From assembly GCA_027485675.1 (NCBI GenBank), contig JAIXQP010000017.1, forward strand, positions 124,001-188,000: a DNA stretch of 64,000 bases, given 5' to 3'. The number at the start of each line of letters is the position of its first letter. The stretch's first letter is position 1. Source of the DNA: Terriglobales bacterium (GTDB taxonomy: Bacteria; Acidobacteriota; Terriglobia; Bryobacterales; Bryobacteraceae). This document shows, piece by piece, positions 1 through 64,000 of this stretch. A model generated the notes under the pieces. It ran no database searches. It saw only the letters and a program-made list of their open reading frames with translations, and had not been told where the DNA came from. A program made the translations under genes and the position numbers.

Positions 1-2516
1 ATCTCCTTGGGAACGGGAACCGTCGAAAAGGTCATCGTCTGCTCGGTAAAGCGGATCCCGAGCGGCGCCATCGTGGCCACCAGCCCCGGCGAAAGGTCGC
101 GGTCAAGGTAATGCGCCGCGCTAATCGCCACCAGACGCGCATAGTGGAACGCCAGCCGGTTGGTTCCATCGGCTACCACCAGATTGTCAAGCGGATCGAG
201 CGCCAATGCCACCGGCAAGGGGGCGTCGATGCGGAAGTTGCCCAGCGGATTGAAGATCAACAGGTCAAAACGCGGGTAACGGATCAGACGATTGTTTTGG
301 CCATCAGCCACCCAGATCTCGCCGGTGCGTTCGCTCACCGTAATGCCCTGCGGATTCCGTAAGTTGTCATTCGCCGTCAGCGTAGACCGCAACACCAGGA
401 CCGGCGCTGGATCGTTCGCCGCCGCGGTCACTCGGTCGAAGATGGCGATTCGGCTCTTCCCCATGTCGCAAACATAAACGCGATCGTCCGTGTCCATGGC
501 GATATGCCCCGGCACGTTGAAGCGGCTGTCCCCCTCCGGCGTGCTCTGAGAAGTAAAGTCGCGTTGGCCAAAAACCGTATCCGCGGCCTGCCCGTTCGTG
601 AAATCGCCGCCGGCCGGACGCCGGAAGTACAACAGACGATTCAGCGAGGAGTCGGACACGATCAGGTGCCCGTCCAGGGTCAAAGCGATGCCATACGGCG
701 AGCGCATGTTGGTTCGCGTCGGGTCGGTCAGCTTGATATTGAAGCCGCTTTGCCCAATCACGAGACTGGCCCGCTGCTGGCGATCCCGCGGCTGGTCAAA
801 CGGACGGGCAAACCGCAACACCCGGCCGTTGCCAGTGTCGGACACCCACAGATTTCCCTGGGCGTCGGTGATCACACCCGTCGGATTAAACAAGCCGGTA
901 TCATTCAATACGTCCGGATCATTCGCCGGAGAGTTCACAATCGCCGAGAACCGGTCCGCTTGTCCGATCACGATGTCGGCCAGATCACCCGGCTTCACCG
1001 TCAACGCATTAGCGAAACCCAGAATACGGTTGTTGCCGGAGTCGGCGACATAGAGCCGGGGCGGAGTGCTTGTCCGGTCAATCGTAATCCCTCCGCTCAA
1101 AACGGCGCGGCCCCCGTTATTGGGCAGTTCAAACTGGCCGGTGACGGTAAACAACTCCCGCCCCTCAATCAGATTGCGGGAGTTATACGTCATGCTCAAC
1201 TGCCCCTGCACCCGCGTCGCGGCCTGCAAGTTGTTCTGGCTAATGGGGATAATCAGCAGGCGGTGGTTCAGCGTGTCACACAGATACAGATCGGAGCCCG
1301 CCACAGCCGCCGTCGTCGGCCGGAAATACGACGAATCGGTCGCCGACCGCCCGCCGCGGTTGGCCCGGAAGCTCAGCAGATCCGGCTGGCCGAAGACGGC
1401 CCGCGCGGGAGGCGATGGAACCAACAACGTCTCTTCCGCCCAGCTTTCAAACGGATCATATCGGACAATTCGATGAACCAGCGTATCCACCACATAAAGC
1501 GAGTTGTTGATGATGAACATTCCCTCGGGCGTCTCCAAGGAGAATTCGTTCACCGGAGGCCGAGGCGGCTGACCCTGCACATTCACAACAATCCCAACGA
1601 CGCGCGCCGCGGCTGCCCCGGTCCGCAACGGTCCCGTGTAGACCATCACGCGGCCAACCTGATCGCCGACATAGAGGCGTCCGCTCCCATCGATCGCCAA
1701 AGCCGCAGGGAAACGCAATCCACCCTTATGCAGTGGTCCAAGTTGCCCGAGATCGAACGTATTCCGGGAGCTGAAGTCCGGCTGGCCGATTACGAGATCC
1801 GCCTCCGGATTGTTCGACGCACTATCCCCGAGTACCGAGGCCGGATACCGGACCACCCGATGGTTGCCCGGATCGGTCACCCACAAGTTCCCCTGCGGAT
1901 CAAACACCATCCCCACCCGGTAGCTGGCGCTGTCCCGAACAAAAGCGAGTGTCTTCGCTGAAGCGTTCAATTCGTTCTGGTTGGGAGCGTTCGAGGTAAA
2001 GTTCGTCTGCCCAAGCACCAGATTCGGTTGAATCAGGTCCCCCGTCTGCGCCGACGGCCGCGGAAAGCGCAAGATCCGATTGTTCCCGGTATCGGCGACA
2101 TATAGATTGCCCCGGCTGTCTATGGCCATGCCGGTCGGAGAGCGGAAACCGATCGAGATCGAAGTGCCCGGTCCCCCCGGAAACGTAGTCACCAGATCCC
2201 GCTGGCCAATCACGCCGTCCGCCATCTGCCCATCGCTCGCCTTCGCGTTCCGCCAAAAAAGGACCCGGTTATTGCCGGTGTCGGCCACGTAAGTCACCAC
2301 GGCCCCGCCGGAACTGTCCACCGCGACCCCACTGGGCGAATTCAACTCCCGCCCTTCCACAAGGTTCGCTTCGTTCGTATTGAGGGTCTGGCGGGCGTGT
2401 CCGTAGGTGCGCGCGGGAATCGGGCTCAACTCCACCGGGAGTTGCGCTTCTAGCGGCATGCCCACAGTGGCGGCCACGGCCAGGAGGGCCAGTCTCAAAG
2501 AATTAAAAGATTTCAT
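1..2516 (-). CDS. Secreted NHL-repeat beta-propeller protein (3' end outside window)
   Basis: The minus-strand frame is open from an ATG at 2516 to the window edge (838 codons visible, no stop). It begins MKSFNSLRLALLAVAA, a clear signal peptide, so the product is exported. The rest is a chain of NHL-type repeats of the form P.G.A.D..GNLYVADTGNNRI, seen more than ten times (for example YVADTGNNRVL near the N-terminus and VCDMGKSRI near the visible end), alternating with V.GQ.D segments. This predicts one or more beta-propellers on the cell surface or in the periplasm. Family members in Solibacter-type genomes are large and often end in a Solibacter C-terminal domain, but that part is outside the window. 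It is divergent from mqnA with a 225-nt gap. Partner and substrate are unknown. Confidence 0.85.
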   Translation of the reverse strand, partial: MKSFNSLRLALLAVAATVGMPLEAQLPVELSPIPARTYGHARQTLNTNEANLVEGRELNSPSGVAVDSSGGAVVTYVADTGNNRVLFWRNAKASDGQMADGVIGQRDLVTTFPGGPGTSISIGFRSPTGMAIDSRGNLYVADTGNNRILRFPRPSAQTGDLIQPNLVLGQTNFTSNAPNQNELNASAKTLAFVRDSASYRVGMVFDPQGNLWVTDPGNHRVVRYPASVLGDSASNNPEADLVIGQPDFSSRNTFDLGQLGPLHKGGLRFPAALAIDGSGRLYVGDQVGRVMVYTGPLRTGAAAARVVGIVVNVQGQPPRPPVNEFSLETPEGMFIINNSLYVVDTLVHRIVRYDPFESWAEETLLVPSPPARAVFGQPDLLSFRANRGGRSATDSSYFRPTTAAVAGSDLYLCDTLNHRLLIIPISQNNLQAATRVQGQLSMTYNSRNLIEGRELFTVTGQFELPNNGGRAVLSGGITIDRTSTPPRLYVADSGNNRILGFANALTVKPGDLADIVIGQADRFSAIVNSPANDPDVLNDTGLFNPTGVITDAQGNLWVSDTGNGRVLRFARPFDQPRDRQQRASLVIGQSGFNIKLTDPTRTNMRSPYGIALTLDGHLIVSDSSLNRLLYFRRPAGGDFTNGQAADTVFGQRDFTSQSTPEGDSRFNVPGHIAMDTDDRVYVCDMGKSRIAIFDRVTAAANDPAPVLVLRSTLTANDNLRNPQGITVSERTGEIWVADGQNNRLIRYPRFDLLIFNPLGNFRIDAPLPVALALDPLDNLVVADGTNRLAFHYARLVAISAAHYLDRDLSPGLVATMAPLGIRFTEQTMTFSTVPVPKE

Positions 2517-2741
2517 AGGATTCTCTACACGGCATGCGGGACGCATCAGGATTGGACCAGCGGAAACACACTCAGCGGGACGATTCACCGGAGACAAACC
2601 GTCTCGTCCCCGTAATCGCTTATCGGCAGTTTGAGGATAACACTTCAGGTGGAGTGAAAGAAATGAGGCGGTTTTCTCCCCGGATTTCTTTTACACAGTG
2701 CACCGTTCCCCCGCTTCGCTATCATCTAAGTAGTCAGATCC

Positions 2742-3518
2742 ATGGAATCTCCCAAACCCCGCGTCGCTGCGGTCAGTTATCTGAATTCAGTCCCGCTCGT
2801 CTGGGGGTTGACGCAGGGCCCCCAAAAGGGCCTGGCCGACGTTTCTTTTTGTCTTCCGGCTGAATGCGCCGACCGCCTCCGCGCCGGAACCGCCGATATC
2901 GGCCTCATCCCGGTCATCGAAGCCGCCCGGCAGAATCTGCCCGCCGTCCCGGGCACCGGCATCGCCTGCGAGGGCGAGGTCCGCAGCATTCTCCTCTTCG
3001 CGAAGACGCCCTGGCAGGCCGTTCGCCGGGTGGCGGTCGACAAAGGCTCCCGCACCTCCGTGATGCTCACCCGCATCATCCTCCGCGAACGCTTCGGCAT
3101 TGAGCCCGAACTCCTCGTCATGCGGCCCCAACTGGCCCCCATGCTCGCCGAGGCCGACGCCGCCCTCCTCATCGGCGACGCCGCCCTCCGCGTCCAACCC
3201 GAACGTCACCCCTACGAATACCTCGACCTCGGCGCCGCCTGGAAGGAGCTCACCGGTCTACCGATGGTGTTTGCCCGCTGGGCCGGCCCTCATCTCCCGC
3301 CCGACGCCCAGGCTCTGTTCGACGGATCCTGGCACTACGGCGAAGAACGCCTCCCCGAGATAATCGATCATCAGGCCGACCGCCGGGGCCTCCCGCGCAG
3401 TCTGGTCCGCGAGTACCTCAATCGCCACATCCGCTTCACCATCGGTCCGCGCGAACTGCAGGGCCTTGAAACCTACCTCAACCTCGCCGCCACTCTGGAG
3501 CCCGCTCTCACGCTATGA
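2742..3518 (+). CDS. mqnA: Chorismate dehydratase MqnA (futalosine menaquinone pathway)
   Basis: A 258-residue protein starting MESPKPRVAAVSYLNSVPL; the AVSYLNSVPL start and the later CADRLRAGTADIGLIPVIE stretch are hallmarks of the MqnA/MqnD periplasmic-binding-like fold, and the length is normal for MqnA. MqnA dehydrates chorismate to 3-[(1-carboxyvinyl)oxy]benzoate, the first committed step of the futalosine route to menaquinone. Its stop overlaps the start of mqnC by ATGA, so the two are translationally coupled. MqnD is the main alternative, but coupling to mqnC and the N-terminal motif favour MqnA. No good Shine-Dalgarno sequence precedes the ATG. Confidence 0.88.
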   Translation: MESPKPRVAAVSYLNSVPLVWGLTQGPQKGLADVSFCLPAECADRLRAGTADIGLIPVIEAARQNLPAVPGTGIACEGEVRSILLFAKTPWQAVRRVAVDKGSRTSVMLTRIILRERFGIEPELLVMRPQLAPMLAEADAALLIGDAALRVQPERHPYEYLDLGAAWKELTGLPMVFARWAGPHLPPDAQALFDGSWHYGEERLPEIIDHQADRRGLPRSLVREYLNRHIRFTIGPRELQGLETYLNLAATLEPALTL

Positions 3519-4555
3519 GCCACCGCATTTCGACCACCGAAGCGCTCGATCTGTTCTCCGACACCGATCTCATCGGCCTCGGCATGGCCGCCGACGCCGA
3601 ACGCCGCCGTCACCATCCCCACAACATCGCCTCCTACATCATCGACCGCAACATTAACTACACCAACGTCTGCACCGAATACTGCAGCTTCTGCGCCTTC
3701 TATCGCGCCAAGGGACACGCCGAGGCCTACGTGCATCCCCAAGAGGTGATCTTCGCTAAGATCCAGGAGACCCTCGACGTCGGCGGCACCGGCGTCCTCA
3801 TGCAGGGCGGACTCCACCCGGACCTCCCCATCGAGTGGTACGAAGATCTCTTTCGCTCCATCAAACAGCGTTTCCGCATCCACCTCCATGTCCTCTCGGC
3901 CCCGGAAATCCTGAACATCGCGCAGATCAGCGGACTCTCCCTCCACGACACCATTGCCCGCCTCCGCGACGCCGGCATGGACTCCATTCCCGGCGCCGGC
4001 GCCGAGATTCTCCACGACGAGGTGCGCCACCGCATCGCCCGTCTCAAGTGCAACACCGAAGAGTGGCTGAGCGTGCATCGCACGGCCCACCAACTCGGCG
4101 TCCGCACCACGGCCACCATGATGTGGGGCTGCGGCGAAACCCTCGCCCACCGCGTGCACCACCTCGACGTCCTCCGCCAGCTCCAGGACGAAACCGGCGG
4201 CTTCACCGCCTTCATCCCCTGGAGCTTCCAGCGGGATAACACCTCCCTCGGCCGCTTCGTCAAAGAGGAGGCGACCAGCGTCGAATTCCTCCGGACGCTG
4301 GCCGTCTGCCGCCTGTTCCTCGATAACATCGTCAACATCCAAACCTCCTGGGTCACCCAGGGGCTCAAGGTTTGCCAACTCGGCCTCCGCTTCGGCGGCA
4401 ACGACGTCGGCAGCATCATGCTTGAAGAGAACGTCGTCTCCCAAGCCGGCGCCAACTTCCATGCCTCGGAAGAGGACCTCCGCCGCATCATCCGCGACGC
4501 CGGGTTCACCCCCAAGCAGCGCGACACCCTCTACCGCACCTACTTCCTGAACTGA
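3515..4555 (+). CDS. mqnC: Cyclic dehypoxanthine futalosine synthase MqnC (radical SAM)
   Basis: A 346-residue radical SAM enzyme with the CTEYCSFC cluster motif (Cys53, Cys57, Cys60) that binds the 4Fe-4S/SAM centre. GGTGVLMQGGLHPDLPIEWY and SIPGAGAEIL are typical of MqnC rather than of MqnE, the related aminofutalosine synthase. It cyclises dehypoxanthine futalosine in menaquinone synthesis. The ATG lies inside the mqnA stop (ATGA overlap). Its 3' end overlaps by 16 nt the end of the convergent PfkB kinase gene. mqnB, mqnD and mqnE are not in this window. Confidence 0.9.
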   Translation: MSHRISTTEALDLFSDTDLIGLGMAADAERRRHHPHNIASYIIDRNINYTNVCTEYCSFCAFYRAKGHAEAYVHPQEVIFAKIQETLDVGGTGVLMQGGLHPDLPIEWYEDLFRSIKQRFRIHLHVLSAPEILNIAQISGLSLHDTIARLRDAGMDSIPGAGAEILHDEVRHRIARLKCNTEEWLSVHRTAHQLGVRTTATMMWGCGETLAHRVHHLDVLRQLQDETGGFTAFIPWSFQRDNTSLGRFVKEEATSVEFLRTLAVCRLFLDNIVNIQTSWVTQGLKVCQLGLRFGGNDVGSIMLEENVVSQAGANFHASEEDLRRIIRDAGFTPKQRDTLYRTYFLN

Positions 4556-5409
4556 GCGATCCAGTCGAGCGTGGCCTTCCAGTCGAGCAGCCCACCGGTG
4601 GCGCCCGCCTGTTGAACGCTCAGCGCCCCGGCGGCATTCGCCACGCGGGCAGCCTCGACCATCGAATCGCCACGCGCGACTGCCGCCAGGTAGGCGCCAC
4701 AGAAGCAATCCCCCGCGCCGGTCGAATCCACGGCCTCCACCGCAAATCCCGGCACTTCCCGCCCGTCCACAGTACAGCCCGCCGCGCCCTGCTTCACAAT
4801 CGCCGGGCACGGGTACGGACCCGGCACCCACTGCGCCTCCGCCGCGTTGGCCAGCAGCAGGTCCGTGAACGGCAGACACGGTGCCACCACTTGCCCCCAC
4901 TCCCCCAACCGGTCCCACCCCAAGTCCATCGAAGTCCCCATCCCCCGCGCCTTGGCCTCGGCCAGCAACGCCGCCGCATGGCGCCGGACAAACGGTAAGG
5001 CAAACGGATTCGCCACGTGCAGATGGTCGAAGCCGGACGGCAGGGCAAAGCGGGCGTCAACGTTCACGCCCGGATGATGAAACAGCTGCCGCCGACCGTC
5101 GGGATGAAACACGCCCACAGTGGCGGCGGTCGCCCCGGGCAGCGTCTGCACGAATCGGCAATCCACGTCCACCTCCCGCAGCCGCTCCTCGAGCCACCGG
5201 CCGGCCGCATCGTCTCCGCGCACGCTCAGCAACGCCGCCTCGTGCTTCGTCCCCCGGCTCAACTTGCCGAAAGCGTAAGCTGTGGTTCCGCCGTTGCCGC
5301 CCAAGCCGGCGGCCATCGCCTCCACCCAGCGGGTGGTCTCCCACTCGAGTCCCTCCACGGGCCCCGCCAGCGTATCCCAAACCAAACTGCCGAGGACCAG
5401 AACCCGCAT
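4540..5409 (-). CDS. PfkB-family carbohydrate/nucleoside kinase
   Basis: A 289-residue cytoplasmic kinase of the ribokinase/PfkB family. The N-terminus MRVLVLGSLVWDTL and the GLGGNGGTTAYAFGKL stretch match the substrate-side signature, and DSTGAGDCFCGAYL near residue 240 is the anion-hole and catalytic-base motif (Asp of GAGD). It phosphorylates a small sugar or related alcohol with ATP; the sequence does not show which. It is the last gene of a minus-strand run after aroF and a membrane-anchored protein (9-nt gap to the latter), so it may share the aroF attenuator control. It ends inside the convergent mqnC gene. Confidence 0.82.
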   Translation of the reverse strand: MRVLVLGSLVWDTLAGPVEGLEWETTRWVEAMAAGLGGNGGTTAYAFGKLSRGTKHEAALLSVRGDDAAGRWLEERLREVDVDCRFVQTLPGATAATVGVFHPDGRRQLFHHPGVNVDARFALPSGFDHLHVANPFALPFVRRHAAALLAEAKARGMGTSMDLGWDRLGEWGQVVAPCLPFTDLLLANAAEAQWVPGPYPCPAIVKQGAAGCTVDGREVPGFAVEAVDSTGAGDCFCGAYLAAVARGDSMVEAARVANAAGALSVQQAGATGGLLDWKATLDWIAQFRK

Positions 5410-5418
5410 CGGCCCCAG

Positions 5419-6336
5419 CTACAATTGACCGCTCAGCAGCTTCTCGAGAAACGAACGGCTCACCGACCAGCGCCCCGTCACCACCGCCCCCTCCCGCGAG
5501 AACGTGCCACTCGTCAGGATTCCGCTCAAGTCGGCCGGGTTCGGCTGTTGATTCACGTTCTCGAGGTATTTGCGAAACACGTCGGTTACGCCCCGTAACT
5601 GGCTCTCCAAGCCGCCCGCCTCCCGCTCCGTCGCGCACTCGGCGCGCAAACGCAGTTCGGCGCCATTCTGGCCCGCGTGCAAACCGAGCGTCGCCACCTT
5701 GGCGTCGCCCAAGGCCTTCACAAAAAGTTTTGTCCCCGCCGGCAACGATTCATTGCGGCGCAGCGCCTCCCCGAGCGCCCCGGCCCACACCGGCGCGTCC
5801 GGAACCGGCAACTGGTTCGGAACCTTGTCCTGCAACTTCGAAACCGCCCACTCATCGCTCGATACCGCCATCCCGATCATCGAGTTGTGCAGCGGCACAA
5901 AGGAAACCACCCGCCGTGGAGTAGCCGCCGGTAACCGGCAAATGCCATTCCGGCAGGTGCCCCCGGAACGCCGGGTATGCTCCTGAATCGCTTTCCAATC
6001 AAAGCGCCCGGTGGCCACGATGAACACTTCCGAGTTGGCAAACCCCACCAGCGCCGAATCGAGATCGGCCCGGTAGTCGAATCCGGTCGAAGCGACAAAC
6101 GCTTGATAATCGGCATCCTCGGTCACGTTCTGGCCGGAAAGCAGCGCCAACAGCCCGGAGGAACGTAAGCTCTCCAAGTCCAGGTAGATCGCGCTCGTCC
6201 CGGCGGGCAACCGGTGTATCCGCTCGGTCAACTCGGGAACCCTGCGCGACCGGTTCCACACCAGTCCGCCGGCGATGGCCGCGCAAACGGCCACCACCAG
6301 CAGAGCTGCGGTCCAATTATGCCAGCGAAAACGCAT
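5419..6336 (-). CDS. Membrane-anchored protein of unknown function
   Basis: A 305-residue protein with one N-terminal membrane segment (about residues 9-27, TAALLVVAVCAAIAGGLVW) and a soluble region predicted outside the cytoplasm. No enzymatic motif is recognised; the first part carries a LPAGTSAIYLDLESLRSSGL stretch and the middle has two Cys in CRNGIC. The pattern of a short anchor plus a mixed alpha/beta domain resembles acidobacterial proteins annotated only as hypothetical. It sits 17 nt after the aroF stop and 9 nt before the kinase gene, so it is probably cotranscribed with both. A TAAGCT hexamer lies 6 nt before the ATG, so an internal leaderless transcript is possible. Confidence 0.7.
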   Translation of the reverse strand: MRFRWHNWTAALLVVAVCAAIAGGLVWNRSRRVPELTERIHRLPAGTSAIYLDLESLRSSGLLALLSGQNVTEDADYQAFVASTGFDYRADLDSALVGFANSEVFIVATGRFDWKAIQEHTRRSGGTCRNGICRLPAATPRRVVSFVPLHNSMIGMAVSSDEWAVSKLQDKVPNQLPVPDAPVWAGALGEALRRNESLPAGTKLFVKALGDAKVATLGLHAGQNGAELRLRAECATEREAGGLESQLRGVTDVFRKYLENVNQQPNPADLSGILTSGTFSREGAVVTGRWSVSRSFLEKLLSGQL

Positions 6337-6353
6337 GGATCAAGCTTACACCG

Positions 6354-7403
6354 CTAGACCGTCACCGCTTCGCCCACCCGCGAGTTCTTCCACAACGCGA
6401 TGTAGGGAGCCAGCTCCTTCATCATCTTGCGGAACTGATCGAGCGTCAGGCTCTGCGCCCCGTCGCTCACCGCCTTCTCCGGGCAAGGATGCGTTTCGAC
6501 AATCAGGCCATCGGCGCCAATCGCCACGCCCGCCCGGCAAAGCGGCGGCACCAGGCTGCGCTTGCCCACGGCGTGCGAAGGATCGAGAATCACCGGCAGG
6601 TGCGTCAACTCATCGAGCACCGAAACCGCCGTAATGTCGCACGTGTTCCGCGTCGCTGTCTCAAAGGTGCGAATGCCGCGCTCGCACAGCATGATGTTCG
6701 GGTTCCCGTGCGCCACAATGTACTCGGCCGACATCAGCAGCTCTTTGATCTGCGCGCTCAACCCGCGCTTCAGCATAATCGGGCGGCCACAACTGCCCAG
6801 CCGCTTCAGCAGGGCGAAATTCTGCATGTTCCGGGCGCCGATCTGCAGAATGTCGGCATACTCGGCCACCAGGTCGACGTCCTTTTCCGCCATCACTTCG
6901 GTGATGATCGCCAGGCCCGTCGCCTCGCGCGCCTTGGCCAGCAGCTTCAGGCCGTCCCCTTCCATGCCCTGGAAGTCGTAGGGAGAGGTGCGCGGCTTAA
7001 ACGCCCCGCCCCGTAGGATCTGCGCCCCGGCTTCCGCCACGGCGTAGGCCGATTCCATAATCTGCTTCTCGTTTTCAACCGAGCAAGGACCGGCCATCAT
7101 CACGAACTCGTCGCCGCCGATCTCAATCGGACCCTTGTGCGTGCGAACCGTGATCACGGTCGGTGCTGACTTGTACTCTTTCGAAACGAACTTGTAGGGC
7201 GCCGAGATGCGGACGGCCTTTTCGACCTGCGGCATCGCCTCGAGCGACTCGAGACAGTTGGTGACGTCACCGACGCCAACAACCCCAATCACGCAGCGCT
7301 CCTCTCCTTCGATGGCATGAATTTTGTAACCGAAGTGACGGATGCGGTCGCATACGGCTTCGATGTCTTCCTTGGTGCTGTGGAGTTTCATAGAAATGAT
7401 CAT
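6354..7403 (-). CDS. aroF: 3-deoxy-7-phosphoheptulonate (DAHP) synthase, AroF/KDPS-like type
   Basis: Catalyses condensation of phosphoenolpyruvate and erythrose 4-phosphate, the first step of the shikimate pathway. The 349 residues contain an N-terminal ACT-like regulatory region (about 1-70, [17 protein letters not shown]) and a TIM barrel with [41 protein letters not shown] and DPSHAVGKR, the PEP and metal-binding signatures of the type I-beta group. The frame stays open upstream to a GTG at 7568 but that part is the regulatory leader, so the ATG at 7403 is chosen; a second ATG lies at 7391. Expression is very probably controlled by the attenuator between 7618 and 7438. Downstream are a membrane-anchored protein and a PfkB kinase. 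Confidence 0.93.
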
Positions 7404-7437
7404 GGTTATCTTCTGCCTCGAAAGAACGGATCTCCCT

Positions 7438-7545
7438 AAAACGCGAAAACCCACTCTTTCGAGTGGGTTGGTTTTTGGGTTAAGAACTTTTTGTGTCCTA
7501 CCGCTGGGCCAACGCCACTCGCCGGTTTTGGTAATACCACCAAAA
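7438..7545 (-). promoter_or_regulatory. Transcription attenuator of aroF (antiterminator/terminator)
   Basis: Read on the minus strand. A first hairpin TTTTGGT/ACCAAAA (7545-7539 with 7532-7526) covers the aromatic codons of the leader peptide. Segment GAGTGGCGTTGG (7520-7509) can pair with CCAACCCACTC (7471-7461) over 11 bp with one bulged C: an antiterminator. The same CCAACCCACTC segment overlaps the 5' arm of a 9-bp terminator hairpin, AACCCACTC-GAAA-GAGTGGGTT (7469-7448), followed by TTCGCGTTTT. The two structures exclude each other. A ribosome paused on the aromatic codons would leave 7520-7509 free for the antiterminator; one that reaches the stop codon at 7500-7498 would cover that segment and allow termination. 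This is the classical trp-leader logic applied to DAHP synthase. Confidence 0.85.
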
Positions 7546-7581
7546 TCGGAACGAGGGAAATTGGGCACTCAGCGTTGACAT
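7498..7581 (-). CDS. Aromatic-amino-acid leader peptide of aroF (27 aa)
   Basis: A 27-codon open frame from ATG at 7581 to TAG at 7500-7498. Residues 11-17 are FRFWWYY: three Phe (with F8), two Trp and two Tyr in ten codons, all three aromatic amino acids whose synthesis begins with the downstream aroF product. The aromatic run lies just 5' of the antiterminator arm and the stop codon lies just 3' of it, as a ribosome-mediated attenuator requires. The ATG is only 8 nt after the -10 hexamer, so the message probably begins at or within two bases of the ATG; there is no room for a Shine-Dalgarno site. A GTG-initiated frame through the same region runs into aroF but lacks this codon pattern. Confidence 0.85.
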
Positions 7582-7589
7582 CTATTGCT

Positions 7590-7618
7590 AGTGTATACGG
7601 ACCCAGAAAAGATTGCAA
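7590..7618 (-). promoter_or_regulatory. Promoter of the aroF leader
   Basis: Minus strand: TTGCAA (7618-7613), 17-nt spacer, TACACT (7595-7590). The -35 matches four of six and the -10 four of six consensus positions at ideal spacing. Predicted start of transcription is about 7583-7581, at or just before the leader-peptide ATG. Confidence 0.7.
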
Positions 7619-7672
7619 GAGGCAGCAAATAGGTAATTTTTTCGTTACACCTGCCCAAGGTGTTATCCGGCC

Positions 7673-8251
7673 CTACCAAGCCCGCGACCAGCGCGCTCCC
7701 GCCACCTGATTCAGCTCCCGCAGCGCCGCCTGCGCCTTGGCCGCCACCTCCAACTTCCGCCCGAACAGCCACAGCAAATCGCTCAGCCGGTTCAGATAAG
7801 CCAGCACGTACGGCGCCAACTCCTCCTGCTCGCCCAACCGCACCACGTGCCGCTCGGCACGCCGGCAGATCGTCCGCGCCAGGTCATAATAAGCACCCGC
7901 CGGATCCCCACCCGGCACCGACCAGTCGCTCAGCAGCCCCGGCATCGCCTCCAGGGCATGCACCTGCGCCGTCAAGCCGTCCACCATCGCCTGCGTCACC
8001 GGCGGATCCCCCTTCCGGGCCTCCGTGGGCGTCGCCAGCGCCGCGCACACCCGGAACAGCTCCTGCTGAATCGCCAGCGTCGCCGCGGCAATGGCCTCAT
8101 CCCCGCAGATCGACCGGGCAAAGCCCAATGCCGCGTTCAGTTCGTCCACGGTGCCGTAGGTCTCCACGCGCAGAGACCCTTTCGAGACCCGTTCGCCGCC
8201 GACGAGGCTGGTTTGCCCGGCGTCGCCGAGTTCAGTTGCTATAGATGACAT
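7673..8251 (-). CDS. Cob(I)yrinic acid a,c-diamide adenosyltransferase, PduO type
   Basis: A 192-residue enzyme that transfers adenosyl from ATP to cob(I)alamin, making adenosylcobalamin. TELGDAGQTSLVGGERVSK near the N-terminus is the ATP-binding loop of the PduO/MMAB family, and RRAERHV plus YLNRLSDLLWLFGRK near the C-terminus are the other family signatures; the length is normal for a single-domain member. The start follows the DUF1501 stop by 6 nt on the same strand, suggesting cotranscription with genes to which it has no obvious biochemical link. No cobalamin riboswitch is visible. Confidence 0.9.
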   Translation of the reverse strand: MSSIATELGDAGQTSLVGGERVSKGSLRVETYGTVDELNAALGFARSICGDEAIAAATLAIQQELFRVCAALATPTEARKGDPPVTQAMVDGLTAQVHALEAMPGLLSDWSVPGGDPAGAYYDLARTICRRAERHVVRLGEQEELAPYVLAYLNRLSDLLWLFGRKLEVAAKAQAALRELNQVAGARWSRAW

Positions 8252-8257
8252 GAGTAG

Positions 8258-9658
8258 TTAAGCGAAAAGACGGTCGTGGACCTTCCCCTTGCCATCCTTA
8301 GTGACGTAAAAGGGACGCTGTTCGATTTCGTATTTTGTGTCCGGGGCGATTCCCAACGCCGAATAGAGGCTCGCATGCAGATCTTCAATCCCAATCGGGT
8401 CCTTGATCGTCTTGCAAGGCCGCTCCGGCGCCGTCTCCCCGTACACCGAGCCTTTCTTGATGCCGCCGCCAAAGGCCAGCACGCTCACGGCGTCCGTAAA
8501 GTGGCGATGCATCCCGTAGTGCTTCAAATCGGTCATGACTTCGGGCACCGTCACCTGGTTCTTCACCTCCAGCCCCGGCTTGCCTTCCGTCATCATGTCG
8601 CGGCCGAACTCGGTCGCCACCACCACCAACGTCGTATCCAGCAGCCCGCGCTGTTCGAGATCGAGAATCAGCTGCGCAATCGGCGCGTCAATCGTCTGCT
8701 TCATGCCGCGAACCCGGGTGTGGCCGTTCTCGTGCGTATCCCAGAAGCGGAACGGGATGTACTCGGTGGTCACCTCAATAAACCGCGCCCCCGCCTCCAC
8801 CAACCGGCGCGCCAGCAGGCAGCCGAGGCCAAAGCGCGAGGTGTTGTAGGTGTTGTAGGTCTTCTCGGGCTCAAGCGACAGATCGAACGCCTTCGCCGCC
8901 GGCGAAGTCAGCAGCCGGTGGGCGTTGTCGAGCGAGTTCAAAAAGCTCTCTTTCTGCGCGTTGCTGCCCTGCTGAATCGGGGAGGAGGCCAGCAGCTTCC
9001 GGTGCAGCTCCCGCCGGCTCGCAAACCGGCTCTGGCCAATCAGTTCGTTCGGCCGCGTCACCGCCACCGCATCGCGCGGATCCACAATGTGGAACGGCCC
9101 GTACTCGGCCCCCAAAAATCCCGCCGTGTGGAACGCCTTCACAGCGTCGGATTCGCCGCCAATCTCCAGATTCTGCCCAATCGAAAGGAACGCCGGAATG
9201 TCCGGGTTCTTCTTGCCCAGCGTCCGCGCCACAAACGCCCCGAAGTGCGGGCAGGCCACGCTCTGCGGCGGCGCATAGCCCGTGTGCCAATGGTACTGGT
9301 GCCGCGAGTGGAGAATAAACCCCAAATCACCCACCCGGTGCGACCGGATCAGCGTCCCGCGATCCATCACGCTCGCAATCTTCTCGAGGCCCTCCGAGAT
9401 CTGCACCCCATCAATCGCCGTCGGAATCGGCTTGAACGTGGAGAGCACCCGGTCGCTCGGCAACCCCGTTTCGTAAGGGGTATACTGCTTCGGGTCAAAC
9501 GTCTCGGTCTGCGCCATGCCGCCGGCCATCCAGAGCAGGATCATGCTGTCGGCTTTGCCGGAACGCGGCGCCGAAAGCAGCCGGGGACTATTGCCGTGCA
9601 GCGCGGCCAGCGTGGCGGCGGCGCCATGACGAAGGAAAAAACGGCGATCAATCGACAT
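8258..9658 (-). CDS. DUF1501 family protein with Tat-type signal
   Basis: A 466-residue protein beginning MSIDRRFFLRHGAAATLAAL, a twin-arginine type signal. The body matches the DUF1501 (sulfatase-like alkaline-phosphatase fold) family: ILLWMAGGMAQTETFDPK, HSRHQYHWHTGY, and VVVATEFGRDMMTEGKPG near the C-terminus. In Planctomycetes and Acidobacteria these proteins are nearly always encoded next to PSCyt/DUF1549-DUF1553 proteins, and the upstream gene here is exactly that, overlapping by 11 nt. The biochemical role is not established; export and a metal-dependent hydrolase fold are likely. Confidence 0.9.
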   Translation of the reverse strand: MSIDRRFFLRHGAAATLAALHGNSPRLLSAPRSGKADSMILLWMAGGMAQTETFDPKQYTPYETGLPSDRVLSTFKPIPTAIDGVQISEGLEKIASVMDRGTLIRSHRVGDLGFILHSRHQYHWHTGYAPPQSVACPHFGAFVARTLGKKNPDIPAFLSIGQNLEIGGESDAVKAFHTAGFLGAEYGPFHIVDPRDAVAVTRPNELIGQSRFASRRELHRKLLASSPIQQGSNAQKESFLNSLDNAHRLLTSPAAKAFDLSLEPEKTYNTYNTSRFGLGCLLARRLVEAGARFIEVTTEYIPFRFWDTHENGHTRVRGMKQTIDAPIAQLILDLEQRGLLDTTLVVVATEFGRDMMTEGKPGLEVKNQVTVPEVMTDLKHYGMHRHFTDAVSVLAFGGGIKKGSVYGETAPERPCKTIKDPIGIEDLHASLYSALGIAPDTKYEIEQRPFYVTKDGKGKVHDRLFA

Positions 9659-11726
9659 ACTGAAACTCCGGATGGTTGATCAAAATCCACAACAGGTCTT
9701 CCACCTCGGCCTTCTGCGCCAGCTCCCGTTCGGCGGGCGCGGGGGCCCGGCCCAGCGTCTGCAGGAAGAGGTCGTCCACCAGTTTGGCCGGCTTCCGCAG
9801 CGGCACCGGCGGGGCGTCGGTAATCCGCGCGAGCAGGTTCCGGTCCGGCGGCGCCGGGAAGATGTAGCCGCGCACGGCGCTATTGATGTCGCTCTGCTTG
9901 CCGGAAACATCAAGCTCCAGAGCGCCCGTCAACCGGTGCTCGCCGGGGGGAATCGTTAGCTTCACTACCTTTCCCAGACGGCCCTCTACCGCCACCGGTT
10001 TCCCGTCCAACTGTAAATCCAGCCAGCGGACCACGGTCCGTTCGGGGTCGAAGCTGCCAATATCATCCACCAGGAAGTGGACCTCCGGCCCCTTCACGGC
10101 GATATCGAACGGCCGCTTCCCTTCCCGGCGCAGGCCGGAGCTATCCCACAGGCTCTGCGGCGGCGTGGGCAACATGCCCACCAGCCGCTGCGCGCCGCGG
10201 CGGAGCTGCTGGTGAATCGTTACGCCGTTCACGAGTTCGAGCGCTTGCAGCGTCGAGCTCTCGGAGTTCCGCGTCGTGATCACCTGGTCGCGCATCGGGC
10301 GGCCCAGCGCACGGGTCAGCGCCGTGCTCCGCAGCTCCCACTCGCGCGCGAACCGCGCCGAGGTATCCGTCTGCACTACGCGCCACTCGCCGGTAATCGC
10401 CGAGAGCGTGTCCACAATCTGCTCGGCGGTCAGCCGCCGCGGCACGGGGCCCTGGAACTTGGTTGTCAGGTTCGCCTCGGCCGGCTGCTGCCAGGCGCGG
10501 CTGGTCATGATCAGCTTCACGAGCCGATGGATATCGTAGTCGCGCGCGAAATCCACGGCGAGCCAATCGAGCAGATCGGCGTTGAACGGCTCGGCGTCCA
10601 TATCGTCCACCGGTTCGACAATGCCCCGGCCAAAAAGCTTGGCCCAGATCCGGTTGACGAATGTCCGCGCCAGGCGCCCATTCTTGGGGCTCGTAAACAA
10701 CGCGGCGGCATCGGCCCGGCGGTTCTCGCCCACGGGCGGCCCTACGGCCGGAAACAGAAACTCCGGACCCACCTTCTCGCCGGTCTTCACGTCGCAGCGA
10801 TATAAATCGAGCTCCCGCTCTTCACTAAACAGCGCGGCCATCCCGTAGGCTTGTTTCAGCTTGTATTGGTTGATGAACGAGTCATGGCAGCTGGCGCACT
10901 TCAGGTTCACGCCCAGGAACACCTGCGCCGTATTCTGCGCCGCCTGAATCATCGGCCGCTGGCTCGCGTTCACGTCGCCACGCCAGTTGATGCCCAACAA
11001 AAAGCCCTCCGGCGAATCCGGACCCACCGGGTTCACCAGCTCCCGCACCATCTGGTCATAGGGCATGTTGGCGTTCAGCGCCTTGACGAGCCACGGCCGG
11101 ATCGACTTCTCGCCGCCATGGTAAGCCCGCAGGTCATCCCGCAGCAGATCGTTCCAGAAGCTGATCCAGTGCCCGGTCACCATCTTCCGATCGGCCAGCA
11201 GTTGGTCCACCAGTTTGGCCCGGTTGCCGTCGAAGCTGCGGAACTGCTCGGGGGTCGGGGTGATGCCCCACAGGTCCAGGTAGGCCCGGCGGACGAACAC
11301 CGCATCCGGCACCACTTTCCCAGTAAATCCTTGATTATAAAGGAGCTTATCAATTGGGTTCGTTTCGTTATTCTGCGGTAAAGCGACCACGCGGGGCTCG
11401 AGCGGAGCCCGCCAGGCCGACGGCGCTTTGTGCGAAACGTCCGTCCATGGCAGGTCCGCCTTCACCCACGCATCGAGGATGGCAATCTGTTTTTCGTCCA
11501 GGCTCTTGCCCGTGGGCGGCATCGGCAACCCGGCTTCGCCCTTCACCCGGGCGACAATCTCGCCCTTGCCCTTGAGCGCGCCCTCCCGCGTCGCCAGCGA
11601 GAAGCCGCCCTGCGGCGTCGCGCCGCTATGGCAACCCAAGCAGCGCGACGCCAGGATCGGATGCACGTCCGTCGCGAAATCCACGGCTCCGAGCGAGCCG
11701 GCAACGAAAAACAGAAGCCACCGCAT
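9648..11726 (-). CDS. PSCyt1-DUF1549-DUF1553 exported cytochrome-type protein
   Basis: A 692-residue protein with a signal peptide (MRWLLFFVAGSLGAVDF) followed at residues 29-33 by CLGCH, the heme c motif of the planctomycete cytochrome domain (PSCyt1). DUF1549 follows (PIDKLLYNQGF, RRAYLDLWGITPTPEQ, second CxxCH as CASCH), then DUF1553 (TFVNRIWAKLFGRGIVEPVDD). The domain order is standard for the family, though the C-terminal part includes an extra beta-rich segment (VHFLVDDIGSFDPERTVVRW). It overlaps the DUF1501 gene by 11 nt, the usual pairing. The role is unknown; co-occurrence with sugar oxidoreductases elsewhere suggests extracytoplasmic carbohydrate oxidation, which is inference. Confidence 0.9.
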   Translation of the reverse strand: MRWLLFFVAGSLGAVDFATDVHPILASRCLGCHSGATPQGGFSLATREGALKGKGEIVARVKGEAGLPMPPTGKSLDEKQIAILDAWVKADLPWTDVSHKAPSAWRAPLEPRVVALPQNNETNPIDKLLYNQGFTGKVVPDAVFVRRAYLDLWGITPTPEQFRSFDGNRAKLVDQLLADRKMVTGHWISFWNDLLRDDLRAYHGGEKSIRPWLVKALNANMPYDQMVRELVNPVGPDSPEGFLLGINWRGDVNASQRPMIQAAQNTAQVFLGVNLKCASCHDSFINQYKLKQAYGMAALFSEERELDLYRCDVKTGEKVGPEFLFPAVGPPVGENRRADAAALFTSPKNGRLARTFVNRIWAKLFGRGIVEPVDDMDAEPFNADLLDWLAVDFARDYDIHRLVKLIMTSRAWQQPAEANLTTKFQGPVPRRLTAEQIVDTLSAITGEWRVVQTDTSARFAREWELRSTALTRALGRPMRDQVITTRNSESSTLQALELVNGVTIHQQLRRGAQRLVGMLPTPPQSLWDSSGLRREGKRPFDIAVKGPEVHFLVDDIGSFDPERTVVRWLDLQLDGKPVAVEGRLGKVVKLTIPPGEHRLTGALELDVSGKQSDINSAVRGYIFPAPPDRNLLARITDAPPVPLRKPAKLVDDLFLQTLGRAPAPAERELAQKAEVEDLLWILINHPEFQYVD

Positions 11727-11735
11727 TTGTTTTGC

Positions 11736-12878
11736 CTAAACCTTAACCCACTTCTGCTTCTTGGCCGACTCCGCCACCTTCTCGAGCAGAATCATGCCGC
11801 GGAGACCGTCCTCAAACGTCGGATAGTCCACCGGCGCCGACGGGTCCGCTACCTTCCGGTAGAAGCGCTTGTAGAGCGCCTTGTGCGAATCGTCGTAGCC
11901 TTCGCTGTGGCCGCCGGGAAGTTCGGCGTATTCGGCCGCCTTCGGATGCAGCAGCGATCCGTCCTTGACGATCAACTGATTCGGCGTATTGCGGTGGCCG
12001 ATCCACAGGCGGTCCGGCTCCTCCTGGTTCCAGGAAACGCCGGCCTTGGTGCCGAAGATCTCAAAGGCGAACTTGTTCTTGCAACCAGCCGCCACCTGGC
12101 TGACGGTGAAGGCGCCGCGGGCGCGGTCACCGAGGTGCAGCATCACGGCGCCCCAGTCGTCCGTCGTGATCTCCACGTCGTCGTAATCCTTCGGCTTCAG
12201 CTTCTTGCCGGCAAAGGTCTGAATGGCGACCTTCGGCTTCTTGCGGGTCTTGTGGAAGGTGGCCAGGTCGGCGCAGACCCCGGTGATGGGCAGACCAGTC
12301 AGGTGCTGGATCATATCCATCCAGTGCGAGCCGATGTCGCCCATGGCGCGGAGTTCGCCGTTGCGTTCGCTCTCAATGCGCCAGTTGTAGTCCGTCTCAT
12401 ACAGCAGCCAATCCTGCGAATAGGTTCCCTGTACGTGTAGAATCTCGCCGAGCTCGCCCGATTCAATAATCCGGCGGATATGCTGCACCACCGGGTAGTA
12501 GCGCAGGTTGTGGCACACCGCGTTCGCCAGGTTCTTCTTCTCGGCCAACGCCACCATGGCCTTCGCCTCTTTCGAGGTCACCGTCAGAGGCTTTTCGCAA
12601 AGGACCGCCTTGCCGGCCTCGAGGGCGGCCATCGACATGGGATAGTGCAACGCATTCGGCGTCAGGACGTGGACGGCGTCGATCGACGGATCCGCCAGCA
12701 GGGTCTTGTAGTCGCCGGTCGAGCGCTCAACGCCCATCGACTCAGCGAACTTTTTGGCCGAAGCCTCCGAGGAGCCGGCGACGGCGACAACTTCGACATT
12801 ACCCAGGCGGCGAACGCCTTCAATGTGAACCCGGCCCATAAATCCGGTGCCGATGATTGCGGTGGTCACTTTTTTCAT
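11736..12878 (-). CDS. Gfo/Idh/MocA family NAD(P)-dependent oxidoreductase
   Basis: A 380-residue cytoplasmic dehydrogenase. The Rossmann start TTAIIGTGFMGRVHIEGVRRL binds the dinucleotide, and VLCEKPLTVTSKEAKAM is the conserved EKP motif carrying the catalytic Lys. The C-terminal domain (GDIGSHWMDMIQHLTGLP, GHSEGYDDSHKALYK) matches the substrate-binding alpha/beta domain. Such enzymes oxidise or reduce sugars or inositols. It is first in the minus-strand run leading to DUF1549, DUF1501 and the cobalamin adenosyltransferase (9-nt gap to DUF1549). A perfect 17-bp palindrome lies 5 nt upstream of its ATG and may be an operator. Confidence 0.9.
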   Translation of the reverse strand: MKKVTTAIIGTGFMGRVHIEGVRRLGNVEVVAVAGSSEASAKKFAESMGVERSTGDYKTLLADPSIDAVHVLTPNALHYPMSMAALEAGKAVLCEKPLTVTSKEAKAMVALAEKKNLANAVCHNLRYYPVVQHIRRIIESGELGEILHVQGTYSQDWLLYETDYNWRIESERNGELRAMGDIGSHWMDMIQHLTGLPITGVCADLATFHKTRKKPKVAIQTFAGKKLKPKDYDDVEITTDDWGAVMLHLGDRARGAFTVSQVAAGCKNKFAFEIFGTKAGVSWNQEEPDRLWIGHRNTPNQLIVKDGSLLHPKAAEYAELPGGHSEGYDDSHKALYKRFYRKVADPSAPVDYPTFEDGLRGMILLEKVAESAKKQKWVKV

Positions 12879-12883
12879 ATCCT

Positions 12884-12900
12884 CACTGTATCTTACAGTG
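12884..12900. promoter_or_regulatory. Palindromic operator candidate
   Basis: CACTGTA-TCT-TACAGTG is a perfect 7+3+7 inverted repeat in the 45-nt space between the divergent oxidoreductase (start 12878) and the small membrane-protein gene (start 12924). Its position suits a repressor site controlling one or both genes; it could also form an RNA hairpin next to the oxidoreductase ribosome-binding region (GAGG). It does not fit the LexA spacing. Confidence 0.45.
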
Positions 12901-12923
12901 GGCTATGCTGTTAGCAGTTCGCG

Positions 12924-13202
12924 ATGAAGGTGACGATTCGATTGGCCCCCGGGCCCAGAGTGAAGCGGGAAGGTACCCGCAACCAGCGTTTGGCGCTGGC
13001 CACCGCTGCTTTACTCACTCCGTTTTCGCTGATGGCCTTCGCCCTGGGATTCTGGCGCCTGGCGGCCGATATGAACTGGGCCAAACAGTTCGCCTTCTCC
13101 GACGGTCCGCTGTCGCACTGGCAGGTCTGGATTGGCGCGGGGCTGCTGCTCCAGGGGGGCGCCGTGCTGCTCAATCGCTACGGCAGTCCCTCTGCTGAAT
13201 AG
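12924..13202 (+). CDS. Small two-helix membrane protein
   Basis: A 92-residue protein with a basic N-terminus (MKVTIRLAPGPRVKREGTRN) and two hydrophobic segments, about residues 25-48 (LATAALLTPFSLMAFALGFW) and 66-85 (HWQVWIGAGLLLQGGAVLL). It is probably an inner-membrane protein. I do not recognise a family. It is divergent from the oxidoreductase and followed 64 nt later by the rhomboid gene. A TATGCT hexamer lies 14 nt before the ATG. It is real by codon pattern and membrane topology, but the function is unknown. Confidence 0.65.
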   Translation: MKVTIRLAPGPRVKREGTRNQRLALATAALLTPFSLMAFALGFWRLAADMNWAKQFAFSDGPLSHWQVWIGAGLLLQGGAVLLNRYGSPSAE

Positions 13203-13266
13203 GGAACCCGGCGGGCCCTTCGTGCATCTTTAAGAGTGTTCGACTGCTGCTATTCTGAAGAGGTCC

Positions 13267-14031
13267 ATGGGCTCCCCGTTCCGCTCCTTTTCGTCGGGTT
13301 CGTCATCTTCGGGGTTGGTAACCCCGGGCGTGAAGTGGTTGCTGATCAGCAACACTGCGATTTTTGTGTTCACGCTGCTGGCCAAGGCCTTCGCCGGATG
13401 GCAATTTCAGGCGTTGAAGCTCATCCCGGAGGACGTGTTTTCGGGCATGATCTGGCAACTGGTCACCTACCAGTTCCTGCATGACGTGAACGGCTTTCAG
13501 CACATTCTCTTCAACATGTTTTCCCTCTTCGTGACGGGTCCCATGCTGGAGAGCACCTGGGGCACGCCGCGTTTTCTGAAGTACTACCTTCTGTCGGGGA
13601 TCGGCGCGGGCATTACGGTTTGTCTGGCCAGCGTCCTGCTCGGCGCGACGCAGCAGCCCACCATCGGCTGCAGCGGCGCCATCTTTGGCCTGATGATCGC
13701 CTACGGCATTCTCTTCCCCAATATCCTGTTCTTCGGTTCGATTCCGGCCAAGTATTTCGTGATGATCTTCGGCGCGATCAGCTTGCTCGGGGCCATCGCG
13801 ATGGACGGCTCCCGCGTCAGCTATGTGGCCCACCTCGGCGGTCTGCTCACCGGCTGGCTCCTGATCAAAACGGGAATGCTCCAGCGGATGGGCGGCAAAG
13901 CCGGAGCGGCCTGGGACCCGATGGCTTCGTTTCGTCAATCCGTGAAGGAATGGAAACTCCGCCGGGCCCGAAAGAAGTTTCAGGTGTACATGAAGCAGAA
14001 GAGTGGCCGCGACCCATTCGACGTCCAATAG
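13267..14031 (+). CDS. Rhomboid-family intramembrane serine protease
   Basis: A 254-residue integral membrane protease. HILFNMFSLFVTGPMLE (residues 79-95) is the conserved loop/TM region with the HxxxN signature, GCSGAIFGL carries the nucleophile Ser136, and YVAHLGGLLTGWLL carries the catalytic His189. About six transmembrane helices precede a basic C-terminal tail (KLRRARKKFQVYMKQK). Rhomboids cleave transmembrane segments of client proteins; no client is evident. The Ser-rich start before residue 18 could mean the true start is slightly further in. GAAGAGG precedes the ATG as a ribosome-binding site. The next gene starts 17 nt after the stop. Confidence 0.92.
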   Translation: MGSPFRSFSSGSSSSGLVTPGVKWLLISNTAIFVFTLLAKAFAGWQFQALKLIPEDVFSGMIWQLVTYQFLHDVNGFQHILFNMFSLFVTGPMLESTWGTPRFLKYYLLSGIGAGITVCLASVLLGATQQPTIGCSGAIFGLMIAYGILFPNILFFGSIPAKYFVMIFGAISLLGAIAMDGSRVSYVAHLGGLLTGWLLIKTGMLQRMGGKAGAAWDPMASFRQSVKEWKLRRARKKFQVYMKQKSGRDPFDVQ

Positions 14032-14047
14032 GAGTAAAGTGACCATC

Positions 14048-15184
14048 ATGCGCAATCGGCTTTTCCTGCTCGCCTTCGTCTTCACGTTGTCCTTCTCGGT
14101 GGTTTGGAGCCAACAGGGTCCTGGCCCAATTGGGTCGGAGACCAAGGCGAAGCCCCGCAAGAAGACCGGCGATGGCGCCCCGGCTCCGGAGCCGGAACAG
14201 GAAAAGGTCGAATCGAAGTTCAAGAAGAAGGAAGGCGATCAGCTCCCCGAAGGTCTGCCGACCTTTAAGAGCGACGTGGCGACCGTGAACGTCGACGTTG
14301 CCGTGCTCGACAAGAACGGCCGGTTTATCCCCGGCATTCCCCGCGGCAACTTCCGGATTCTGGAAGACGAGGTGCCGCAGAACATCGGCGGTTTCGCCTT
14401 GGGCGAAGCGCCAATGACCGTCTGCATGGTCATCGAGTTCTCGAACCTCTACCAGCAGTACTGGAGTAACGGTTGGTTTGAAACTCTTCAGGCCTCCTAC
14501 GGCTTCTTAGAGACACTGAAGCCGGAAGACTACGTCGCCGTGGTCGCCTACGATCTCCGCAGCGAGATCCTGAGCGATTTTTCGACCGACAAGCGGAAGG
14601 CCTACGAGGCGATGCAGCGGTTGCGCATTGCCGCCTACAGCGAAAGCAACCTCTATGACGCGCTCACCGATACCGCCGACCGCATGTCCACAATCGAAGG
14701 CCGCAAGGCCATCGTCGTCATTGCCAGCGGCATCGATACCTTCTCGAAGCTCACTTTCGACAAGACGCGCAAGTCGCTGCAGCAGAGCGGGGTGCCGATC
14801 TACGCCATCGGCATTATGCAGGCTCTGCGCGAATGGATGGACGCTCGGGGCTTCATGGGTTCGATCCAGCGGCTCGACTTCCTCCAGGCCGACAATCAGA
14901 TGCGCACCTTCGCCCGCGAGACCGGCGGCCAGTCCTACTTCCCCCGCTTCTTCGGCGAATTCCCCAATATTTACCGCCAGATCCACGAATCGCTGCGCAG
15001 CCAGTACTCGATCACCTACACCCCGACGAACCAAGCCAAGGACGGCAAGTTCCGCAAAATCCGCGTGCAACTCGTCAACCCGGCCACCAACGAACCGCTC
15101 CGCATCGTCGATGAGAAGGGCAAGCCGATGAAGTACACCATCATCGCCAAGCCCGGCTATAACGCCCCCAAAGAAGTCGAATAG
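14048..15184 (+). CDS. Secreted VWFA-related acidobacterial domain protein
   Basis: A 378-residue exported protein. The signal peptide is MRNRLFLLAFVFTLSFSVVW. A linker rich in Lys/Glu/Pro is followed by FKSDVATVNVDVAVLDKNGRF, the strand that opens the VWFA-related acidobacterial domain, and by the alpha/beta A domain (residues about 120-340). The metal site is degenerate: the DxSxS motif of true VWA domains is not seen at the expected position (VIEFSNLYQQYWS). ESLRSQYSITYTPTNQAKDGKFRKI near the end is a family hallmark. The ATG at 14048 has AGGAG upstream and begins the signal peptide, so it is preferred over an in-frame codon at 14003. Binding partner unknown; one of three such proteins here. 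Confidence 0.88.
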   Translation: MRNRLFLLAFVFTLSFSVVWSQQGPGPIGSETKAKPRKKTGDGAPAPEPEQEKVESKFKKKEGDQLPEGLPTFKSDVATVNVDVAVLDKNGRFIPGIPRGNFRILEDEVPQNIGGFALGEAPMTVCMVIEFSNLYQQYWSNGWFETLQASYGFLETLKPEDYVAVVAYDLRSEILSDFSTDKRKAYEAMQRLRIAAYSESNLYDALTDTADRMSTIEGRKAIVVIASGIDTFSKLTFDKTRKSLQQSGVPIYAIGIMQALREWMDARGFMGSIQRLDFLQADNQMRTFARETGGQSYFPRFFGEFPNIYRQIHESLRSQYSITYTPTNQAKDGKFRKIRVQLVNPATNEPLRIVDEKGKPMKYTIIAKPGYNAPKEVE

Positions 15185-15227
15185 TCAAGCAAAACATCTG
15201 TCGCGTTTTGATGCCGATAGAAGTGCG

Positions 15228-15256
15228 TTGACAGTCCGTTTACACCTCTGTTACCT
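15228..15256 (+). promoter_or_regulatory. Possible promoter of the receiver gene
   Basis: A perfect TTGACA (15228-15233) is followed after 17 nt by TTACCT (15251-15256), a poor -10. Predicted transcription would start about 17-20 nt before the receiver-gene ATG. The -35 match is good, the -10 is weak, so this is only a candidate. Confidence 0.35.
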
Positions 15257-15279
15257 TCGCATGGTCCTCTGTCCCTTCA

Positions 15280-15735
15280 ATGAAGTTGAAAGCTGAAAGA
15301 ACGCTTCCGGTAACGGCGAGTTTGTTACTGGTCGATGACAACCCCTCCGGTTTGGCGGCACGCAAGATGGTTCTGACCGAACTGGGTTACGAGATAACTA
15401 CCGCGACCAATGCTGAAAGAGCCATAGAGTTGTTCCAACAGAGTCCGTTCCCGTTGGTGGTTACGGATTACAAGATGCCCGGCAAAAACGGCGTCGAATT
15501 GATTCGAGCAATCCGAGAAGTCGCACCGCAAACGCGTATCGTCCTGATTTCTGGTTTCGTGGATGCCATGGGCATCACCGAAGAAAACAGCGGCGCCGAT
15601 GCGGTAATCATGAAGAGCGCTAACGAGGTGGTGCAACTCGTCCGCGCCGTCAACCGGCTCAGTAAGCGCACAGCAGCCAAGCAACCCGCTCAGGCAAAAA
15701 GCGCCCTGAAACTGAAGAAATCCGCCGGGTCCTGA
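15280..15735 (+). CDS. Single-domain response regulator (receiver only)
   Basis: A 151-residue protein with a CheY-like receiver domain at about residues 14-130: acidic pair in LLLVDDN, phosphoacceptor Asp63 in VTDYKMPG, Ser91 in LISGF, and conserved Lys112 in IMKS. A basic, Ala/Lys-rich tail (residues 129-151) follows and carries no DNA-binding domain. It would act by protein contact in the cytoplasm. There is no histidine kinase next to it. It ends 13 nt before the GH3 start. Confidence 0.88.
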   Translation: MKLKAERTLPVTASLLLVDDNPSGLAARKMVLTELGYEITTATNAERAIELFQQSPFPLVVTDYKMPGKNGVELIRAIREVAPQTRIVLISGFVDAMGITEENSGADAVIMKSANEVVQLVRAVNRLSKRTAAKQPAQAKSALKLKKSAGS

Positions 15736-15748
15736 TAGGATGGGCAAG

Positions 15749-17437
15749 ATGCTTTTTTGGCGCCTTGCCCTTCTTCTGGCCGCCGCTACCCTGCTGGCCG
15801 CGCCTGCCCCCAAGAAAGCCGCCGCGGGCCCTGTGCAACGGTGGATGAACGCGTTGACACCCCGCCAGCGCGTGGCGCAGTTGGTGATCATCAAAAGCGT
15901 GGGCACCCTGCCGCCATCCCGCTCCCGGGCCTACCGCGCCTTCGTCAAATCGGTGGAGACCGATGGCGTGGGGGGAATCATCGTCAACAACCGGGTGGGC
16001 CGCACGGGAGCCATCAATGCCGAACCGTTCGAGATGGTGACGTTTCTCAACCGGATGCAGAAACTGGCCAAGGTGCCGCTGCTGATCGGCGGGGATTTCG
16101 AGCGCGGCGCCTCCATGCGCGTGGCCGGAACGGTAAAGTATCCCCACTCCATGGCCTTCGCCGCCACCGGCAGCACTGAGTACTCCCGGTACTTAGGACT
16201 AGCAACCGCCCGCGAGGCCCGGGCCTTAGGGGTTCACTGGATCTACGCGCCCGACGCGGATGTGAATAACAATCCGGAGAACCCAATTATTAATATTCGC
16301 TCTTATGGCGAAGATCCCGAGTTAGTCGCGCAGCACGTCAAGGCATATATCGAAGGCGCGAAGAGCGACCCCGCGAATCCAGTACTAGTAACTCTAAAAC
16401 ACTTCCCCGGCCACGGCGATACGGCCACCGATTCGCACGCCGGCATGCCGAAACTTGAAGTCGACCGGGTGCGGCTCGACCGGGTGGAACTCGTCCCCTT
16501 CCGGGCCGGGATCGCGGCGGGCGTGGATAGCGTCATGACGGGCCACATCGCCCTGCCGGCGGTGGACCCCACTGGCGCTCCGGCCACGATCTCGAAACCC
16601 GTCATTACCGGCCTCTTGCGCGGAGAGTTGGGTTTTCAGGGCATCGTCTCCACCGACGCCATGGATATGGCCGGCCTGACGGCCCAGTATCCCCCGGGCG
16701 AGGCAGCGGTGCGCGCCCTCGAAGCCGGGGTGGATGTCCTGCTCATCCCCGCGAATCCGGAGGCCGCCATCAATGGTGTAATGGCGGCCATCCGCAGCGG
16801 ACGCCTCACACAGGCCCGGGTGGACGCGAGCGTGCGCAAGGTGCTGGCCGCCAAAGCGAAGCTGGGGCTCGATAAGAGCCGCTATGTGCCGGCCGAAACG
16901 CTCTCCGATACCCTCGACGCCCCCGGCGCGGCGGAGAAGGCGGTGGAGATCGCCGGCCGCGCCGTGACGCTGGTGCGCGACAAAAGCGGACTGCTCCCGC
17001 TCGCTAAGGATGCGAACGCCTGCGTCCTACTGCTCGCCGAACGAAAGGGCAACACCAACGGTCAGGCGTTTCTCGATGAAATGGCCGCCCGCGCGCCGAA
17101 AGTACCCGTTCAACTGCTCGATCCGCAAACGCCCGCCCTCGCCCCGCCCGAAGGCTGCGGAACGGTCGTTGTGGGCGCTTACGCCCAGATTGGCGGCTAC
17201 GGCGAGAAGAACGCGCCGCTGCCCGGCGCCTATCCGGAACTGGTGGGCGAACTCATAAAATCCGGCAAACCGCTCATCCTGATCGGGCTCGGCAACCCGT
17301 ACATGATCCGGGCCTTCCCGGAGATTCCGGCCTATTTCACCACCTACAGTCCGGCGCCTCCCAGCGAAGCAGCCGCCGTGCGGGCGCTCTTCGGCGAGAT
17401 TCCGATGACGGGCAAAAAAGTGGTAACAGTGGAGTAA
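15749..17437 (+). CDS. Exported glycoside hydrolase family 3 (beta-N-acetylhexosaminidase-like)
   Basis: About 562 residues with a signal peptide (MLFWRLALLLAAATLLAAP). The NagZ-type motif KHFPGHGDT (about residues 217-225) with a following DSH, and the nucleophile Asp in VSTDAMDM (about residue 303) place it in GH3 with N-acetylglucosaminidase-like enzymes; a C-terminal alpha/beta domain follows. It would trim GlcNAc-containing glycans such as peptidoglycan fragments or chitin oligomers outside the cytoplasm, whereas proteobacterial NagZ is cytoplasmic. Start choice: an ATG at 15740 is also in frame, but the one at 15749 has AGGA at 8-nt spacing and begins the signal peptide directly. Its stop overlaps the next start (TAATG). 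Confidence 0.87.
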   Translation: MLFWRLALLLAAATLLAAPAPKKAAAGPVQRWMNALTPRQRVAQLVIIKSVGTLPPSRSRAYRAFVKSVETDGVGGIIVNNRVGRTGAINAEPFEMVTFLNRMQKLAKVPLLIGGDFERGASMRVAGTVKYPHSMAFAATGSTEYSRYLGLATAREARALGVHWIYAPDADVNNNPENPIINIRSYGEDPELVAQHVKAYIEGAKSDPANPVLVTLKHFPGHGDTATDSHAGMPKLEVDRVRLDRVELVPFRAGIAAGVDSVMTGHIALPAVDPTGAPATISKPVITGLLRGELGFQGIVSTDAMDMAGLTAQYPPGEAAVRALEAGVDVLLIPANPEAAINGVMAAIRSGRLTQARVDASVRKVLAAKAKLGLDKSRYVPAETLSDTLDAPGAAEKAVEIAGRAVTLVRDKSGLLPLAKDANACVLLLAERKGNTNGQAFLDEMAARAPKVPVQLLDPQTPALAPPEGCGTVVVGAYAQIGGYGEKNAPLPGAYPELVGELIKSGKPLILIGLGNPYMIRAFPEIPAYFTTYSPAPPSEAAAVRALFGEIPMTGKKVVTVE

Positions 17438-18126
17438 TGCCCCAAATTACCTGGCTTGGCCACTCCACGTTTTCGCTGACGCTCGCTTCGGGCGAAGTGA
17501 TCGTCATTGACCCGTTTATCGCGGGGAACCCCAGCTTTCCCGCCGGCTACGAGTTTACCCGCGTCGATACGATCCTGGTGACCCACGGCCACGGCGATCA
17601 CTTGAGCGGGGTGCAGAGCCTGGCGGAACGCTTCGCGCCGCGCGTGGTGGCGAACTACGAGATCTGCAACTGGCTCAGCGCCAAAGGGGTGCAGAACACG
17701 ATGGCCATGAACTTCGGCGGAACGATGGCCGTGGGCGGCGTATCGGTCACGATGACCCCGGCCGTGCATTCGAGCGCGATGGAGGAGCCGGACGGCCGCA
17801 ATGTCTACGGCGGCAACCCCGGCGGATTCGTCATCCGCTGCGAAGACGGACGCGCCGCCTACTTCGCCGGCGACACCGATGTGTTTGGCGATATGGCGCT
17901 CATCCGCGAGATCTACGCGCCCGAACTGGCCGTCCTGCCCATTGGCGATGTATACACGATGGGCCCCCGCGCGGCGGCCGTCGCCGCACGGCTCCTGCAG
18001 CCGAAGACCATCATCCCGGCCCACTACGGCACCTTCCCGGTGCTCACGGGAACCCCGGCGGAGCTGCAGGCGCTGGTGGAGGCCCAGGTCTGGGTGCTCG
18101 AGCCGGGGCAGCCGGTTACTTGGTAG
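17437..18126 (+). CDS. UPF0173 metal-dependent hydrolase (metallo-beta-lactamase fold)
   Basis: A 229-residue cytoplasmic protein of the UPF0173/UlaG-like group. ITWLGHSTF begins the fold; LVTHGHGDHLSG is the HxHxDH metal motif, and FAGDTDVFGDM and IPAHYGTFPVL supply the other ligands (Asp and His). The substrate of the family is not established. Its ATG overlaps the stop of the GH3 gene by one base, so it is translationally coupled to that enzyme. Its 3' end overlaps the convergent DUF1080 gene by 11 nt. Confidence 0.9.
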   Translation: MPQITWLGHSTFSLTLASGEVIVIDPFIAGNPSFPAGYEFTRVDTILVTHGHGDHLSGVQSLAERFAPRVVANYEICNWLSAKGVQNTMAMNFGGTMAVGGVSVTMTPAVHSSAMEEPDGRNVYGGNPGGFVIRCEDGRAAYFAGDTDVFGDMALIREIYAPELAVLPIGDVYTMGPRAAAVAARLLQPKTIIPAHYGTFPVLTGTPAELQALVEAQVWVLEPGQPVTW

Positions 18127-18739
18127 CCTTGACCTCTTTCAAGCGGATGTTGCGGAACTCGACCTTCATGTCGGGCCCCTGATGGAGCTGAATGGCCAGG
18201 ATCCCGGCGAGTTTGGAGCTATCCTTCAACTCGCTGGTCACCTGGCCATTGATCTTGATGACGATGTTCTCCCCGATGGCCGAAAGCTCGATCTGGTTCC
18301 ACTCGTCCTTCTTGTAGAACTTCTCGCCCTTGCCCTTCCAACCGTTGACGATCACGCCGCGCTTGCCCTTCTCGTCATAAATCGAGCCGGTCCAGTTATC
18401 GTAGGCAATATCGGCCTGCAGCCCTTGCACGACGAACTCCGGCATCTCCGTGCTGCGGAACTGAATGCCCGAGTTGTGATTGCGGAGCTTGAACTCGGCG
18501 CGCAGCACGAAATTGCCGTACTCGCGTTCGGAGATCAGAAACGTGTTCTTGCTGATCTTCACCCCGTCCGTCGAGCCGGTCAAGACTCCCTTTTCCACCT
18601 TCCACAGGCGGGAGTCGCCCTTCCATCCTTTGAGGGACTTATTCAGAAGGGGCTTGAAGCCTTCCTTCTTTTCGGCCTTATCGACTTGGGCCAGCAGAAC
18701 GGTGCCGGCGAGGAGCAGAAGCAGAGTTGCGCGTTTCAC
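18116..18739 (-). CDS. Exported DUF1080 protein (3-keto-disaccharide hydrolase family)
   Basis: A 207-residue protein with a signal peptide (MKRATLLLLLAGTVLLAQ) and one DUF1080 concanavalin-like jelly roll: LNKSLKGWKGDSRLWKVEKG, GNFVLRAEFKLRNHNSGIQF and EWNQIELSAIGENI are typical. Some family members cleave 3-keto-glycosides made by Gfo/Idh/MocA-type oxidation; whether this one does is inference. The GTG at 18739 is preferred to an ATG at 18766 because AGGA precedes it at 8 nt and it begins directly with the signal peptide. The cytochrome P450 gene diverges from the same small region. Confidence 0.85.
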   Translation of the reverse strand: MKRATLLLLLAGTVLLAQVDKAEKKEGFKPLLNKSLKGWKGDSRLWKVEKGVLTGSTDGVKISKNTFLISEREYGNFVLRAEFKLRNHNSGIQFRSTEMPEFVVQGLQADIAYDNWTGSIYDEKGKRGVIVNGWKGKGEKFYKKDEWNQIELSAIGENIVIKINGQVTSELKDSSKLAGILAIQLHQGPDMKVEFRNIRLKEVKATK

Positions 18740-18765
18740 AGCATAAATCCTATCATCGAAGAGCA

Positions 18766-20073
18766 TTGAGCCGCCCCAAAATCTCCCCCTGGGAGATGAT
18801 CCAGAACCCCCTGCGCTACTTCGCGCACCTCGCCGACTCGCAGGGTCCGCGGGCCCACCTGAAGCTGGGGAACCGCCACTTCTATCTGCTCAACGACCCG
18901 GAGCTGATCCGGGACTTGCTGATTACCCAGGGCGCGGCGTTTGAAAAATTCCCCCGCATTGAACGCACCAAAGGCCTGTTCGGCGAAGGGCTCCTGACGA
19001 GCGAAGACCCCTTCCACCTGCGGCAGCGGCGTCTGATGCAGCCGGCCTTCCAACGCGAGCGCATCGCCGGCTACGGCCGCATGATGACCCGCTGCACCCA
19101 GGCGCTCATGGCGGACTGGCGCGACGGCCAGGAGATTGAAGCCACCGAGGCGATGAGCCAGTTGACCCTCGAGATTGTCGCCCGCAGCCTGTTCACCACC
19201 GAAGCCGGCGACAAAGCCGCCACCATCGCGCACGAACTCGAAGTGGTCCTGAAGATGCTGAACCAGCTGGTGATGCCCTGGGGGCCCCTGCTGCTCGGCC
19301 TGCCCCTGCCCGCCAGCCGGCGCTACCGGGCCGCCCTGCACCAGCTCGACGAGATCGTCTACGGCGTGATTGACGACCGCATCGCCAGCGGCGCCGACCA
19401 TGACGACCTGCTGGGCATGCTCCTCAGCGTCCGCGACGCCGAAACCGGAGAGCGCATGGACCGGCTGCAGATCCGCGACGAAGTGATGACCATCTTCGTC
19501 GCCGGCCACGAGACCGCGGCTAATGCCCTGGCCTGGACGCTGTACCTGCTGGCGGCGAACCCCGACATCCGCGAACAGATGGAGCAGGAGCTCGACCAGG
19601 TGCTGGGCGGCCGCCCGCCGGGTCCGGAAGACTATCCCCAGCTCCCGCTCTGCCAGCGCGTGTTTCAAGAGTCGATGCGGCTCTATCCCCCCGTCTGGAT
19701 TCTCGGCCGGCGGGCGCTCGACGCCTACAGCTATCAGGATTTCGCGGCGCCCAAAGGCTCCATCCTGCTCGTCTGCATGGCCGTTCTGCACCGCCGGGAG
19801 GAGTTCTTTCCGGAACCGGACCGGTTTCTCCCCGACCGGTGGCTGCAGCCCACGGCGCCGAAGTTCGCCTATTTGCCGTTTGGCGGCGGCGGCCGGCTCT
19901 GCATTGGGGAACGCTACGCCTGGATGGAAGGCGTCCTCTGCCTAGCTAACCTGGCGCAACGGTACCGGCTGGACCTGCTGCCGGGAAACCAGGTGGAGCC
20001 CCTGGGACTCCTCACGCTCCGGCCGAAGCATGGATTGCGGATGCGGATAAGCGCTCGGGTCCAACAGGGCTAA
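18766..20073 (+). CDS. Cytochrome P450
   Basis: A 435-residue soluble P450. The I-helix AGHET (residues 246-250) activates oxygen, ESMRLYP holds the ExxR motif (302-305), and FGGGGRLCIGERY carries the heme ligand Cys379. The length and the HLRQRRLMQPAF C-helix match bacterial P450s related to CYP102-like or CYP4-like clans. No ferredoxin or reductase gene is adjacent, so electron partners must lie elsewhere. The start is uncertain: the TTG at 18766 is chosen because the frame upstream would overlap the divergent DUF1080 start; the next ATG in frame is at residue 11. Substrate unknown. Confidence 0.9.
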   Translation: MSRPKISPWEMIQNPLRYFAHLADSQGPRAHLKLGNRHFYLLNDPELIRDLLITQGAAFEKFPRIERTKGLFGEGLLTSEDPFHLRQRRLMQPAFQRERIAGYGRMMTRCTQALMADWRDGQEIEATEAMSQLTLEIVARSLFTTEAGDKAATIAHELEVVLKMLNQLVMPWGPLLLGLPLPASRRYRAALHQLDEIVYGVIDDRIASGADHDDLLGMLLSVRDAETGERMDRLQIRDEVMTIFVAGHETAANALAWTLYLLAANPDIREQMEQELDQVLGGRPPGPEDYPQLPLCQRVFQESMRLYPPVWILGRRALDAYSYQDFAAPKGSILLVCMAVLHRREEFFPEPDRFLPDRWLQPTAPKFAYLPFGGGGRLCIGERYAWMEGVLCLANLAQRYRLDLLPGNQVEPLGLLTLRPKHGLRMRISARVQQG

Positions 20074-20292
20074 CGACGGTGCCGGCGGCGGCGGCGAGGC
20101 CAGTTCCCGCAGGGCCCGATAGTACGAGCTTTCGGCGGCTTCCACATAGCGCTGGGCGCAAGCGAACGCGGCGGCAAGGGCAGCATTCTCCGGGGTGACG
20201 GCGAAACGCTCGAGCAGGGTCGTCTCCAGGCGCTGCGCCCGTTCGAGGCGGGACTGAGCGGCGGCAATCTGGCGGGAAAAAGATTGTTTCAT
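19942..20292 (-). CDS. Small coiled-coil protein, overlapping the P450 3' end
   Basis: A 116-residue frame. Residues 1-65 are Ala/Glu/Arg/Gln-rich and probably helical (QSRLERAQRLETTLLERF), followed by a Pro-rich linker (ASPPPPAP) and a C-terminal third that lies antisense to the last 132 nt of the P450 gene. The N-terminal half occupies otherwise empty DNA and reads like a real helical protein. The antisense third may just be lack of a stop. No family is recognised and the ribosome-binding site is poor (GGAG only 2 nt from the ATG). Confidence 0.45.
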   Translation of the reverse strand: MKQSFSRQIAAAQSRLERAQRLETTLLERFAVTPENAALAAAFACAQRYVEAAESSYYRALRELASPPPPAPSLALLDPSAYPHPQSMLRPEREESQGLHLVSRQQVQPVPLRQVS

Positions 20293-20380
20293 GGCTCCAC
20301 GGTACTGCCCGCGCGGGAGCCAACCGGACCCGGGCCATCTCTATCCCCTTGAAAAGAAATGACAAATTTTTTCAAATACC

Positions 20381-20791
20381 ATGGCACCGATGGGTTTAGT
20401 ACCACCCGGAGATCGGTACCGCCGGGTGAGTCCTAGCCCGCCAGTAACGTTGTGGGACCTGGAGCGGGGGGATAGCCTTGGGGAGAGGGAAGCCCGCTTG
20501 ATTCAGCTCATCTACCAATACTCTTACCTGCAGATGCTCGACTTTCTGACCACCGTAGCGTTTCTGCTCAACGGCGTCGAAGAGGGCAACCCGTTGGTGC
20601 GTTGGGCGATTGCTGCCGCTCCCTCCCCGCTGCTGGGACTGCTGTTTGTGAAGCTCCTGGCGATCGGGCTGGGGATCTACTGCTGGCAAACGGGAAAGCT
20701 GCGCCTGCTGTCGAAGATCAACATCGGCTTCGCCGCGCTCATCGCCTGGAACCTGCTCTCGCTGATCCTGAAGTCTTCGATGCAGGCCTAG
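20381..20791 (+). CDS. DUF5658-like small membrane protein
   Basis: A 136-residue protein whose C-terminal two thirds match the DUF5658 pattern: QMLDFLTTVAFLLNGVEEGNPLVRW, with an Asp and Gly-x-x-Glu-Gly-Asn-Pro motif, then two or three hydrophobic segments (LLGLLFVKLLAIGLGIYCW, KINIGFAALIAWNLLSLIL). It should be an inner-membrane protein. The hydrophilic first 40 residues are less certain; ATG codons at 20381 and 20390 are both possible. It converges on the PhoB-like regulator, with one base between the stops. Function unknown. Confidence 0.72.
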   Translation: MAPMGLVPPGDRYRRVSPSPPVTLWDLERGDSLGEREARLIQLIYQYSYLQMLDFLTTVAFLLNGVEEGNPLVRWAIAAAPSPLLGLLFVKLLAIGLGIYCWQTGKLRLLSKINIGFAALIAWNLLSLILKSSMQA

Positions 20792-20792
20792 C

Positions 20793-21524
20793 CTATCGGG
20801 CGGCGTTCGCGCCTTCGGCCGCCGGTTCCGGGGAACCCGAGCCGCCGTTCTCGTTGAAGCTATAACCAAAGCCGCGGACGCTGCGAATATAGAGCGGATT
20901 GGTCGGATCCTTTTCGACCTTCTGCCGGAGCCGCAGGACGTAGACGTCCACCGTACGGTCCGTCACCGCCCGGTCATGCCCCCAGACGGCGTTCAGGAGC
21001 TGCTCACGGCTAAAGACAACGCCCGGGCGAGACATCAGAAACTCGAGCAGGCGGAACTCCGTGGCGGTCAGGGTGAGCTCTTCGCCCCCGAGGTAGACCC
21101 GGCAGGCGTTCCGGTCGAGCTCCAGGGCGCCCACCTTCAGCGAGCGGGTCGGCTGCGCCTGGCCCCGGAACTGGATCTTGATGCGGGCAATCAATTCGCG
21201 AACGAAGAACGGCTTAACGATGTAGTCGTTCGCGCCGAGTTCGAGGCCGACAATCCGGTCCGTCTCCGTCGCGCGCGCCGTGAGGAAGATCACGGGAATA
21301 TTGGCCAGCTCCGGATGGCTGCGAATCGCCTTGCAGATCTCCAGGCCATCGGAATCGGGCAGCATGATATCGAGAATCACCAGGTCGGGGCGTTCCCGCT
21401 TACAGAGATCCAGAGCCCCCTTGCCGGTCTGGGAACCCGCGAAAAAGTATCCTTCCTTTTCGAGGTTGTACTTTAACAGCGCGAACAGGTCGGCATCGTC
21501 TTCGATCAGTACAATCTTTTTCAT
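20793..21524 (-). CDS. OmpR/PhoB-family response regulator
   Basis: A 243-residue transcription regulator. The receiver domain (residues 1-120) has the acidic pair in LIEDDAD, phosphoacceptor Asp52 in VILDIMLPDSDG, and Lys in YIVKPFF. The winged-helix DNA-binding domain (about 132-228) shows LTATEFRLLEFLMSRPGVVFSR and TVDVYVLRLRQKVE, then YIRSVRGFGYSF. A short Gly/Ser/Ala tail ends the protein. The histidine kinase is encoded 38 nt upstream on the same strand, so this is a two-component pair with the kinase gene first. Resemblance is closest to PhoB, but no pst or phoU genes are near. Confidence 0.93.
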   Translation of the reverse strand: MKKIVLIEDDADLFALLKYNLEKEGYFFAGSQTGKGALDLCKRERPDLVILDIMLPDSDGLEICKAIRSHPELANIPVIFLTARATETDRIVGLELGANDYIVKPFFVRELIARIKIQFRGQAQPTRSLKVGALELDRNACRVYLGGEELTLTATEFRLLEFLMSRPGVVFSREQLLNAVWGHDRAVTDRTVDVYVLRLRQKVEKDPTNPLYIRSVRGFGYSFNENGGSGSPEPAAEGANAAR

Positions 21525-21562
21525 GACTCTTTCAAACTACAGCGGCAGGAGTTTCAATCCGA

Positions 21563-23047
21563 TTACGAAACCATTAACTCTGAACGAATATCGCTCTGCT
21601 CGCTCATGCCGAGATCATCGTGCGGCAGAGTGAAGGCGAACTCAGAACCCTGGCCCACTTCGCTGGTCACGCGCACTTCCCCGCCCTGCGCTTTGACGAG
21701 ATGCTTGACGATCGCCAGACCCAGGCCCGTGCCGCCCAGTTCGCGCGAGCGGGCCTTGTCGACCCGGTAGAACCGTTCGAACAGGCGGGGCAGATCCTCC
21801 CGCGGAATGCCGATGCCGGAATCCTTCACATAGATTTCGACGAAGGGTTGGGGATCCAACTCACGGACGCCCACCAGGATCGAACCGTTCTCGGGCGTGT
21901 ACTTCAGCGCGTTATCCACCAGGTTCGTCAGCACCTGATTCACGGCTTCGGAGTCGCAGAACGCTTCCGGCCGCGACGTGCTCGGCGAGAACTGAATGGT
22001 GATGTTCTTCTTCTGGGCCAGCGGCAGCATGGAATCCACCGTGTTTTGCACCAGCTGATCGACGTGATAGGAGGCGAACTGGAACTTCTGCTGCTTCAGC
22101 TCCACGCGCGAGAGCGTTAACAGATCGGCGGTGAGGTTCGCGAGGCGTTCGGCGTTCTGCCGGATGATGCCAAGGAAACGGATGTTGTGGTCCGGATCGT
22201 GAATGGCCCCGTCGAGCAGCGTCTCGGTGTAGCCCTGAATAGACGCCAGCGGCGTCCGCAACTCGTGCGAGACGTTGATGACGAAGTCCTTGCGCACCCG
22301 TTCGAGCTTTTCGAGTTCGGCGTGTTCCCGCTCCAGTTTCTGGAACATCCCTTCGAGGGTTTCGCCGGTTTCGTTCAGCTTTCGTTCGAGCAGGCCAAGT
22401 TCGTCCGTACCGGGCGAGGCGAGCCGTGCTTGAAAATTGCCCTTCGCCAGTTCGGCGGAGTACTCGATGATCAGGCCCAGGCGGCGGGAAACCCACCGGG
22501 CAAAGAGGGCGGCGAGCAAAATCGCCGGCAGAAAGGCGAGCGCCGTGGAGGCGAGCATCCGGCGGCGAATGGCGTCCACCTGGCTCTGAATCTCCGAGAG
22601 GGGAACGGCGAGCCGCAACGCCCCATCCTTCACGGGCACGGCGACATACAGGAACGGCACGCCCAGCGTCGGGCTCTTCCGGCGGATGGAGCCGGCCTGG
22701 CCCGCCAAAGCCGCCTGCACTTCGCTGCGGTTGGAGTGGTTCTCCATCTTGTCGGCGGAGGCTTCCGAATCGGCGAGGACCCGGCCATCGCGAGCAATCA
22801 GCGTCAACCGCCCGCGCGCTGCTTTGGCGTACTTCTCAAACTGCACCGGATCGGAGGGCACGGCGATCGCCAGCATTCGGCCCTTGTCAACCAGCTCCCG
22901 TTCCAGCGTTTCGAGATAGGTCGACTCAGCGACCTTCGAAGCGAAGAAGTCCACCGCGACGAGCGCCACCACCAGCAGGCAAAGCACCGCTCCGATTAGT
23001 TTAAAAAAGATTTTCCCCGTCAACGGCGAGTCGCTCCTACGCTTCAT
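21563..23047 (-). CDS. PhoR-like membrane sensor histidine kinase
   Basis: A 494-residue kinase. An N-terminal membrane segment (about 16-37, LIGAVLCLLVVALVAVDFF) and a second near residue 170 (MLASTALAFLPAILLAALFA) flank an extracytoplasmic sensor of about 130 residues. HAMP follows, then HisKA with the phosphoaccepting His in FVINVSHELRTPLASIQGY, and HATPase with NQVLTNLVDNALKYT, DSGIGIPREDLPRLFERFYRV and GGTGLGLAIVK. It phosphorylates the downstream response regulator. The ATG at 23047 is chosen over an in-frame codon 42 nt upstream because it starts just before the basic residues and first membrane segment. Signal unknown. Confidence 0.92.
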   Translation of the reverse strand: MKRRSDSPLTGKIFFKLIGAVLCLLVVALVAVDFFASKVAESTYLETLERELVDKGRMLAIAVPSDPVQFEKYAKAARGRLTLIARDGRVLADSEASADKMENHSNRSEVQAALAGQAGSIRRKSPTLGVPFLYVAVPVKDGALRLAVPLSEIQSQVDAIRRRMLASTALAFLPAILLAALFARWVSRRLGLIIEYSAELAKGNFQARLASPGTDELGLLERKLNETGETLEGMFQKLEREHAELEKLERVRKDFVINVSHELRTPLASIQGYTETLLDGAIHDPDHNIRFLGIIRQNAERLANLTADLLTLSRVELKQQKFQFASYHVDQLVQNTVDSMLPLAQKKNITIQFSPSTSRPEAFCDSEAVNQVLTNLVDNALKYTPENGSILVGVRELDPQPFVEIYVKDSGIGIPREDLPRLFERFYRVDKARSRELGGTGLGLAIVKHLVKAQGGEVRVTSEVGQGSEFAFTLPHDDLGMSEQSDIRSELMVS

Positions 23048-23128
23048 TGTAGCCGGGGTTCCCAACTTCCGAGGTTGGACCACCGGCAATTACAGACTGA
23101 TGAATGTCACCAAAACATTTCGTTAATC

Positions 23129-24001
23129 TTATGGTTCCAGATCAACGATGGTATAAGCCGGCACGAGGGGGAGGGAGAATTCGGTTGTTTCGGCGGTCAC
23201 GGTGAGATCGCGGGCTTCGACGGCCCCCGCCGAGGAGGTCAGTTTGATCTTGGCAAAGCGCCCGAGCAACCGGACGCGGAGACCTTCGACCGGGCGGTTG
23301 CCATAGTTGAGCAGGATGACCCGGCGCCCGGAGGCGTCGCCTTGCAAGCGGGCGATCACCACGTCGGAGCCGTAGATGCGGAGCAGCCGGCGGTCGTCGC
23401 CCAGCTTCTGGCGCACCTCGTAGGCGTACTTGGAGGGGTCGCCGGAGTTGGGCTTGACGTTGAGGGCAAGCGCGGGGTCCGGGGCGGCGACTACCTTGAA
23501 CAGAAGGTTGCGGCGGACCAGCAGGTTCAGGTTTTCGCCGGCGGCGGGCGAGCCATCGTCGACGAAGCCGATGTTGGCCAGCACCGGCAAACGGGAGGGC
23601 GGCAGCCCGGCTACGAACTTCACGGCCTCGGCGTACTTGGGCCAATCCTTGGGGGCCACCTTCAGAATCGCGTCGACGCCATAGGCGTGGGCTTCGGCGG
23701 CGGCGAGCATCGGGTTGGGCGCATCGACCAAGGCGGTGTTCTTCAATCCGCGCACGTACTGCCAGCCGTTGGAGTTCACCCAGGGCGCGTTCGACGCCGA
23801 GGCGACATTCATGCGGTACTGCACTCCCGGCGCCGGGAGCTTCGTCACGGCCGGGAGCGGCTTGGCGCAAGCACCGGCCGCCGTCCAGGAGGCGACGGCC
23901 TCGGGAGCGACATAGACGCAGTCGATGCCGAGCGGCTTGAGTTGAGGCGCGGCGGAGGGCGGCGCGTCGGTAAAGAGACTAATCAGAACGAGAGCAAGCA
24001 T
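23129..24001 (-). CDS. Exported protein of unknown function, possible glycosidase-like
   Basis: A 290-residue protein with a short hydrophobic start (MLALVLISLFTDAPPSAAP), so probably exported. The first 190 residues have alternating strand/helix patterns (QYVRGLKNTALVDAPNPMLA, PVLANIGFVDDG) and the last 80 look like the beta-sandwich that ends many glycoside hydrolases (VILLNYGNRPVEGLRVRLL, LPLVPAYTIVDLEP). I see no catalytic motif I can name. It directly abuts the DUF362 stop (TAAATG), so the two genes are cotranscribed. A hydrolase or sugar-binding role is only a guess. Confidence 0.65.
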   Translation of the reverse strand: MLALVLISLFTDAPPSAAPQLKPLGIDCVYVAPEAVASWTAAGACAKPLPAVTKLPAPGVQYRMNVASASNAPWVNSNGWQYVRGLKNTALVDAPNPMLAAAEAHAYGVDAILKVAPKDWPKYAEAVKFVAGLPPSRLPVLANIGFVDDGSPAAGENLNLLVRRNLLFKVVAAPDPALALNVKPNSGDPSKYAYEVRQKLGDDRRLLRIYGSDVVIARLQGDASGRRVILLNYGNRPVEGLRVRLLGRFAKIKLTSSAGAVEARDLTVTAETTEFSLPLVPAYTIVDLEP

Positions 24002-25132
24002 TTAGAGAGTGAGAGAGCGGAAGTCGATCTTCTTCTTGTCGTATTCGCCCAGGCCCAGGGTGCCGGCGTACTCGATGTGTCCGGGTTCGCGGATGAACCG
24101 GTTCCAGTTGGGCCCGGACTTGCGCTCGCCCGTCTTAATCAAGTGCTCCGGCGAACGGTTCCAGACGCTGACCGCGCCCTTCAGCTTGCGTTGTTCTTCG
24201 ATGATGTCGAGCAGGATGCGGTCCATGGCCACCGGGTCGGTGCCGAACATCATCTTGCCGGGATAGAAGCGGTAGTCCTTGTTGGGCGAGAACGGACCGC
24301 CGTGCCAGACGCCCTTGAGCCCGTCCATCAGATGCAGCACGGTGCGGGAGCGGACCGGCTCCACCATCGCCAGCGCGCCAATGAAGGAGAAGGTATTCGT
24401 CTTCTCGAAGCGGTGGGAGCGGGCGACGTTATGGAAGTTGCCGTAGGCGATGTTCTTAAGGCAGCCGGTGACGCCCGAGGCGCCGTGATCCTTCATGTTC
24501 GGAATGTTGATGAGTTTGGTGAACGTCTCCGACACCTGGCGGATGACATTCGACCGGGTATCCTCTTCGCCGAAGAAATCCACTTCCACGTAGGTCTTCG
24601 GGTCGTAGCCGTTCAAGGCGTCTCGCAAGGCGGAGGCGGCCAGGATGTTGACGCCTTCGGGAACGTACTTGTGATAGCCCACCGAGTCCATCTGGTCTTT
24701 GAATCGCTCATAGATCCAGATATTGGAGGGCTTCACGCCGGTGGCGATCAACTGGCGGACGGTTTCGGCCACGATCACCGGATGCGAGCAGATGCCCGGC
24801 GCCCCCGAGCAGTTCACCTTCAAGCCCACGACGTCCTTGGGCTCGACGAAGCGGCGCCAGGCGGTCCGCAGATCCTTGTCGCCGGTCAACGACAACATGC
24901 CGCGGCTCATCATCTCCTGCACGGTGGGGACGTCAACCGTCTCGGTGGCGGCGTCGATGGACCGCGGAGCGTGGACCGAGGCCACCCGTCCGCGGAACGC
25001 GCCGGGCATGCCGGGCTTGGCCCAAGGCTGATAGGCCGATTGGACGCGATACTGAGGAAGCTCGGCGGGGGTGGCCGCGGCGGCGGCGGTGGCGGCCAGA
25101 GGGGGCAGCGTCAAAAAGCTACGGCGTCGCAT
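24002..25132 (-). CDS. Exported DUF362 domain protein
   Basis: A 376-residue protein beginning MRRRSFLTLPPLAATAAAAA, an export signal with clustered Arg. DUF362 features follow: DVVGLKVNCSGAPGICSHPVIV, ITKLINIPNMKDHGASG-like core and DPVAMDRILLDIIEEQRK. Only few Cys are present and no ferredoxin CxxCxxCxxxC repeat is seen, so it is the cluster-free form. The function of the family is unknown. The ATG at 25132 is chosen because it begins the signal sequence; the frame upstream overlaps the divergent RidA gene. Only 15 nt separate the two start codons. Confidence 0.85.
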   Translation of the reverse strand: MRRRSFLTLPPLAATAAAAATPAELPQYRVQSAYQPWAKPGMPGAFRGRVASVHAPRSIDAATETVDVPTVQEMMSRGMLSLTGDKDLRTAWRRFVEPKDVVGLKVNCSGAPGICSHPVIVAETVRQLIATGVKPSNIWIYERFKDQMDSVGYHKYVPEGVNILAASALRDALNGYDPKTYVEVDFFGEEDTRSNVIRQVSETFTKLINIPNMKDHGASGVTGCLKNIAYGNFHNVARSHRFEKTNTFSFIGALAMVEPVRSRTVLHLMDGLKGVWHGGPFSPNKDYRFYPGKMMFGTDPVAMDRILLDIIEEQRKLKGAVSVWNRSPEHLIKTGERKSGPNWNRFIREPGHIEYAGTLGLGEYDKKKIDFRSLTL

Positions 25133-25147
25133 ACAATGCAACTTAGC

Positions 25148-25603
25148 ATGAACAAACCCACCAACTCTCGACGCAACTTGATTGCCGCCGCGGCCGGCTT
25201 GGCCGGAGCAGCGGCGGCCCAGGCCCAGACGCCCGCCAAGCCGGAGAAAAAGGTTCACTACAAAGGCAAGAAGCCGGAGAAGACGCCGTTGTTCAACGGT
25301 GCGGTTTCCTACGGCAATCTGCTGTTTATCGCTGGAAAAGGCGCGCATTTTGAAGGCGACATCAAGGCGCACACCAAGCATGTGCTCGATGAAGTGGAAA
25401 AAGAGCTGATCAACGCCGGGTCCTCAATGGACAAGGTTTTGAAGTGCAATGTTTACCTTCATGACCTGAACGACTACAAGGGCATGAACGAAATGTTCCA
25501 GGGACGTTTCGGCACTGAGCCGCCCGTCCGGACGACCATCGCGGCCTACGGCGGCATTCCCGGCAACTCGCTCGTCGAGATCGACGTGATCGCCTACATC
25601 TAG
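25148..25603 (+). CDS. RidA-family protein with export signal
   Basis: A 151-residue protein whose C-terminal 110 residues match RidA/YjgF (LFNGAVSYGNLLFIAGKGAH, MDKVLKCNVYLHDLNDYKGMNE, PPVRTTIAAYGGIPGNSLVEIDVIA). The enamine-binding Arg is present in PPVRTT. Classical RidA deaminates reactive 2-aminoacrylate in the cytoplasm; here residues 1-31 form an export signal with a twin-arginine-like SRRNLIAAAAG, so the enzyme is predicted outside the cytoplasm. An in-frame ATG at 25136 is possible but lies on a TACAAT hexamer that could be the -10. Convergent with nadD, with no base between the stops. Confidence 0.85.
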   Translation: MNKPTNSRRNLIAAAAGLAGAAAAQAQTPAKPEKKVHYKGKKPEKTPLFNGAVSYGNLLFIAGKGAHFEGDIKAHTKHVLDEVEKELINAGSSMDKVLKCNVYLHDLNDYKGMNEMFQGRFGTEPPVRTTIAAYGGIPGNSLVEIDVIAYI

Positions 25604-26158
25604 CTAGAAGCCGTACAGGCGTTCGGCGCGAATGAACGCCGCCACCGCGGGGGGAAGCTCATCGGGCATCTCCTCGCGGGCCAACTCCTCGCGAATCCGC
25701 GTGGAGGAGACATCGAGCTCCAGGGTTTCGAGCGGCAGCACGCGGGCGCCCTCCGGAATCGCGTAGGTGCTGCCCGGCCGGGAAACGACGATGAACGTGA
25801 CGAGGTCCAGGACGTCGCGCCAGCGGAACCACGTCGTGATTTCCGCGAAGGCGTCGGCGCCGATGAGGAAGAACCACTCGCCGCCCGTGGGAATCAGCCG
25901 TTCGAGGGTGAGAATCGAATAGCTCTTCTCGTTTGCCTGCTCAATATCGGAGACGGCGAACTGCGGGTTGCCGGCGCAGGCGAGTTGCACCATGCGCAGG
26001 CGTTGGGCGTACGGGGTGCGCCCTGGCTTATGCGGCGGCACGGCGTTGGGGATAAACAGAATTTGATCGAGATGGAACTGCCGAGCGGCTTCCGCGGCTA
26101 CGACCAGATGAGCGGAGTGGATGGGGTCAAAAGTACCGCCGAAAATCGCGATCCGCAT
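25604..26158 (-). CDS. nadD: Nicotinate-nucleotide adenylyltransferase
   Basis: A 184-residue enzyme that makes nicotinic acid adenine dinucleotide from NaMN and ATP in NAD synthesis. IAIFGGTFDPIHSAHLVVA holds the nucleotidyltransferase GGTFDPxHxAH motif, FFLIGADAFAEITTWFRW the substrate loop, and VSSTRIREEL the second nucleotide-binding signature. The length is normal. It starts 3 nt after the end of the outer-membrane protein gene on the same strand. DUF507 or rsfS, common neighbours, are not next to it. Confidence 0.94.
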   Translation of the reverse strand: MRIAIFGGTFDPIHSAHLVVAAEAARQFHLDQILFIPNAVPPHKPGRTPYAQRLRMVQLACAGNPQFAVSDIEQANEKSYSILTLERLIPTGGEWFFLIGADAFAEITTWFRWRDVLDLVTFIVVSRPGSTYAIPEGARVLPLETLELDVSSTRIREELAREEMPDELPPAVAAFIRAERLYGF

Positions 26159-26161
26159 TGG

Positions 26162-26668
26162 CTAGAAGCTGAATCCCACCAGCGCGTCCACCTGGTGGGT
26201 GCCCGTCAAGATTCCCGAACTGGGGCGCTGTTCGTTGAAGCGCGTGTAGCGGAGTTCGGGCGTGATGCGCACCTTCGGCAGCTTGAACTCCACTCCGCCA
26301 CTGGCGACGATGCCCTTGCGGTTGTCCAGGCCAGGAATATCGTTCAGCCGCTGGAACATGTAGCCGCCCCCGATCGTGGGCCGGATCAGGATGCCCGGAA
26401 AGCGGTACTTCGCCAGCAGAGGAAACTCCCAGGAGTTGATGCCCGCTCCGCGGCGGTAGAGGGCGTTCAGCTCAATGCCCAGGCCGGCCGGCAGCCGCAA
26501 TTCAAACATCGGGCCAACCACGAAGTCCCCGTCCCGGAGTGTGGTGACGCCGAGGGAGGAGAACTTGTAGGAGTCTTTGAGCGGCACCCCGCCCTTTACG
26601 CCGACGCCAAGGTTCTGGGCCGGAAGCAGGGCGGCAGCGGCCAGGAGAAGAGGGAGAAGGCGAGTCAT
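26162..26668 (-). CDS. Outer-membrane beta-barrel protein
   Basis: A 168-residue protein with a signal peptide (MTRLLPLLLAAAALLPAQ) and alternating short strands ending in an aromatic residue (VDALVGFSF), the usual C-terminus of outer-membrane barrels. Strand candidates include LGVGVKGGVPL, FVVGPMFELRL, IELNALYRRG and FRPGILIRPTIGGGY-like segments, suggesting eight strands. AAGGAG touches the ATG directly, too close for a normal Shine-Dalgarno site. Function unknown. It precedes nadD by 3 nt. Confidence 0.72.
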   Translation of the reverse strand: MTRLLPLLLAAAALLPAQNLGVGVKGGVPLKDSYKFSSLGVTTLRDGDFVVGPMFELRLPAGLGIELNALYRRGAGINSWEFPLLAKYRFPGILIRPTIGGGYMFQRLNDIPGLDNRKGIVASGGVEFKLPKVRITPELRYTRFNEQRPSSGILTGTHQVDALVGFSF

Positions 26669-26737
26669 CTCCTTATTGTAGTTCGCATTACAGGGCAATC
26701 TGGGGAGAGGACTAGCCATCCCAGTCCACTCTCTGGC

Positions 26738-27553
26738 GTGATTCTGTATCTCCATTGGCGTCCGCGGCGTGCCGCCGACCCGGCCGCCGAACAGCAGCTG
26801 CAGCTAACGCGCATGTTGACCTACGCCCAGCAGCGGACCCGCTTCTACCAGGACTGGAAGCAGGCGACCTCGCTCGCCGAACTCCCGCAGGTGGAGCTGC
26901 TCGACTATCTGCGGCATCCGGAGCGCTTTGAAGTCGCCTCCGCGCCCGTTCACTCCCGGCAGGAGTTGGAGTATCCCGTTGGTAAGGCCCCGCGCACGGC
27001 CGTGCTGGGGCAGGAGATTCGCGGGGGTTGGCGGGTGCGCAGCTTCTCAAGCTACCGCAGCGAAAAGCTGCACCAATTCGCTCCGCAAGCGCTGGCGGCG
27101 CCGAGCGACACCATCCGCGCCCTGGCGCAGAGCATTGAGGAAGGCGAGATCCACTGGCGGCCGCTGAGCAAGGCGCTGATCGTGTTCACGGACGTGGTGC
27201 GCGGCTCGCTCAGCGAGGAGGACCGTGACTATTTCTGGCGCATCTTTCAGGTTCCTATCTTTGAACAGTTCCGCGGCTTCGCCGGGGAACTGTTAGCCCA
27301 GGAGTGCGAGGCGCACGATGGCATTCATGTCAACCAGCCCAACGCCATCTTTGCCTTAGGCCAGGACCAGGAATTAGAAGTCAGCTTCCTGCGCAATCCG
27401 CGGGCTCCTTTATTCCGGTTGGCCACCAACTTAACAGCGCGCCTTGCCGAGGGGCGTTGCGCCTGCGGGCAAATAACTCCCCGATTGCTGGACATCCGGC
27501 GCCGGCCTACGGTTTCGGCTTCGCACCGGAGACGGGTGGTGGTAAACTCGTAG
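26738..27553 (+). CDS. Short PaaK/CapK-like adenylate-forming protein
   Basis: A 271-residue protein. The first 60 residues (LQLTRMLTYAQQRTRFYQDWK) resemble the helical N-terminus of phenylacetate-CoA ligase, and the end (EVSFLRNPRAPLFRLATNLTARLAEGRCACGQITPRLL) resembles its adenylation-domain close with the EGRCxCG motif. The AMP-binding P-loop and most of the usual 430-residue enzyme are missing. The protein may be a non-catalytic relative or an old deletion. The GTG at 26738 is a guess; upstream DNA in this frame is antisense to other genes. The tRNA-Leu gene follows 15 nt after the stop. Confidence 0.6.
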   Translation: MILYLHWRPRRAADPAAEQQLQLTRMLTYAQQRTRFYQDWKQATSLAELPQVELLDYLRHPERFEVASAPVHSRQELEYPVGKAPRTAVLGQEIRGGWRVRSFSSYRSEKLHQFAPQALAAPSDTIRALAQSIEEGEIHWRPLSKALIVFTDVVRGSLSEEDRDYFWRIFQVPIFEQFRGFAGELLAQECEAHDGIHVNQPNAIFALGQDQELEVSFLRNPRAPLFRLATNLTARLAEGRCACGQITPRLLDIRRRPTVSASHRRRVVVNS

Positions 27554-27568
27554 TGCAACGTGCCTTGG

Positions 27569-27655
27569 GCGCATGTGGCGGAATTGGCAGACGCCCCGGA
27601 TTTAGGTTCCGGTACTCGCAAGGGTGTGGAGGTTCAAGTCCTCTCATGCGCACCA
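27569..27655 (+). tRNA. tRNA-Leu (anticodon UAG)
   Basis: An 87-nt tRNA including a genomically encoded CCA (27653-27655). The acceptor stem pairs GCGCATG (27569-27575) with CATGCGC (27645-27651). The anticodon arm is CCGGA-TTTAGGT-TCCGG (27596-27612) with anticodon TAG at 27603-27605. The long variable arm and the GGTTCAAGTCC T-arm identify a class II leucine tRNA. Confidence 0.95.
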
Positions 27656-27692
27656 TCAGAAATTCTCAAGGGACTTCGGTACTCTAATGATT

Positions 27693-28256
27693 ATGAAACA
27701 TTGGTTTTCCCAGCTTGCTGTACTCACTCTTCTCGCGCTGCCACTGGCCGCGGAAACTGGTTATTTGCGCGTGCGTTCCTCGCCCACCGGCGCTGGCCTT
27801 TTTGTTGACGGGAAGTATGTTGGTCCGGCGGGCCGGTTCTCCGTTCCGGAGAAGTGGCCGGTGGAAGCCGGCTCTCACGAGATTGCCCTGAAGGATCCCC
27901 GGTATGAGGACTTCACCGCCAAGGTCGACGTCACCGCAGGGAAGACCACGAAGTTACGCGCGAAGCTCAAGAAGCGCGACGTGCCGCAGGGTCCGTTTGG
28001 CCGCCTTCGGTTGCGCGGCGGCGAAGCCGAATCCTTCTGGTCGGTCGCCCAAGGCGACACCGGTCCGTTCTACCTCAACGGCCGCTTTATGGGTCACGTC
28101 GACGAACTGAACAACGCCGGCGGCGGTTTGCTGGTCCCAGCGGGCACCTACGAACTGATGGTGGAAAGCCAGATCTACGGCACGGTGAAGAAGAGCGTCA
28201 CCATCGAAGCCAACAAAGTGAATCGCATCGTTTACGGCGACAAGAAAGAGCAGTAG
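27693..28256 (+). CDS. Exported PEGA-domain protein
   Basis: About 187 residues with a signal peptide (MKHWFSQLAVLTLLALPLAA). GYLRVRSSPTGAGLFVDGKYVGPAGRF is a PEGA-type strand pair, and a second, weaker repeat follows in the C-terminal half (GPFYLNGRFMGHVDELNNAG, VPAGTYELMVES). PEGA domains are surface beta modules that bind to or form part of envelope structures. Two ATGs are possible, 27687 and 27693; the latter lies 7 nt after a TACTCT hexamer, fitting a leaderless message. It converges on the metallo-hydrolase with 3 nt between them. Confidence 0.8.
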   Translation: MKHWFSQLAVLTLLALPLAAETGYLRVRSSPTGAGLFVDGKYVGPAGRFSVPEKWPVEAGSHEIALKDPRYEDFTAKVDVTAGKTTKLRAKLKKRDVPQGPFGRLRLRGGEAESFWSVAQGDTGPFYLNGRFMGHVDELNNAGGGLLVPAGTYELMVESQIYGTVKKSVTIEANKVNRIVYGDKKEQ

Positions 28257-28259
28257 CCC

Positions 28260-29093
28260 CTACCGCCCCACTTCGTCATAGAGGGGCGGCAGCGTTCGAT
28301 TCAACATCCGGCCCGGCTCCCATCCCAGGGACGCCGGGTCGAATGCTTTTAGGGCCTCCTCTTTCGATTTGCCGCTGCGTTTGAGCTCCGTCATGCGGCG
28401 AACCATCGCGTCCACCTTGTCGCGATAAGCCTTCAAGTCGGCCTTGGACGAGATGGGTCCGTGGCCGGGAATCACGCGGTCGAAGTCCAAAGCCAACACC
28501 TTATCGAGCGTCGCCACCCACTCGATACCCGAACCGCCGTTCGCATAGTCGACAAACGGGCCCGCGACGGCGAAAAGGTCGCCCAGATGGACGAGCCGCT
28601 TCTGCGGGAAGTAGACCACCGCGTCCCCGTTGGTGTGGCCGCGGCCCAGATGGATCGCCTGCAGCTCCACGCCGCCCAAGCTGATGGTGATCGAGTCCCG
28701 GTAGCTCACCCGCGGCACGCCCGGCATGGCGCCCTTGATCATGTTCGCCCGCGCGTTGGCGTGCGCGAGAATCTCCATTGGCTCGCGGGCCGCGAGCCCC
28801 GCATTGCCCCCCGTGTGATCGCCATGGTGATGGGTATTCAGCAGATAGCGGATCGGTTTTCCGCTCAGCTTCTTGGCCGCCTCATAGATCTGCGGGACGT
28901 TGGGGGCGAACTTATCATCGATGAGGATCGTACCCTCGTCCGTCGTCACCACCGCGACGTTGCCGCCGGCGCCTTCGAGGACGTGCACCCCGTCCATCAC
29001 GGGCAGCAGTTTCAGCGGCTCGGGCGGAGGCAGCTGGCTCCAGGCAAGAAAACCGGCGAGACCGGCAACGGAGAGGGCAAACAGTCGGGACAT
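28260..29093 (-). CDS. Exported MBL-fold metallo-hydrolase
   Basis: A 277-residue protein with a signal peptide (MSRLFALSVAGLAGFLAWSQ). The metal-binding motif is LLNTHHHGDHTGGN (HxHxDH), with GRGHTNGDAVVYFP, LGDLFAV and PGHGPISS giving the remaining ligands, as in the class B metallo-beta-lactamase-like group of periplasmic hydrolases. The substrate is unknown; a lactamase function is possible but not shown. It is the last gene of a tight minus-strand run, 27 nt after DUF507. Confidence 0.9.
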   Translation of the reverse strand: MSRLFALSVAGLAGFLAWSQLPPPEPLKLLPVMDGVHVLEGAGGNVAVVTTDEGTILIDDKFAPNVPQIYEAAKKLSGKPIRYLLNTHHHGDHTGGNAGLAAREPMEILAHANARANMIKGAMPGVPRVSYRDSITISLGGVELQAIHLGRGHTNGDAVVYFPQKRLVHLGDLFAVAGPFVDYANGGSGIEWVATLDKVLALDFDRVIPGHGPISSKADLKAYRDKVDAMVRRMTELKRSGKSKEEALKAFDPASLGWEPGRMLNRTLPPLYDEVGR

Positions 29094-29120
29094 GCTCCGC
29101 CGAGCATATCAGGATCGCGC

Positions 29121-29711
29121 CTACGGCCGGGAGAGGTCGATCCCGATCTTCTTCAACTCTTCGGCGTAGTAGCGCCGCTGCAGCAGGTCGAACTCCTCGC
29201 TGCCTTCGAGAATCTCCCGCTTCTGCTTCCGCACCTTCTCGCGGGCTGCTTTGTCAATCTTGTCCTCGGCCAGCAGCAGCTCCGTGAAGCCTTTCACGAT
29301 CTCCAGCCGGATATCGTTTTCGGGCTTCTTCAACCGGAACTCGCGCGACTTCCGGAAGGCCATGATGAGCTTATGCGAGATGTCCGTGATCTTATCCCGC
29401 GAGAGCTTCATCGCATCCCCGGTATCGCGGCCCGAGGCGCGGATCACCTTGCGCTCAGCGATCAACTGGTTCTTGATCTTCCGGAACATGTCCGAGTAGC
29501 TGATCTGGTTCTCGCGCATGTAATTGGCATATTGCTCGAGAATGCCGCGCACTTCGTCGTTGAGCTTGTCCTCGGCCGACAACTCCTGCACGATCAGGTC
29601 GCTGACAACCGGCGCCGCTTTGGCCGGGTCGGCAATCTCCACGAAAAACGGGTTGAGGCGCTTTATGAGTTGGCGGGAGAGATACTCGATCAGTTCCTTC
29701 GGAAGAAGCAT
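29121..29711 (-). CDS. DUF507 family protein (tandem domain)
   Basis: A 196-residue cytoplasmic, strongly helical protein with two copies of the DUF507 unit: residues 1-95 (LPKELIEYLSRQLIKRL, QELSAEDKLNDEVRGILEQY) and about 100-190 (LSRDKITDISHKLIMAFRKS, LLLAEDKIDKAAREKVRKQ). The LAEDKIDxAAREKV pattern is the family signature. Function unknown. It lies between the methyltransferase-like membrane protein and the metallo-hydrolase with short gaps (29 and 27 nt). Confidence 0.87.
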   Translation of the reverse strand: MLLPKELIEYLSRQLIKRLNPFFVEIADPAKAAPVVSDLIVQELSAEDKLNDEVRGILEQYANYMRENQISYSDMFRKIKNQLIAERKVIRASGRDTGDAMKLSRDKITDISHKLIMAFRKSREFRLKKPENDIRLEIVKGFTELLLAEDKIDKAAREKVRKQKREILEGSEEFDLLQRRYYAEELKKIGIDLSRP

Positions 29712-29740
29712 TGGGTTTCACGGACGAGTGTACCAAACGC

Positions 29741-30259
29741 TCAGCGAAGGCCGGGCAAATATCGCCAGCGCGTGCGGGCGCGGTAGGCCGCATAGGCAGC
29801 CCCGGCCAGCGCCGACTCCTCGTGCGCCAGGCGGAGCTCCGACCCGGCCAGGTACAGCGCCACCGCGGGCGCCGTACGCCAACCCGCCGCGGCGAGAGCG
29901 GCGGTGGCGCCCAACAGCAGCAGAAACGCCAGGTACATCGGATGGCGAACCAACGCGAACGGGCCCGAAGTGACGAGTCCCCCGCGGCGTCCCGCCGCCA
30001 CCGTCGCCAGGTACAGACCTGCCCCGGCCGGAGCCAGAACGAGCGCCAGCATCAACTCCGCCCGCGAAGGCCGCAGCGGCCCATCAGGCAGCCCCAGGGT
30101 GATCACCAGCACCCCGGCCAACTGCAACAAGGTGCCCAGCAGATGGTGATGCACGGGCGCCGTCTGCCGGGTGGGCAGGACGCTCCAAACAGCGCCCAGC
30201 GCCACCCCGGCCCAGGAGAGCAGATAAACAAGAAAAGAGAGGAGACGCAGCGAGAGCAC
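29741..30259 (-). CDS. Isoprenylcysteine-methyltransferase-like membrane protein
   Basis: A 172-residue integral membrane protein with four or five helices. GLVTSGPFALVRHPMYLAFLLLL is the ICMT/NnrU-type motif (RHPxY) that binds SAM and donor substrate, and LAHEESALAGAAYAAYRARTRWRYLPGL is the usual C-terminal Glu-rich tail. Methylation of a lipid or small thiol is likely; bacterial members do not have prenylated proteins as substrates. The GTG at 30259 is chosen because it has GGGGAG 4 nt before it and starts the first helix; the frame upstream overlaps the beta-propeller gene. Confidence 0.8.
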   Translation of the reverse strand: MLSLRLLSFLVYLLSWAGVALGAVWSVLPTRQTAPVHHHLLGTLLQLAGVLVITLGLPDGPLRPSRAELMLALVLAPAGAGLYLATVAAGRRGGLVTSGPFALVRHPMYLAFLLLLGATAALAAAGWRTAPAVALYLAGSELRLAHEESALAGAAYAAYRARTRWRYLPGLR

Positions 30260-30282
30260 CGGTCTCCCCAGTGTAGACGCAG

Positions 30283-33087
30283 TTACTGCACGGTCAGACT
30301 GCCCATCAGATGCCAGCCGGAGTTGGCCCCGCTCGGCGTCTGCGCGCCGCCGAACTCCAACCGGCGCCCGGCGAATCCCGCCTTGAACTGCAGTTGCAGA
30401 GTCATCGTCAGGGCGTTGCCCACATCGGTGAAGGTCGACCCGGCCGCGATCAGCCGGCATTGACTGTTCTCAATCGAAGCCGCACCGCCGGCGGCACCGT
30501 TCAACCGGACGGGAGTCACTTGCAGGTCCCCGTTGTCGCCGATGATGTAGAGGAAGTTCCCCGCGTGATCAAACCCGAAGTAGCAGGCGTTGGCGCCATC
30601 CACGGCCGAGTTGATCAGCAGTTGCACCGGCTGCAGGTTGAACGACGAGGTCGCGTCGCGATACTGCAGCGTCAGCGGGAAGGTCGCCCCCACCGTCGCC
30701 GTCCCGGCCACGGGCGAAGCACTCAGCGGCAGCGGATTTGAGGTCAGCACGCTCGGGAAGTGCGATCCCACGGCGCTCCAACCCGAGTTCCCGCCGTTGG
30801 CATCCCGCGCCGCGGCGTAGATCACCCGCCCGCCGCCAAACGCGCTCGTGAACGTGTATCCGATGGTCAGCGTCAGCGTGTTGCCGGCCTTCACGGCCGT
30901 AATGCTCGAGCCGGCAATCGAACACTGCGAGTTGCTCACCGTAGCCGCCGAAGGCAGCACGAGCACGGAGGCGTCGAGGCCCGAGTCGGTGAGCAGCACG
31001 ATGAGATTGTTCACGCTGTCATAGCCGATGTAGCAGGCATTGCGGCCGTCGAGCGCCGTGTTGATCAGCACGTTCACCACCCCGAGATCGTTCGCGCCAT
31101 TGGCATCGGTGAAGACGAAGGTCCGCGTCGTCGTCAAGCCGGTGCCGGACGCCGGATTGATGGAGGTCACCGTCGGCACCTGATTGCCGGCCGGCACCGT
31201 CGTGCCCCACTTGCCCACCACGAGATTCGACGAGCCCGTTCCGTAGGTACCTTGAATCGCGTTGACGCTCGCCAGGGTCCCCGACCCGGCGGCCATCGCC
31301 AGGTAACCCGCTCCGTTGTCGGCTGCCACGCAATGCAGGCCGGAGTTGATCTCCGCCGCGCTCGAGCCGGCGTACGTTGAAAACAGCAACTGCGACCCAT
31401 CGCCCTTGATCTGCGCCAGAAAGCCATCGGCGTTGCCCAGCCGGCTATTCTGCGTCGCGCCCTGCAGAGGCAGGTTGGTCGAAGTCGTCAATCCGCCGAT
31501 CCAGGCGTTGCCCTGGGCATCAATCGCCAGGCCCCCGTTGGTCGTCGAGCCTTCCTGGCCATTGCCCCCGAAGTAAGTAGCGAACAGAATCGCGGTGCCC
31601 GTAGCGTTCACCTTCACGAGTCCAATGTCCGACGTGCCCCCGCCCACCGTGCTCTGCAGCGCGTTGGTCACCGGCAGCGTGTTGAAGCCGATCGGGCCGG
31701 AGAAGAAGAGATTGCCACTCGAATCAATCGCCAGGTTGGTCGCCGTGAAATTCGGCGCACTGAAGTCGAAGACATACTCAAGAGCCGACCCCGCGGGATT
31801 CAGCTTCGCGAACCCGAGGAAGTTACCGCTGCCGCCTCCCAGGTTCCGCGCCGCGCCCCAGGACGTCGACGGATTGATCACGCCGAAGTAGGTCGCCCCG
31901 GCGCTGTCCACGGCCAGTCCCGGCGCGCGCGACACCGCGGGCAGGAAGGTCCGGTAGATCGTGTTGGCCCCGGCGGCGTCGTACTTCATCAGAAACCCGT
32001 TGCCGGTCGTGCGGAAGGCCCCGGCGGTGGCCGTGTAGGTCGTTGGCAGCGCCACAATGCGGCCGGTCAGATAGACGTTCGAGGAGGCGTCCACGGCCAT
32101 CCCTTCCATTTGCAAACCCGTGAACGAGATGGTGGTCCGGTAGACCTGCGCCGTGCCCGCCTGGTTCAGTTTGAGCAGCGTTGCAGAGTCCGCGAGATAG
32201 ACGAAGCCTTGCGCATCGACGGCCCAGGCGCCGTCGCTGGCGAAGATGTCCGTGCGGGTCGAGTAGACCAATTGGCCGGTCGCGCTGAATTTGGTCACGG
32301 TGGTGCCGGCCGTCGACCCAATGGCGTTCGTCTGCCGGGCAATCGTGCTGGGGCTGAAGACATAGAGCGCCCCGGAGCCGTCGGTCCGCACCGCGAACGA
32401 GTTCGTGTTGCTGGGATTGCCGAGATAGGTCAGATAGGTGACCGGCGGATCGATCAACAGCGGCAGCGAGCGGTCGTAGCTGGCCAGAGCGAAGGTGACC
32501 TCCTCTCCCCGCACCGCAAACCGCACCGGCACCTCCACCCGCCGGCCCCCGACGGTCTGATAGGCCACCGGCCGGTGCTGGCGGAGCTGCCCCGCCGCCG
32601 TCTCGAAAATCAGATCGCCCGCCCGGGTCAACACCGGCGCGGTAGAAAAGCGCAGCCGGATAGCCGCCGGGTCCGCCCCGGGAGCGACATGAAAGTCGTA
32701 CTCGAACTGCAGCCCTTCGGCCCGGTAGACCATGTCGATGCCGGGATAAACCCGGTTCAGCCGCACCCCCGCGAAATGAGGAACGGAGGCGATGGCCGGC
32801 TTCCGGTCCAGATAGTTCGATACGCCCGGCTGCGGATCCACGCCAACCACGGTGGCCGGCTTCATCCCGCCGCCGAGCGTCATCCGGACCACGCTGCGCC
32901 CGGAAAGGGAGGTGGTGACCGTGCCGTCTTCCACCAGAACCGCGAGACCGCCCCCTTGGGCGAAGTAGCGGACAGAAGCGGCGGTTTGACCTAAATTCGG
33001 TTCAAAGTAAAAGGCCGTTTGATAAGAAGGGGACGCAGCCGGAAGCAAGGCGGCGGCGAAAGTCCAGAATGCCAGGAGAAGTCGCAT
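30283..33087 (-). CDS. Giant exported Solibacter-type beta-propeller (SBBP) protein
   Basis: A 934-residue protein with a signal peptide (MRLLLAFWTFAAALLPAA). Residues about 22-240 are the N-terminal domain typical of SBBP proteins (YFEPNLGQTAASVRYFAQG, PGVSNYLDRKPA, YPGIDMVYRAEGLQFEYDF). SBBP repeats follow to about residue 640, each with a motif like AVDAQGFVYLADSAT or AIDSSGNLFFSGPIG. The last 280 residues are two beta-sandwich copies with LINTALDGRNACYIGYD and LINSAVDGANACYFGFD, which carry the same Cys-Tyr core. A strong AGGAGGGG site precedes the ATG. It follows the kinase gene by 33 nt. Likely surface-located; role unknown. Confidence 0.85.
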   Translation of the reverse strand: MRLLLAFWTFAAALLPAASPSYQTAFYFEPNLGQTAASVRYFAQGGGLAVLVEDGTVTTSLSGRSVVRMTLGGGMKPATVVGVDPQPGVSNYLDRKPAIASVPHFAGVRLNRVYPGIDMVYRAEGLQFEYDFHVAPGADPAAIRLRFSTAPVLTRAGDLIFETAAGQLRQHRPVAYQTVGGRRVEVPVRFAVRGEEVTFALASYDRSLPLLIDPPVTYLTYLGNPSNTNSFAVRTDGSGALYVFSPSTIARQTNAIGSTAGTTVTKFSATGQLVYSTRTDIFASDGAWAVDAQGFVYLADSATLLKLNQAGTAQVYRTTISFTGLQMEGMAVDASSNVYLTGRIVALPTTYTATAGAFRTTGNGFLMKYDAAGANTIYRTFLPAVSRAPGLAVDSAGATYFGVINPSTSWGAARNLGGGSGNFLGFAKLNPAGSALEYVFDFSAPNFTATNLAIDSSGNLFFSGPIGFNTLPVTNALQSTVGGGTSDIGLVKVNATGTAILFATYFGGNGQEGSTTNGGLAIDAQGNAWIGGLTTSTNLPLQGATQNSRLGNADGFLAQIKGDGSQLLFSTYAGSSAAEINSGLHCVAADNGAGYLAMAAGSGTLASVNAIQGTYGTGSSNLVVGKWGTTVPAGNQVPTVTSINPASGTGLTTTRTFVFTDANGANDLGVVNVLINTALDGRNACYIGYDSVNNLIVLLTDSGLDASVLVLPSAATVSNSQCSIAGSSITAVKAGNTLTLTIGYTFTSAFGGGRVIYAAARDANGGNSGWSAVGSHFPSVLTSNPLPLSASPVAGTATVGATFPLTLQYRDATSSFNLQPVQLLINSAVDGANACYFGFDHAGNFLYIIGDNGDLQVTPVRLNGAAGGAASIENSQCRLIAAGSTFTDVGNALTMTLQLQFKAGFAGRRLEFGGAQTPSGANSGWHLMGSLTVQ

Positions 33088-33120
33088 GACCCCTCCTGTG
33101 CAAAACGGCGAAAAACCGGC

Positions 33121-35535
33121 TCAGGGAATTTTGGTGATCCGGCAAGCGGCCACGCGGCGCTTCCACAGCCAACCGTAGGCGTCGGACTTCTTGCGTTGCC
33201 AGGCGGCAGGCGCCGCCGATGCCAGGGCGTTGCAGTGTCCGGCGGCGAGTGCCTTCCCCATGGCGTGCAAAGACTGCAGATCCTGGGCGACACCGGGAGT
33301 CATCTGCGGACCGATCACCGTCAAAATCGCCCCGGCCTCATCGACATGACGGCTGGCATCGGCAAGATCGTCGAGATAGAGCGACGCAAACGCCAGGTAC
33401 AACAGCCCCGCCCCCAGCCGCTCCTGATACCGGGCGTTCCGCGGATCGGCTGCCGACAACTCCCGCCGGATCGCCACGGTGCGGGCAAAATACTCTCTGG
33501 ACGCGCGCCAGTCGCCCCCTTCGGCGGAGAGCGACGCCAACATCGAGAGATCGAACGAGAGGTCCAGCTTCCGGTCCGCATCGTCCGGCGCGGCGGCCAG
33601 CCGCTGGGTGTCGATCCGTTCCGCCTGCCGGGCGTGCTCCAAACGGGCGGCCAGGGCAGGGGTCTGGCCGGCCAGATACTTGTGGCCCAATCCGACATTG
33701 CGTTGGTAGGAGTCCTTTCCCGGGAACTGCCGCTGCAACTGCTCGGCAACGGCCAGGAAACCCGGGTAGTCGCGGCGGGCAAAGTGAAGCCGCGAGAGGG
33801 TGTTCAGACCCGTTTCGTCTTGCGGTTTCCGCAATAGCCGCGCCGCCGACCCAAGTTCAACGTCCGACTCCGCCCGGCGCCCCAGCGAGGCCAGTTGCAT
33901 GGCCCTCGTGACCAAGGCGTCGGCCAACAACGCCCGCGCCGTCACGTCGCCGGGACTCCGTCCGAAAATCAAGCGCCGCGACCGGATTGCCTTCTCAATG
34001 CTGACGAGCGCTCCCTCGAGGTCGCCCAAATTGGAACCGCTCGGAATCCCCTGCACCGAAGCCAGCCGCAAATAGGCCGCGGCGAGTTCGGCATGGAGCG
34101 CCACATCGGAATCCGGCGTTGATTTCTCGAGGCGATCCAAATAGGCCGCGCTCTTCTCGATCATCAGCTTGCGGACCGGCGTATTGCCTGGTACCTGCGC
34201 CGCCGCCGGTTCGAACTCGAACAGCACGGAGCGCGCCAGCGCGCGGACATCGTTGAACCGCTCCTCGGCCAAACGCTGCTGCCGGTTGGCCGCCGCTTCG
34301 GCCGCTTGCGCCTGCGCGGCCGACGCCTCCGCCTTCTGCCGGGCCGCTTCGGCCAACTCTCGCTGCCGCTCCGCAATCTGCCGCTGCTCGGCCGCCAACC
34401 GCGAGGAGCGCAGCACCGCTTCCAGGCCGAACCCGGAGTAGACCAGAATCGCCGCCGCCGCCAGCAGACTCCAGCGGTGCCGCGCGACCCATTTCCGGCC
34501 GATGTACCAGACGCCGGGACCGCGCGCCGCCACCGGCAGCCCCTCGCGGTACCGCTGCAGGTCCTCCACCAGCGCCGCCACCGTCGGATAGCGCTCCGCC
34601 GGATCAACGGCCAGGGCCCGGCGGAGTATCGCCTGAATGTCCGCGGGCAGCGCCGGCGCCAGCTCGGGCGGCGCCTCAATCGCCCGCAGCAGTTCCGGCA
34701 ACGACAGGGCCGCCCAGCGCCGGACCGGCTGCCCCGTCAACAACTCATGCAGCACCAGGCCCAGCGAGTAGACGTCCGAAGCCGTTGTAATCGACCGCGC
34801 CAGAATCTGCTCCGGGCTCGCGTAGTTTCGCGTCAGCAGCCGCTGTTCGGCCTGCGTTTGATTGCCGTCGCCCGGCTGGTCCACCAACTTCGCGATGCCA
34901 AAATCGACGAGCTTCGGTTCGTTCTCCGCATTAAGCAGAATGTTCGAAGGCTTCAGGTCCCGGTGAACCACCAGATTCTGGTGAGCATACTGCACCGCCG
35001 AGCAGATCTTGGCAAAACAGGTGAGCGCGGCAGCCTCGGAAAGCCGGCGGGCCGTGCAGGATACCGCGCCCACCACGAGTTCCATCACGACGTACTGCCC
35101 CCCGGACGGGGTGAGTCCCGCATCGAGCAGGCCAACGATGTTCGGATGATTCAACTGCGCCAGAATCTGCCGCTCCTGTTCAAACCGCGCCACTGCCGCG
35201 GGCGAAGCAAACGAAGCCGGCAGAATCTTCACGGCCACATGCTTACGAAACTGCCCATCGTCCCGCTCGGCGCGATAGACCACCCCCATCCCGCCCCGCC
35301 CAATCACCGCCTCCAGCCGATACGGACCCAACCGCCCGCCCAGCCCCGGCTCGGCGAGCATCGGCCGCTCGAGAAAACTCTCATCGGTCGCCTGCGCCAG
35401 CAGCGCTTCCGCCTCACGCCGCAGCTCTTCGTCGCCGCCGCAGTGCGCCGCCACCCACTCCGCCCGCTGCTCCGGCGCCGTCTCCAGCGCCGCTCCCACA
35501 ATCGCTTCCAGTTGCCGGAACCGCTCGACCGTCAT
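33121..35535 (-). CDS. Membrane Ser/Thr protein kinase with TPR-like C-terminus
   Basis: An 804-residue PknB-type kinase. The catalytic domain (residues about 72-335) has the G-loop GRGGMGVVY, Lys103 in AVKIL, HRDLKPSN (191-198) and DFGIAK (211-216), with ASPEQ in the activation segment. One membrane helix (about 355-375) is followed by an Ala/Gln/Glu-rich coiled coil (378-430) and a helical region with TPR-like pattern to the end. An N-terminal stretch (VERFRQLEAIVGAALETAPEQR) is shared with acidobacterial kinases paired with ECF-type sigma factors. The ATG overlaps the sigma stop (ATGA), so the two are coupled. Downstream is the SBBP gene. Confidence 0.92.
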   Translation of the reverse strand: MTVERFRQLEAIVGAALETAPEQRAEWVAAHCGGDEELRREAEALLAQATDESFLERPMLAEPGLGGRLGPYRLEAVIGRGGMGVVYRAERDDGQFRKHVAVKILPASFASPAAVARFEQERQILAQLNHPNIVGLLDAGLTPSGGQYVVMELVVGAVSCTARRLSEAAALTCFAKICSAVQYAHQNLVVHRDLKPSNILLNAENEPKLVDFGIAKLVDQPGDGNQTQAEQRLLTRNYASPEQILARSITTASDVYSLGLVLHELLTGQPVRRWAALSLPELLRAIEAPPELAPALPADIQAILRRALAVDPAERYPTVAALVEDLQRYREGLPVAARGPGVWYIGRKWVARHRWSLLAAAAILVYSGFGLEAVLRSSRLAAEQRQIAERQRELAEAARQKAEASAAQAQAAEAAANRQQRLAEERFNDVRALARSVLFEFEPAAAQVPGNTPVRKLMIEKSAAYLDRLEKSTPDSDVALHAELAAAYLRLASVQGIPSGSNLGDLEGALVSIEKAIRSRRLIFGRSPGDVTARALLADALVTRAMQLASLGRRAESDVELGSAARLLRKPQDETGLNTLSRLHFARRDYPGFLAVAEQLQRQFPGKDSYQRNVGLGHKYLAGQTPALAARLEHARQAERIDTQRLAAAPDDADRKLDLSFDLSMLASLSAEGGDWRASREYFARTVAIRRELSAADPRNARYQERLGAGLLYLAFASLYLDDLADASRHVDEAGAILTVIGPQMTPGVAQDLQSLHAMGKALAAGHCNALASAAPAAWQRKKSDAYGWLWKRRVAACRITKIP

Positions 35536-36116
35536 GGCGCTCCCCCATCGGCGCCCACCAACTCCCGGCGTAGCCAGAGCTTTGAAAAGGCCCACTCGCG
35601 CTTCACGGTCGCCATCGAAACGCCCACGGCTTCGGCGGTCTCCTCAATACTCAGTCCGGCAAAGTAGCGCAGCTCCACAATGCGCGCTTTCTGTTCGTCC
35701 AGGGTTTCGAGTTTGCTCAACGCCACATCGAGCGCGAGCACGTCGGCCGTATCGACGGCGGCGGGCGAAGCCGGATCAGCATTCGGACTGAACTCCGTGA
35801 TCGACAATCCCCCGCCCCGCTTCTGCGCCAGACGCATCCGCGCCCGCGTCACCAGCAGTTGCCGCAGAATCCGCGCGGCAATGCCGAAAAAGTGATGCCG
35901 GTCCTCCCAGTCAATCTTCTTCGTCTGCAACAGCCGCAGGTAGAGATCATGCACGAGCGAAGTCGGCGCGGTCGATTCATGCGCCTCCCGGCTCAAATAC
36001 TGTCCCGCGAGATCATGAAGCTCCCGATGGACAAGCGGAATCAACGCTTCGAGAGCGTGGGGGTTGCCCGCCGACCATCGGCGCAGCAGCTCAGTAATGG
36101 AATCCTCGTCCGGCAA
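35532..36116 (-). CDS. ECF-type RNA polymerase sigma factor
   Basis: A 194-residue sigma factor of the ECF-like group common in Acidobacteria (TIGR02999-like). Region 2 is at about residues 25-90 (LVHRELHDLAGQYLSREA, LVHDLYLRLLQTKKIDW) and region 4 near the end (LSKLETLDEQKARIVELRYFAG, SIEETAEAVGVSMATVKRE). The TTG at 36116 is chosen because GGGAG lies 4 nt upstream and it starts the conserved region; the frame continues upstream but only over the divergent DapA-like gene. Its stop overlaps the kinase start by 4 nt, which suggests that the kinase controls, or is controlled with, this sigma factor. Confidence 0.88.
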   Translation of the reverse strand: MPDEDSITELLRRWSAGNPHALEALIPLVHRELHDLAGQYLSREAHESTAPTSLVHDLYLRLLQTKKIDWEDRHHFFGIAARILRQLLVTRARMRLAQKRGGGLSITEFSPNADPASPAAVDTADVLALDVALSKLETLDEQKARIVELRYFAGLSIEETAEAVGVSMATVKREWAFSKLWLRRELVGADGGAP

Positions 36117-36147
36117 CGAACTCCCAAAATGATAGTGTAACGGTGAT

Positions 36148-37071
36148 ATGAAGACTTCGACCGTCCAGAAATCCGACTGGCAAGGTGTATTCTCGGTTCC
36201 CCCTCTGGCCCGGCATCGCGATGCCGCCCGTTCCATCAACTGGGAGGCCAGCGCCCAGATCGCCGCCCATATCCACAAGGGTGGCGTCACCCGCCTGCTC
36301 TACGGCGGCAACGCGTTCCTCTACCACATCACCCTGGCCGAATTCGAGGCGCTCCTCGACTGGCTCTCCTCCTTCGACGACGCCCTATGGGCCATCCCCT
36401 CGGCCGGCCCCAGCTTCGGCCGCCTGATCGACCAGGCGCCCCTGCTGCGCCGCTACAAGTTCCCCACCGTCATGCACCTGCCGTGCGGCGACCCGCGCGA
36501 CGCCAAGGGCCTCGAAGCCGGCCTCACCGACTTTGCCAACGCCTGCGGCCTACCGCTGATTCTCTATCTCAAAGAGGAGAACAACTTCGGCGCGGATAAA
36601 CTCGCCGGACTCGATGCCGTGGCGCGCATGGTCGACAAAGGCCTCTGCATCGGCATCAAATACGCCGTCGTCCGCGAAGATCCCAGCGTCGACGCCTATC
36701 TCACCGCCCTGCTCGAACGCGTCGACAAGTCCCTCGTCATCAGCGGTATCGGCGAACGGCCGGCCATCGTGCACCTGCAGCAGTTCGGCCTGCCCGGCTA
36801 CACCACCGGCAGCGGCTGCATCGGTTCGGCGTGGACGCAGCAGATGTTCGAGCTTTGCCAGAAAGGCGAGTGGGCCGCCGCTGCCGCCATCCGCGAGCGC
36901 TTTATTCCCCTTGAAGACATCCGCGACGCCCTCGGCCCGGCCCGCGTCCTCCACGCCGCCACCACCGCCGCCGGCATCGCCGACACCGGCGCCATTCCCC
37001 CGTTCATCACCGAACTGACCACCGAGCAGTCCGCCGCCCTCGCCGGCGCCATCGAGCCGCTGCAGTTCTAA
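36148..37071 (+). CDS. Dihydrodipicolinate synthase/NAL-family aldolase
   Basis: A 307-residue TIM-barrel lyase of the DapA/N-acetylneuraminate lyase superfamily. Tyr140 (LPLILYLKE) and Lys171 (CIGIKYAV) are at the positions of the catalytic Tyr and Schiff-base Lys. The typical GGTTGE loop reads GGVTRLLYGGNAFLY, so the pyruvate carboxylate pocket differs from true DapA; a sugar acid or other 2-keto acid is more likely than lysine biosynthesis. It is followed 13 nt later by an amidohydrolase gene and diverges from the sigma factor. A TAGTGT hexamer lies 9 nt before the ATG. Confidence 0.85.
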   Translation: MKTSTVQKSDWQGVFSVPPLARHRDAARSINWEASAQIAAHIHKGGVTRLLYGGNAFLYHITLAEFEALLDWLSSFDDALWAIPSAGPSFGRLIDQAPLLRRYKFPTVMHLPCGDPRDAKGLEAGLTDFANACGLPLILYLKEENNFGADKLAGLDAVARMVDKGLCIGIKYAVVREDPSVDAYLTALLERVDKSLVISGIGERPAIVHLQQFGLPGYTTGSGCIGSAWTQQMFELCQKGEWAAAAAIRERFIPLEDIRDALGPARVLHAATTAAGIADTGAIPPFITELTTEQSAALAGAIEPLQF

Positions 37072-37084
37072 GGAGCCCGTCCCC

Positions 37085-37975
37085 ATGCTCAGACGCACCT
37101 TCCTCGCCGCCATGGCCCCCACCCCGCAGCCGGTGATCGACACGCACATCCACCTGTTCGATCCCCGGCGGCCGCAAGGCATCCCCTGGCCCAAACCCGA
37201 CAACAAGGCCCTCTACCAGCCCGCCCTGCCGGACCGCTACCGCAAACTCGTCGCGCCCCATAACGTCGTCGGCGCCGTCATGGTGGAGTGCAGCCCCTGG
37301 GTGGAAGATAACCAGTGGGTCCTCGACACCATCCGCAAAGAACCCATCATGGTCGGCATGATCGGTAACCTCGAACCCGGCCAGCCCGACTTCGCCAAAC
37401 ACCTCGACCGTTTCCGTAAGGACCCGCTCTTCCTCGGCCTCCGCTACGGCAACCTCTGGGACCGCGACTTCCACGGCGCCATCAGCAAACCGGCCGTCCT
37501 CGCCGACATCAAGCGCATCGCCGACGCGGGCCTGACCATGGATAGCGCCAACCCCACGCCCCAACTCGTCGCCGACCTCGTCCGCGTCACCGACGCCGTG
37601 CCCAACCTGCGGCTGGTCGTCGATCATCTGCCGCAAATCGAACCGCCCGCCGACCTCGCCAAGCTCGCCCAGCGCCCCCAGGTCTTCATCAAGATCTCCG
37701 AGGTGCTGCGCCGCGTCGACGGCCAGGTGATCACCGATCCGGCTTTCTATAAGGCTCGCCTCGATCAACTGACCGGCCTGTTCGGGCCGGACCGCATTCT
37801 CTTCGGCAGCGACTGGCCGAACAGCGACAACTGGGCGCCCTACGCCCAAGGCTTCGAACTCGTCAAATCGTACTTTGCCCCGAAAGGGCCGGAGGCGATG
37901 GCCAAGTACTTCGCGCGGAACTCGCGGGCGGCCTACCAGTGGAAGCCGCGGACCGCGGCGCAACGCGCGCTCTAG
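37085..37975 (+). CDS. Amidohydrolase-fold lactonase-like enzyme
   Basis: A 296-residue protein of the amidohydrolase-2 superfamily (2-pyrone-4,6-dicarboxylate lactonase and L-fuconolactonase relatives). VIDTHIHLFDPRRPQGIPWP provides the DTHIHxFD metal motif; VVDHLPQIE and LFGSDWPNSD are the other strand ends with conserved His and Asp. A lactone or a decarboxylation substrate fits the family. The N-terminus (MLRRTFLAAMAP) looks like a degenerate export signal. Forms a two-gene unit with the DapA-like enzyme, so the pair probably opens a lactone and then cleaves the 2-keto acid. Confidence 0.85.
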   Translation: MLRRTFLAAMAPTPQPVIDTHIHLFDPRRPQGIPWPKPDNKALYQPALPDRYRKLVAPHNVVGAVMVECSPWVEDNQWVLDTIRKEPIMVGMIGNLEPGQPDFAKHLDRFRKDPLFLGLRYGNLWDRDFHGAISKPAVLADIKRIADAGLTMDSANPTPQLVADLVRVTDAVPNLRLVVDHLPQIEPPADLAKLAQRPQVFIKISEVLRRVDGQVITDPAFYKARLDQLTGLFGPDRILFGSDWPNSDNWAPYAQGFELVKSYFAPKGPEAMAKYFARNSRAAYQWKPRTAAQRAL

Positions 37976-38028
37976 AAACTTTAGGAACGCCGGGGGCAGA
38001 GTTTACGTCTCTGCTCCAGGAGTGCAAT

Positions 38029-39492
38029 ATGTTCCGGTCCTTCTCCCTCTCCCTGCTCACTACGGCCGCCCTGTTGGCCCAAGCCGACGAAAACCCGGTC
38101 TTCCGGAGTGACGTGTCGCTGGTGCGGGTCGACGTGCAGGTTCTGGACCGGACCGCCCGGCCCATCACCAGCTTGCAGAAGGAGGACTTCGTCCTCTACG
38201 AAAACGGCAAGCCGGTGCCGATCCTGAACTTTGCCAGCGAGAAGATGCCCATCGACATCCTGTTCCTGCTCGATGTCAGCGGCAGCATGCGCCCGCACGT
38301 CGAACGCATCGCCCGCGCCGCCCAGTCGGCGCTCGACGTGCTCGGTCAGGACGACCGGATCAGCATCATGGTGTTCGACCGCCAGACCCGGACGCGGCTG
38401 CCGTTCACGGTGGTGGGCGACCGCGTCTACCAGGAGTTCGACAATGTGCTGGACCGCGAGCGCTTCAACGGGGGCACCGATGTGACGCGTGGGATGCTGG
38501 ACGCGGCCGAGTACATGCGCCGGAACGCCCGGAAAGAGGCGCGGCGCGGCATCATCATCCTGACCGACGACCAGACCGAGTTCGGCCGCGACGACGAACG
38601 GGTGGGCCAGGCACTGATTGATGCCGATACGGTCATGAGCGCCCTGCTGGCGCCGGATGCCATGGGCAACCGCCCGGGATTTCCCGGCGGGGGCGGCGGC
38701 TATCCGCCCAACGGACGCCGGCGGAACGGCGGCGGTTGGGGCGGATTGGGCACGATCATTCTCGGCGGAGGCGGCTACCCCGGCGGCGGCTACCCGGGTG
38801 GTGGTGGCGGCGGAGGGGTCAGCATGGGCCGGACCCGCTCGGCCGGAACGGCGGAGATCGCCCAGGCTTCGGGCGGCGAGAGCATGCCCGTTGATAGCGC
38901 CGCCGCGCTCGAAACCACCGTGGCCCGGCTGCGGCAGCGCTACGCCCTCTACTTCAACCTCCCGCCTGGAGCCCGCCAGGGCCAGCAGCGGCGGATTCAG
39001 GTCGCCTTGGCCGGCAACGGCGCCATTCGGTATCCAAACGCCGAACTCCGCTACCGGCAGAACTATCTGGCGCCGATGTCGAACGACAGCGACCCGAACG
39101 TCACCGTGATCTCCGAGGCCAAACCCGAGGCCCCGGCGCCAAGCGGGGCTCCCAGCACGAATGAGCGCCCCGGCCTGCGCCGCCGTCCCGTGGGCGATGG
39201 CACCGGCGGTGGCCGTGGGCCGAACCCGCAGGTGGGGGCCAGCGAGGAGCCACCGGTCGCCCCGGCGGCCGAGCCTGCGGCGCGAACCAGCTCCGGCGGC
39301 TGGCGCAAGGCGGAAGCAAAGGACACCTCCGTGCCGGCAGCTTCGCCGAACCCGCCCGCCCCCAGCGATCAGCCCGAGGCCGCTCCGGCTGAAGCGCCCG
39401 CCGCCCCAGCCCCGAAGAAGGGCGGCTGGCGAAAAGTCACCGATCCGGAGCCGGCGCCCGCTCCGGCGCCCGCTCCCGCCAAGCAGCCATAA
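38029..39492 (+). CDS. Secreted VWFA-related protein with Gly-rich and Pro/Ala-rich tails
   Basis: A 487-residue exported protein: signal peptide MFRSFSLSLLTTAALLAQ, then FRSDVSLVRVDVQVLDRTARP, the strand that opens the acidobacterial VWFA domain. The A domain has an intact MIDAS start, FLLDVSGSMRPH (DxSxS), so it should bind a metal and ligand, unlike the copy at 14048. Residues about 215-265 are Gly-rich (GGGGYPGGGYPGGGGGG). After the A domain comes a long Pro/Ala/Glu-rich tail with two GGWRK repeats ending in PAPAKQP. AGGAG precedes the ATG at 38029. The last 130 nt of the gene are repeated downstream. Confidence 0.88.
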   Translation: MFRSFSLSLLTTAALLAQADENPVFRSDVSLVRVDVQVLDRTARPITSLQKEDFVLYENGKPVPILNFASEKMPIDILFLLDVSGSMRPHVERIARAAQSALDVLGQDDRISIMVFDRQTRTRLPFTVVGDRVYQEFDNVLDRERFNGGTDVTRGMLDAAEYMRRNARKEARRGIIILTDDQTEFGRDDERVGQALIDADTVMSALLAPDAMGNRPGFPGGGGGYPPNGRRRNGGGWGGLGTIILGGGGYPGGGYPGGGGGGGVSMGRTRSAGTAEIAQASGGESMPVDSAAALETTVARLRQRYALYFNLPPGARQGQQRRIQVALAGNGAIRYPNAELRYRQNYLAPMSNDSDPNVTVISEAKPEAPAPSGAPSTNERPGLRRRPVGDGTGGGRGPNPQVGASEEPPVAPAAEPAARTSSGGWRKAEAKDTSVPAASPNPPAPSDQPEAAPAEAPAAPAPKKGGWRKVTDPEPAPAPAPAPAKQP

Positions 39493-40030
39493 AGCGGCAA
39501 GACCGCGCCGCCGCGCGATCCAATTCCCGCAGCTTTCGGGGACTGCCCACCCCAGCGACCAGCCCGAGGCCGCTCCGGCCGAAGCAGCTGGCACCAAGGC
39601 CCCGCTGGCGGAAAGCTACCGAGCGGGAGTCAGCCCCCACTTTCGCTCGAGCGAAGCAGCCGTAGAGCGGCAAGACCCCGCCGCCGCACGATCCAGCCCC
39701 GGCGGCTTTCGGGAAATCGCCACCCCAGCGACCAGCCAAAGGCCGCTCCGGCCGAAACACCTGGCACCAAGGCCCCGCCGGCAGAAAGCTACCGAACCGG
39801 AGCCGGCTCCCGCCAAGCAGCCGTAAAGCGGCAAGATCCCGCCGCGGGCGCGATCCAATTCCCGCAGCTTTCGGGGACTGCCCACCCCAGCGACCAGCCA
39901 GAGGCCGCTCCGGCCGAAGCACCTGGCACCAAGGCCCCGCTGGCGGAAAGCTACCGAACCGGAGCCGGCCCCCACTTTCGTTCGAGCGAAGCAGCCGCAA
40001 AGCGGCAAGACCGCGCCGCCGGCGCGAACA
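39361..40030. repeat. Tandem repeat made from the 3' end of the VWFA gene
   Basis: Four imperfect direct copies start at 39361 (inside the coding end), 39551, 39724 and 39885, with unit lengths of about 190, 173, 161 and 145 nt. Each opens with CCCAGCGA(C/T)CAGCC, contains GAGGCCGCTCCGGC and the AAGCGGCAAGA block that follows the stop codon, and three carry CAGCTTTCGGGGACTG or a variant. Copies 2 to 4 share GGCACCAAGGCCCC, absent in the coding copy; copies at 39551 and 39885 also hold a palindrome TTCGCTCGAGCGAA or TTCGTTCGAGCGAA. The 558 nt from 39493 to 40050 hold this array and no convincing gene. Confidence 0.8.
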
Positions 40031-40050
40031 ACACCCCCGCCCTAGAAATG

Positions 40051-41415
40051 TCAGTTGCCTGCGCGCACCGGCACGAACAGCGGCTGGCCGGTAGCCTCGC
40101 CGTTCACCGACACCTTCAGCTCGATGTCCCCATTGGGCGTCCCTGCCGGAACTCGGACATTGAACTGATAGACCCCCACCAAGCCCGACGCCAGACCAGC
40201 GAAAAGCACTTCGCCCTTCTCCGCGCCGAACTCGAACTCCACCGGCGCCGTGATGGTGGCAAGCGACTCGACGACGCGGCCGGCATACTGCACCGTGCCC
40301 GGGTTCACCGGACCAAAACCGATCCCGTAGAACGTGAGCAGCTCATTGGGCCGGGCCGGAGCCTCGGCAGTGATAAAGGTGCCCTCCACGGAGCGGACTG
40401 TCGCGACGAACTGCTTATCGCCGACTTTGAAACTGGGAGGCGCCAGCAAACCGGGCGCGAGCGCCCGGAGCGGCAGCGAGTACGCGGCGCTCTGTTCGTT
40501 GCGATTGGTCACGACGATGCCCACCGTGCCGTCCGTGGGCAGGCCCACCGGCAGTTGCACGTTGATCTGATTCTTGCTGACGTAGTTGACGAACGCCGGC
40601 AGTCCATTCGCCGTCACCCGCACGCCTTCCATCGTGGTGGGAGCGTTGCCGGCGACGAAATCAGCGCTGTTCCAACCCCGGCTCACTTCACCCGCCAGGT
40701 TATTTCCGTAAATCTCGATGTAGGAGCCCGGCGCGGCAAAGGGCATGCCGCCGAAGTTGCCAGCGGAAACGACTCCGTTCGGCGAGATCTCCGGAACCGG
40801 CGTCTCATCGAGAATCGTAATCGAGCGGACGAAAACGACGTTCGACTCCGAGACGGTCTGGCCGGAACGGAAGTTGAGCAGCGGGATATCGGTCAATTCA
40901 GCGGAGTTCAGGCGGAACACCGGAACCGCGGCAATGCGATCCATGTTCGCCAGGCCATTCGTGATCCGGCCGAAAACAGTGAACCCCCCATTCTGGTTAT
41001 CCAGGTTCTGCGCGTTATTGGCGAGGTTGAAAAACCATTGGTTCGTCGCGCTATTCGGGTTGTTCCCCAACTTGGCCATGGCAATGGTGCCGCGCGAGTT
41101 TGAGGTCCGGAACTCATTGCGTACCGGGGGATCCGCCGCCAAAGCCCGGAACGTGTTCCCGGTGAAGGTAAACCCGCCGCCTTGGATAATGAAACCGGGC
41201 ACCGACCGGTGAAAAATCGAGTTGTTGTAGGTCCCGCGGCGAACGTAGTTCAAGAAGTTCTGCACGGTAGCCGGCGCGGAGCCCGGCAACAGGAGGACAT
41301 CAATCTCGCCGAGCGACGTATTGAAACGAACCGTCGGACCTGTCGCCAACTGCGCCCAAAGCCCGGAAGTGGCCAGCAGGCCTCCGGCAAGAGCTAAACC
41401 CATGCGCTGCATCAT
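40051..41415 (-). CDS. Exported cyclophilin-type peptidyl-prolyl isomerase with Solibacter C-terminal domain
   Basis: A 454-residue exported protein: signal MGLALAGGLLATSGLWAQ, then a cyclophilin domain (about 28-205) with SIFHRSVPGFIIQGG (catalytic Arg and the Phe/Gln pocket), NSATNQWFFNLANN and FTVFGRITNGLANMD. It should catalyse proline isomerisation outside the cytoplasm. Residues about 225-454 are the Solibacter-type C-terminal domain: GVVSAGNFGGMPFAAPGSYIEIYG, LPAFVNYVSKNQINVQLP, FYGIGFGPVNPG. That domain is usually found behind NHL or SBBP propellers. A TAGAAT hexamer 7 nt before the ATG suggests a leaderless message. Confidence 0.92.
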   Translation of the reverse strand: MMQRMGLALAGGLLATSGLWAQLATGPTVRFNTSLGEIDVLLLPGSAPATVQNFLNYVRRGTYNNSIFHRSVPGFIIQGGGFTFTGNTFRALAADPPVRNEFRTSNSRGTIAMAKLGNNPNSATNQWFFNLANNAQNLDNQNGGFTVFGRITNGLANMDRIAAVPVFRLNSAELTDIPLLNFRSGQTVSESNVVFVRSITILDETPVPEISPNGVVSAGNFGGMPFAAPGSYIEIYGNNLAGEVSRGWNSADFVAGNAPTTMEGVRVTANGLPAFVNYVSKNQINVQLPVGLPTDGTVGIVVTNRNEQSAAYSLPLRALAPGLLAPPSFKVGDKQFVATVRSVEGTFITAEAPARPNELLTFYGIGFGPVNPGTVQYAGRVVESLATITAPVEFEFGAEKGEVLFAGLASGLVGVYQFNVRVPAGTPNGDIELKVSVNGEATGQPLFVPVRAGN

Positions 41416-41451
41416 GCGCTCTATTCTATCGCCTAACCGAAGAGAGCGAGG

Positions 41452-41793
41452 TTAAACCTTCCCACCGAGAAGAAAACGCGCCACTTGCGCCGGCGGCGTC
41501 GCACGGACCGCCAACGTCTGATGCGCCGAACGCCCCTCCACCATGACATCCCCGCCCCGCCGATGCACCCGGTACGCCGCCGCCGCGCCCGTATGCGCCT
41601 GCAGCGAATCGAGCGGCCAGTCGGAGTCGGCGATCATCCGGATCCCCCCCGGCCCCCCCGTCAGAATCGTCCAGTTCGTACCCTCCGCGCTGCTCTGCGC
41701 GGTCTCGAGGATCGACTCGGCGTTCTGTAAAAAGGCGTTCACACGAAGCTTCTCGGCGGATTCCACGGCGGTTTGAGCGTATAATTGCGGCAT
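41452..41793 (-). CDS. Small protein of unknown function
   Basis: A 113-residue protein with no export signal and no recognised family: a helical start (MPQLYAQTAVESAEKLRVN) and a beta-rich rest (NWTILTGGPGGIRMIADSDW, AAAYRVHRRGGDVMVEG). The ATG at 41793 is well supported by AGGAGG 9 nt upstream, even though that site lies inside the divergent gene on the other strand. The two start codons overlap in the four bases CATG. It ends 36 nt before the start of the cyclophilin gene on the same strand. Confidence 0.65.
   Translation of the reverse strand: MPQLYAQTAVESAEKLRVNAFLQNAESILETAQSSAEGTNWTILTGGPGGIRMIADSDWPLDSLQAHTGAAAAYRVHRRGGDVMVEGRSAHQTLAVRATPPAQVARFLLGGKV
41780..41785 (+). promoter_or_regulatory. 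Perfect -10 element before a leaderless start
   Basis: TATAAT lies 6 nt before the ATG at 41792, so transcription is predicted to start on the A of the start codon. No good -35 is visible. Confidence 0.6.
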
Positions 41794-42451
41794 GCGGCTG
41801 ACCCTCCTGGCATTGGCGCTGAGCCTCGGACTGCTCGCAGCGGAACGCAAGTTTCCCGCTGGGGTTTACGAAGACGACCGGATCCAGATCAAGGCGACGG
41901 TCTACCCCGACCGCGCCGACGTCAAGCGCCTCCTCGGCAGCGACTTCGACGGCGCCATCATCCTCGTCGAACTCACCGTCACCCCCTTGGGCGAAGAGCC
42001 ACTCGATATCCAACGCGAACACTTTCAACTCTTCTCCACCCGCGACGCCCAGCGCTCCCCGCCCTTCCACCCCGCACAGTTGGCCGGGCGCGGCGCTCTC
42101 GTTCTGGGCCAAGGCCAGGGCGGCGGCGGCACCTACGTCGGCAATAACCCCACCGGCCCCCGCATCGGCGGCATCCCCGGCATGGGCGGCGGCGTGCCCA
42201 TGGGCAACGGCGGCATGGTCGGTGGCGGCGGCTCCAACACCGGCTCCTCGGTCGAAAGCAAAGGCATGACCGATACCAAAGAGGATCCCGTCCTCCAGGT
42301 GCTCAAAGAAAAGGTGCTCCCGGAAGGCAAAAGCCTGAAGCCCGTCAGCGGTTTCCTTTACTTTGGCTTCGACGGGAAACAAAAAGCAAAGGACCTGGAA
42401 CTCTTCTACCGTGGGCCCGCTGGTAAGTTCGCGGTACGATTTAAGAACTGA
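41792..42451 (+). CDS. Exported Gly-rich protein of unknown function
   Basis: A 219-residue protein with a signal peptide (MRLTLLALALSLGLLAA). A beta-rich N-terminal domain (RIQIKATVYPDRADVKRLL, GAIILVELTVTPLGEEPLDI) is followed by a Gly-rich, low-complexity segment (GQGQGGGGTYVGNN, GGMVGGGGSNTG) and a helical/beta end (KKVLPEGKSLKPVSGFLYFGF-like). The pattern suggests an envelope protein of the carbohydrate-independent DUF4352-like type, but I cannot name a family. Message probably leaderless (TATAAT 6 nt upstream). Its TGA overlaps the next ATG by one base (TGATG). Confidence 0.7.
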   Translation: MRLTLLALALSLGLLAAERKFPAGVYEDDRIQIKATVYPDRADVKRLLGSDFDGAIILVELTVTPLGEEPLDIQREHFQLFSTRDAQRSPPFHPAQLAGRGALVLGQGQGGGGTYVGNNPTGPRIGGIPGMGGGVPMGNGGMVGGGGSNTGSSVESKGMTDTKEDPVLQVLKEKVLPEGKSLKPVSGFLYFGFDGKQKAKDLELFYRGPAGKFAVRFKN

Positions 42452-43488
42452 TGCACATCTCCGAACTCGATACCCCCGCTCTGGTGATTGATCTGGACAT
42501 CATGGAGCGCAATCTCCGACGAATGTCGGAGTACGCCGCCTCCCACGGCCTTCGCCTGCGGCCCCACACCAAAACCCACAAGATTCCTGCCCTCGGCCGC
42601 CGCCAACTGGAACTCGGAGCCTCCGGCCTCACCGTCGCCAAAGTCAGCGAGGCCGAAGTCATGCTCGCCTCCGGGGTCGAAGATCTCCTCATCGCCTACC
42701 CGCTCTACGGCCCCAAGAAATGGCCCCGCGTCGCCGAGGTCGCTAAAAAGACCAGACTCACGGTCTCGGTCGATAGCTACGAAGTGGCCGAGCCGCTACT
42801 TTCTACTGGCGTAGAATTCCTCATCGAGATGGACGCCGGCCTGGGCCGCGTCGGGGTCCGGCCCGAAGAGGTCGTCCCCCTTGCCAAGCGCATCGGCAAA
42901 AATGTTCGCGGCCTCGCCTTCTACCCGGGCCATCTGAAGTCGGTCGACACCGCCGGATTACTACAGGTGTCGGAATTAGTACAACAGGTTCTCAGCGAAG
43001 CTGCCTCGGTCGGCATCGAGTTCGAACTGGTCAGCGGCGGCTCCACCCCCACGATGTGGAACTCCCATCTCGTGAAGGGCATGAACGAAATGCGGCCGGG
43101 AACCTATATCTTCAACGATCGCAACACGATCGCCAGCGGGGCGTGCAGCCACGCAGATTGCGCCGCGTCCATCCTGTGCACGGTTGTTTCTACGAGCGTA
43201 GCAGATCAGATGATCCTCGACGGTGGCTCGAAAACCTTTACGAGCGACCAGACCTCGGCCGGCGGTTTCGGCGAGATTCTCGGCAGTCCGGAAGCCTCTT
43301 TCGTCAAAATGAACGAGGAACACGGCTACGTGAAGCTCAACGGGGCAAAGTTTAAAGTGGGGGACCGGGCGAGAGTGCTGATGAATCACGTCTGCGTGAC
43401 CGTCAACATGGAAGAACGGATTTACGGGGTGCGGGGCGAGGAAGTGGTGGAGACGTGGGAGGTTGCGGGGCGCGGCAAACTGCAGTAG
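42451..43488 (+). CDS. D-threonine aldolase-like PLP enzyme
   Basis: A 345-residue PLP-dependent enzyme of the fold-III D-threonine aldolase/D-serine dehydratase family. RPHTKTHK carries the Schiff-base Lys41; LIEMDAGLGRVGVRPE, YPGHLKS and SGGSTPTMW line the barrel; NHVCVTVN near the C-terminus is the His-x-Cys metal-binding signature. It would cleave or dehydrate a beta-hydroxy D-amino acid. Substrate not determined by sequence alone. It is translationally coupled to the preceding exported protein and converges on a small secreted-protein gene through a hairpin. Confidence 0.9.
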   Translation: MHISELDTPALVIDLDIMERNLRRMSEYAASHGLRLRPHTKTHKIPALGRRQLELGASGLTVAKVSEAEVMLASGVEDLLIAYPLYGPKKWPRVAEVAKKTRLTVSVDSYEVAEPLLSTGVEFLIEMDAGLGRVGVRPEEVVPLAKRIGKNVRGLAFYPGHLKSVDTAGLLQVSELVQQVLSEAASVGIEFELVSGGSTPTMWNSHLVKGMNEMRPGTYIFNDRNTIASGACSHADCAASILCTVVSTSVADQMILDGGSKTFTSDQTSAGGFGEILGSPEASFVKMNEEHGYVKLNGAKFKVGDRARVLMNHVCVTVNMEERIYGVRGEEVVETWEVAGRGKLQ

Positions 43489-43500
43489 CCGCCGCGCCCC
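43467..43500. terminator. Bidirectional hairpin between convergent genes
   Basis: GGGGCGCGGC (43467-43476) and GCCGCGCCCC (43491-43500) form a 10-bp stem with a 14-nt loop that includes the stop codon of the aldolase-like gene. No T-run follows on either side, so a pure intrinsic terminator is not certain. Confidence 0.4.
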
Positions 43501-43508
43501 GGGGAGAA

Positions 43509-43805
43509 TTACTTCTTCACGGAGTCGATGTGGACGGAACCGTCCATCAGCTTACCGGTGATGGTCACCTTCATGCCGAGGTGATCTTTCACCGAGTCAG
43601 CATTGTGGATCGGAACAACCTTGCCGTCTTCGGTGACGAACACGGGGGCGGAACCACCCTTGACGCAACCCTTCACGCAAGCCATCGACTTCTCGGAAGC
43701 GTCGGCGTGCTTGGCGCCACACTTGGCGTCGGAGACAGTGCCCTTCCAAGTGTCGGCGAAAGCGGCCACCGAGCAAAGAGCCATACACAGAGCAAACTTT
43801 TTCAT
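43509..43805 (-). CDS. Small exported protein with Cys pairs
   Basis: A 98-residue protein with a signal peptide (MKKFALCMALCSVAAFA). The mature part has three Cys in SDAKCGAKHAD and MACVKGCVKGGS, and a beta-rich remainder (APVFVTEDGKVVPI, GMKVTITGKLMDGSVHIDSV) like an OB-type fold. This type of short protein is common in Acidobacteria (it resembles DUF5818-like proteins; assignment uncertain) and may bind metal or act at the envelope. GGAGG lies about 11 nt before the ATG. Confidence 0.75.
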   Translation of the reverse strand: MKKFALCMALCSVAAFADTWKGTVSDAKCGAKHADASEKSMACVKGCVKGGSAPVFVTEDGKVVPIHNADSVKDHLGMKVTITGKLMDGSVHIDSVKK

Positions 43806-43901
43806 GATTGGATAATCCTCCCTGGATCTATGGGTGCCGAAGCAGTTCGCCGATGCACCCAAGCTGAGTCTACTAGAAAATACGAAGCCGGGCAACCACC
43901 G

Positions 43902-44834
43902 CTATACCCCCGTGCGGAGCAGACGGATACTCCCGTTCGATGTAGAGATGTCCACCAGCGGTCCGCCGTTGCCGATTCTTCCCTCGACTTTTCGTTTCGT
44001 GACCGACGCATCGCTCCCCGCCAGCGGAAACTCGTTGGTAATGGAGCTATTGGAGGTGCTGGCGGAGACCCGGGCGTTTAGATCGGCCGGCATCCGCAAC
44101 GTTACCCCGCCATTCGAAGTCTGGGCCCGGAGTTCGCTGCGCAGCGGCTGCCGCAGGGTGACGTCGATGCTCCCATTGGTGGTCGCAAAGCGCAGCGGCC
44201 GGTCCCCGGGCGTCTCAATCACGGTCGCGGTAATCGCACCGTTCGAGGTGGCGGCGTCTAACGCCCCCAGCATCTCGTCCACGGTCACCCGTCCGTTCGA
44301 AGTCCGCGCCGTCACCGGCCCCATCATCTTACGAATTTCGATCGCGCCGTTCGAGGTGGTCAGGTCGAGGCTGCCCCGATGCTCGCCCACCCGGATGGTG
44401 CCATTCGAAGTCTGCACCCGGCCCGTACCGTCCATTCCGTCCAGGCGCACCGCGCCGTTGGAGGTGGCGATCCGTTCAAGCACCGCCCGCCGCGGCAACC
44501 GGATGGTAAACCGGGCGCCGGTGTTGCCCCGTTTCTCGCTCGGCGGCAAAGTCCGTACCGTCACCAGGTCCGGCGCCGCCGCCCGAGCCTCCACCCTCAC
44601 CTCGGCCAGTTGCTCTTTACTATTGGCGTACTTGCTGCCGCGGATCTCGACCTTGTCCTGGTCCCAGGCGGTGATCTCTACTGACCCGTTGTAGTTCTCG
44701 AGCGTCAACCGGCCGGTGGCGCTCAGCGGGAACTCGAACGCAAAATCCTCGAACTCGCGGTTGGCATCCGACAGTTGCTCAAGGTCACAACTGGCAAGCA
44801 GCAAAGCAAATGGGGCAAGGAGCAGCAGGCGCAT
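43902..44834 (-). CDS. DUF4097 repeat lipoprotein
   Basis: A 310-residue lipoprotein: LLLASC lipobox with lipidated Cys16. From residue 40 it is a beta-helix of the DUF4097 (putative adhesin) type, with the tetrad TSNG or a variant recurring about every 17-25 residues (ATSNGAV, QTSNGTI, TTSNGAI, ARTSNGRV, AATSNGAI, ATTNGSI, QTSNGGV, STSNGSI), each marking one turn. Membrane-tethered, facing the periplasm or surface; function unknown. GGAGGAAC precedes the ATG as a strong ribosome-binding site. Confidence 0.88.
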   Translation of the reverse strand: MRLLLLAPFALLLASCDLEQLSDANREFEDFAFEFPLSATGRLTLENYNGSVEITAWDQDKVEIRGSKYANSKEQLAEVRVEARAAAPDLVTVRTLPPSEKRGNTGARFTIRLPRRAVLERIATSNGAVRLDGMDGTGRVQTSNGTIRVGEHRGSLDLTTSNGAIEIRKMMGPVTARTSNGRVTVDEMLGALDAATSNGAITATVIETPGDRPLRFATTNGSIDVTLRQPLRSELRAQTSNGGVTLRMPADLNARVSASTSNSSITNEFPLAGSDASVTKRKVEGRIGNGGPLVDISTSNGSIRLLRTGV

Positions 44835-44873
44835 GTTCCTCCATACGAAGCTGCCCCGAAAAAGTTCCCGCGG

Positions 44874-46982
44874 TTACGAATTCGCAAACCGGGCGATCGC
44901 CTCCGGCGTCCAGGCGGCCTGCGGCAGAACCTCCAGATTCGGGATCGCGCCATACGCCCGCCGCACCGCGGCCACATCCAACAGCCGCGCCGCGCCGTCC
45001 ACCATGCCGGCCATCGTCACCCGGCGGTCGCTCAGATACGCCGTCACCTCCGGCAGGTCGATCGTATTGAGCCAGCCGGGAACAAAATTGGCAAAGGCGT
45101 GGTTATAGATCTCCGTTGCGGCCACGCTCTCGAAGCTGACGAGGCCCCCGGAAAGGTAAATCCGGCTGATCTCGGGACTGATGGCCGCGGCGCACTGCGC
45201 CACCACCGTGAACTGCCCCTGCGCCGCCACGGCGATGGGCCGGTCCCGGTGGGCCGGATGCCGCTTCAGACCGCGCACCAGGGCGAGCAGGTCGGAAACC
45301 CGCTGGCCCAGCAGCGTCCGCCCGAGCATCAGCGAGGCCCACGCGTACGCCTCCTCTTCATTGTGCGAGCGCACGTACCGCGGATTGCCCGGACCAATTT
45401 CGGGCAGCAGATCGCCAACGCCGCGCAGATCCGGCACGCACACCGCGAAGCCCTGCCGCGCCAGCGTCTGGTGCAGTTCATCCTCGTGCCAGCCCGTGCG
45501 CCGCCCGGCCAGTTGCAGCAGCAGAATCAGGGGCTGTCTCCCGGTAGCCGGCCGCGGCGAGAAGAGCCACGCCGGGACGTAAACCTGCGGCGCCGAAGCG
45601 ATTTCCACCGCCTCGATGGTCACCCCGCGGCCCGGAAACGTTTTGAGCGTAGTGAACGGCCCGGACGCCGGGGCGTCCATCTGCAGTAAGTTGTCGAGCG
45701 CACCGGGCTTCCGCGGCGGCCGGTTCTTGCGCTGCAGGGTGAACGGAGTCTCGGACCGCAGCGAGTGGATCACGCTCCCGCGCTCGGTACACTGCAGCGT
45801 CTCCGGGGCCTCCACGCGCGTCGGCGGCTCCTCGGTGATGGCCGCCGAGCCGGGTTTCATCCACCGGAGGAACCAGTTATAAACCTGCAGCCGGGTATCG
45901 AATTCGAGCGAATGCGGCAGCGCGGTGCCGCTCCACGCCACGTGGTCCGGCTTACCCAAAGTGCTATAGATCTTTTTGAGATGCTGGAACTCCTCCCAGC
46001 CGCTGTTGATGTACTGCGGACTGTAGGTACCCAGGAAATCTTTATCGCTGACGGTCAGCAGCAGCGGCTTCGGCGCGAACGGATAGAGGGTGTCCCAACG
46101 GTCGAAATTGGCGGGCGCGGCCGCAATCAGGTTCTGTTCGGCATCGTCGGTCGAGCCGGGCGCCGAGAACTCTTTACACGCGAAGTTCTCCGTGTTGGCG
46201 CTGGTCAGCACGGCGCAGGTCACGCGGTCATCGACGGCGAGCAGGAACATCGAATCCGTGCCGCCGCCGGATTGGCCCGTGGTCGCCACGTTCCGCTGAT
46301 CGACGTAGGGCAGCGAGAGCAGATAGTCGAGCGAACGCACGGCATCCCACGTCTGCAGGCGCGTCGCCGTATCGCCCGTCAGCAGCATCTGCCACCCGGC
46401 CACCGAATGCTCGTCGTCGGCGCTCGAAAAGCGGGAGTTCTTGCCGGAGGCGTCGGGATAGTAGACGCGTTCGCCCTGGCCCTGCGGATCGAAGCCCAGC
46501 ACCACAAACCCCAGTTGCACCAGACCCTGAGCGCACCGTTGATACGTCGCATAGGCCTTGCCCAACGGACTATGGCCCATTTGGAGCAGCACCGCCGGGA
46601 AGGGCCCGGGGCCGGGCTCGGGCACGTAGAGATTCGCCGTCACCGGAAAGCCGGGCCGCGAATCGTAGATCACTTTGTCAATGCGGTATCCATCGCGTTT
46701 CACGCTGCCGGTGGTCCGCGGGTTCAGCGGCGTCTTCTGCAGTTCGCCGCCGATCAAAGTCCAGAACGTCTGCCGGGCCCAACGCTGCCGCTCGGCGATG
46801 GCTACCGGCGTCGTCAGGTTCTTCACCGCACCCAGCCGCCGCTCATAGGCGCCCCCCGCGAGGCTCTTCAGATAGTCCGGCAAACACCGGGCGTAGTTGC
46901 GATAGCTCACGCCAGGATACGGGAGATCCTGCGCCCGCAGCGAGGCGGCGGCGGAGAGGGCGAGCCAGGTTCGGCGGGTCAT
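44874..46982 (-). CDS. Exported double alpha/beta-hydrolase (acetylxylan-esterase-like)
   Basis: A 702-residue protein with a signal (MTRRTWLALSAAASLRAQ). The N-terminal domain matches the AXE1/dienelactone-hydrolase-like esterases: YVPEPGPGPFPAVLLQMGHS, VLGFDPQGQGERV and the nucleophile elbow GQSGGG with Ser238. A second alpha/beta-hydrolase region (about 455-702) has LILLLQLAGRRTGWHEDE and AVCVPDLRGVGD, but its elbow reads AVAAQGQF with no Ser, so it is probably inactive. Likely substrate: acetylated sugar polymers. The gene ends 40 nt before DUF4097 on the same strand. Confidence 0.85.
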   Translation of the reverse strand: MTRRTWLALSAAASLRAQDLPYPGVSYRNYARCLPDYLKSLAGGAYERRLGAVKNLTTPVAIAERQRWARQTFWTLIGGELQKTPLNPRTTGSVKRDGYRIDKVIYDSRPGFPVTANLYVPEPGPGPFPAVLLQMGHSPLGKAYATYQRCAQGLVQLGFVVLGFDPQGQGERVYYPDASGKNSRFSSADDEHSVAGWQMLLTGDTATRLQTWDAVRSLDYLLSLPYVDQRNVATTGQSGGGTDSMFLLAVDDRVTCAVLTSANTENFACKEFSAPGSTDDAEQNLIAAAPANFDRWDTLYPFAPKPLLLTVSDKDFLGTYSPQYINSGWEEFQHLKKIYSTLGKPDHVAWSGTALPHSLEFDTRLQVYNWFLRWMKPGSAAITEEPPTRVEAPETLQCTERGSVIHSLRSETPFTLQRKNRPPRKPGALDNLLQMDAPASGPFTTLKTFPGRGVTIEAVEIASAPQVYVPAWLFSPRPATGRQPLILLLQLAGRRTGWHEDELHQTLARQGFAVCVPDLRGVGDLLPEIGPGNPRYVRSHNEEEAYAWASLMLGRTLLGQRVSDLLALVRGLKRHPAHRDRPIAVAAQGQFTVVAQCAAAISPEISRIYLSGGLVSFESVAATEIYNHAFANFVPGWLNTIDLPEVTAYLSDRRVTMAGMVDGAARLLDVAAVRRAYGAIPNLEVLPQAAWTPEAIARFANS

Positions 46983-47032
46983 AGGGAGGGGTAAAAAAAC
47001 GGTATCACAGCAGGGTACTCTGGAAAACGATT

Positions 47033-47725
47033 ATGAGCGAATTGCGGACCCTGCAGTCCTCCGACATTCCCGCCGCCATGCGGCTGGTCGAGGCCGCCAA
47101 CTGGAACCAGACTCCGGAGGACTGGCAGCGCACCCTGACGCTGGCGCCGGAGACCTGCTGGGGTGTCTTCGCCGATGGCACGCTGGCCGCCACGACCACG
47201 GCCGTGCGCTATGGCAACGGCGTCGTCTGGATCGGCATGGTGCTCACCGCGCCCGAGTTTCGCGGACGCGGCTACGCCACCCGGCTGCTTGAAGAGGCGT
47301 TGCAGATGGAGGCGGCCTGTTTCCGCCTGGACGCCACCGCCATGGGCGCGCCGCTCTATCGCAGGCTCGGCTTCGTGGACGAACAGCCCATTGAACGCTG
47401 GGAGCGGCCCGCCGCCGCCGTCGCCTACGATGCCCGCCTGCTCGCCGCCCTGGCCGGCTCCGGGCCCTGCGTCGGGCGCCCGGGCCGCAAGGCTTGGTAC
47501 TTCGGCCCGTGGGTGGGGGCGGGCCTCGAAACCGCGCTCCAACTCACCATCTCCCGCCGCAGCGGCGAGGCCATCTATTGGGATCTGTTCCCCGCCGACA
47601 CCGAAGCCGCCGAACTGGCCCGGCGCTATGGCTTCGTTCGGTTGCGGGAACTCGTCCGCATGCGCCGCGGCCCGTTCGTGGCCGATGTGCCGGCGCGGGC
47701 CATCTGTGGGTTCGAATTCGGCTGA
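47033..47725 (+). CDS. GNAT-family N-acetyltransferase
   Basis: A 230-residue cytoplasmic acetyltransferase. Acetyl-CoA is bound by motif A, APEFRGRGYATRLLEEAL (RxxGxA), and LYRRLGFVDEQPIERW is the usual motif B region. A second, degenerate half (about 140-230; RRYGFVRLRELVRM) suggests a tandem GNAT such as those of the Rv/Eis-like group. The substrate is unknown. It is divergent from the esterase and followed by the oxidoreductase gene. Confidence 0.85.
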   Translation: MSELRTLQSSDIPAAMRLVEAANWNQTPEDWQRTLTLAPETCWGVFADGTLAATTTAVRYGNGVVWIGMVLTAPEFRGRGYATRLLEEALQMEAACFRLDATAMGAPLYRRLGFVDEQPIERWERPAAAVAYDARLLAALAGSGPCVGRPGRKAWYFGPWVGAGLETALQLTISRRSGEAIYWDLFPADTEAAELARRYGFVRLRELVRMRRGPFVADVPARAICGFEFG

Positions 47726-47746
47726 GGCTCGTGATAGCCTTTGCTG

Positions 47747-49042
47747 ATGCCTCAGGATTCCACTCGTCGCAGCGTGCTGCAAGCCGCCACCCTCGCCTAC
47801 ACCACCAACCTGTTCACCGGAAAGCTGCGCGGCGCCAACGATAAGATCAACGCCGCCTTTATCGGCATGGGCCGCATGGGCCGCGGCAACATGAACTCGG
47901 CGATGCGGCAGGACAATCTCCACGTCAGCGCCGTCTGTGATGTCTACACGCCGAACCTGAATCTGGCTGTGGAGCAGTCCGCCAAGCAGCCCGGCGGCGC
48001 CGCGCGAGGCGTGCGCGACTTCCGCGAGATCCTGGCCGACAAGAGCGTCGACATCGTCTGCATCTCGACGCCCGACCACTGGCACCCCTACATGACCATT
48101 GAAGCCTGCAAGGCCGGCAAGGATGTCTATGTCGAAAAGCCGACCAGCGTAACCATCGAAGAAGGCCAGAAGATGGTGCAGGCCGCGCGGAAGTACAAGC
48201 GCGTCGTGCAGGGCGGCACCATGCAGCGCAGCGGCGCGCACTTCATTGAAGCCTGCAACATCGTCAAGCGCGGCGACATCGGCGACGTCACCGTGGTGAA
48301 AACCTGGAACTACGGCAACGCGGCCCCGGAGGGCATCGGCAATCCGCCCGACGGCGCCCCGCCGAGCGAACTCGACTGGGACATGTGGCTCGGCCCGGCG
48401 CCCAAGCGCCCCTTCAACGCTAACCGGTTCGGCGTGGACCCCAAGGCCTTCTCCCATTTCCGCTGGTTCTGGGACTACGCCGGCGGCATGATGACCGACT
48501 GGGGCGTCCATGTGCTCGACATCGCCCGCATGGGCATGGGTGAGCCGATGCCGAAATCCGTGGTCGCCCTCGGCGACAAGTTCCAGATCAAGGACAACCG
48601 CGAAACGCCCGATACCCTGACGGCGGTCTACGAGTTCCCCGGCTTCCTGGCGCACTATGAAAACCGGATGTTCAACGCCAACTCCATGTTCAAGCAGGGC
48701 TACGGCACCTTGTTCCATGGCACGAAGGCGTCCCTGTTCGTTGACCGTGCCCTCTACCGCATTCATCCGGAAGGCCCCGGCGAGGTGATCGAAGTGAAGA
48801 GCTCGAACAACTCCGGCATCGCCCATTGGGCCAATTTCCTTGAATGCGTGAAGACGCGCGAGAAGCCCGCCTCCGATATCGAGATCTGCCACAAATCCAC
48901 GACGACCTGTCTGCTGGCCAACGTGGCCCTGCGGTCGAAGGTGAAGGTCGATTGGGACGACGCGCGGCAGACCGTTCTGCAGCCGGAAGCCCGGAAGCTC
49001 CTGAAGCGCGACGAACGCGGCCCCTGGAAGCTGGTCGTATGA
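47747..49042 (+). CDS. Exported Gfo/Idh/MocA oxidoreductase (Tat signal)
   Basis: A 431-residue dehydrogenase. The start MPQDSTRRSVLQAATLAY is a twin-arginine type signal. INAAFIGMGRMGRGNMNSAM begins the Rossmann domain and DVYVEKPTSVTIEEGQKMV holds the EKP motif. In the C-terminal domain GGMMTDWGVHVLDIARMGMG carries the catalytic His region. Export suggests that sugar oxidation takes place in the periplasm with a tightly bound NAD(P). The ATG at 47747 lies 6 nt after TAGCCT, so the message may be leaderless; the TTG at 47741 is an alternative. Its stop overlaps the next start (ATGA). Confidence 0.9.
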   Translation: MPQDSTRRSVLQAATLAYTTNLFTGKLRGANDKINAAFIGMGRMGRGNMNSAMRQDNLHVSAVCDVYTPNLNLAVEQSAKQPGGAARGVRDFREILADKSVDIVCISTPDHWHPYMTIEACKAGKDVYVEKPTSVTIEEGQKMVQAARKYKRVVQGGTMQRSGAHFIEACNIVKRGDIGDVTVVKTWNYGNAAPEGIGNPPDGAPPSELDWDMWLGPAPKRPFNANRFGVDPKAFSHFRWFWDYAGGMMTDWGVHVLDIARMGMGEPMPKSVVALGDKFQIKDNRETPDTLTAVYEFPGFLAHYENRMFNANSMFKQGYGTLFHGTKASLFVDRALYRIHPEGPGEVIEVKSSNNSGIAHWANFLECVKTREKPASDIEICHKSTTTCLLANVALRSKVKVDWDDARQTVLQPEARKLLKRDERGPWKLVV

Positions 49043-49761
49043 AGATCACCCGGCTTGGCTTCGTTTCGTTATTTGCCGCGCCGCTGCTGCCGCAGAGCAG
49101 CCGGGACGTGTTCCTGCTGGCCGGGCAGTCCAATATGGCGGGCCGCGGCGTGGTGGAGCCGGCCGATAAGCAGCCTTGGCCCGGGATCTCGGTGTTCACG
49201 AAAGCGAAGGCCTGGGCCCCGGCCGTCGACCCGCTGCATTTCGACAAACCGGATATCGCCGGGGTCGGCCTGGGCCGCACCTTCGCGGCCAAGGTGCAGA
49301 AGCACAGCGACATCAAAGAGATCGGCTTGATTCCGGCGGCCATGGGCGGGTCGAGCCTGCAGGAATGGTCGCCGGGCGGGCCGCTGTTTACGAATGCGGT
49401 GGAACGGACGAAGGCCGCCGGAGGCCGCTTGCGGGGGATCCTGTGGCACCAGGGCGAGGCGGACGCCGTGGCCGGCCTGGAAAGCACCTATGCCGAGCGC
49501 TGGATGGTGGTGATGAACGCGCTGCGGGAGGCCGTGGGCGACGTGCCGGTGGTGGTCGGCGAACTGGGCCGCTTTAATCCGAAGTACGCCGCGGTCAGCG
49601 AGCAGTTGGCGTCGCTGGTGGTGCGGTATCCCCGTGTTGGCTTCGTCAGCGCCGGCGGACTGAAGGCCAAAGCGGACGGGGTCCACTTCGATGCCCCCTC
49701 GCTCAAAGAGTTCGGCCGCCGCTACGCGCACGCCTGGCTCATGCTTACCGAAAATTGGTGA
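49039..49761 (+). CDS. Exported SGNH esterase (sialate O-acetylesterase-like)
   Basis: A 240-residue hydrolase with a weak signal peptide (MKITRLGFVSLFAAPLLPQ). SGNH blocks are seen: block I FLLAGQSNMAGRG with the catalytic Ser, block III ILWHQGEADA, and block V DGVHFDAP with the Asp/His pair. The family (SASA/CE6-like) removes acetyl groups from sugars. The ATG lies within the stop of the preceding Tat-exported oxidoreductase, so the two are translated together and probably act on the same acetylated carbohydrate. Confidence 0.88.
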   Translation: MKITRLGFVSLFAAPLLPQSSRDVFLLAGQSNMAGRGVVEPADKQPWPGISVFTKAKAWAPAVDPLHFDKPDIAGVGLGRTFAAKVQKHSDIKEIGLIPAAMGGSSLQEWSPGGPLFTNAVERTKAAGGRLRGILWHQGEADAVAGLESTYAERWMVVMNALREAVGDVPVVVGELGRFNPKYAAVSEQLASLVVRYPRVGFVSAGGLKAKADGVHFDAPSLKEFGRRYAHAWLMLTENW

Positions 49762-49776
49762 TAGCCTGAAGTTAAG

Positions 49777-50449
49777 GTGGATCAGGCCGCAATACGCACG
49801 GTCGGGCTAGCGAAGACGTACCAATCCGGTGCGAACGCCCTGACTGTGTTTGCCAATCTGAACCTGAACGTGGCCCAGGGAGAGCGCGTGGCGCTGATGG
49901 GCGCGAGCGGCGCCGGGAAGTCCACATTATTACACTGTTTGGGTGGTCTCGACCGGCCCTCGGCGGGAAAGATTTTTTGTGGCGAGCGCGAACTCCACTC
50001 GTTGAACGAAACCGAGTTGGCGGACTTCCGCAACCGGGAAGTTGGCTTCGTTTGGCAGATTCACTATCTACTCCCCGAGTTTACGGCCGAAGAGAATGTG
50101 ATGATGCCACTGCTGATTCGAGGAGTCTCCCAGGAGGAGGCCGCTCCGGCCGCGCGGGCGCGCCTGGACGAGGTGGGTTTGAGCGCGCGGGCGCACCACC
50201 GGGCCGGCGAGCTATCCGGCGGCGAGCAGCAGCGCGTGGTACTGGCGAGGGCCCTGGTGGGTCGGCCAAAATATTTGTTGGCGGATGAGCCAACGGGGAA
50301 TCTGGATGAACGGACCGGCGAAATGATCAGCAGCCTGCTGCGCGACCTCCACCGGTCGCACGGGCTGACTTCGATCTACGTCACCCACAATCCGAATTTC
50401 GCCCGGTCCTGCGACCGGGTGTTGTGTCTGCAGAATGGAGAACTAGCGC

Positions 50450-50457
<8 letters not shown>
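49777..50457 (+). CDS. LolD-like ABC transporter ATPase
   Basis: A 226-residue ATPase of the MacB/LolD family. Walker A is GASGAGKS, the Q loop FVWQIHYLLPEFTAEENV, the signature LSGGEQQR, Walker B LLADEPTGNLD and the switch His in YVTHN. LolD-type ATPases release lipoproteins from the inner membrane together with LolC/LolE, which are not adjacent here. The GTG at 49777 starts the conserved N-terminus. Its stop overlaps the clpC start by 8 nt, so clpC is translationally linked to it. A TAGCCT hexamer lies 9 nt before the GTG. Confidence 0.88.
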
Positions 50458-52930
<2,473 letters not shown>

Positions 52931-52951
52931 CGCAGTCACCAAAAACGTAAC

Positions 52952-53000
52952 ACTATAGTGCCCCGCGTCGGAAGACTCCGATTCGGGGCACTATAGTTTT
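52952..53000 (+). terminator. Strong hairpin after clpC, abutting the next start
   Basis: ACTATAGTGCCCCG (52952-52965) pairs with CGGGGCACTATAGT (52984-52997), 14 perfect bp; an inner stem TCGGA/TCCGA (52968-52972 with 52977-52981) closes a 4-nt loop. A TTTT run follows and the DUF1003 ATG comes at once. It reads as an intrinsic terminator for clpC, but part of it also occupies the ribosome-binding region of the next gene. Confidence 0.8.
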
Positions 53001-53528
53001 ATGAACACGAACGCACTCATCCAGCAGATTCAGCAGTTGGATGAACAGGAGCGGGCGGTGGTGGCGGCCCTGCTCAGTCAAAACACTATTGCCCGGGATA
53101 TCAACCAGGAGTTTAGCGGCCAACTGACCTTCGGCCAGCGGGTGGCGGACCGGGTGGCTACCTTCGGCGGAAGTTGGCCCTTTCTCGGGTTGTTCCTCGG
53201 CTCGATGGCCGTCTGGATCGGCGCCAACGTAGGGCGTCCGAACGCCTTCGATCCCTTTCCGTTCATCCTGTTGAATCTGGTGCTCAGCTGCGTCGCCGCC
53301 ATCCAGGCACCCGTCATCATGATGAGTCAGAACCGGCAGTCGGCCCGCGACCGAGTAGAAGCCCGGCATGACTATGAGATCAATCTGAAAGCGGAGATGG
53401 AGGTGATGGGCCTTCACGCCAAGGTCGACGAGCTCCGCGACGTGCAATGGTCGCAGCTGGTCGCCATGCAGGAGCAGCAGACTCAGTTGCTCCAGCAGAT
53501 CCAAGCCCAGTTAGAGCGCCGGGCCTAA
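53001..53528 (+). CDS. DUF1003 membrane protein
   Basis: A 175-residue protein. A helical N-terminus (QQIQQLDEQERAVVAALLS) leads into the DUF1003 region: TFGQRVADRVATFGGSWPFLGLF, two membrane helices (SWPFLGLFLGSMAVWIGA, FPFILLNLVLSCVAAIQAPVI), MMSQNRQSARDR, and a helical tail ending in a Gln-rich segment (QEQQTQLLQQIQAQL). Function unknown; homologues are inner-membrane proteins. No usable Shine-Dalgarno site is free because the terminator-like hairpin ends at the ATG. Confidence 0.88.
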   Translation: MNTNALIQQIQQLDEQERAVVAALLSQNTIARDINQEFSGQLTFGQRVADRVATFGGSWPFLGLFLGSMAVWIGANVGRPNAFDPFPFILLNLVLSCVAAIQAPVIMMSQNRQSARDRVEARHDYEINLKAEMEVMGLHAKVDELRDVQWSQLVAMQEQQTQLLQQIQAQLERRA

Positions 53529-53567
53529 GGGATATTCTCCCGGAGCGCCCTGTGTTAGTCTGCTGCC

Positions 53568-54560
53568 ATGTACTACATGGTGACGAACCGGACCCTGCGC
53601 GATGGAACGCCATCCGCCGAGCCCGGCCCCCTCAGTTACTGGATCTCGGATGGAGCGGCCCCGCTCGACCAGATCGGCAGTTGGTCCAAAGTGGTGCCTG
53701 CCGCCTTCCGCAAAACTCTGATTCAAGAAGCCGACTCCTTCCCCCAGATTCTGGACCCGGAACGCCACGACGAACAACGGCACATCGGTGTCTTTGTTCA
53801 CGGTTTCAACAACACCTGGGACGACGCCGCCCGCCGCTACCGCGGCATCGCCGACAACATCTACGCCGCCAACCAACTCGGCGCATGTGTGCTCTTCACC
53901 TGGCCTTCGGAAGGCTCGAAGCTCGGCTACATCCCGGACCGGCTCGACGCCCGCAAGTCGGCCGACTCCCTGGCGGAGACCCTAAGCTACCTCTACGACT
54001 GGGCAATCCAGAAGCAGAACGACGGGTCCTTAAACCCCGCCGATGGCTGTAAGGCCAAGATCTCACTCATCGCCCACAGCATGGGCGCCTACGTCACCCA
54101 GAAAGCCATGCAGACGGTGTGGACGCGCAAGAATCAACCCCTGCTCGTCAGCCTGATCAATCAGATGATCCTGGTGGCGGCCGACGTCGACAACGACCTG
54201 TTCGATAGCGGCGAATCGGTCGATGGCTCCGACGGCGATGCCATCGCCAATCTGACCTACCGGATTACCGCCCTCTACACGGGCCGCGACTCGACCCTTG
54301 GCCTGTCGGCCGGTTTCAAACACTTTGGCAAGCGCCGCCTCGGCCGGAGCGGCCTGGACCGGGGAGCAAACGGCGTACCCGTTGCCCCGGATAACGTTTG
54401 GGACATCGACTGTTCGCGGCTGATCCGTCCCGACGCGAAAAACATCCACTCTTCTTACTTTGAGCCCACCCAGTCCCACTGCGGCGAACTCCTCCGCCGC
54501 GTCCTGCGGGGGGACGACCGCAAGCTGGTCTCCGCCTGGGCCGAAGAGAACTTCTTTTAA
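53568..54560 (+). CDS. DUF900 alpha/beta hydrolase
   Basis: A 330-residue hydrolase of the DUF900 group. IGVFVHGFNNTWDDAARRY holds the oxyanion HGFN turn, VLFTWPSEGSKLGYIPDRLDA is the strand that defines the family, and KISLIAHSMGAYV carries the nucleophile Ser (GxSxG as AHSMG). DVDNDLF supplies the acid. There is no export signal. The substrate is unknown. A TAGTCT hexamer 6 nt before the ATG suggests a leaderless message. It converges on the TonB-dependent receptor through a hairpin. Confidence 0.85.
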   Translation: MYYMVTNRTLRDGTPSAEPGPLSYWISDGAAPLDQIGSWSKVVPAAFRKTLIQEADSFPQILDPERHDEQRHIGVFVHGFNNTWDDAARRYRGIADNIYAANQLGACVLFTWPSEGSKLGYIPDRLDARKSADSLAETLSYLYDWAIQKQNDGSLNPADGCKAKISLIAHSMGAYVTQKAMQTVWTRKNQPLLVSLINQMILVAADVDNDLFDSGESVDGSDGDAIANLTYRITALYTGRDSTLGLSAGFKHFGKRRLGRSGLDRGANGVPVAPDNVWDIDCSRLIRPDAKNIHSSYFEPTQSHCGELLRRVLRGDDRKLVSAWAEENFF

Positions 54561-54567
54561 AGCGCAG

Positions 54568-54596
54568 GGCGGGAGTTGCGCCGGGCCACTCCCGCC
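54568..54596. terminator. Hairpin between convergent genes
   Basis: GGCGGGAGT (54568-54576) and ACTCCCGCC (54588-54596) form a 9-bp stem with an 11-nt loop between the DUF900 gene and the receptor gene. T-runs are short on both sides, so it may terminate both messages only weakly. Confidence 0.45.
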
Positions 54597-54606
54597 TCAG
54601 AGCCAG

Positions 54607-57600
54607 TTACCACTTGATCCGCAGCGCCAACTGCACGGCGCGGTTCAGGTTGGCCTGACTGGTAATCCGGCCAAAGTTTGCGCTGGTCGGATTGACGTCC
54701 GGACCGTTGAACGAAACCCGGTTCATCAGGTTGAAGGCTTCGCCGCGGAGCTGCGCAGTCACTCGTTCAAACAACTTGAAGTTCTTGAGGACGGAGAAGT
54801 CCACGTTGTTGATGGTGTCCGCGCGGTAGGCCGAGAAGCGGCGATTAAACGTCCGGTTGTTCAGATCCAGTTGCTGCACGTTGACCGTGTTAAACCGGCT
54901 CCGGTCAAAGACAATCAGGTCGCCGGTCCCCTGCGGATGGGAGTTCCAGTTCAGGTTGCCGCCGTTGTAGATCACATTGCCCCATTCCACGGTTGGACCG
55001 GCCTGGTTGGTGTAGATCACGTTCATCTGCCAACCGCCAATCAAGGCGTCGACAAAGCCGTTGGCTCCGGAAGCGAGCGGCTTCCCCTTCCCAAAAGGCA
55101 GCTCATACATCCCGCTGGCGACAAACCGGTAGGGGCGGTCCTCGTCGGCAATGCGGCGCTCCAGGAACGGATCCGCCGCGTTCAGCCGCTGCGTCGCTTC
55201 AATCATCTTCGACCGCTGGAAGTTCGTCATGAAGCTGAAGCCGCTGCTGAACCGCTTCTGCAGCTGCGCCTGGAACATATGGAAGTTCGAGTAGCCGTTG
55301 TTCTCGCCCTCGACGCGCACACCACCCTGGCCGTTGAACTGCGGGAAGGGCCGCAGCAACTGTTCGAGACTGATGCTCGAGCCGTTCAAATTCGTACCGG
55401 GCAACAGGCCGGCAAACGGATTCGGCACATTGGCGCGCACCCGGTTGATGTTGTCCTGATCGCGAACGGGCGAATTCGACAGGAACGAGAGCGGGATGAA
55501 GTTCAGGTCCCGTCCTTCGACCAGCCGGTTGGAGACGCTGCCGATGTAGCCGACCTCCATGAGGTAGTTCTTGCCCAACTCCCGCTGAACGTTGAAGCTC
55601 CAACGCCACGTCAGCGGCTGCGCCAGCTTGTTGCGGAGGAACGTCACATTCTGGCCCAGGAAGGTGTTCACGCCCAGGCTCGCACCCACGGGCTGCAGAA
55701 TGCCGCGCGGAAACGGATTGTCCAGATACGCCGTCGGCTGGCTCAGATCGCCCAGCTCATTCGCGGGTACCGGGGTGCGCTGGCTGAAGCCAGGCTGCAG
55801 GATGCCGGTGGTGCCATAAGTGCTATAGAACGCCCCGGCGCCACCGCGGATCACCGTCTTGCCGCCCAGCTTCGCCGGGCTCCAGGACATGCCGAAGCGG
55901 GGGCTGACAGCGTAGTTTGGCGGGTCATAAATCGAACGGCGGTCCGCATTGGCGAAGAGCACGCCGCCCGTCGGGTTGAAGTTGGCCGCCGGCAGTGAAG
56001 GATTCGGGTTGCGCTGGTAGGCCGCCCGCGCCGCCGCCGTCGTGGCGTTCACCGCGGCATCGTCGAACCCGACCAGCGTCCGGTTGAAGCGCTCCGTCGT
56101 ACCGGTCTCAATCTCATACCGGACGCCGAGGTTCAGCGTCAGGTTCGAGCGCACGCGCCAGTCGTCCTGGATGAAGGTGGAGAAGTACTTGGCCTGCTGC
56201 GTCCGCGACGCGTTCACGTCGAAGTTGCTGTTGCCGTCCGGCCCGATCACGCCGAGCAGGAAGCTGCCAAGGTCCTGGCCCAGCGGAGCGCCGGGCGAGT
56301 TGTCGAGCGGGCCGCGCGTGAAGGAGTTGTTGAAGACGAACCGGCCCGCGGAGTTGCCAAACGCATTCGAACTCTCGCGCTGCTGCCGGATATCGATACC
56401 CGTCTTGATGCTGTGCTTGCCGGTGATCTTGGTCAGCGTCGTGAAAATCTGGAAGCTGTCAAACGGGGTCCGGTCGCCGCCGGACTCGCCGATATCGGTG
56501 AAGTTGGAGAAGTCGATGAACGGGATCACGTTCCGGGCGCTGGCCGCCGCCATGTACTGCGGAAAACCGAGCGAGGTGAAGTCAAAGCCGTCATGCGGCC
56601 GGGTGCTGCCTTCGGTGAAGCGGGTCCAGTTCAACCGGGTATTCAGCAGCAACGAGGGCGACAAGGTGTACACGTCGTCAAACGTCGCGCCGTTATTCAC
56701 ACGGGAGAGGAAGTTGCCCGTCACCGGCGTGCCAAACCTCCGGCCGCGGTCTTCGATCCGGTCGTTGAGCCGGTAGGAGAAGAAGAACTTGTGTTTGTCG
56801 GAGGCGTTGACGTCAATCCGGCCCAGATACGAGAAGAAGTTGTCGCTGCGGACGGCGTTGTTGAAGTAGTTGTTGATGCCGTCGAGGCCGCCCGGGGTGT
56901 TGGGTCCCGGAATCAGGCCCAGAACGTTCCGCGCCACCGGGTTGATGCGATTGGCCGGAATCACGTTGTTCGGGAACGGCTGCCGGCGGACGCGGGCGCC
57001 TTCCCGCGCGCCGGTCAGCGGGTCATAAACCTGATAGATCGAGTTGACCGAAAGCAGTTGCGACAGGTTGCCGCCGCGCTGGGCATCGGTGGGCACCGTC
57101 GAGAAGGTCGGCTCCGGCTCGGACTGCTTGATGCCTTCATACGCGAAGTACCAGAACACCTTGTTCTTGCCGTTAAACAGCTTCGGGATAAACACCGGTC
57201 CGCTGGCCGTCAAGCCGTACTGGTTGAAGCGGGTCACCGCGCGGGCCTGGTTGGCCGCGTTCGAGAAGAACTGATTCGCCTTGAGCTTCGACACCTGGTT
57301 GAACTCGTACAGCGAGCCATGAAAATCGTTGGCGCCGCCCTTCATGACGACGTTCACCGTGCCGCCACCCGTGTTGCCGTAAGCGGCGTCGGACTGGAAC
57401 ACCTCGACCTTCACCTCGGCCACCGAATCGGCGGGCGGGTTGTAGGCCACGCGGCGGTTCCGCGTCATGTCCGGCGCGCCGTCGAGCAGCAACTCATTCG
57501 ACTGCCCTTGGCCGCCACCCATCGAGAAGCCGGCCGGGCCGCCATTGTCGAACGGGCGAGTGAAGCGCGGGTCCGAAGCCGGGACCACGCCAAAGGCCAG

Positions 57601-58056
57601 CTGCGCCAGGCTCAGCGGGGTCCGGCCGTTCATCGGCATCGAATCCAACTGCGCCGTGGAGATGACCTGCCCCACCGAAGCCGACGACGTATTCAGCTGC
57701 GAGACGTCCGCCGAAACCGTAATGCTCTCGGTGACGGCGCCCAGGCTGAGCGTGATGTTCTGCGACAACCGCTGGTTGGTGCCCACGCGAATGCCGGACT
57801 GCACATACTTCTTGAAGCCGCTCGCTTCGGCCGACAACTCATAGTCACCCGGCGGCACGAACGGCAGCGCGAAGGCGCCGTCGTTGGTCGAAGTGGCCTC
57901 ATAATTCGTGTTGGTGGCGGTTTCCCGCAGCCGAACTTTCGCGCCGGAAACGGCGGCTCCCTGTGGGTCGGTAACCAAGCCCGAAAGCGTGGACCGGTAC
58001 TCCTGTGAAAAGGCCGCGAGACTACAGAGCGCGGCGAGCGCGATAACTTGACGCAT
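54607..58056 (-). CDS. Oar-like TonB-dependent receptor
   Basis: A 1149-residue outer-membrane protein: signal MRQVIALAALCSLAAFS, then a carboxypeptidase-regulatory-like beta-sandwich (about 20-105, GLVTDPQGAAVSGAKVRLRE, LPFVPPGDYELSAEASGF), a plug-type region (SMPMNGRTPLSLAQL, NELLLDGAPDMTRN) and a 22-strand barrel ending in Trp (VQLALRIKW). The family is abundant in Acidobacteria and may import glycans or peptides with TonB, although no clear TonB box is visible. It lies 40 nt after the M3 peptidase gene and is probably cotranscribed with it. Confidence 0.92.
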   Translation of the reverse strand: MRQVIALAALCSLAAFSQEYRSTLSGLVTDPQGAAVSGAKVRLRETATNTNYEATSTNDGAFALPFVPPGDYELSAEASGFKKYVQSGIRVGTNQRLSQNITLSLGAVTESITVSADVSQLNTSSASVGQVISTAQLDSMPMNGRTPLSLAQLAFGVVPASDPRFTRPFDNGGPAGFSMGGGQGQSNELLLDGAPDMTRNRRVAYNPPADSVAEVKVEVFQSDAAYGNTGGGTVNVVMKGGANDFHGSLYEFNQVSKLKANQFFSNAANQARAVTRFNQYGLTASGPVFIPKLFNGKNKVFWYFAYEGIKQSEPEPTFSTVPTDAQRGGNLSQLLSVNSIYQVYDPLTGAREGARVRRQPFPNNVIPANRINPVARNVLGLIPGPNTPGGLDGINNYFNNAVRSDNFFSYLGRIDVNASDKHKFFFSYRLNDRIEDRGRRFGTPVTGNFLSRVNNGATFDDVYTLSPSLLLNTRLNWTRFTEGSTRPHDGFDFTSLGFPQYMAAASARNVIPFIDFSNFTDIGESGGDRTPFDSFQIFTTLTKITGKHSIKTGIDIRQQRESSNAFGNSAGRFVFNNSFTRGPLDNSPGAPLGQDLGSFLLGVIGPDGNSNFDVNASRTQQAKYFSTFIQDDWRVRSNLTLNLGVRYEIETGTTERFNRTLVGFDDAAVNATTAAARAAYQRNPNPSLPAANFNPTGGVLFANADRRSIYDPPNYAVSPRFGMSWSPAKLGGKTVIRGGAGAFYSTYGTTGILQPGFSQRTPVPANELGDLSQPTAYLDNPFPRGILQPVGASLGVNTFLGQNVTFLRNKLAQPLTWRWSFNVQRELGKNYLMEVGYIGSVSNRLVEGRDLNFIPLSFLSNSPVRDQDNINRVRANVPNPFAGLLPGTNLNGSSISLEQLLRPFPQFNGQGGVRVEGENNGYSNFHMFQAQLQKRFSSGFSFMTNFQRSKMIEATQRLNAADPFLERRIADEDRPYRFVASGMYELPFGKGKPLASGANGFVDALIGGWQMNVIYTNQAGPTVEWGNVIYNGGNLNWNSHPQGTGDLIVFDRSRFNTVNVQQLDLNNRTFNRRFSAYRADTINNVDFSVLKNFKLFERVTAQLRGEAFNLMNRVSFNGPDVNPTSANFGRITSQANLNRAVQLALRIKW

Positions 58057-58096
58057 AAGACCCTATCCCTTCGAACGGTATGTTGAGTCGATGGTA

Positions 58097-60142
58097 TCAG
58101 TTTTTTGTTTCAAAACCACTACGGCGTAATAGGGATGCGGGGTCCGGATCGCGGCCCATGAAATTGCGGAACAAGACGTCCGCGGGCTGCTGATTGCCCT
58201 GAGAAAGGACGGACTTGCGGAAAGCCTCGCCCATCTCCCGGCTGATCACGCCGCTTTGCTTGAACTTCGTAAAGGCGTCGGCATCGAGCACCTCGGCCCA
58301 CTTATACGAGTAGTACCCCGCCGCATACCCGCCCGCGAACACATGGCTGAAATTGCAGACCGGACAATCCTCCGGCTCCACCTTGGCCATCGAGAACCGC
58401 TGGGCGATCTGGCGGCCATACGCGTCCGGGGCGCCGAAGTCGCCATCCACCCGGTAGTCGGTATGCAGCAGGATGTCGACCATCCCCCGGCTGAGTTGGC
58501 CCATCTGCGCCGCCGCGGCGGCGAAATTCCGGGCGTTGCGCATCTTCTCAAACAGCGGCTCCGGCAGGGGTTCGCCGGTTTCATGGTGGACGGCGAACGT
58601 CTTGAGCACGGCGGCTTCCCATGTGAAGTTCTCCATGATCTGCGACGGCAGCTCCACGAAGTCCCAGGCCACAGAGGTTCCGTTCAACTGGCGGATGGGA
58701 CCCGCCGCCAGAGCCAGATGCAGCAGGTGGCCAAACTCGTGATAGAGCGTCGAGACTTCGCGATGCAACAACAGCGACTTGCCGGCGGCATCGGGCGGGG
58801 TGATGTTCGAGACGATCACGCCGATATGAGGCGAGCCGTTCTCTCCCACCAGAAACTGGTTCATCCAGGCGCCCGACCGCTTCGACTCGCGCGGGAAGAA
58901 GTCCGCATAAAAAGTCGCCAGATGGGCGCCCGAAGCCTCCTGAATCGCAAAGGCCCGCACCTGCGGATGCCAAACCGGCAGATCCTTCCGCTCCCGGACC
59001 TCAATGCCGTAAAGCTGGTTGACCAGCGCGAACATGCCGGTCAACGTGCGGTCGAGTTCAAGGTAGGGCCGCAGCTCTTCCGGGTTGAAGGCGAACTTCT
59101 GCTGCCGCAGTTTCTGCGTCAGGAAGGCGACGTCCCAAGCCCGCAGCTCCGGCTGCATGGCCTGCAGCGCCGCCTGCTCGGCCTGGAAAAATGGCCGGGT
59201 CTTCTCCTCGAGGTCGCCCAGGAAATCCTTCACGCGCTGGCCGGACTTGGCCATCCGCAGTTCCGTCTGATAGTCCGCGAAGTTCTTGTAGCCGAGCAGG
59301 GTCGCCAACTCCTGGCGCAGCGCCAGCGTCCTGGTCACCACCGGCCGGTTGTCGAACACGCCGGAGGAAGCGATCGTGCTCTGCGCGCGGTAGAGCCTTT
59401 CGCGTAGGGCGGCGTTCTCGGCATAGGCCATCACCGGTCCGTAGCTCGGCGCCTGCAGCGTGAAGCGGAACCCCGCTTTGCCCTTGGCCTTGGCGCTGGC
59501 CGCCGCGGCCGCTTTGGCCGCCGCCGGCAGTCCGGCCAACTCCGCTTCGTCCGTAACGATCAGCTCGAAGGCATTCGCACTATCGAGCGCGTTCTGCGAA
59601 AACTGCGTCGACAAACGGGAAAGCTCCTGCCGCACCGCCAGGATCCGGGCCCGCTGCGCGGGCGCCAGGCTGACCCCGGAGCGGCGATAATCATCCAGGA
59701 TCACCTGCAAGTAGCGCTTGCGGACGCCCGTCAACCCTTTCGCTTCCAGGGTGGCCGCGTAGGCTTTCACCTTCCCGTAGACATCCGGGTCGAGCGCCAG
59801 CGCCGCCTGAAAGCGGCTCACGAGCGGTTGCGCCGCATTGAACTCCTTGCGGAGTTCGGGCGAGCTGTTCACGCTTTGCAGATGGCTCACCAGCGCAAAA
59901 GCACGCGAAAGATCCTCGGCAATCCGGTCCCGGGCCGCAATCGTGTTCTCCCAGGTCCGCGGCTCCGCCGACTGCACGTAGGCGGCCCGGCGCCCTTCCG
60001 CCATTTTGAGATGGTGCTGCAACGCCGGCACGACGTGCTCGGGCCGGATCTGATCCCACGGAATCGGAACCTTGTACTCAAGCAAAGGGTTCGGCCAAGC
60101 GGAAACCGCCAGAGCCAGGGAGAGGAGCAAGCTGCGCGTCAT
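58097..60142 (-). CDS. M3 family metallopeptidase (oligopeptidase A/Dcp-like), exported
   Basis: A 681-residue peptidase with a signal (MTRSLLLSLALAVSAWPNP). The zinc motif HEFGH is at residues 468-472 (YHEFGHLLHLAL), with the third ligand Glu in WDFVELPSQIMENFTW. A helical N-terminal half (RPEHVVPALQHHLK, LGYKNFADYQTELRMAKSG) covers the active-site channel as in the M3A group. It would cut short peptides in the periplasm. Its neighbour downstream is a TonB-dependent receptor, suggesting joint peptide uptake. The stop lies 40 nt before the receptor start. Confidence 0.93.
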   Translation of the reverse strand: MTRSLLLSLALAVSAWPNPLLEYKVPIPWDQIRPEHVVPALQHHLKMAEGRRAAYVQSAEPRTWENTIAARDRIAEDLSRAFALVSHLQSVNSSPELRKEFNAAQPLVSRFQAALALDPDVYGKVKAYAATLEAKGLTGVRKRYLQVILDDYRRSGVSLAPAQRARILAVRQELSRLSTQFSQNALDSANAFELIVTDEAELAGLPAAAKAAAAASAKAKGKAGFRFTLQAPSYGPVMAYAENAALRERLYRAQSTIASSGVFDNRPVVTRTLALRQELATLLGYKNFADYQTELRMAKSGQRVKDFLGDLEEKTRPFFQAEQAALQAMQPELRAWDVAFLTQKLRQQKFAFNPEELRPYLELDRTLTGMFALVNQLYGIEVRERKDLPVWHPQVRAFAIQEASGAHLATFYADFFPRESKRSGAWMNQFLVGENGSPHIGVIVSNITPPDAAGKSLLLHREVSTLYHEFGHLLHLALAAGPIRQLNGTSVAWDFVELPSQIMENFTWEAAVLKTFAVHHETGEPLPEPLFEKMRNARNFAAAAAQMGQLSRGMVDILLHTDYRVDGDFGAPDAYGRQIAQRFSMAKVEPEDCPVCNFSHVFAGGYAAGYYSYKWAEVLDADAFTKFKQSGVISREMGEAFRKSVLSQGNQQPADVLFRNFMGRDPDPASLLRRSGFETKN

Positions 60143-60168
60143 CTCTGTAATGATGCCGAAAAAAAGGC

Positions 60169-60196
60169 TTGCGCTCCACGGAAACAGGTGTAAGAT
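60169..60196 (+). promoter_or_regulatory. Promoter candidate of the 48-residue membrane protein
   Basis: TTGCGC (60169-60174), 16-nt spacer and TAAGAT (60191-60196). The transcript would have a leader of about 75 nt in which GGCTA (60199-60203) pairs with TAGCC (60218-60222) and GGAA with TTCC inside it. Confidence 0.4.
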
Positions 60197-60276
60197 TCGG
60201 CTAGGAAGACCTTTCCGTAGCCCATTTCCTCGATTGGCCTAATTCCTATTTAAGGGCAAAGTAAAGGAGGTCTCCC

Positions 60277-60423
60277 ATGTTTGACAGCCTCGATGAAACG
60301 ATGAAGAAGGACGAGAAATCGGCCACCACTGCATCGGAACGCACCATGGTTTGGTTGGCGGTTGCCGCCGCCAGCATTCTGCTTTTCGCAGGTTTATACT
60401 TCGGAGTCCGCATCGCCGGCTAG
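60277..60423 (+). CDS. 48-residue single-helix membrane protein
   Basis: A 48-residue protein with a charged N-terminus (MFDSLDETMKKDEKS) and one membrane helix (about 25-43, VWLAVAAASILLFAGLYFG) that ends close to the C-terminus. The AAAGGAGG ribosome-binding site 6 nt before the ATG is the best in the window, which suggests strong translation. Topology: N-terminus probably inside. No family is recognised. Its TAG stop overlaps the stop of the convergent lysozyme-like gene in CTAG. Confidence 0.75.
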   Translation: MFDSLDETMKKDEKSATTASERTMVWLAVAAASILLFAGLYFGVRIAG

Positions 60424-60896
60424 AAGCCGGCTGGTTCGAGCTCCAACTGCTGCATAACCCGTTTCACCGCATTGCGATAGTGCGGCCTCGCGTTATACAC
60501 CTTGAGTTTGTCGTCGACGGACTTGCCCCGGTACAAGGGCGAGTTGGCTAACCGTTCGGCGACGGTGTCGATCCCTGCCTGCACCGAGGAAAATCGGTGG
60601 CGGCAGGAATCCCATCCGAATATGTTGTTGTTGCTAAACACCTTACCGCCACTGCTCTCAATGAGAGCCAGGGAAGGAAGCAGACGCCAGTCGAGTCGAT
60701 GGCGATCGGCGGCCAACACAAACTCGGCGGCATACCGCTGGGCGGGGCACTTGCGTTTGCGGAAGAAGCTGCGAATGCGCTGCATGCGGCTATCTTCGGC
60801 CAGCACTCCCTGTCTTGCATCCTGAGCAGGAGCATTAATCGCGGGCAACAGAGACACGGCCAAAAGCACCAGTCCCTGGGTAATCCATCGTCTCAA
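60420..60896 (-). CDS. Exported lysozyme/glucosaminidase-like protein
   Basis: A 158-residue protein with a signal (MRRWITQGLVLLAVSLLPAINAPA). LLPSLALIESSGGKVFSNNNIFGWDS is the lysozyme-like core shared by GH73 and transglycosylase-type domains, with the catalytic Glu in LIESSG; RHRFSSVQAGIDTVAERL and YNARPHYRNAVKRVMQQL complete the helical domain. It should cut peptidoglycan in the periplasm. The start is TTG at 60896 with AGAGGT 8 nt upstream. The promoter at 61002-60994 is an extended -10 element. Confidence 0.78.
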   Translation of the reverse strand: MRRWITQGLVLLAVSLLPAINAPAQDARQGVLAEDSRMQRIRSFFRKRKCPAQRYAAEFVLAADRHRLDWRLLPSLALIESSGGKVFSNNNIFGWDSCRHRFSSVQAGIDTVAERLANSPLYRGKSVDDKLKVYNARPHYRNAVKRVMQQLELEPAGF

Positions 60897-60993
60897 TACG
60901 AAATGACCTCTATTTGATTTTGGGATTTAGATCCAAAGGAAGGAGGGGGGAACTCACGGTATAAGTTCCGTTCGAGGGTTACCACATGTTTCA

Positions 60994-61002
60994 ATTATAC
61001 CA
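60994..61002 (-). promoter_or_regulatory. Extended -10 promoter of the lysozyme-like gene
   Basis: Minus strand TGGTATAAT: a perfect -10 with the TGn extension, which can work without a -35. The transcript would start near 60987 with a leader of about 90 nt that holds GGAACT/AGTTCC (60949-60954 with 60964-60969). Confidence 0.6.
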
Positions 61003-61022
61003 GACGCACCTGCGCCGCCGGG

Positions 61023-62951
61023 CTAGCGAGAGACTCGGGCGCTCCCGAGAACGACGAACCGTTCCCGCGCGAAAGCGAACCGCTCAATGGCCGGCGCCAT
61101 CACGTTGACCTGCGCCGTGTACTCGCCGGGAGCCAACCGGGCCAGCGGCAACTCAAACTTGAGCGCTTTCTGCGTTTGCTTGGCTGGCGACTCGTAGATC
61201 TTCCGCGTCCCGCTATAAAGCGCCAGCGTCGCCGTGGACGGTGCGTAGACCTCCGCGAAGACGCGCAGCGTCTGGCTCCGGCGAAACACATTGGTCACCG
61301 CCGGCAACAGCTTCTGCCCGTTGGCGACCAGCGGATGCAACGCCTGCAGCTTCCGCTCTTTCTTCGTCGCGGTAAACGGTTCGCGTTGCGAAGCCAGCAC
61401 CAGGCTCGAAACCGGAGCCGCCGGACTGGCATCGAGATTTGGCACCACCAGCTTGGTTTCGAAGGTGCCCATGGTCCCGTTCGTATTCTCGCGGGCCAGA
61501 ATCTTCACCCGGTACTCCCCCGGCGGCAAGGAGAAGCCGGCATCATACAGCAGGCTGCGGCCGCCCAGTTCGGCCTTCAAGGCGAGCGTATCCCGCAGCG
61601 TGGAAACCGTCCGACCCTTGGGGTCCTTCACACTGCCGATAAAATCCAGTTGGGTCCGGGGCGGCAGGCTGGAACCGGGGATCTTGATCGCCAGCGGCAC
61701 GAAGTAGTCCTTCGCCGTGGTCCGGAAGTACAGCAGCTGCACCGCCATCGGCAGATCGGTCACCGGATTGCCCAGTTGTAAGGCATCGGCCAACTGCTTC
61801 TCCCGCTCCTCCTCGTTCAGCTTGGCCCAAACCTTATCGGCGTAGTAGCCGGGCCGGTAGGCCAGCTTCATCTTCGGCGGCCCTTCCACCTTGATCTTGC
61901 GGAAGCGCCCATCCTTGGCTTCGTTAGTCGAGTAGTAGCCCAGGATGTAGTAGTTCTCGACATCCTTCTGCGCCTGCCGGATGCCCAGCGCGAGATCGTT
62001 CGAATCCAGCAGGGCGCGGCCCCCAGTGTCGTTAGCCAAAGAAAACAACGTCTCTTGCGAATCGAGATCCTTCTCGCGGCGCTGCCTTTGCGCCTGCCCG
62101 GAGAAGACGCCGGAGCCGCGCGGCGACGCCGCCGAAGCGTCTCCGGACGGCGCCGAGGCCAGCAGCCCCCGGGCGTCCACCGGGTAGAAACTCAGGCTGG
62201 CGCGGACGGCGGCATTCGTCGTTGAGGCCAGTTGCGACTGATTCTCGACGCCGGTCTTCGAAACCCCGCTCGCGAAATAGATCACCGCCTTCTTCTCGGG
62301 AATCTCGCCGAGTTCCTTGGCCAGTTCCTCAAGCGCCGCCAGTTTCCGGTCCGTGTTAAAGATGGCGAACTCCGTCTCGTCGAGTTGAAACGAGTCGGTG
62401 TCCTCCAGGTCCACATCGGTGGTGGCGGTGTCCAGGGTATCAATCGCACCGAACGACTGCACCACGGCAAGCAGCGCACCACGGTCGGCCGTAAAATCGA
62501 TCACCTTCTTGAGCTTGGTGGAGAACGTGTAGATCGCCACCAGGTCGGAGGCGGTCATCTGCGTCGACAGGAAGCGGGCGGCGGCCTCCTGGCTCCGGAT
62601 CTGGTCGGCGATGGGGAGCGACGAGAAGTCGAAGTAGAGCACGAGCAAGCGGCGGTCTTTGAAGACCGGTTTCGGCGGCGGCGCCGTCTCCGCCGGCAGA
62701 GGGGCCAAGGGCGGCACTGGCACCGCCGGCAACGGCGTCGAGTCGAGCCGCTGGAATTCGAAAACGGAGATCTCCTGCGGCTTGCCGTCCTCGAACACCC
62801 GGAAATCGGTCTTCTTCAAATTATCCCGGCCCTGCGCCGTAATGTTGACGATCACCAGATTCGAAGAGCTCGAAAATTGCGCCAGCCCCTCATCCCGCTG
62901 CGGCGGTTGCGCGAGGAGGGCGGCAGCGAGAAATAGCGCGGGAAGTCGCAT
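61023..62951 (-). CDS. Exported VWFA-related protein
   Basis: A 642-residue exported protein (MRLPALFLAAALLAQPP). FSSSSNLVIVNITAQGRDN opens the acidobacterial VWFA-related domain; the A domain (about 95-330) contains LLVLYFDFSSLPIADQIRS in place of the usual DxSxS motif, KKAVIYFASGVSKTG, and ILGYYSTNEAKDGRFRKIKV at the end. A beta-rich C-terminal half (residues 380-642) follows with several strand repeats (YDAGFSLPPGEYRVKIL, LARLAPGEYTAQVNV). It starts 2 nt after the receptor gene stop, so they form one operon. Third VWFA-related protein of the window. Confidence 0.87.
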   Translation of the reverse strand: MRLPALFLAAALLAQPPQRDEGLAQFSSSSNLVIVNITAQGRDNLKKTDFRVFEDGKPQEISVFEFQRLDSTPLPAVPVPPLAPLPAETAPPPKPVFKDRRLLVLYFDFSSLPIADQIRSQEAAARFLSTQMTASDLVAIYTFSTKLKKVIDFTADRGALLAVVQSFGAIDTLDTATTDVDLEDTDSFQLDETEFAIFNTDRKLAALEELAKELGEIPEKKAVIYFASGVSKTGVENQSQLASTTNAAVRASLSFYPVDARGLLASAPSGDASAASPRGSGVFSGQAQRQRREKDLDSQETLFSLANDTGGRALLDSNDLALGIRQAQKDVENYYILGYYSTNEAKDGRFRKIKVEGPPKMKLAYRPGYYADKVWAKLNEEEREKQLADALQLGNPVTDLPMAVQLLYFRTTAKDYFVPLAIKIPGSSLPPRTQLDFIGSVKDPKGRTVSTLRDTLALKAELGGRSLLYDAGFSLPPGEYRVKILARENTNGTMGTFETKLVVPNLDASPAAPVSSLVLASQREPFTATKKERKLQALHPLVANGQKLLPAVTNVFRRSQTLRVFAEVYAPSTATLALYSGTRKIYESPAKQTQKALKFELPLARLAPGEYTAQVNVMAPAIERFAFARERFVVLGSARVSR

Positions 62952-62953
62952 GG

Positions 62954-64000
62954 CTAGAAGCGGAAACGGATCTGCGCGCTAACGGTGCGCATATTGCCGA
63001 CGGCCAGCGGCAGGCCATAGTTGGACGCGTTGACGGTGGTCCCCAGGTTGGTGATCACCGGATGATTCGTCAGATTGGTGGACTCCACCCGGAACTCGAG
63101 ACGCCGCCGCTCGGCTAGCCGGAACGACCGGCCCAGCCCGGCGTTGATCGTAAACAGGCCCGGCCCCGGAATCACATTGCGCGCCGAATTCCCGAACCGG
63201 CCGCTCGGCGGCAGCGTGAAGGCGGCCAGATTGAAGTACCCCTCGCCGCCGGTCACCGGCAAGCCCGTCGCATCGGCCCGCCCGGCGCCAATCACGCCGG
63301 TGCCGCCGGTATCCGATTGATTCCCCAATACCCGTGCCGTCAACGGGGTCCCGGTGCGGAGCAACACGTTTCCCGTCAACGACCAATCCCGCAGCCATCG
63401 GTTCCGCCGCTGCGGCGCGAAGACGAAACTGCCGTTGAAGTTATGGCGGATGTCAAAGCTCGACAGGCCGCGTTCGTTCGATAGATTCTGATCATCCTGC
63501 GCCAGAATCCCTCCGCTGCCGCCAATCGAACTGGCGTTGTCGAGTGACTTGCCCCATGTGTAGAGCGCCGAGCCGGAGATCCCGCGGGTGAAGCGGCGGC
63601 TCAACCGGACCTGGGCCGAATGGAAGATGGAGTTGGCCTCCGAGGTATCGAGAGTGAATCCAACCGCGTTGCCGATCCGGCGGCGCGCCTCGGCGTCGAG
63701 TTGGGAGCCCGGGGCGGCGCGGTTCGGCGACCGCTGCATATCCAGCCGGGTGCCCTTGGTGGCCAGGTAGCCTACCTCGAGTACGTAGGAGCGGAACAGA
63801 TCCCGCTGGACGGACAGCGACCACGTCTGCGCATAACCGATCCGGTACGAGCGGTCCACCGCGAACGTGTTCGTGATGCTTTGCGCGGGCGTTTGCGCAA
63901 ACCCGTCGGCCAGGGTCAGACGCCGGTCCGCGGTCGACTGCACGGTACCGGTTTGCGCGAAGGGGGGTTGGGAGGCGAGGCGCGTGGCAAAGTTCTGATA
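62954..64000 (-). CDS. Oar-like TonB-dependent receptor, C-terminal part (5' end outside window)
   Basis: The frame is open from the window edge to a stop at 62954 (348 residues). It is the C-terminal half of a barrel: IGYAQTWSLSVQRDLFRSYVLEVGYL and GSALYTWGKSLDNASS are typical of acidobacterial Oar-like receptors, and it ends in IRFRF, a C-terminal aromatic residue that suits outer-membrane insertion. The signal peptide, regulatory-like domain and plug are outside the window. The VWFA-related gene follows after 2 nt. Confidence 0.88.
   Translation of the reverse strand, partial: YQNFATRLASQPPFAQTGTVQSTADRRLTLADGFAQTPAQSITNTFAVDRSYRIGYAQTWSLSVQRDLFRSYVLEVGYLATKGTRLDMQRSPNRAAPGSQLDAEARRRIGNAVGFTLDTSEANSIFHSAQVRLSRRFTRGISGSALYTWGKSLDNASSIGGSGGILAQDDQNLSNERGLSSFDIRHNFNGSFVFAPQRRNRWLRDWSLTGNVLLRTGTPLTARVLGNQSDTGGTGVIGAGRADATGLPVTGGEGYFNLAAFTLPPSGRFGNSARNVIPGPGLFTINAGLGRSFRLAERRRLEFRVESTNLTNHPVITNLGTTVNASNYGLPLAVGNMRTVSAQIRFRF

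Follow-up and report, generated by a model that had tools for sequence, protein, structure and literature searches.

A conserved leader with Phe, Trp and Tyr codons upstream of aroF in Acidobacteriota, a probable ribosome-mediated attenuator

Does the short reading frame that lies upstream of the DAHP synthase gene aroF in a Terriglobales bacterium belong to an attenuator that senses all three aromatic amino acids? In the 64,000-nucleotide stretch of contig JAIXQP010000017.1 analysed here (the window), a first-pass annotation made from the sequence alone had placed a promoter, a 27-codon leader with Phe, Trp and Tyr codons and competing hairpins upstream of aroF, and all of these are present on the minus strand at the positions that it gave (Table 1). 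It had read the arrangement as attenuation of the classical trp type. That reading is supported as the best explanation by the conserved aromatic run, region 2, the terminator and the leaderless spacing, and the aroF element is, judged from sequence, very probably a ribosome-mediated transcription attenuator with any-of-three aromatic input.

Table 1 Features of the aroF leader and its neighbours, in window positions
Feature	Position	Strand	Remarks
−35 element TTGCAA	7613-7618	minus	read from sequence; CTTGC-type hexamers similarly placed in relatives
−10 element TACACT	7590-7595	minus	ends 8 nt 5′ of the leader ATG
Leader ORF, 27 codons	7498-7581	minus	ATG 7581-7579, TAG 7500-7498; recurs in relatives
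Sensor codons F-R-F-W-W-Y-Y	7531-7551	minus	Arg is the rare CGA
Hairpin 1:2	7519-7554	minus	5′ arm is the sensor codons; 3′ arm adjoins region 2 and overlaps its start; predicted folds
Region 2, CGAGTGGcGTTGG	7509-7521	minus	antiterminator 5′ strand
Region 3, CCAACCCACTCG	7460-7471	minus	common to antiterminator and terminator
Region 4, GAGTGGGTT	7448-7456	minus	terminator 3′ strand; covariation
Interrupted T tract TTCGCGTTTT	7438-7447	minus	after the terminator stem; read from sequence
aroF, type I DAHP synthase with N-terminal ferredoxin-like domain	6354-7403	minus	TIGR01361, PF00793, PF18152
Cobalamin adenosyltransferase gene	7673-8251	minus	upstream of the leader; TIGR00636
DUF1501 protein gene	8258-9658	minus	upstream neighbour

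The promoter is sigma-70-like, with a spacer of 17 nt between the −35 and −10 elements and 8 of 12 consensus matches, which is under the threshold of the promoter/terminator scan. The terminator is absent from the minus-strand list of that scan because its T tract is broken and holds too few T; the identical inverted repeat is listed on the plus strand. The calls of promoter and terminator at this locus rest on conservation in relatives. No Rfam 15 covariance model matches positions 5000-10000 at E values up to 1. Region 2 is composed of C7521-G7515 and G7513-G7509, with C7514 bulged, and makes 12 pairs with region 3; the terminator, nine pairs of region 3 with region 4, competes with this antiterminator. 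The pairings proposed in the first-pass annotation, 7520-7509 with 7471-7461 and 7469-7461 with 7456-7448, are correct, and C7521-G7460 can be added to them. Folded into hairpin 1:2 and the terminator, the 152-nt leader comes out 4.7 s.d. below its dinucleotide shuffles.

In the mechanism that we propose, transcription would start at or next to the leader ATG, and the ribosome would thus begin on a leaderless message. When Phe-, Trp- or Tyr-tRNA is short, the ribosome would stall within the F-R-F-W-W-Y-Y run, opening hairpin 1:2 and leaving region 2 free to pair with region 3, and the polymerase would read into aroF. When all three are plentiful, the ribosome would reach the stop codon and cover most of region 2, region 3 would pair with region 4 and transcription would end. 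With no ribosome on the message, hairpin 1:2 would hold the start of region 2 and the terminator would form by default. That stalling, termination and readthrough occur in vivo we infer from sequence.

The distances fit a ribosome that frees region 2 at the sensor codons and covers it at the stop codon, given a ribosome footprint of about 28 nt. With this footprint, a ribosome that has Tyr17 in its A site would reach to about 7521 and leave region 2 almost free, and one at the stop codon would cover up to about 7518. The aromatic core ends a median of 21 nt upstream of region 2 (98 leaders). Region 2 itself starts at a variable distance from the first base of the stop codon, with a median of 2 nt downstream of it and quartiles of −15 and +6. 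In this genome, region 2 sits within the last leader codons.

A match to aroF is present in 60 of 61 genomes, and 51 orthologous upstream regions were read. Between leader ORF and gene, 35 of these carry an intrinsic terminator, mostly of the form CCCACTC...GAGTGGG, whose T tract is interrupted at the present locus. A simple aromatic-run rule picks out the leader in 27 of the 35 terminator-bearing regions, and two of the remaining eight are cut by a contig edge. The canonical terminator is absent from 16 of the 51 regions, and hence aroF can live without the element; these include all 11 regions of genus g21 (L041-L049, L051 and L052), which have neither canonical leader nor canonical terminator. 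Elsewhere, promoter, peptide, region 2 and terminator recur upstream of aroF, and region 2 and the terminator are conserved up to other families of the class. The first-pass annotation had asked for this comparison and had named a lack of conservation as the outcome that would count against it; the aromatic codon run and the pairings are conserved in relatives, so that outcome did not occur.

None of 18 upstream regions of a paralogous second DAHP synthase (approximately 50% identical) contains a leader and terminator. By our own reading, the paralogue in this genome and its near kin lies downstream of an apparent chorismate mutase gene. The division of the element between the paralogues is not absolute, since in G024, G171, G419 and G079 the element precedes a DAHP synthase that shares only 43-54% identity with the present aroF. 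Visual inspection of 20 trpE loci from relatives, and of pheA in this genome, revealed no leader of the aroF type, with terminators unscored and at least five of the 20 trpE loci unjudgeable (contig edge or wrong frame picked); trpE was not found in G000. The cobalamin adenosyltransferase and DUF1501 genes upstream have no evident tie to aromatic synthesis. The aroF reading frame itself stays open 5′ to a GTG at 7568, across the attenuator (404 aa, 6354-7568), and long open frames also occur in several relatives; automatic annotation could overextend aroF across the leader.

Leader peptides were collected blind to their aromatic content, by terminator and −10 element alone. From 158 regions, of which 20 have no terminator by the rule used and 22 have no ORF with a −10 element at 4-10 nt, 116 leader ORFs were obtained. 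Phe, Trp and Tyr account for 719 of their 2,284 codons (31.5%), compared with 10.0% (s.d. 0.5) in shuffles, 9.0% and 5.3% in the other two frames of the same leaders, and 7.7% in 34 long ORFs of the window. All three amino acids are found in 103 of the 116 peptides. Both at this locus and in the 116 leaders, what reads as a short ORF rich in end-product codons thus lies between promoter and gene.

A −10-like hexamer ends 8 or 9 nt 5′ of the start codon in 85 of the 116 leaders, a spacing that falls inside the range demanded in their selection, and a Shine-Dalgarno-like motif is present in just four. The spacing and the scarcity of such motifs fit leaderless initiation, so that the leader ORF is probably translated from a leaderless message, with a transcript start inferred from the spacing to be at or beside the leader ATG. 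The distance of 8 nt noted in the first-pass annotation is correct here, and the leaderless spacing is conserved in relatives as distant as other families within the class.

The pairings were assessed in two alignments. Of 70 upstream regions fetched, alignment A1 keeps 33. It excludes L009 and L010, which lie at contig edges, L025, which has a terminator but no visible aromatic leader, L027-L030 and L032, which have no canonical terminator, the 11 g21 regions and the 18 regions of the paralogue. A1 was not fitted to the terminator, and in it the terminator has changed on both sides of a pair in 9 cells, compared with 2.5 in shuffles (0 of 500 shuffles). A2 comprises 100 further sequences, namely 100 of the 120 fetched model matches described below, without L208-L227; in this alignment, which was fitted to the terminator of the model, the both-side changes number 46, compared with 14.7 (0 of 500 shuffles). 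The antiterminator pairing is kept in 82.8% (33 sequences) and 80.3% (100 sequences) of cells, above every shuffle. Its covariation is modest in the 33 sequences (15, 16 and 23 of 500 shuffles on three measures, 199 on a fourth) and is not above shuffles in the 100 sequences (184 to 369 of 500, four measures), after which it was dropped as the main proof of the antiterminator. One strand serving two helices would hold covariation back, which may account for the weak signal; this is an argument, not a proof. The covariation that the first-pass annotation proposed to look for is borne out for the terminator; for the antiterminator the pairing is kept, with covariation that is modest in one alignment and not above shuffles in the other.

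Duplex energies were also compared, and for these and the distances above four of the 116 leaders were dropped as mis-picked frames. The duplex of regions 2 and 3 has an energy of −20.1 kcal/mol, compared with −12.9 kcal/mol for shuffles, and in 60 of 112 leaders the duplex is more stable than every one of its 60 shuffles. When regions 3 were swapped between leaders, the own region 3 was better than the mean foreign one in 93 of 112, in statistics that ignore relatedness. In G057, which belongs to another family, regions 2, 3 and 4 have changed together, from GAGTGG to CAGGCG. The paired cells and the duplex test point to an antiterminator and a terminator that have one strand in common, the 5′ strand of the latter, and are mutually exclusive.

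A covariance model built from the 33 regions has a single strong match in this genome (E = 7.6e-25; the next has E = 0.029), with no convincing further copies. At E values up to 0.01 it matches in 203 of 399 genomes of the class; the many weak matches, mostly in family f11, are probably chance terminators. Among the matches listed, 120 places outside the training set were fetched, passing over the training places and some weak matches. A DAHP synthase gene lies directly downstream in 107 of the 120, and the 13 misses are two contig ends, one short aroF remnant and ten weak matches (E of 5.7e-7 or worse). Split by strength, the strongest 106 (E up to 3.9e-8) are followed by a DAHP synthase in 103 cases, the exceptions being the two contig ends and the remnant, and the 14 weaker ones in four cases, with none in ten. 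Counted together with the training regions, the matches place the element in six families (f1, f2, f3, f4, f6 and f7), with f2 represented by one genome. The remnant, L151 (G166:C496, on the same contig as L270), has both leader and terminator complete, but the likeness to aroF behind them stops after about 20 residues. A contig end is ruled out, since the contig runs on for 352 bases downstream and holds no more of aroF than this short start; G166 holds another complete copy with aroF (L209), and L151 looks like a decayed duplicate.

A separate exact DNA pattern was run over named genomes, many of whose contigs are the same as in the model scan. It has 68 matches, 66 in Acidobacteriota (in records named Bryobacterales, Solibacter, Terriglobia, Candidatus Sulfopaludibacter and others) and two in Alteromonas. 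aroF follows in 63 of the 68, and in two more the contig stops 26 and 21 residues into aroF; the remaining three are an aroF remnant, also found in the model scan, and the two Alteromonas matches. The nearest aroF genes in these records are those of MAG Ga0077553 (98.9% identity) and Candidatus Sulfopaludibacter SbA3 (97.3%, over 110 residues).

The aromatic run is interrupted by a rare CGA Arg codon at 7548-7546. Of the 116 leaders, 95 have an Arg flanked by aromatic residues ([FYW]R[FYW]), which is encoded by CGA in 64 of the 95. By comparison, CGA makes up 4.0% of Arg codons in the 34 ORFs of the window; in the aroF portions from two sets of relatives its share is 8% and 11%, relatedness being ignored. 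In the predicted fold of hairpin 1:2, the third base of the codon covaries with its partner, which is G for CGC in 14 of 16 and C for CGG in 11 of 11, and T for CGA in 28 of 64. This covariation indicates that hairpin 1:2 has the sensor codons themselves as one of its arms, and it weakens an explanation of the Arg by selection purely at the peptide level. Pairing is not the whole reason for CGA, as the fold leaves 20 of the 64 CGA codons without any paired base. The codon may also act as a slow pacing codon or as a polymerase pause site.

The three-way input could be narrower than the codons suggest: the attenuator may be the same, with only one or two of the amino acids mattering in vivo and the other codons being passengers. 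The Phe-Tyr-Phe leader of Corynebacterium glutamicum, which the available excerpts report to answer to Phe and not to Tyr (PMC4046766, PMC11802643), sets a precedent, and 13 of the 116 leaders are without at least one of the three residues. However, the other 103 carry all of them, and wherever between F8 and Y17 the ribosome stalled, region 2 would stay nearly free here, with the footprint used above; we regard the narrower input as possible though doubtful. The leader could, besides attenuating, act in trans through its terminated RNA or its peptide, as rnTrpL and peTrpL of Sinorhizobium do. The likeness of a leaderless leader RNA ended by a terminator to rnTrpL speaks for such an additional role, but from family to family the peptides diverge widely in their N-terminal parts, and the role is unlikely.

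An alternative sensor would be the nascent peptide, with [FY]RFW stalling the ribosome on a free aromatic ligand instead of an uncharged tRNA, an arrest of the ligand-responsive type known from TnaC. The recurrence of Arg between aromatic residues would suit this, as would the survival of F-R-F, by our own reading, in several f3 leaders whose hairpin arm has moved. Against it, hairpin pairing explains much of the Arg codon, Trp or other residues replace Arg in some leaders, the length and order of the aromatic run vary among the 116, and arrest by excess ligand has the wrong sign for a biosynthetic gene, so that peptide arrest appears very improbable. Finally, the hairpin could be the plain terminator of the cobalamin adenosyltransferase gene, which does lie upstream on the same strand, with the short ORF as a by-product; a promoter and a conserved aromatic ORF stand between that gene and the terminator, and the leader-terminator block accompanies aroF across families, which leaves this explanation scarcely credible. 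Attenuation by a ribosome that reads all three aromatic codons is the reading retained below.

Enteric trp and pheA leaders start from a Shine-Dalgarno sequence. As in these attenuators, the present element has regions 1-4, alternative 2:3 and 3:4 pairings and a leader-peptide sensor, going by the available excerpts (PMC1183508, PMC11802643); the enteric elements differ from it in sensing one amino acid each and in serving branch genes, not the common first step. The leaderless sensor ORF, with a transcript beginning at the leader ATG, has its counterpart in trpLE(G) of Sinorhizobium meliloti, which is described in the source excerpt as sensing Trp only, with trpE(G) as its target (PMC7298713). 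For DAHP synthase genes, attenuation has been proposed, by computation only, for aroF-tyrA of Vibrio and for aroF of Shewanella, the latter with a Tyr-tRNA idea (PMC1173090, PMC2659441, in part). In Acholeplasma, a uORF and terminator are likewise predicted upstream of aroF (the uORFC-13-1 motif), with Phe codons and a ribosome-binding site and in another phylum; as excerpted, this is a prediction only (PMC8632094).

A close counterpart is C. glutamicum aroF, whose aroR-aroF attenuator was reportedly described by Neshat et al. in 2014. There, too, a DAHP synthase gene is attenuated through an aromatic leader peptide; in contrast to the present leader, the F-Y-F motif of that peptide holds no Trp, and it belongs to another phylum, as far as the excerpted descriptions, on which the comparison rests, allow. 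An Actinobacteria survey did not see, in the part available, conserved RNA elements upstream of operons for phenylalanine and tyrosine (PMC1262725). For Acidobacteria, one source states in its excerpt that function is almost unassigned in the phylum (PMC2965389), and another counts leader genes near structural genes and does not name such an attenuator in the part available (PMC4833913). In the open-licence literature searched, no precedent was found for a three-way aromatic sensor or for the phylum. A 2010 survey by Lopatovskaya and colleagues, cited in PMC4833913, may mention Acidobacteria.

The novelty claimed in the first-pass annotation thus holds for the three-way sensor and for the phylum, and not for leader control of a DAHP synthase, which is reported in Corynebacterium and predicted in Acholeplasma. 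The three-way leader seems to be undescribed in Acidobacteriota. What is new is the phylum, the Phe, Tyr and Trp sensor, the wide conservation, the placement of the sensor codons in hairpin 1:2 and the rare CGA within the run; we regard the element as a new family within a mechanism long in the textbooks, one that takes pan-aromatic input. The phylum gains a concrete, widely conserved and testable element, without an Rfam match, at the gate of the whole pathway, and with it a natural test of one leader that integrates three amino acids, of a leaderless start in attenuation and of a rare Arg codon that is kept.

Outside the class, the model matches at E values up to 1e-4 in 19 of 396 genomes of the phylum, ten of these genomes lying outside the class. 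One match was read in each of the ten: four precede a DAHP synthase gene (for L301 and L302 the downstream gene was identified by tblastn only), five precede trpE and one is a tRNA region. The DAHP synthase leaders (L300-L302 and L308) read NWFWWSW in three cases and VFSYGFTY in one, and the terminators of L300-L302 differ from that described above (CCCACCC...GGGTGGG). The trpE leaders read NNYFWCWY, YNYAWRWY, MNYWWY (twice) and YAWWWY; in L303, L304, L305, L306 and L309, a leader with Trp and Tyr codons and a terminator lie directly upstream of trpE. The occurrence of both kinds of leader outside the class suggests that control of aromatic genes by leader attenuation may occur widely across the phylum, its targets differing by lineage. 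Tentatively, and with some doubt, these observations might be joined: the leaderless attenuator would be old in the phylum and act as an any-of-three gate, CGA would time the ribosome against the polymerase, and the design would have moved between DAHP synthase and trpE genes from class to class.

Two of the places read contain leaders of another kind. In L311 (G165, f11), at about bases 180-260, a short ORF with five consecutive Cys codons, MTTISNTFSFRCCCCCNVTGVRG, is followed by a terminator, and the two, all read by eye, precede an ORF that resembles a peroxiredoxin; this short ORF is perhaps part of a Cys-sensing attenuator. In L316 (G293, f7), at bases 122-255, a short ORF ends in CGYWCAYRLGCCCPLERGAG, with several Cys codons, and is followed by a hairpin with a T run and then by an ORF of 347 residues.
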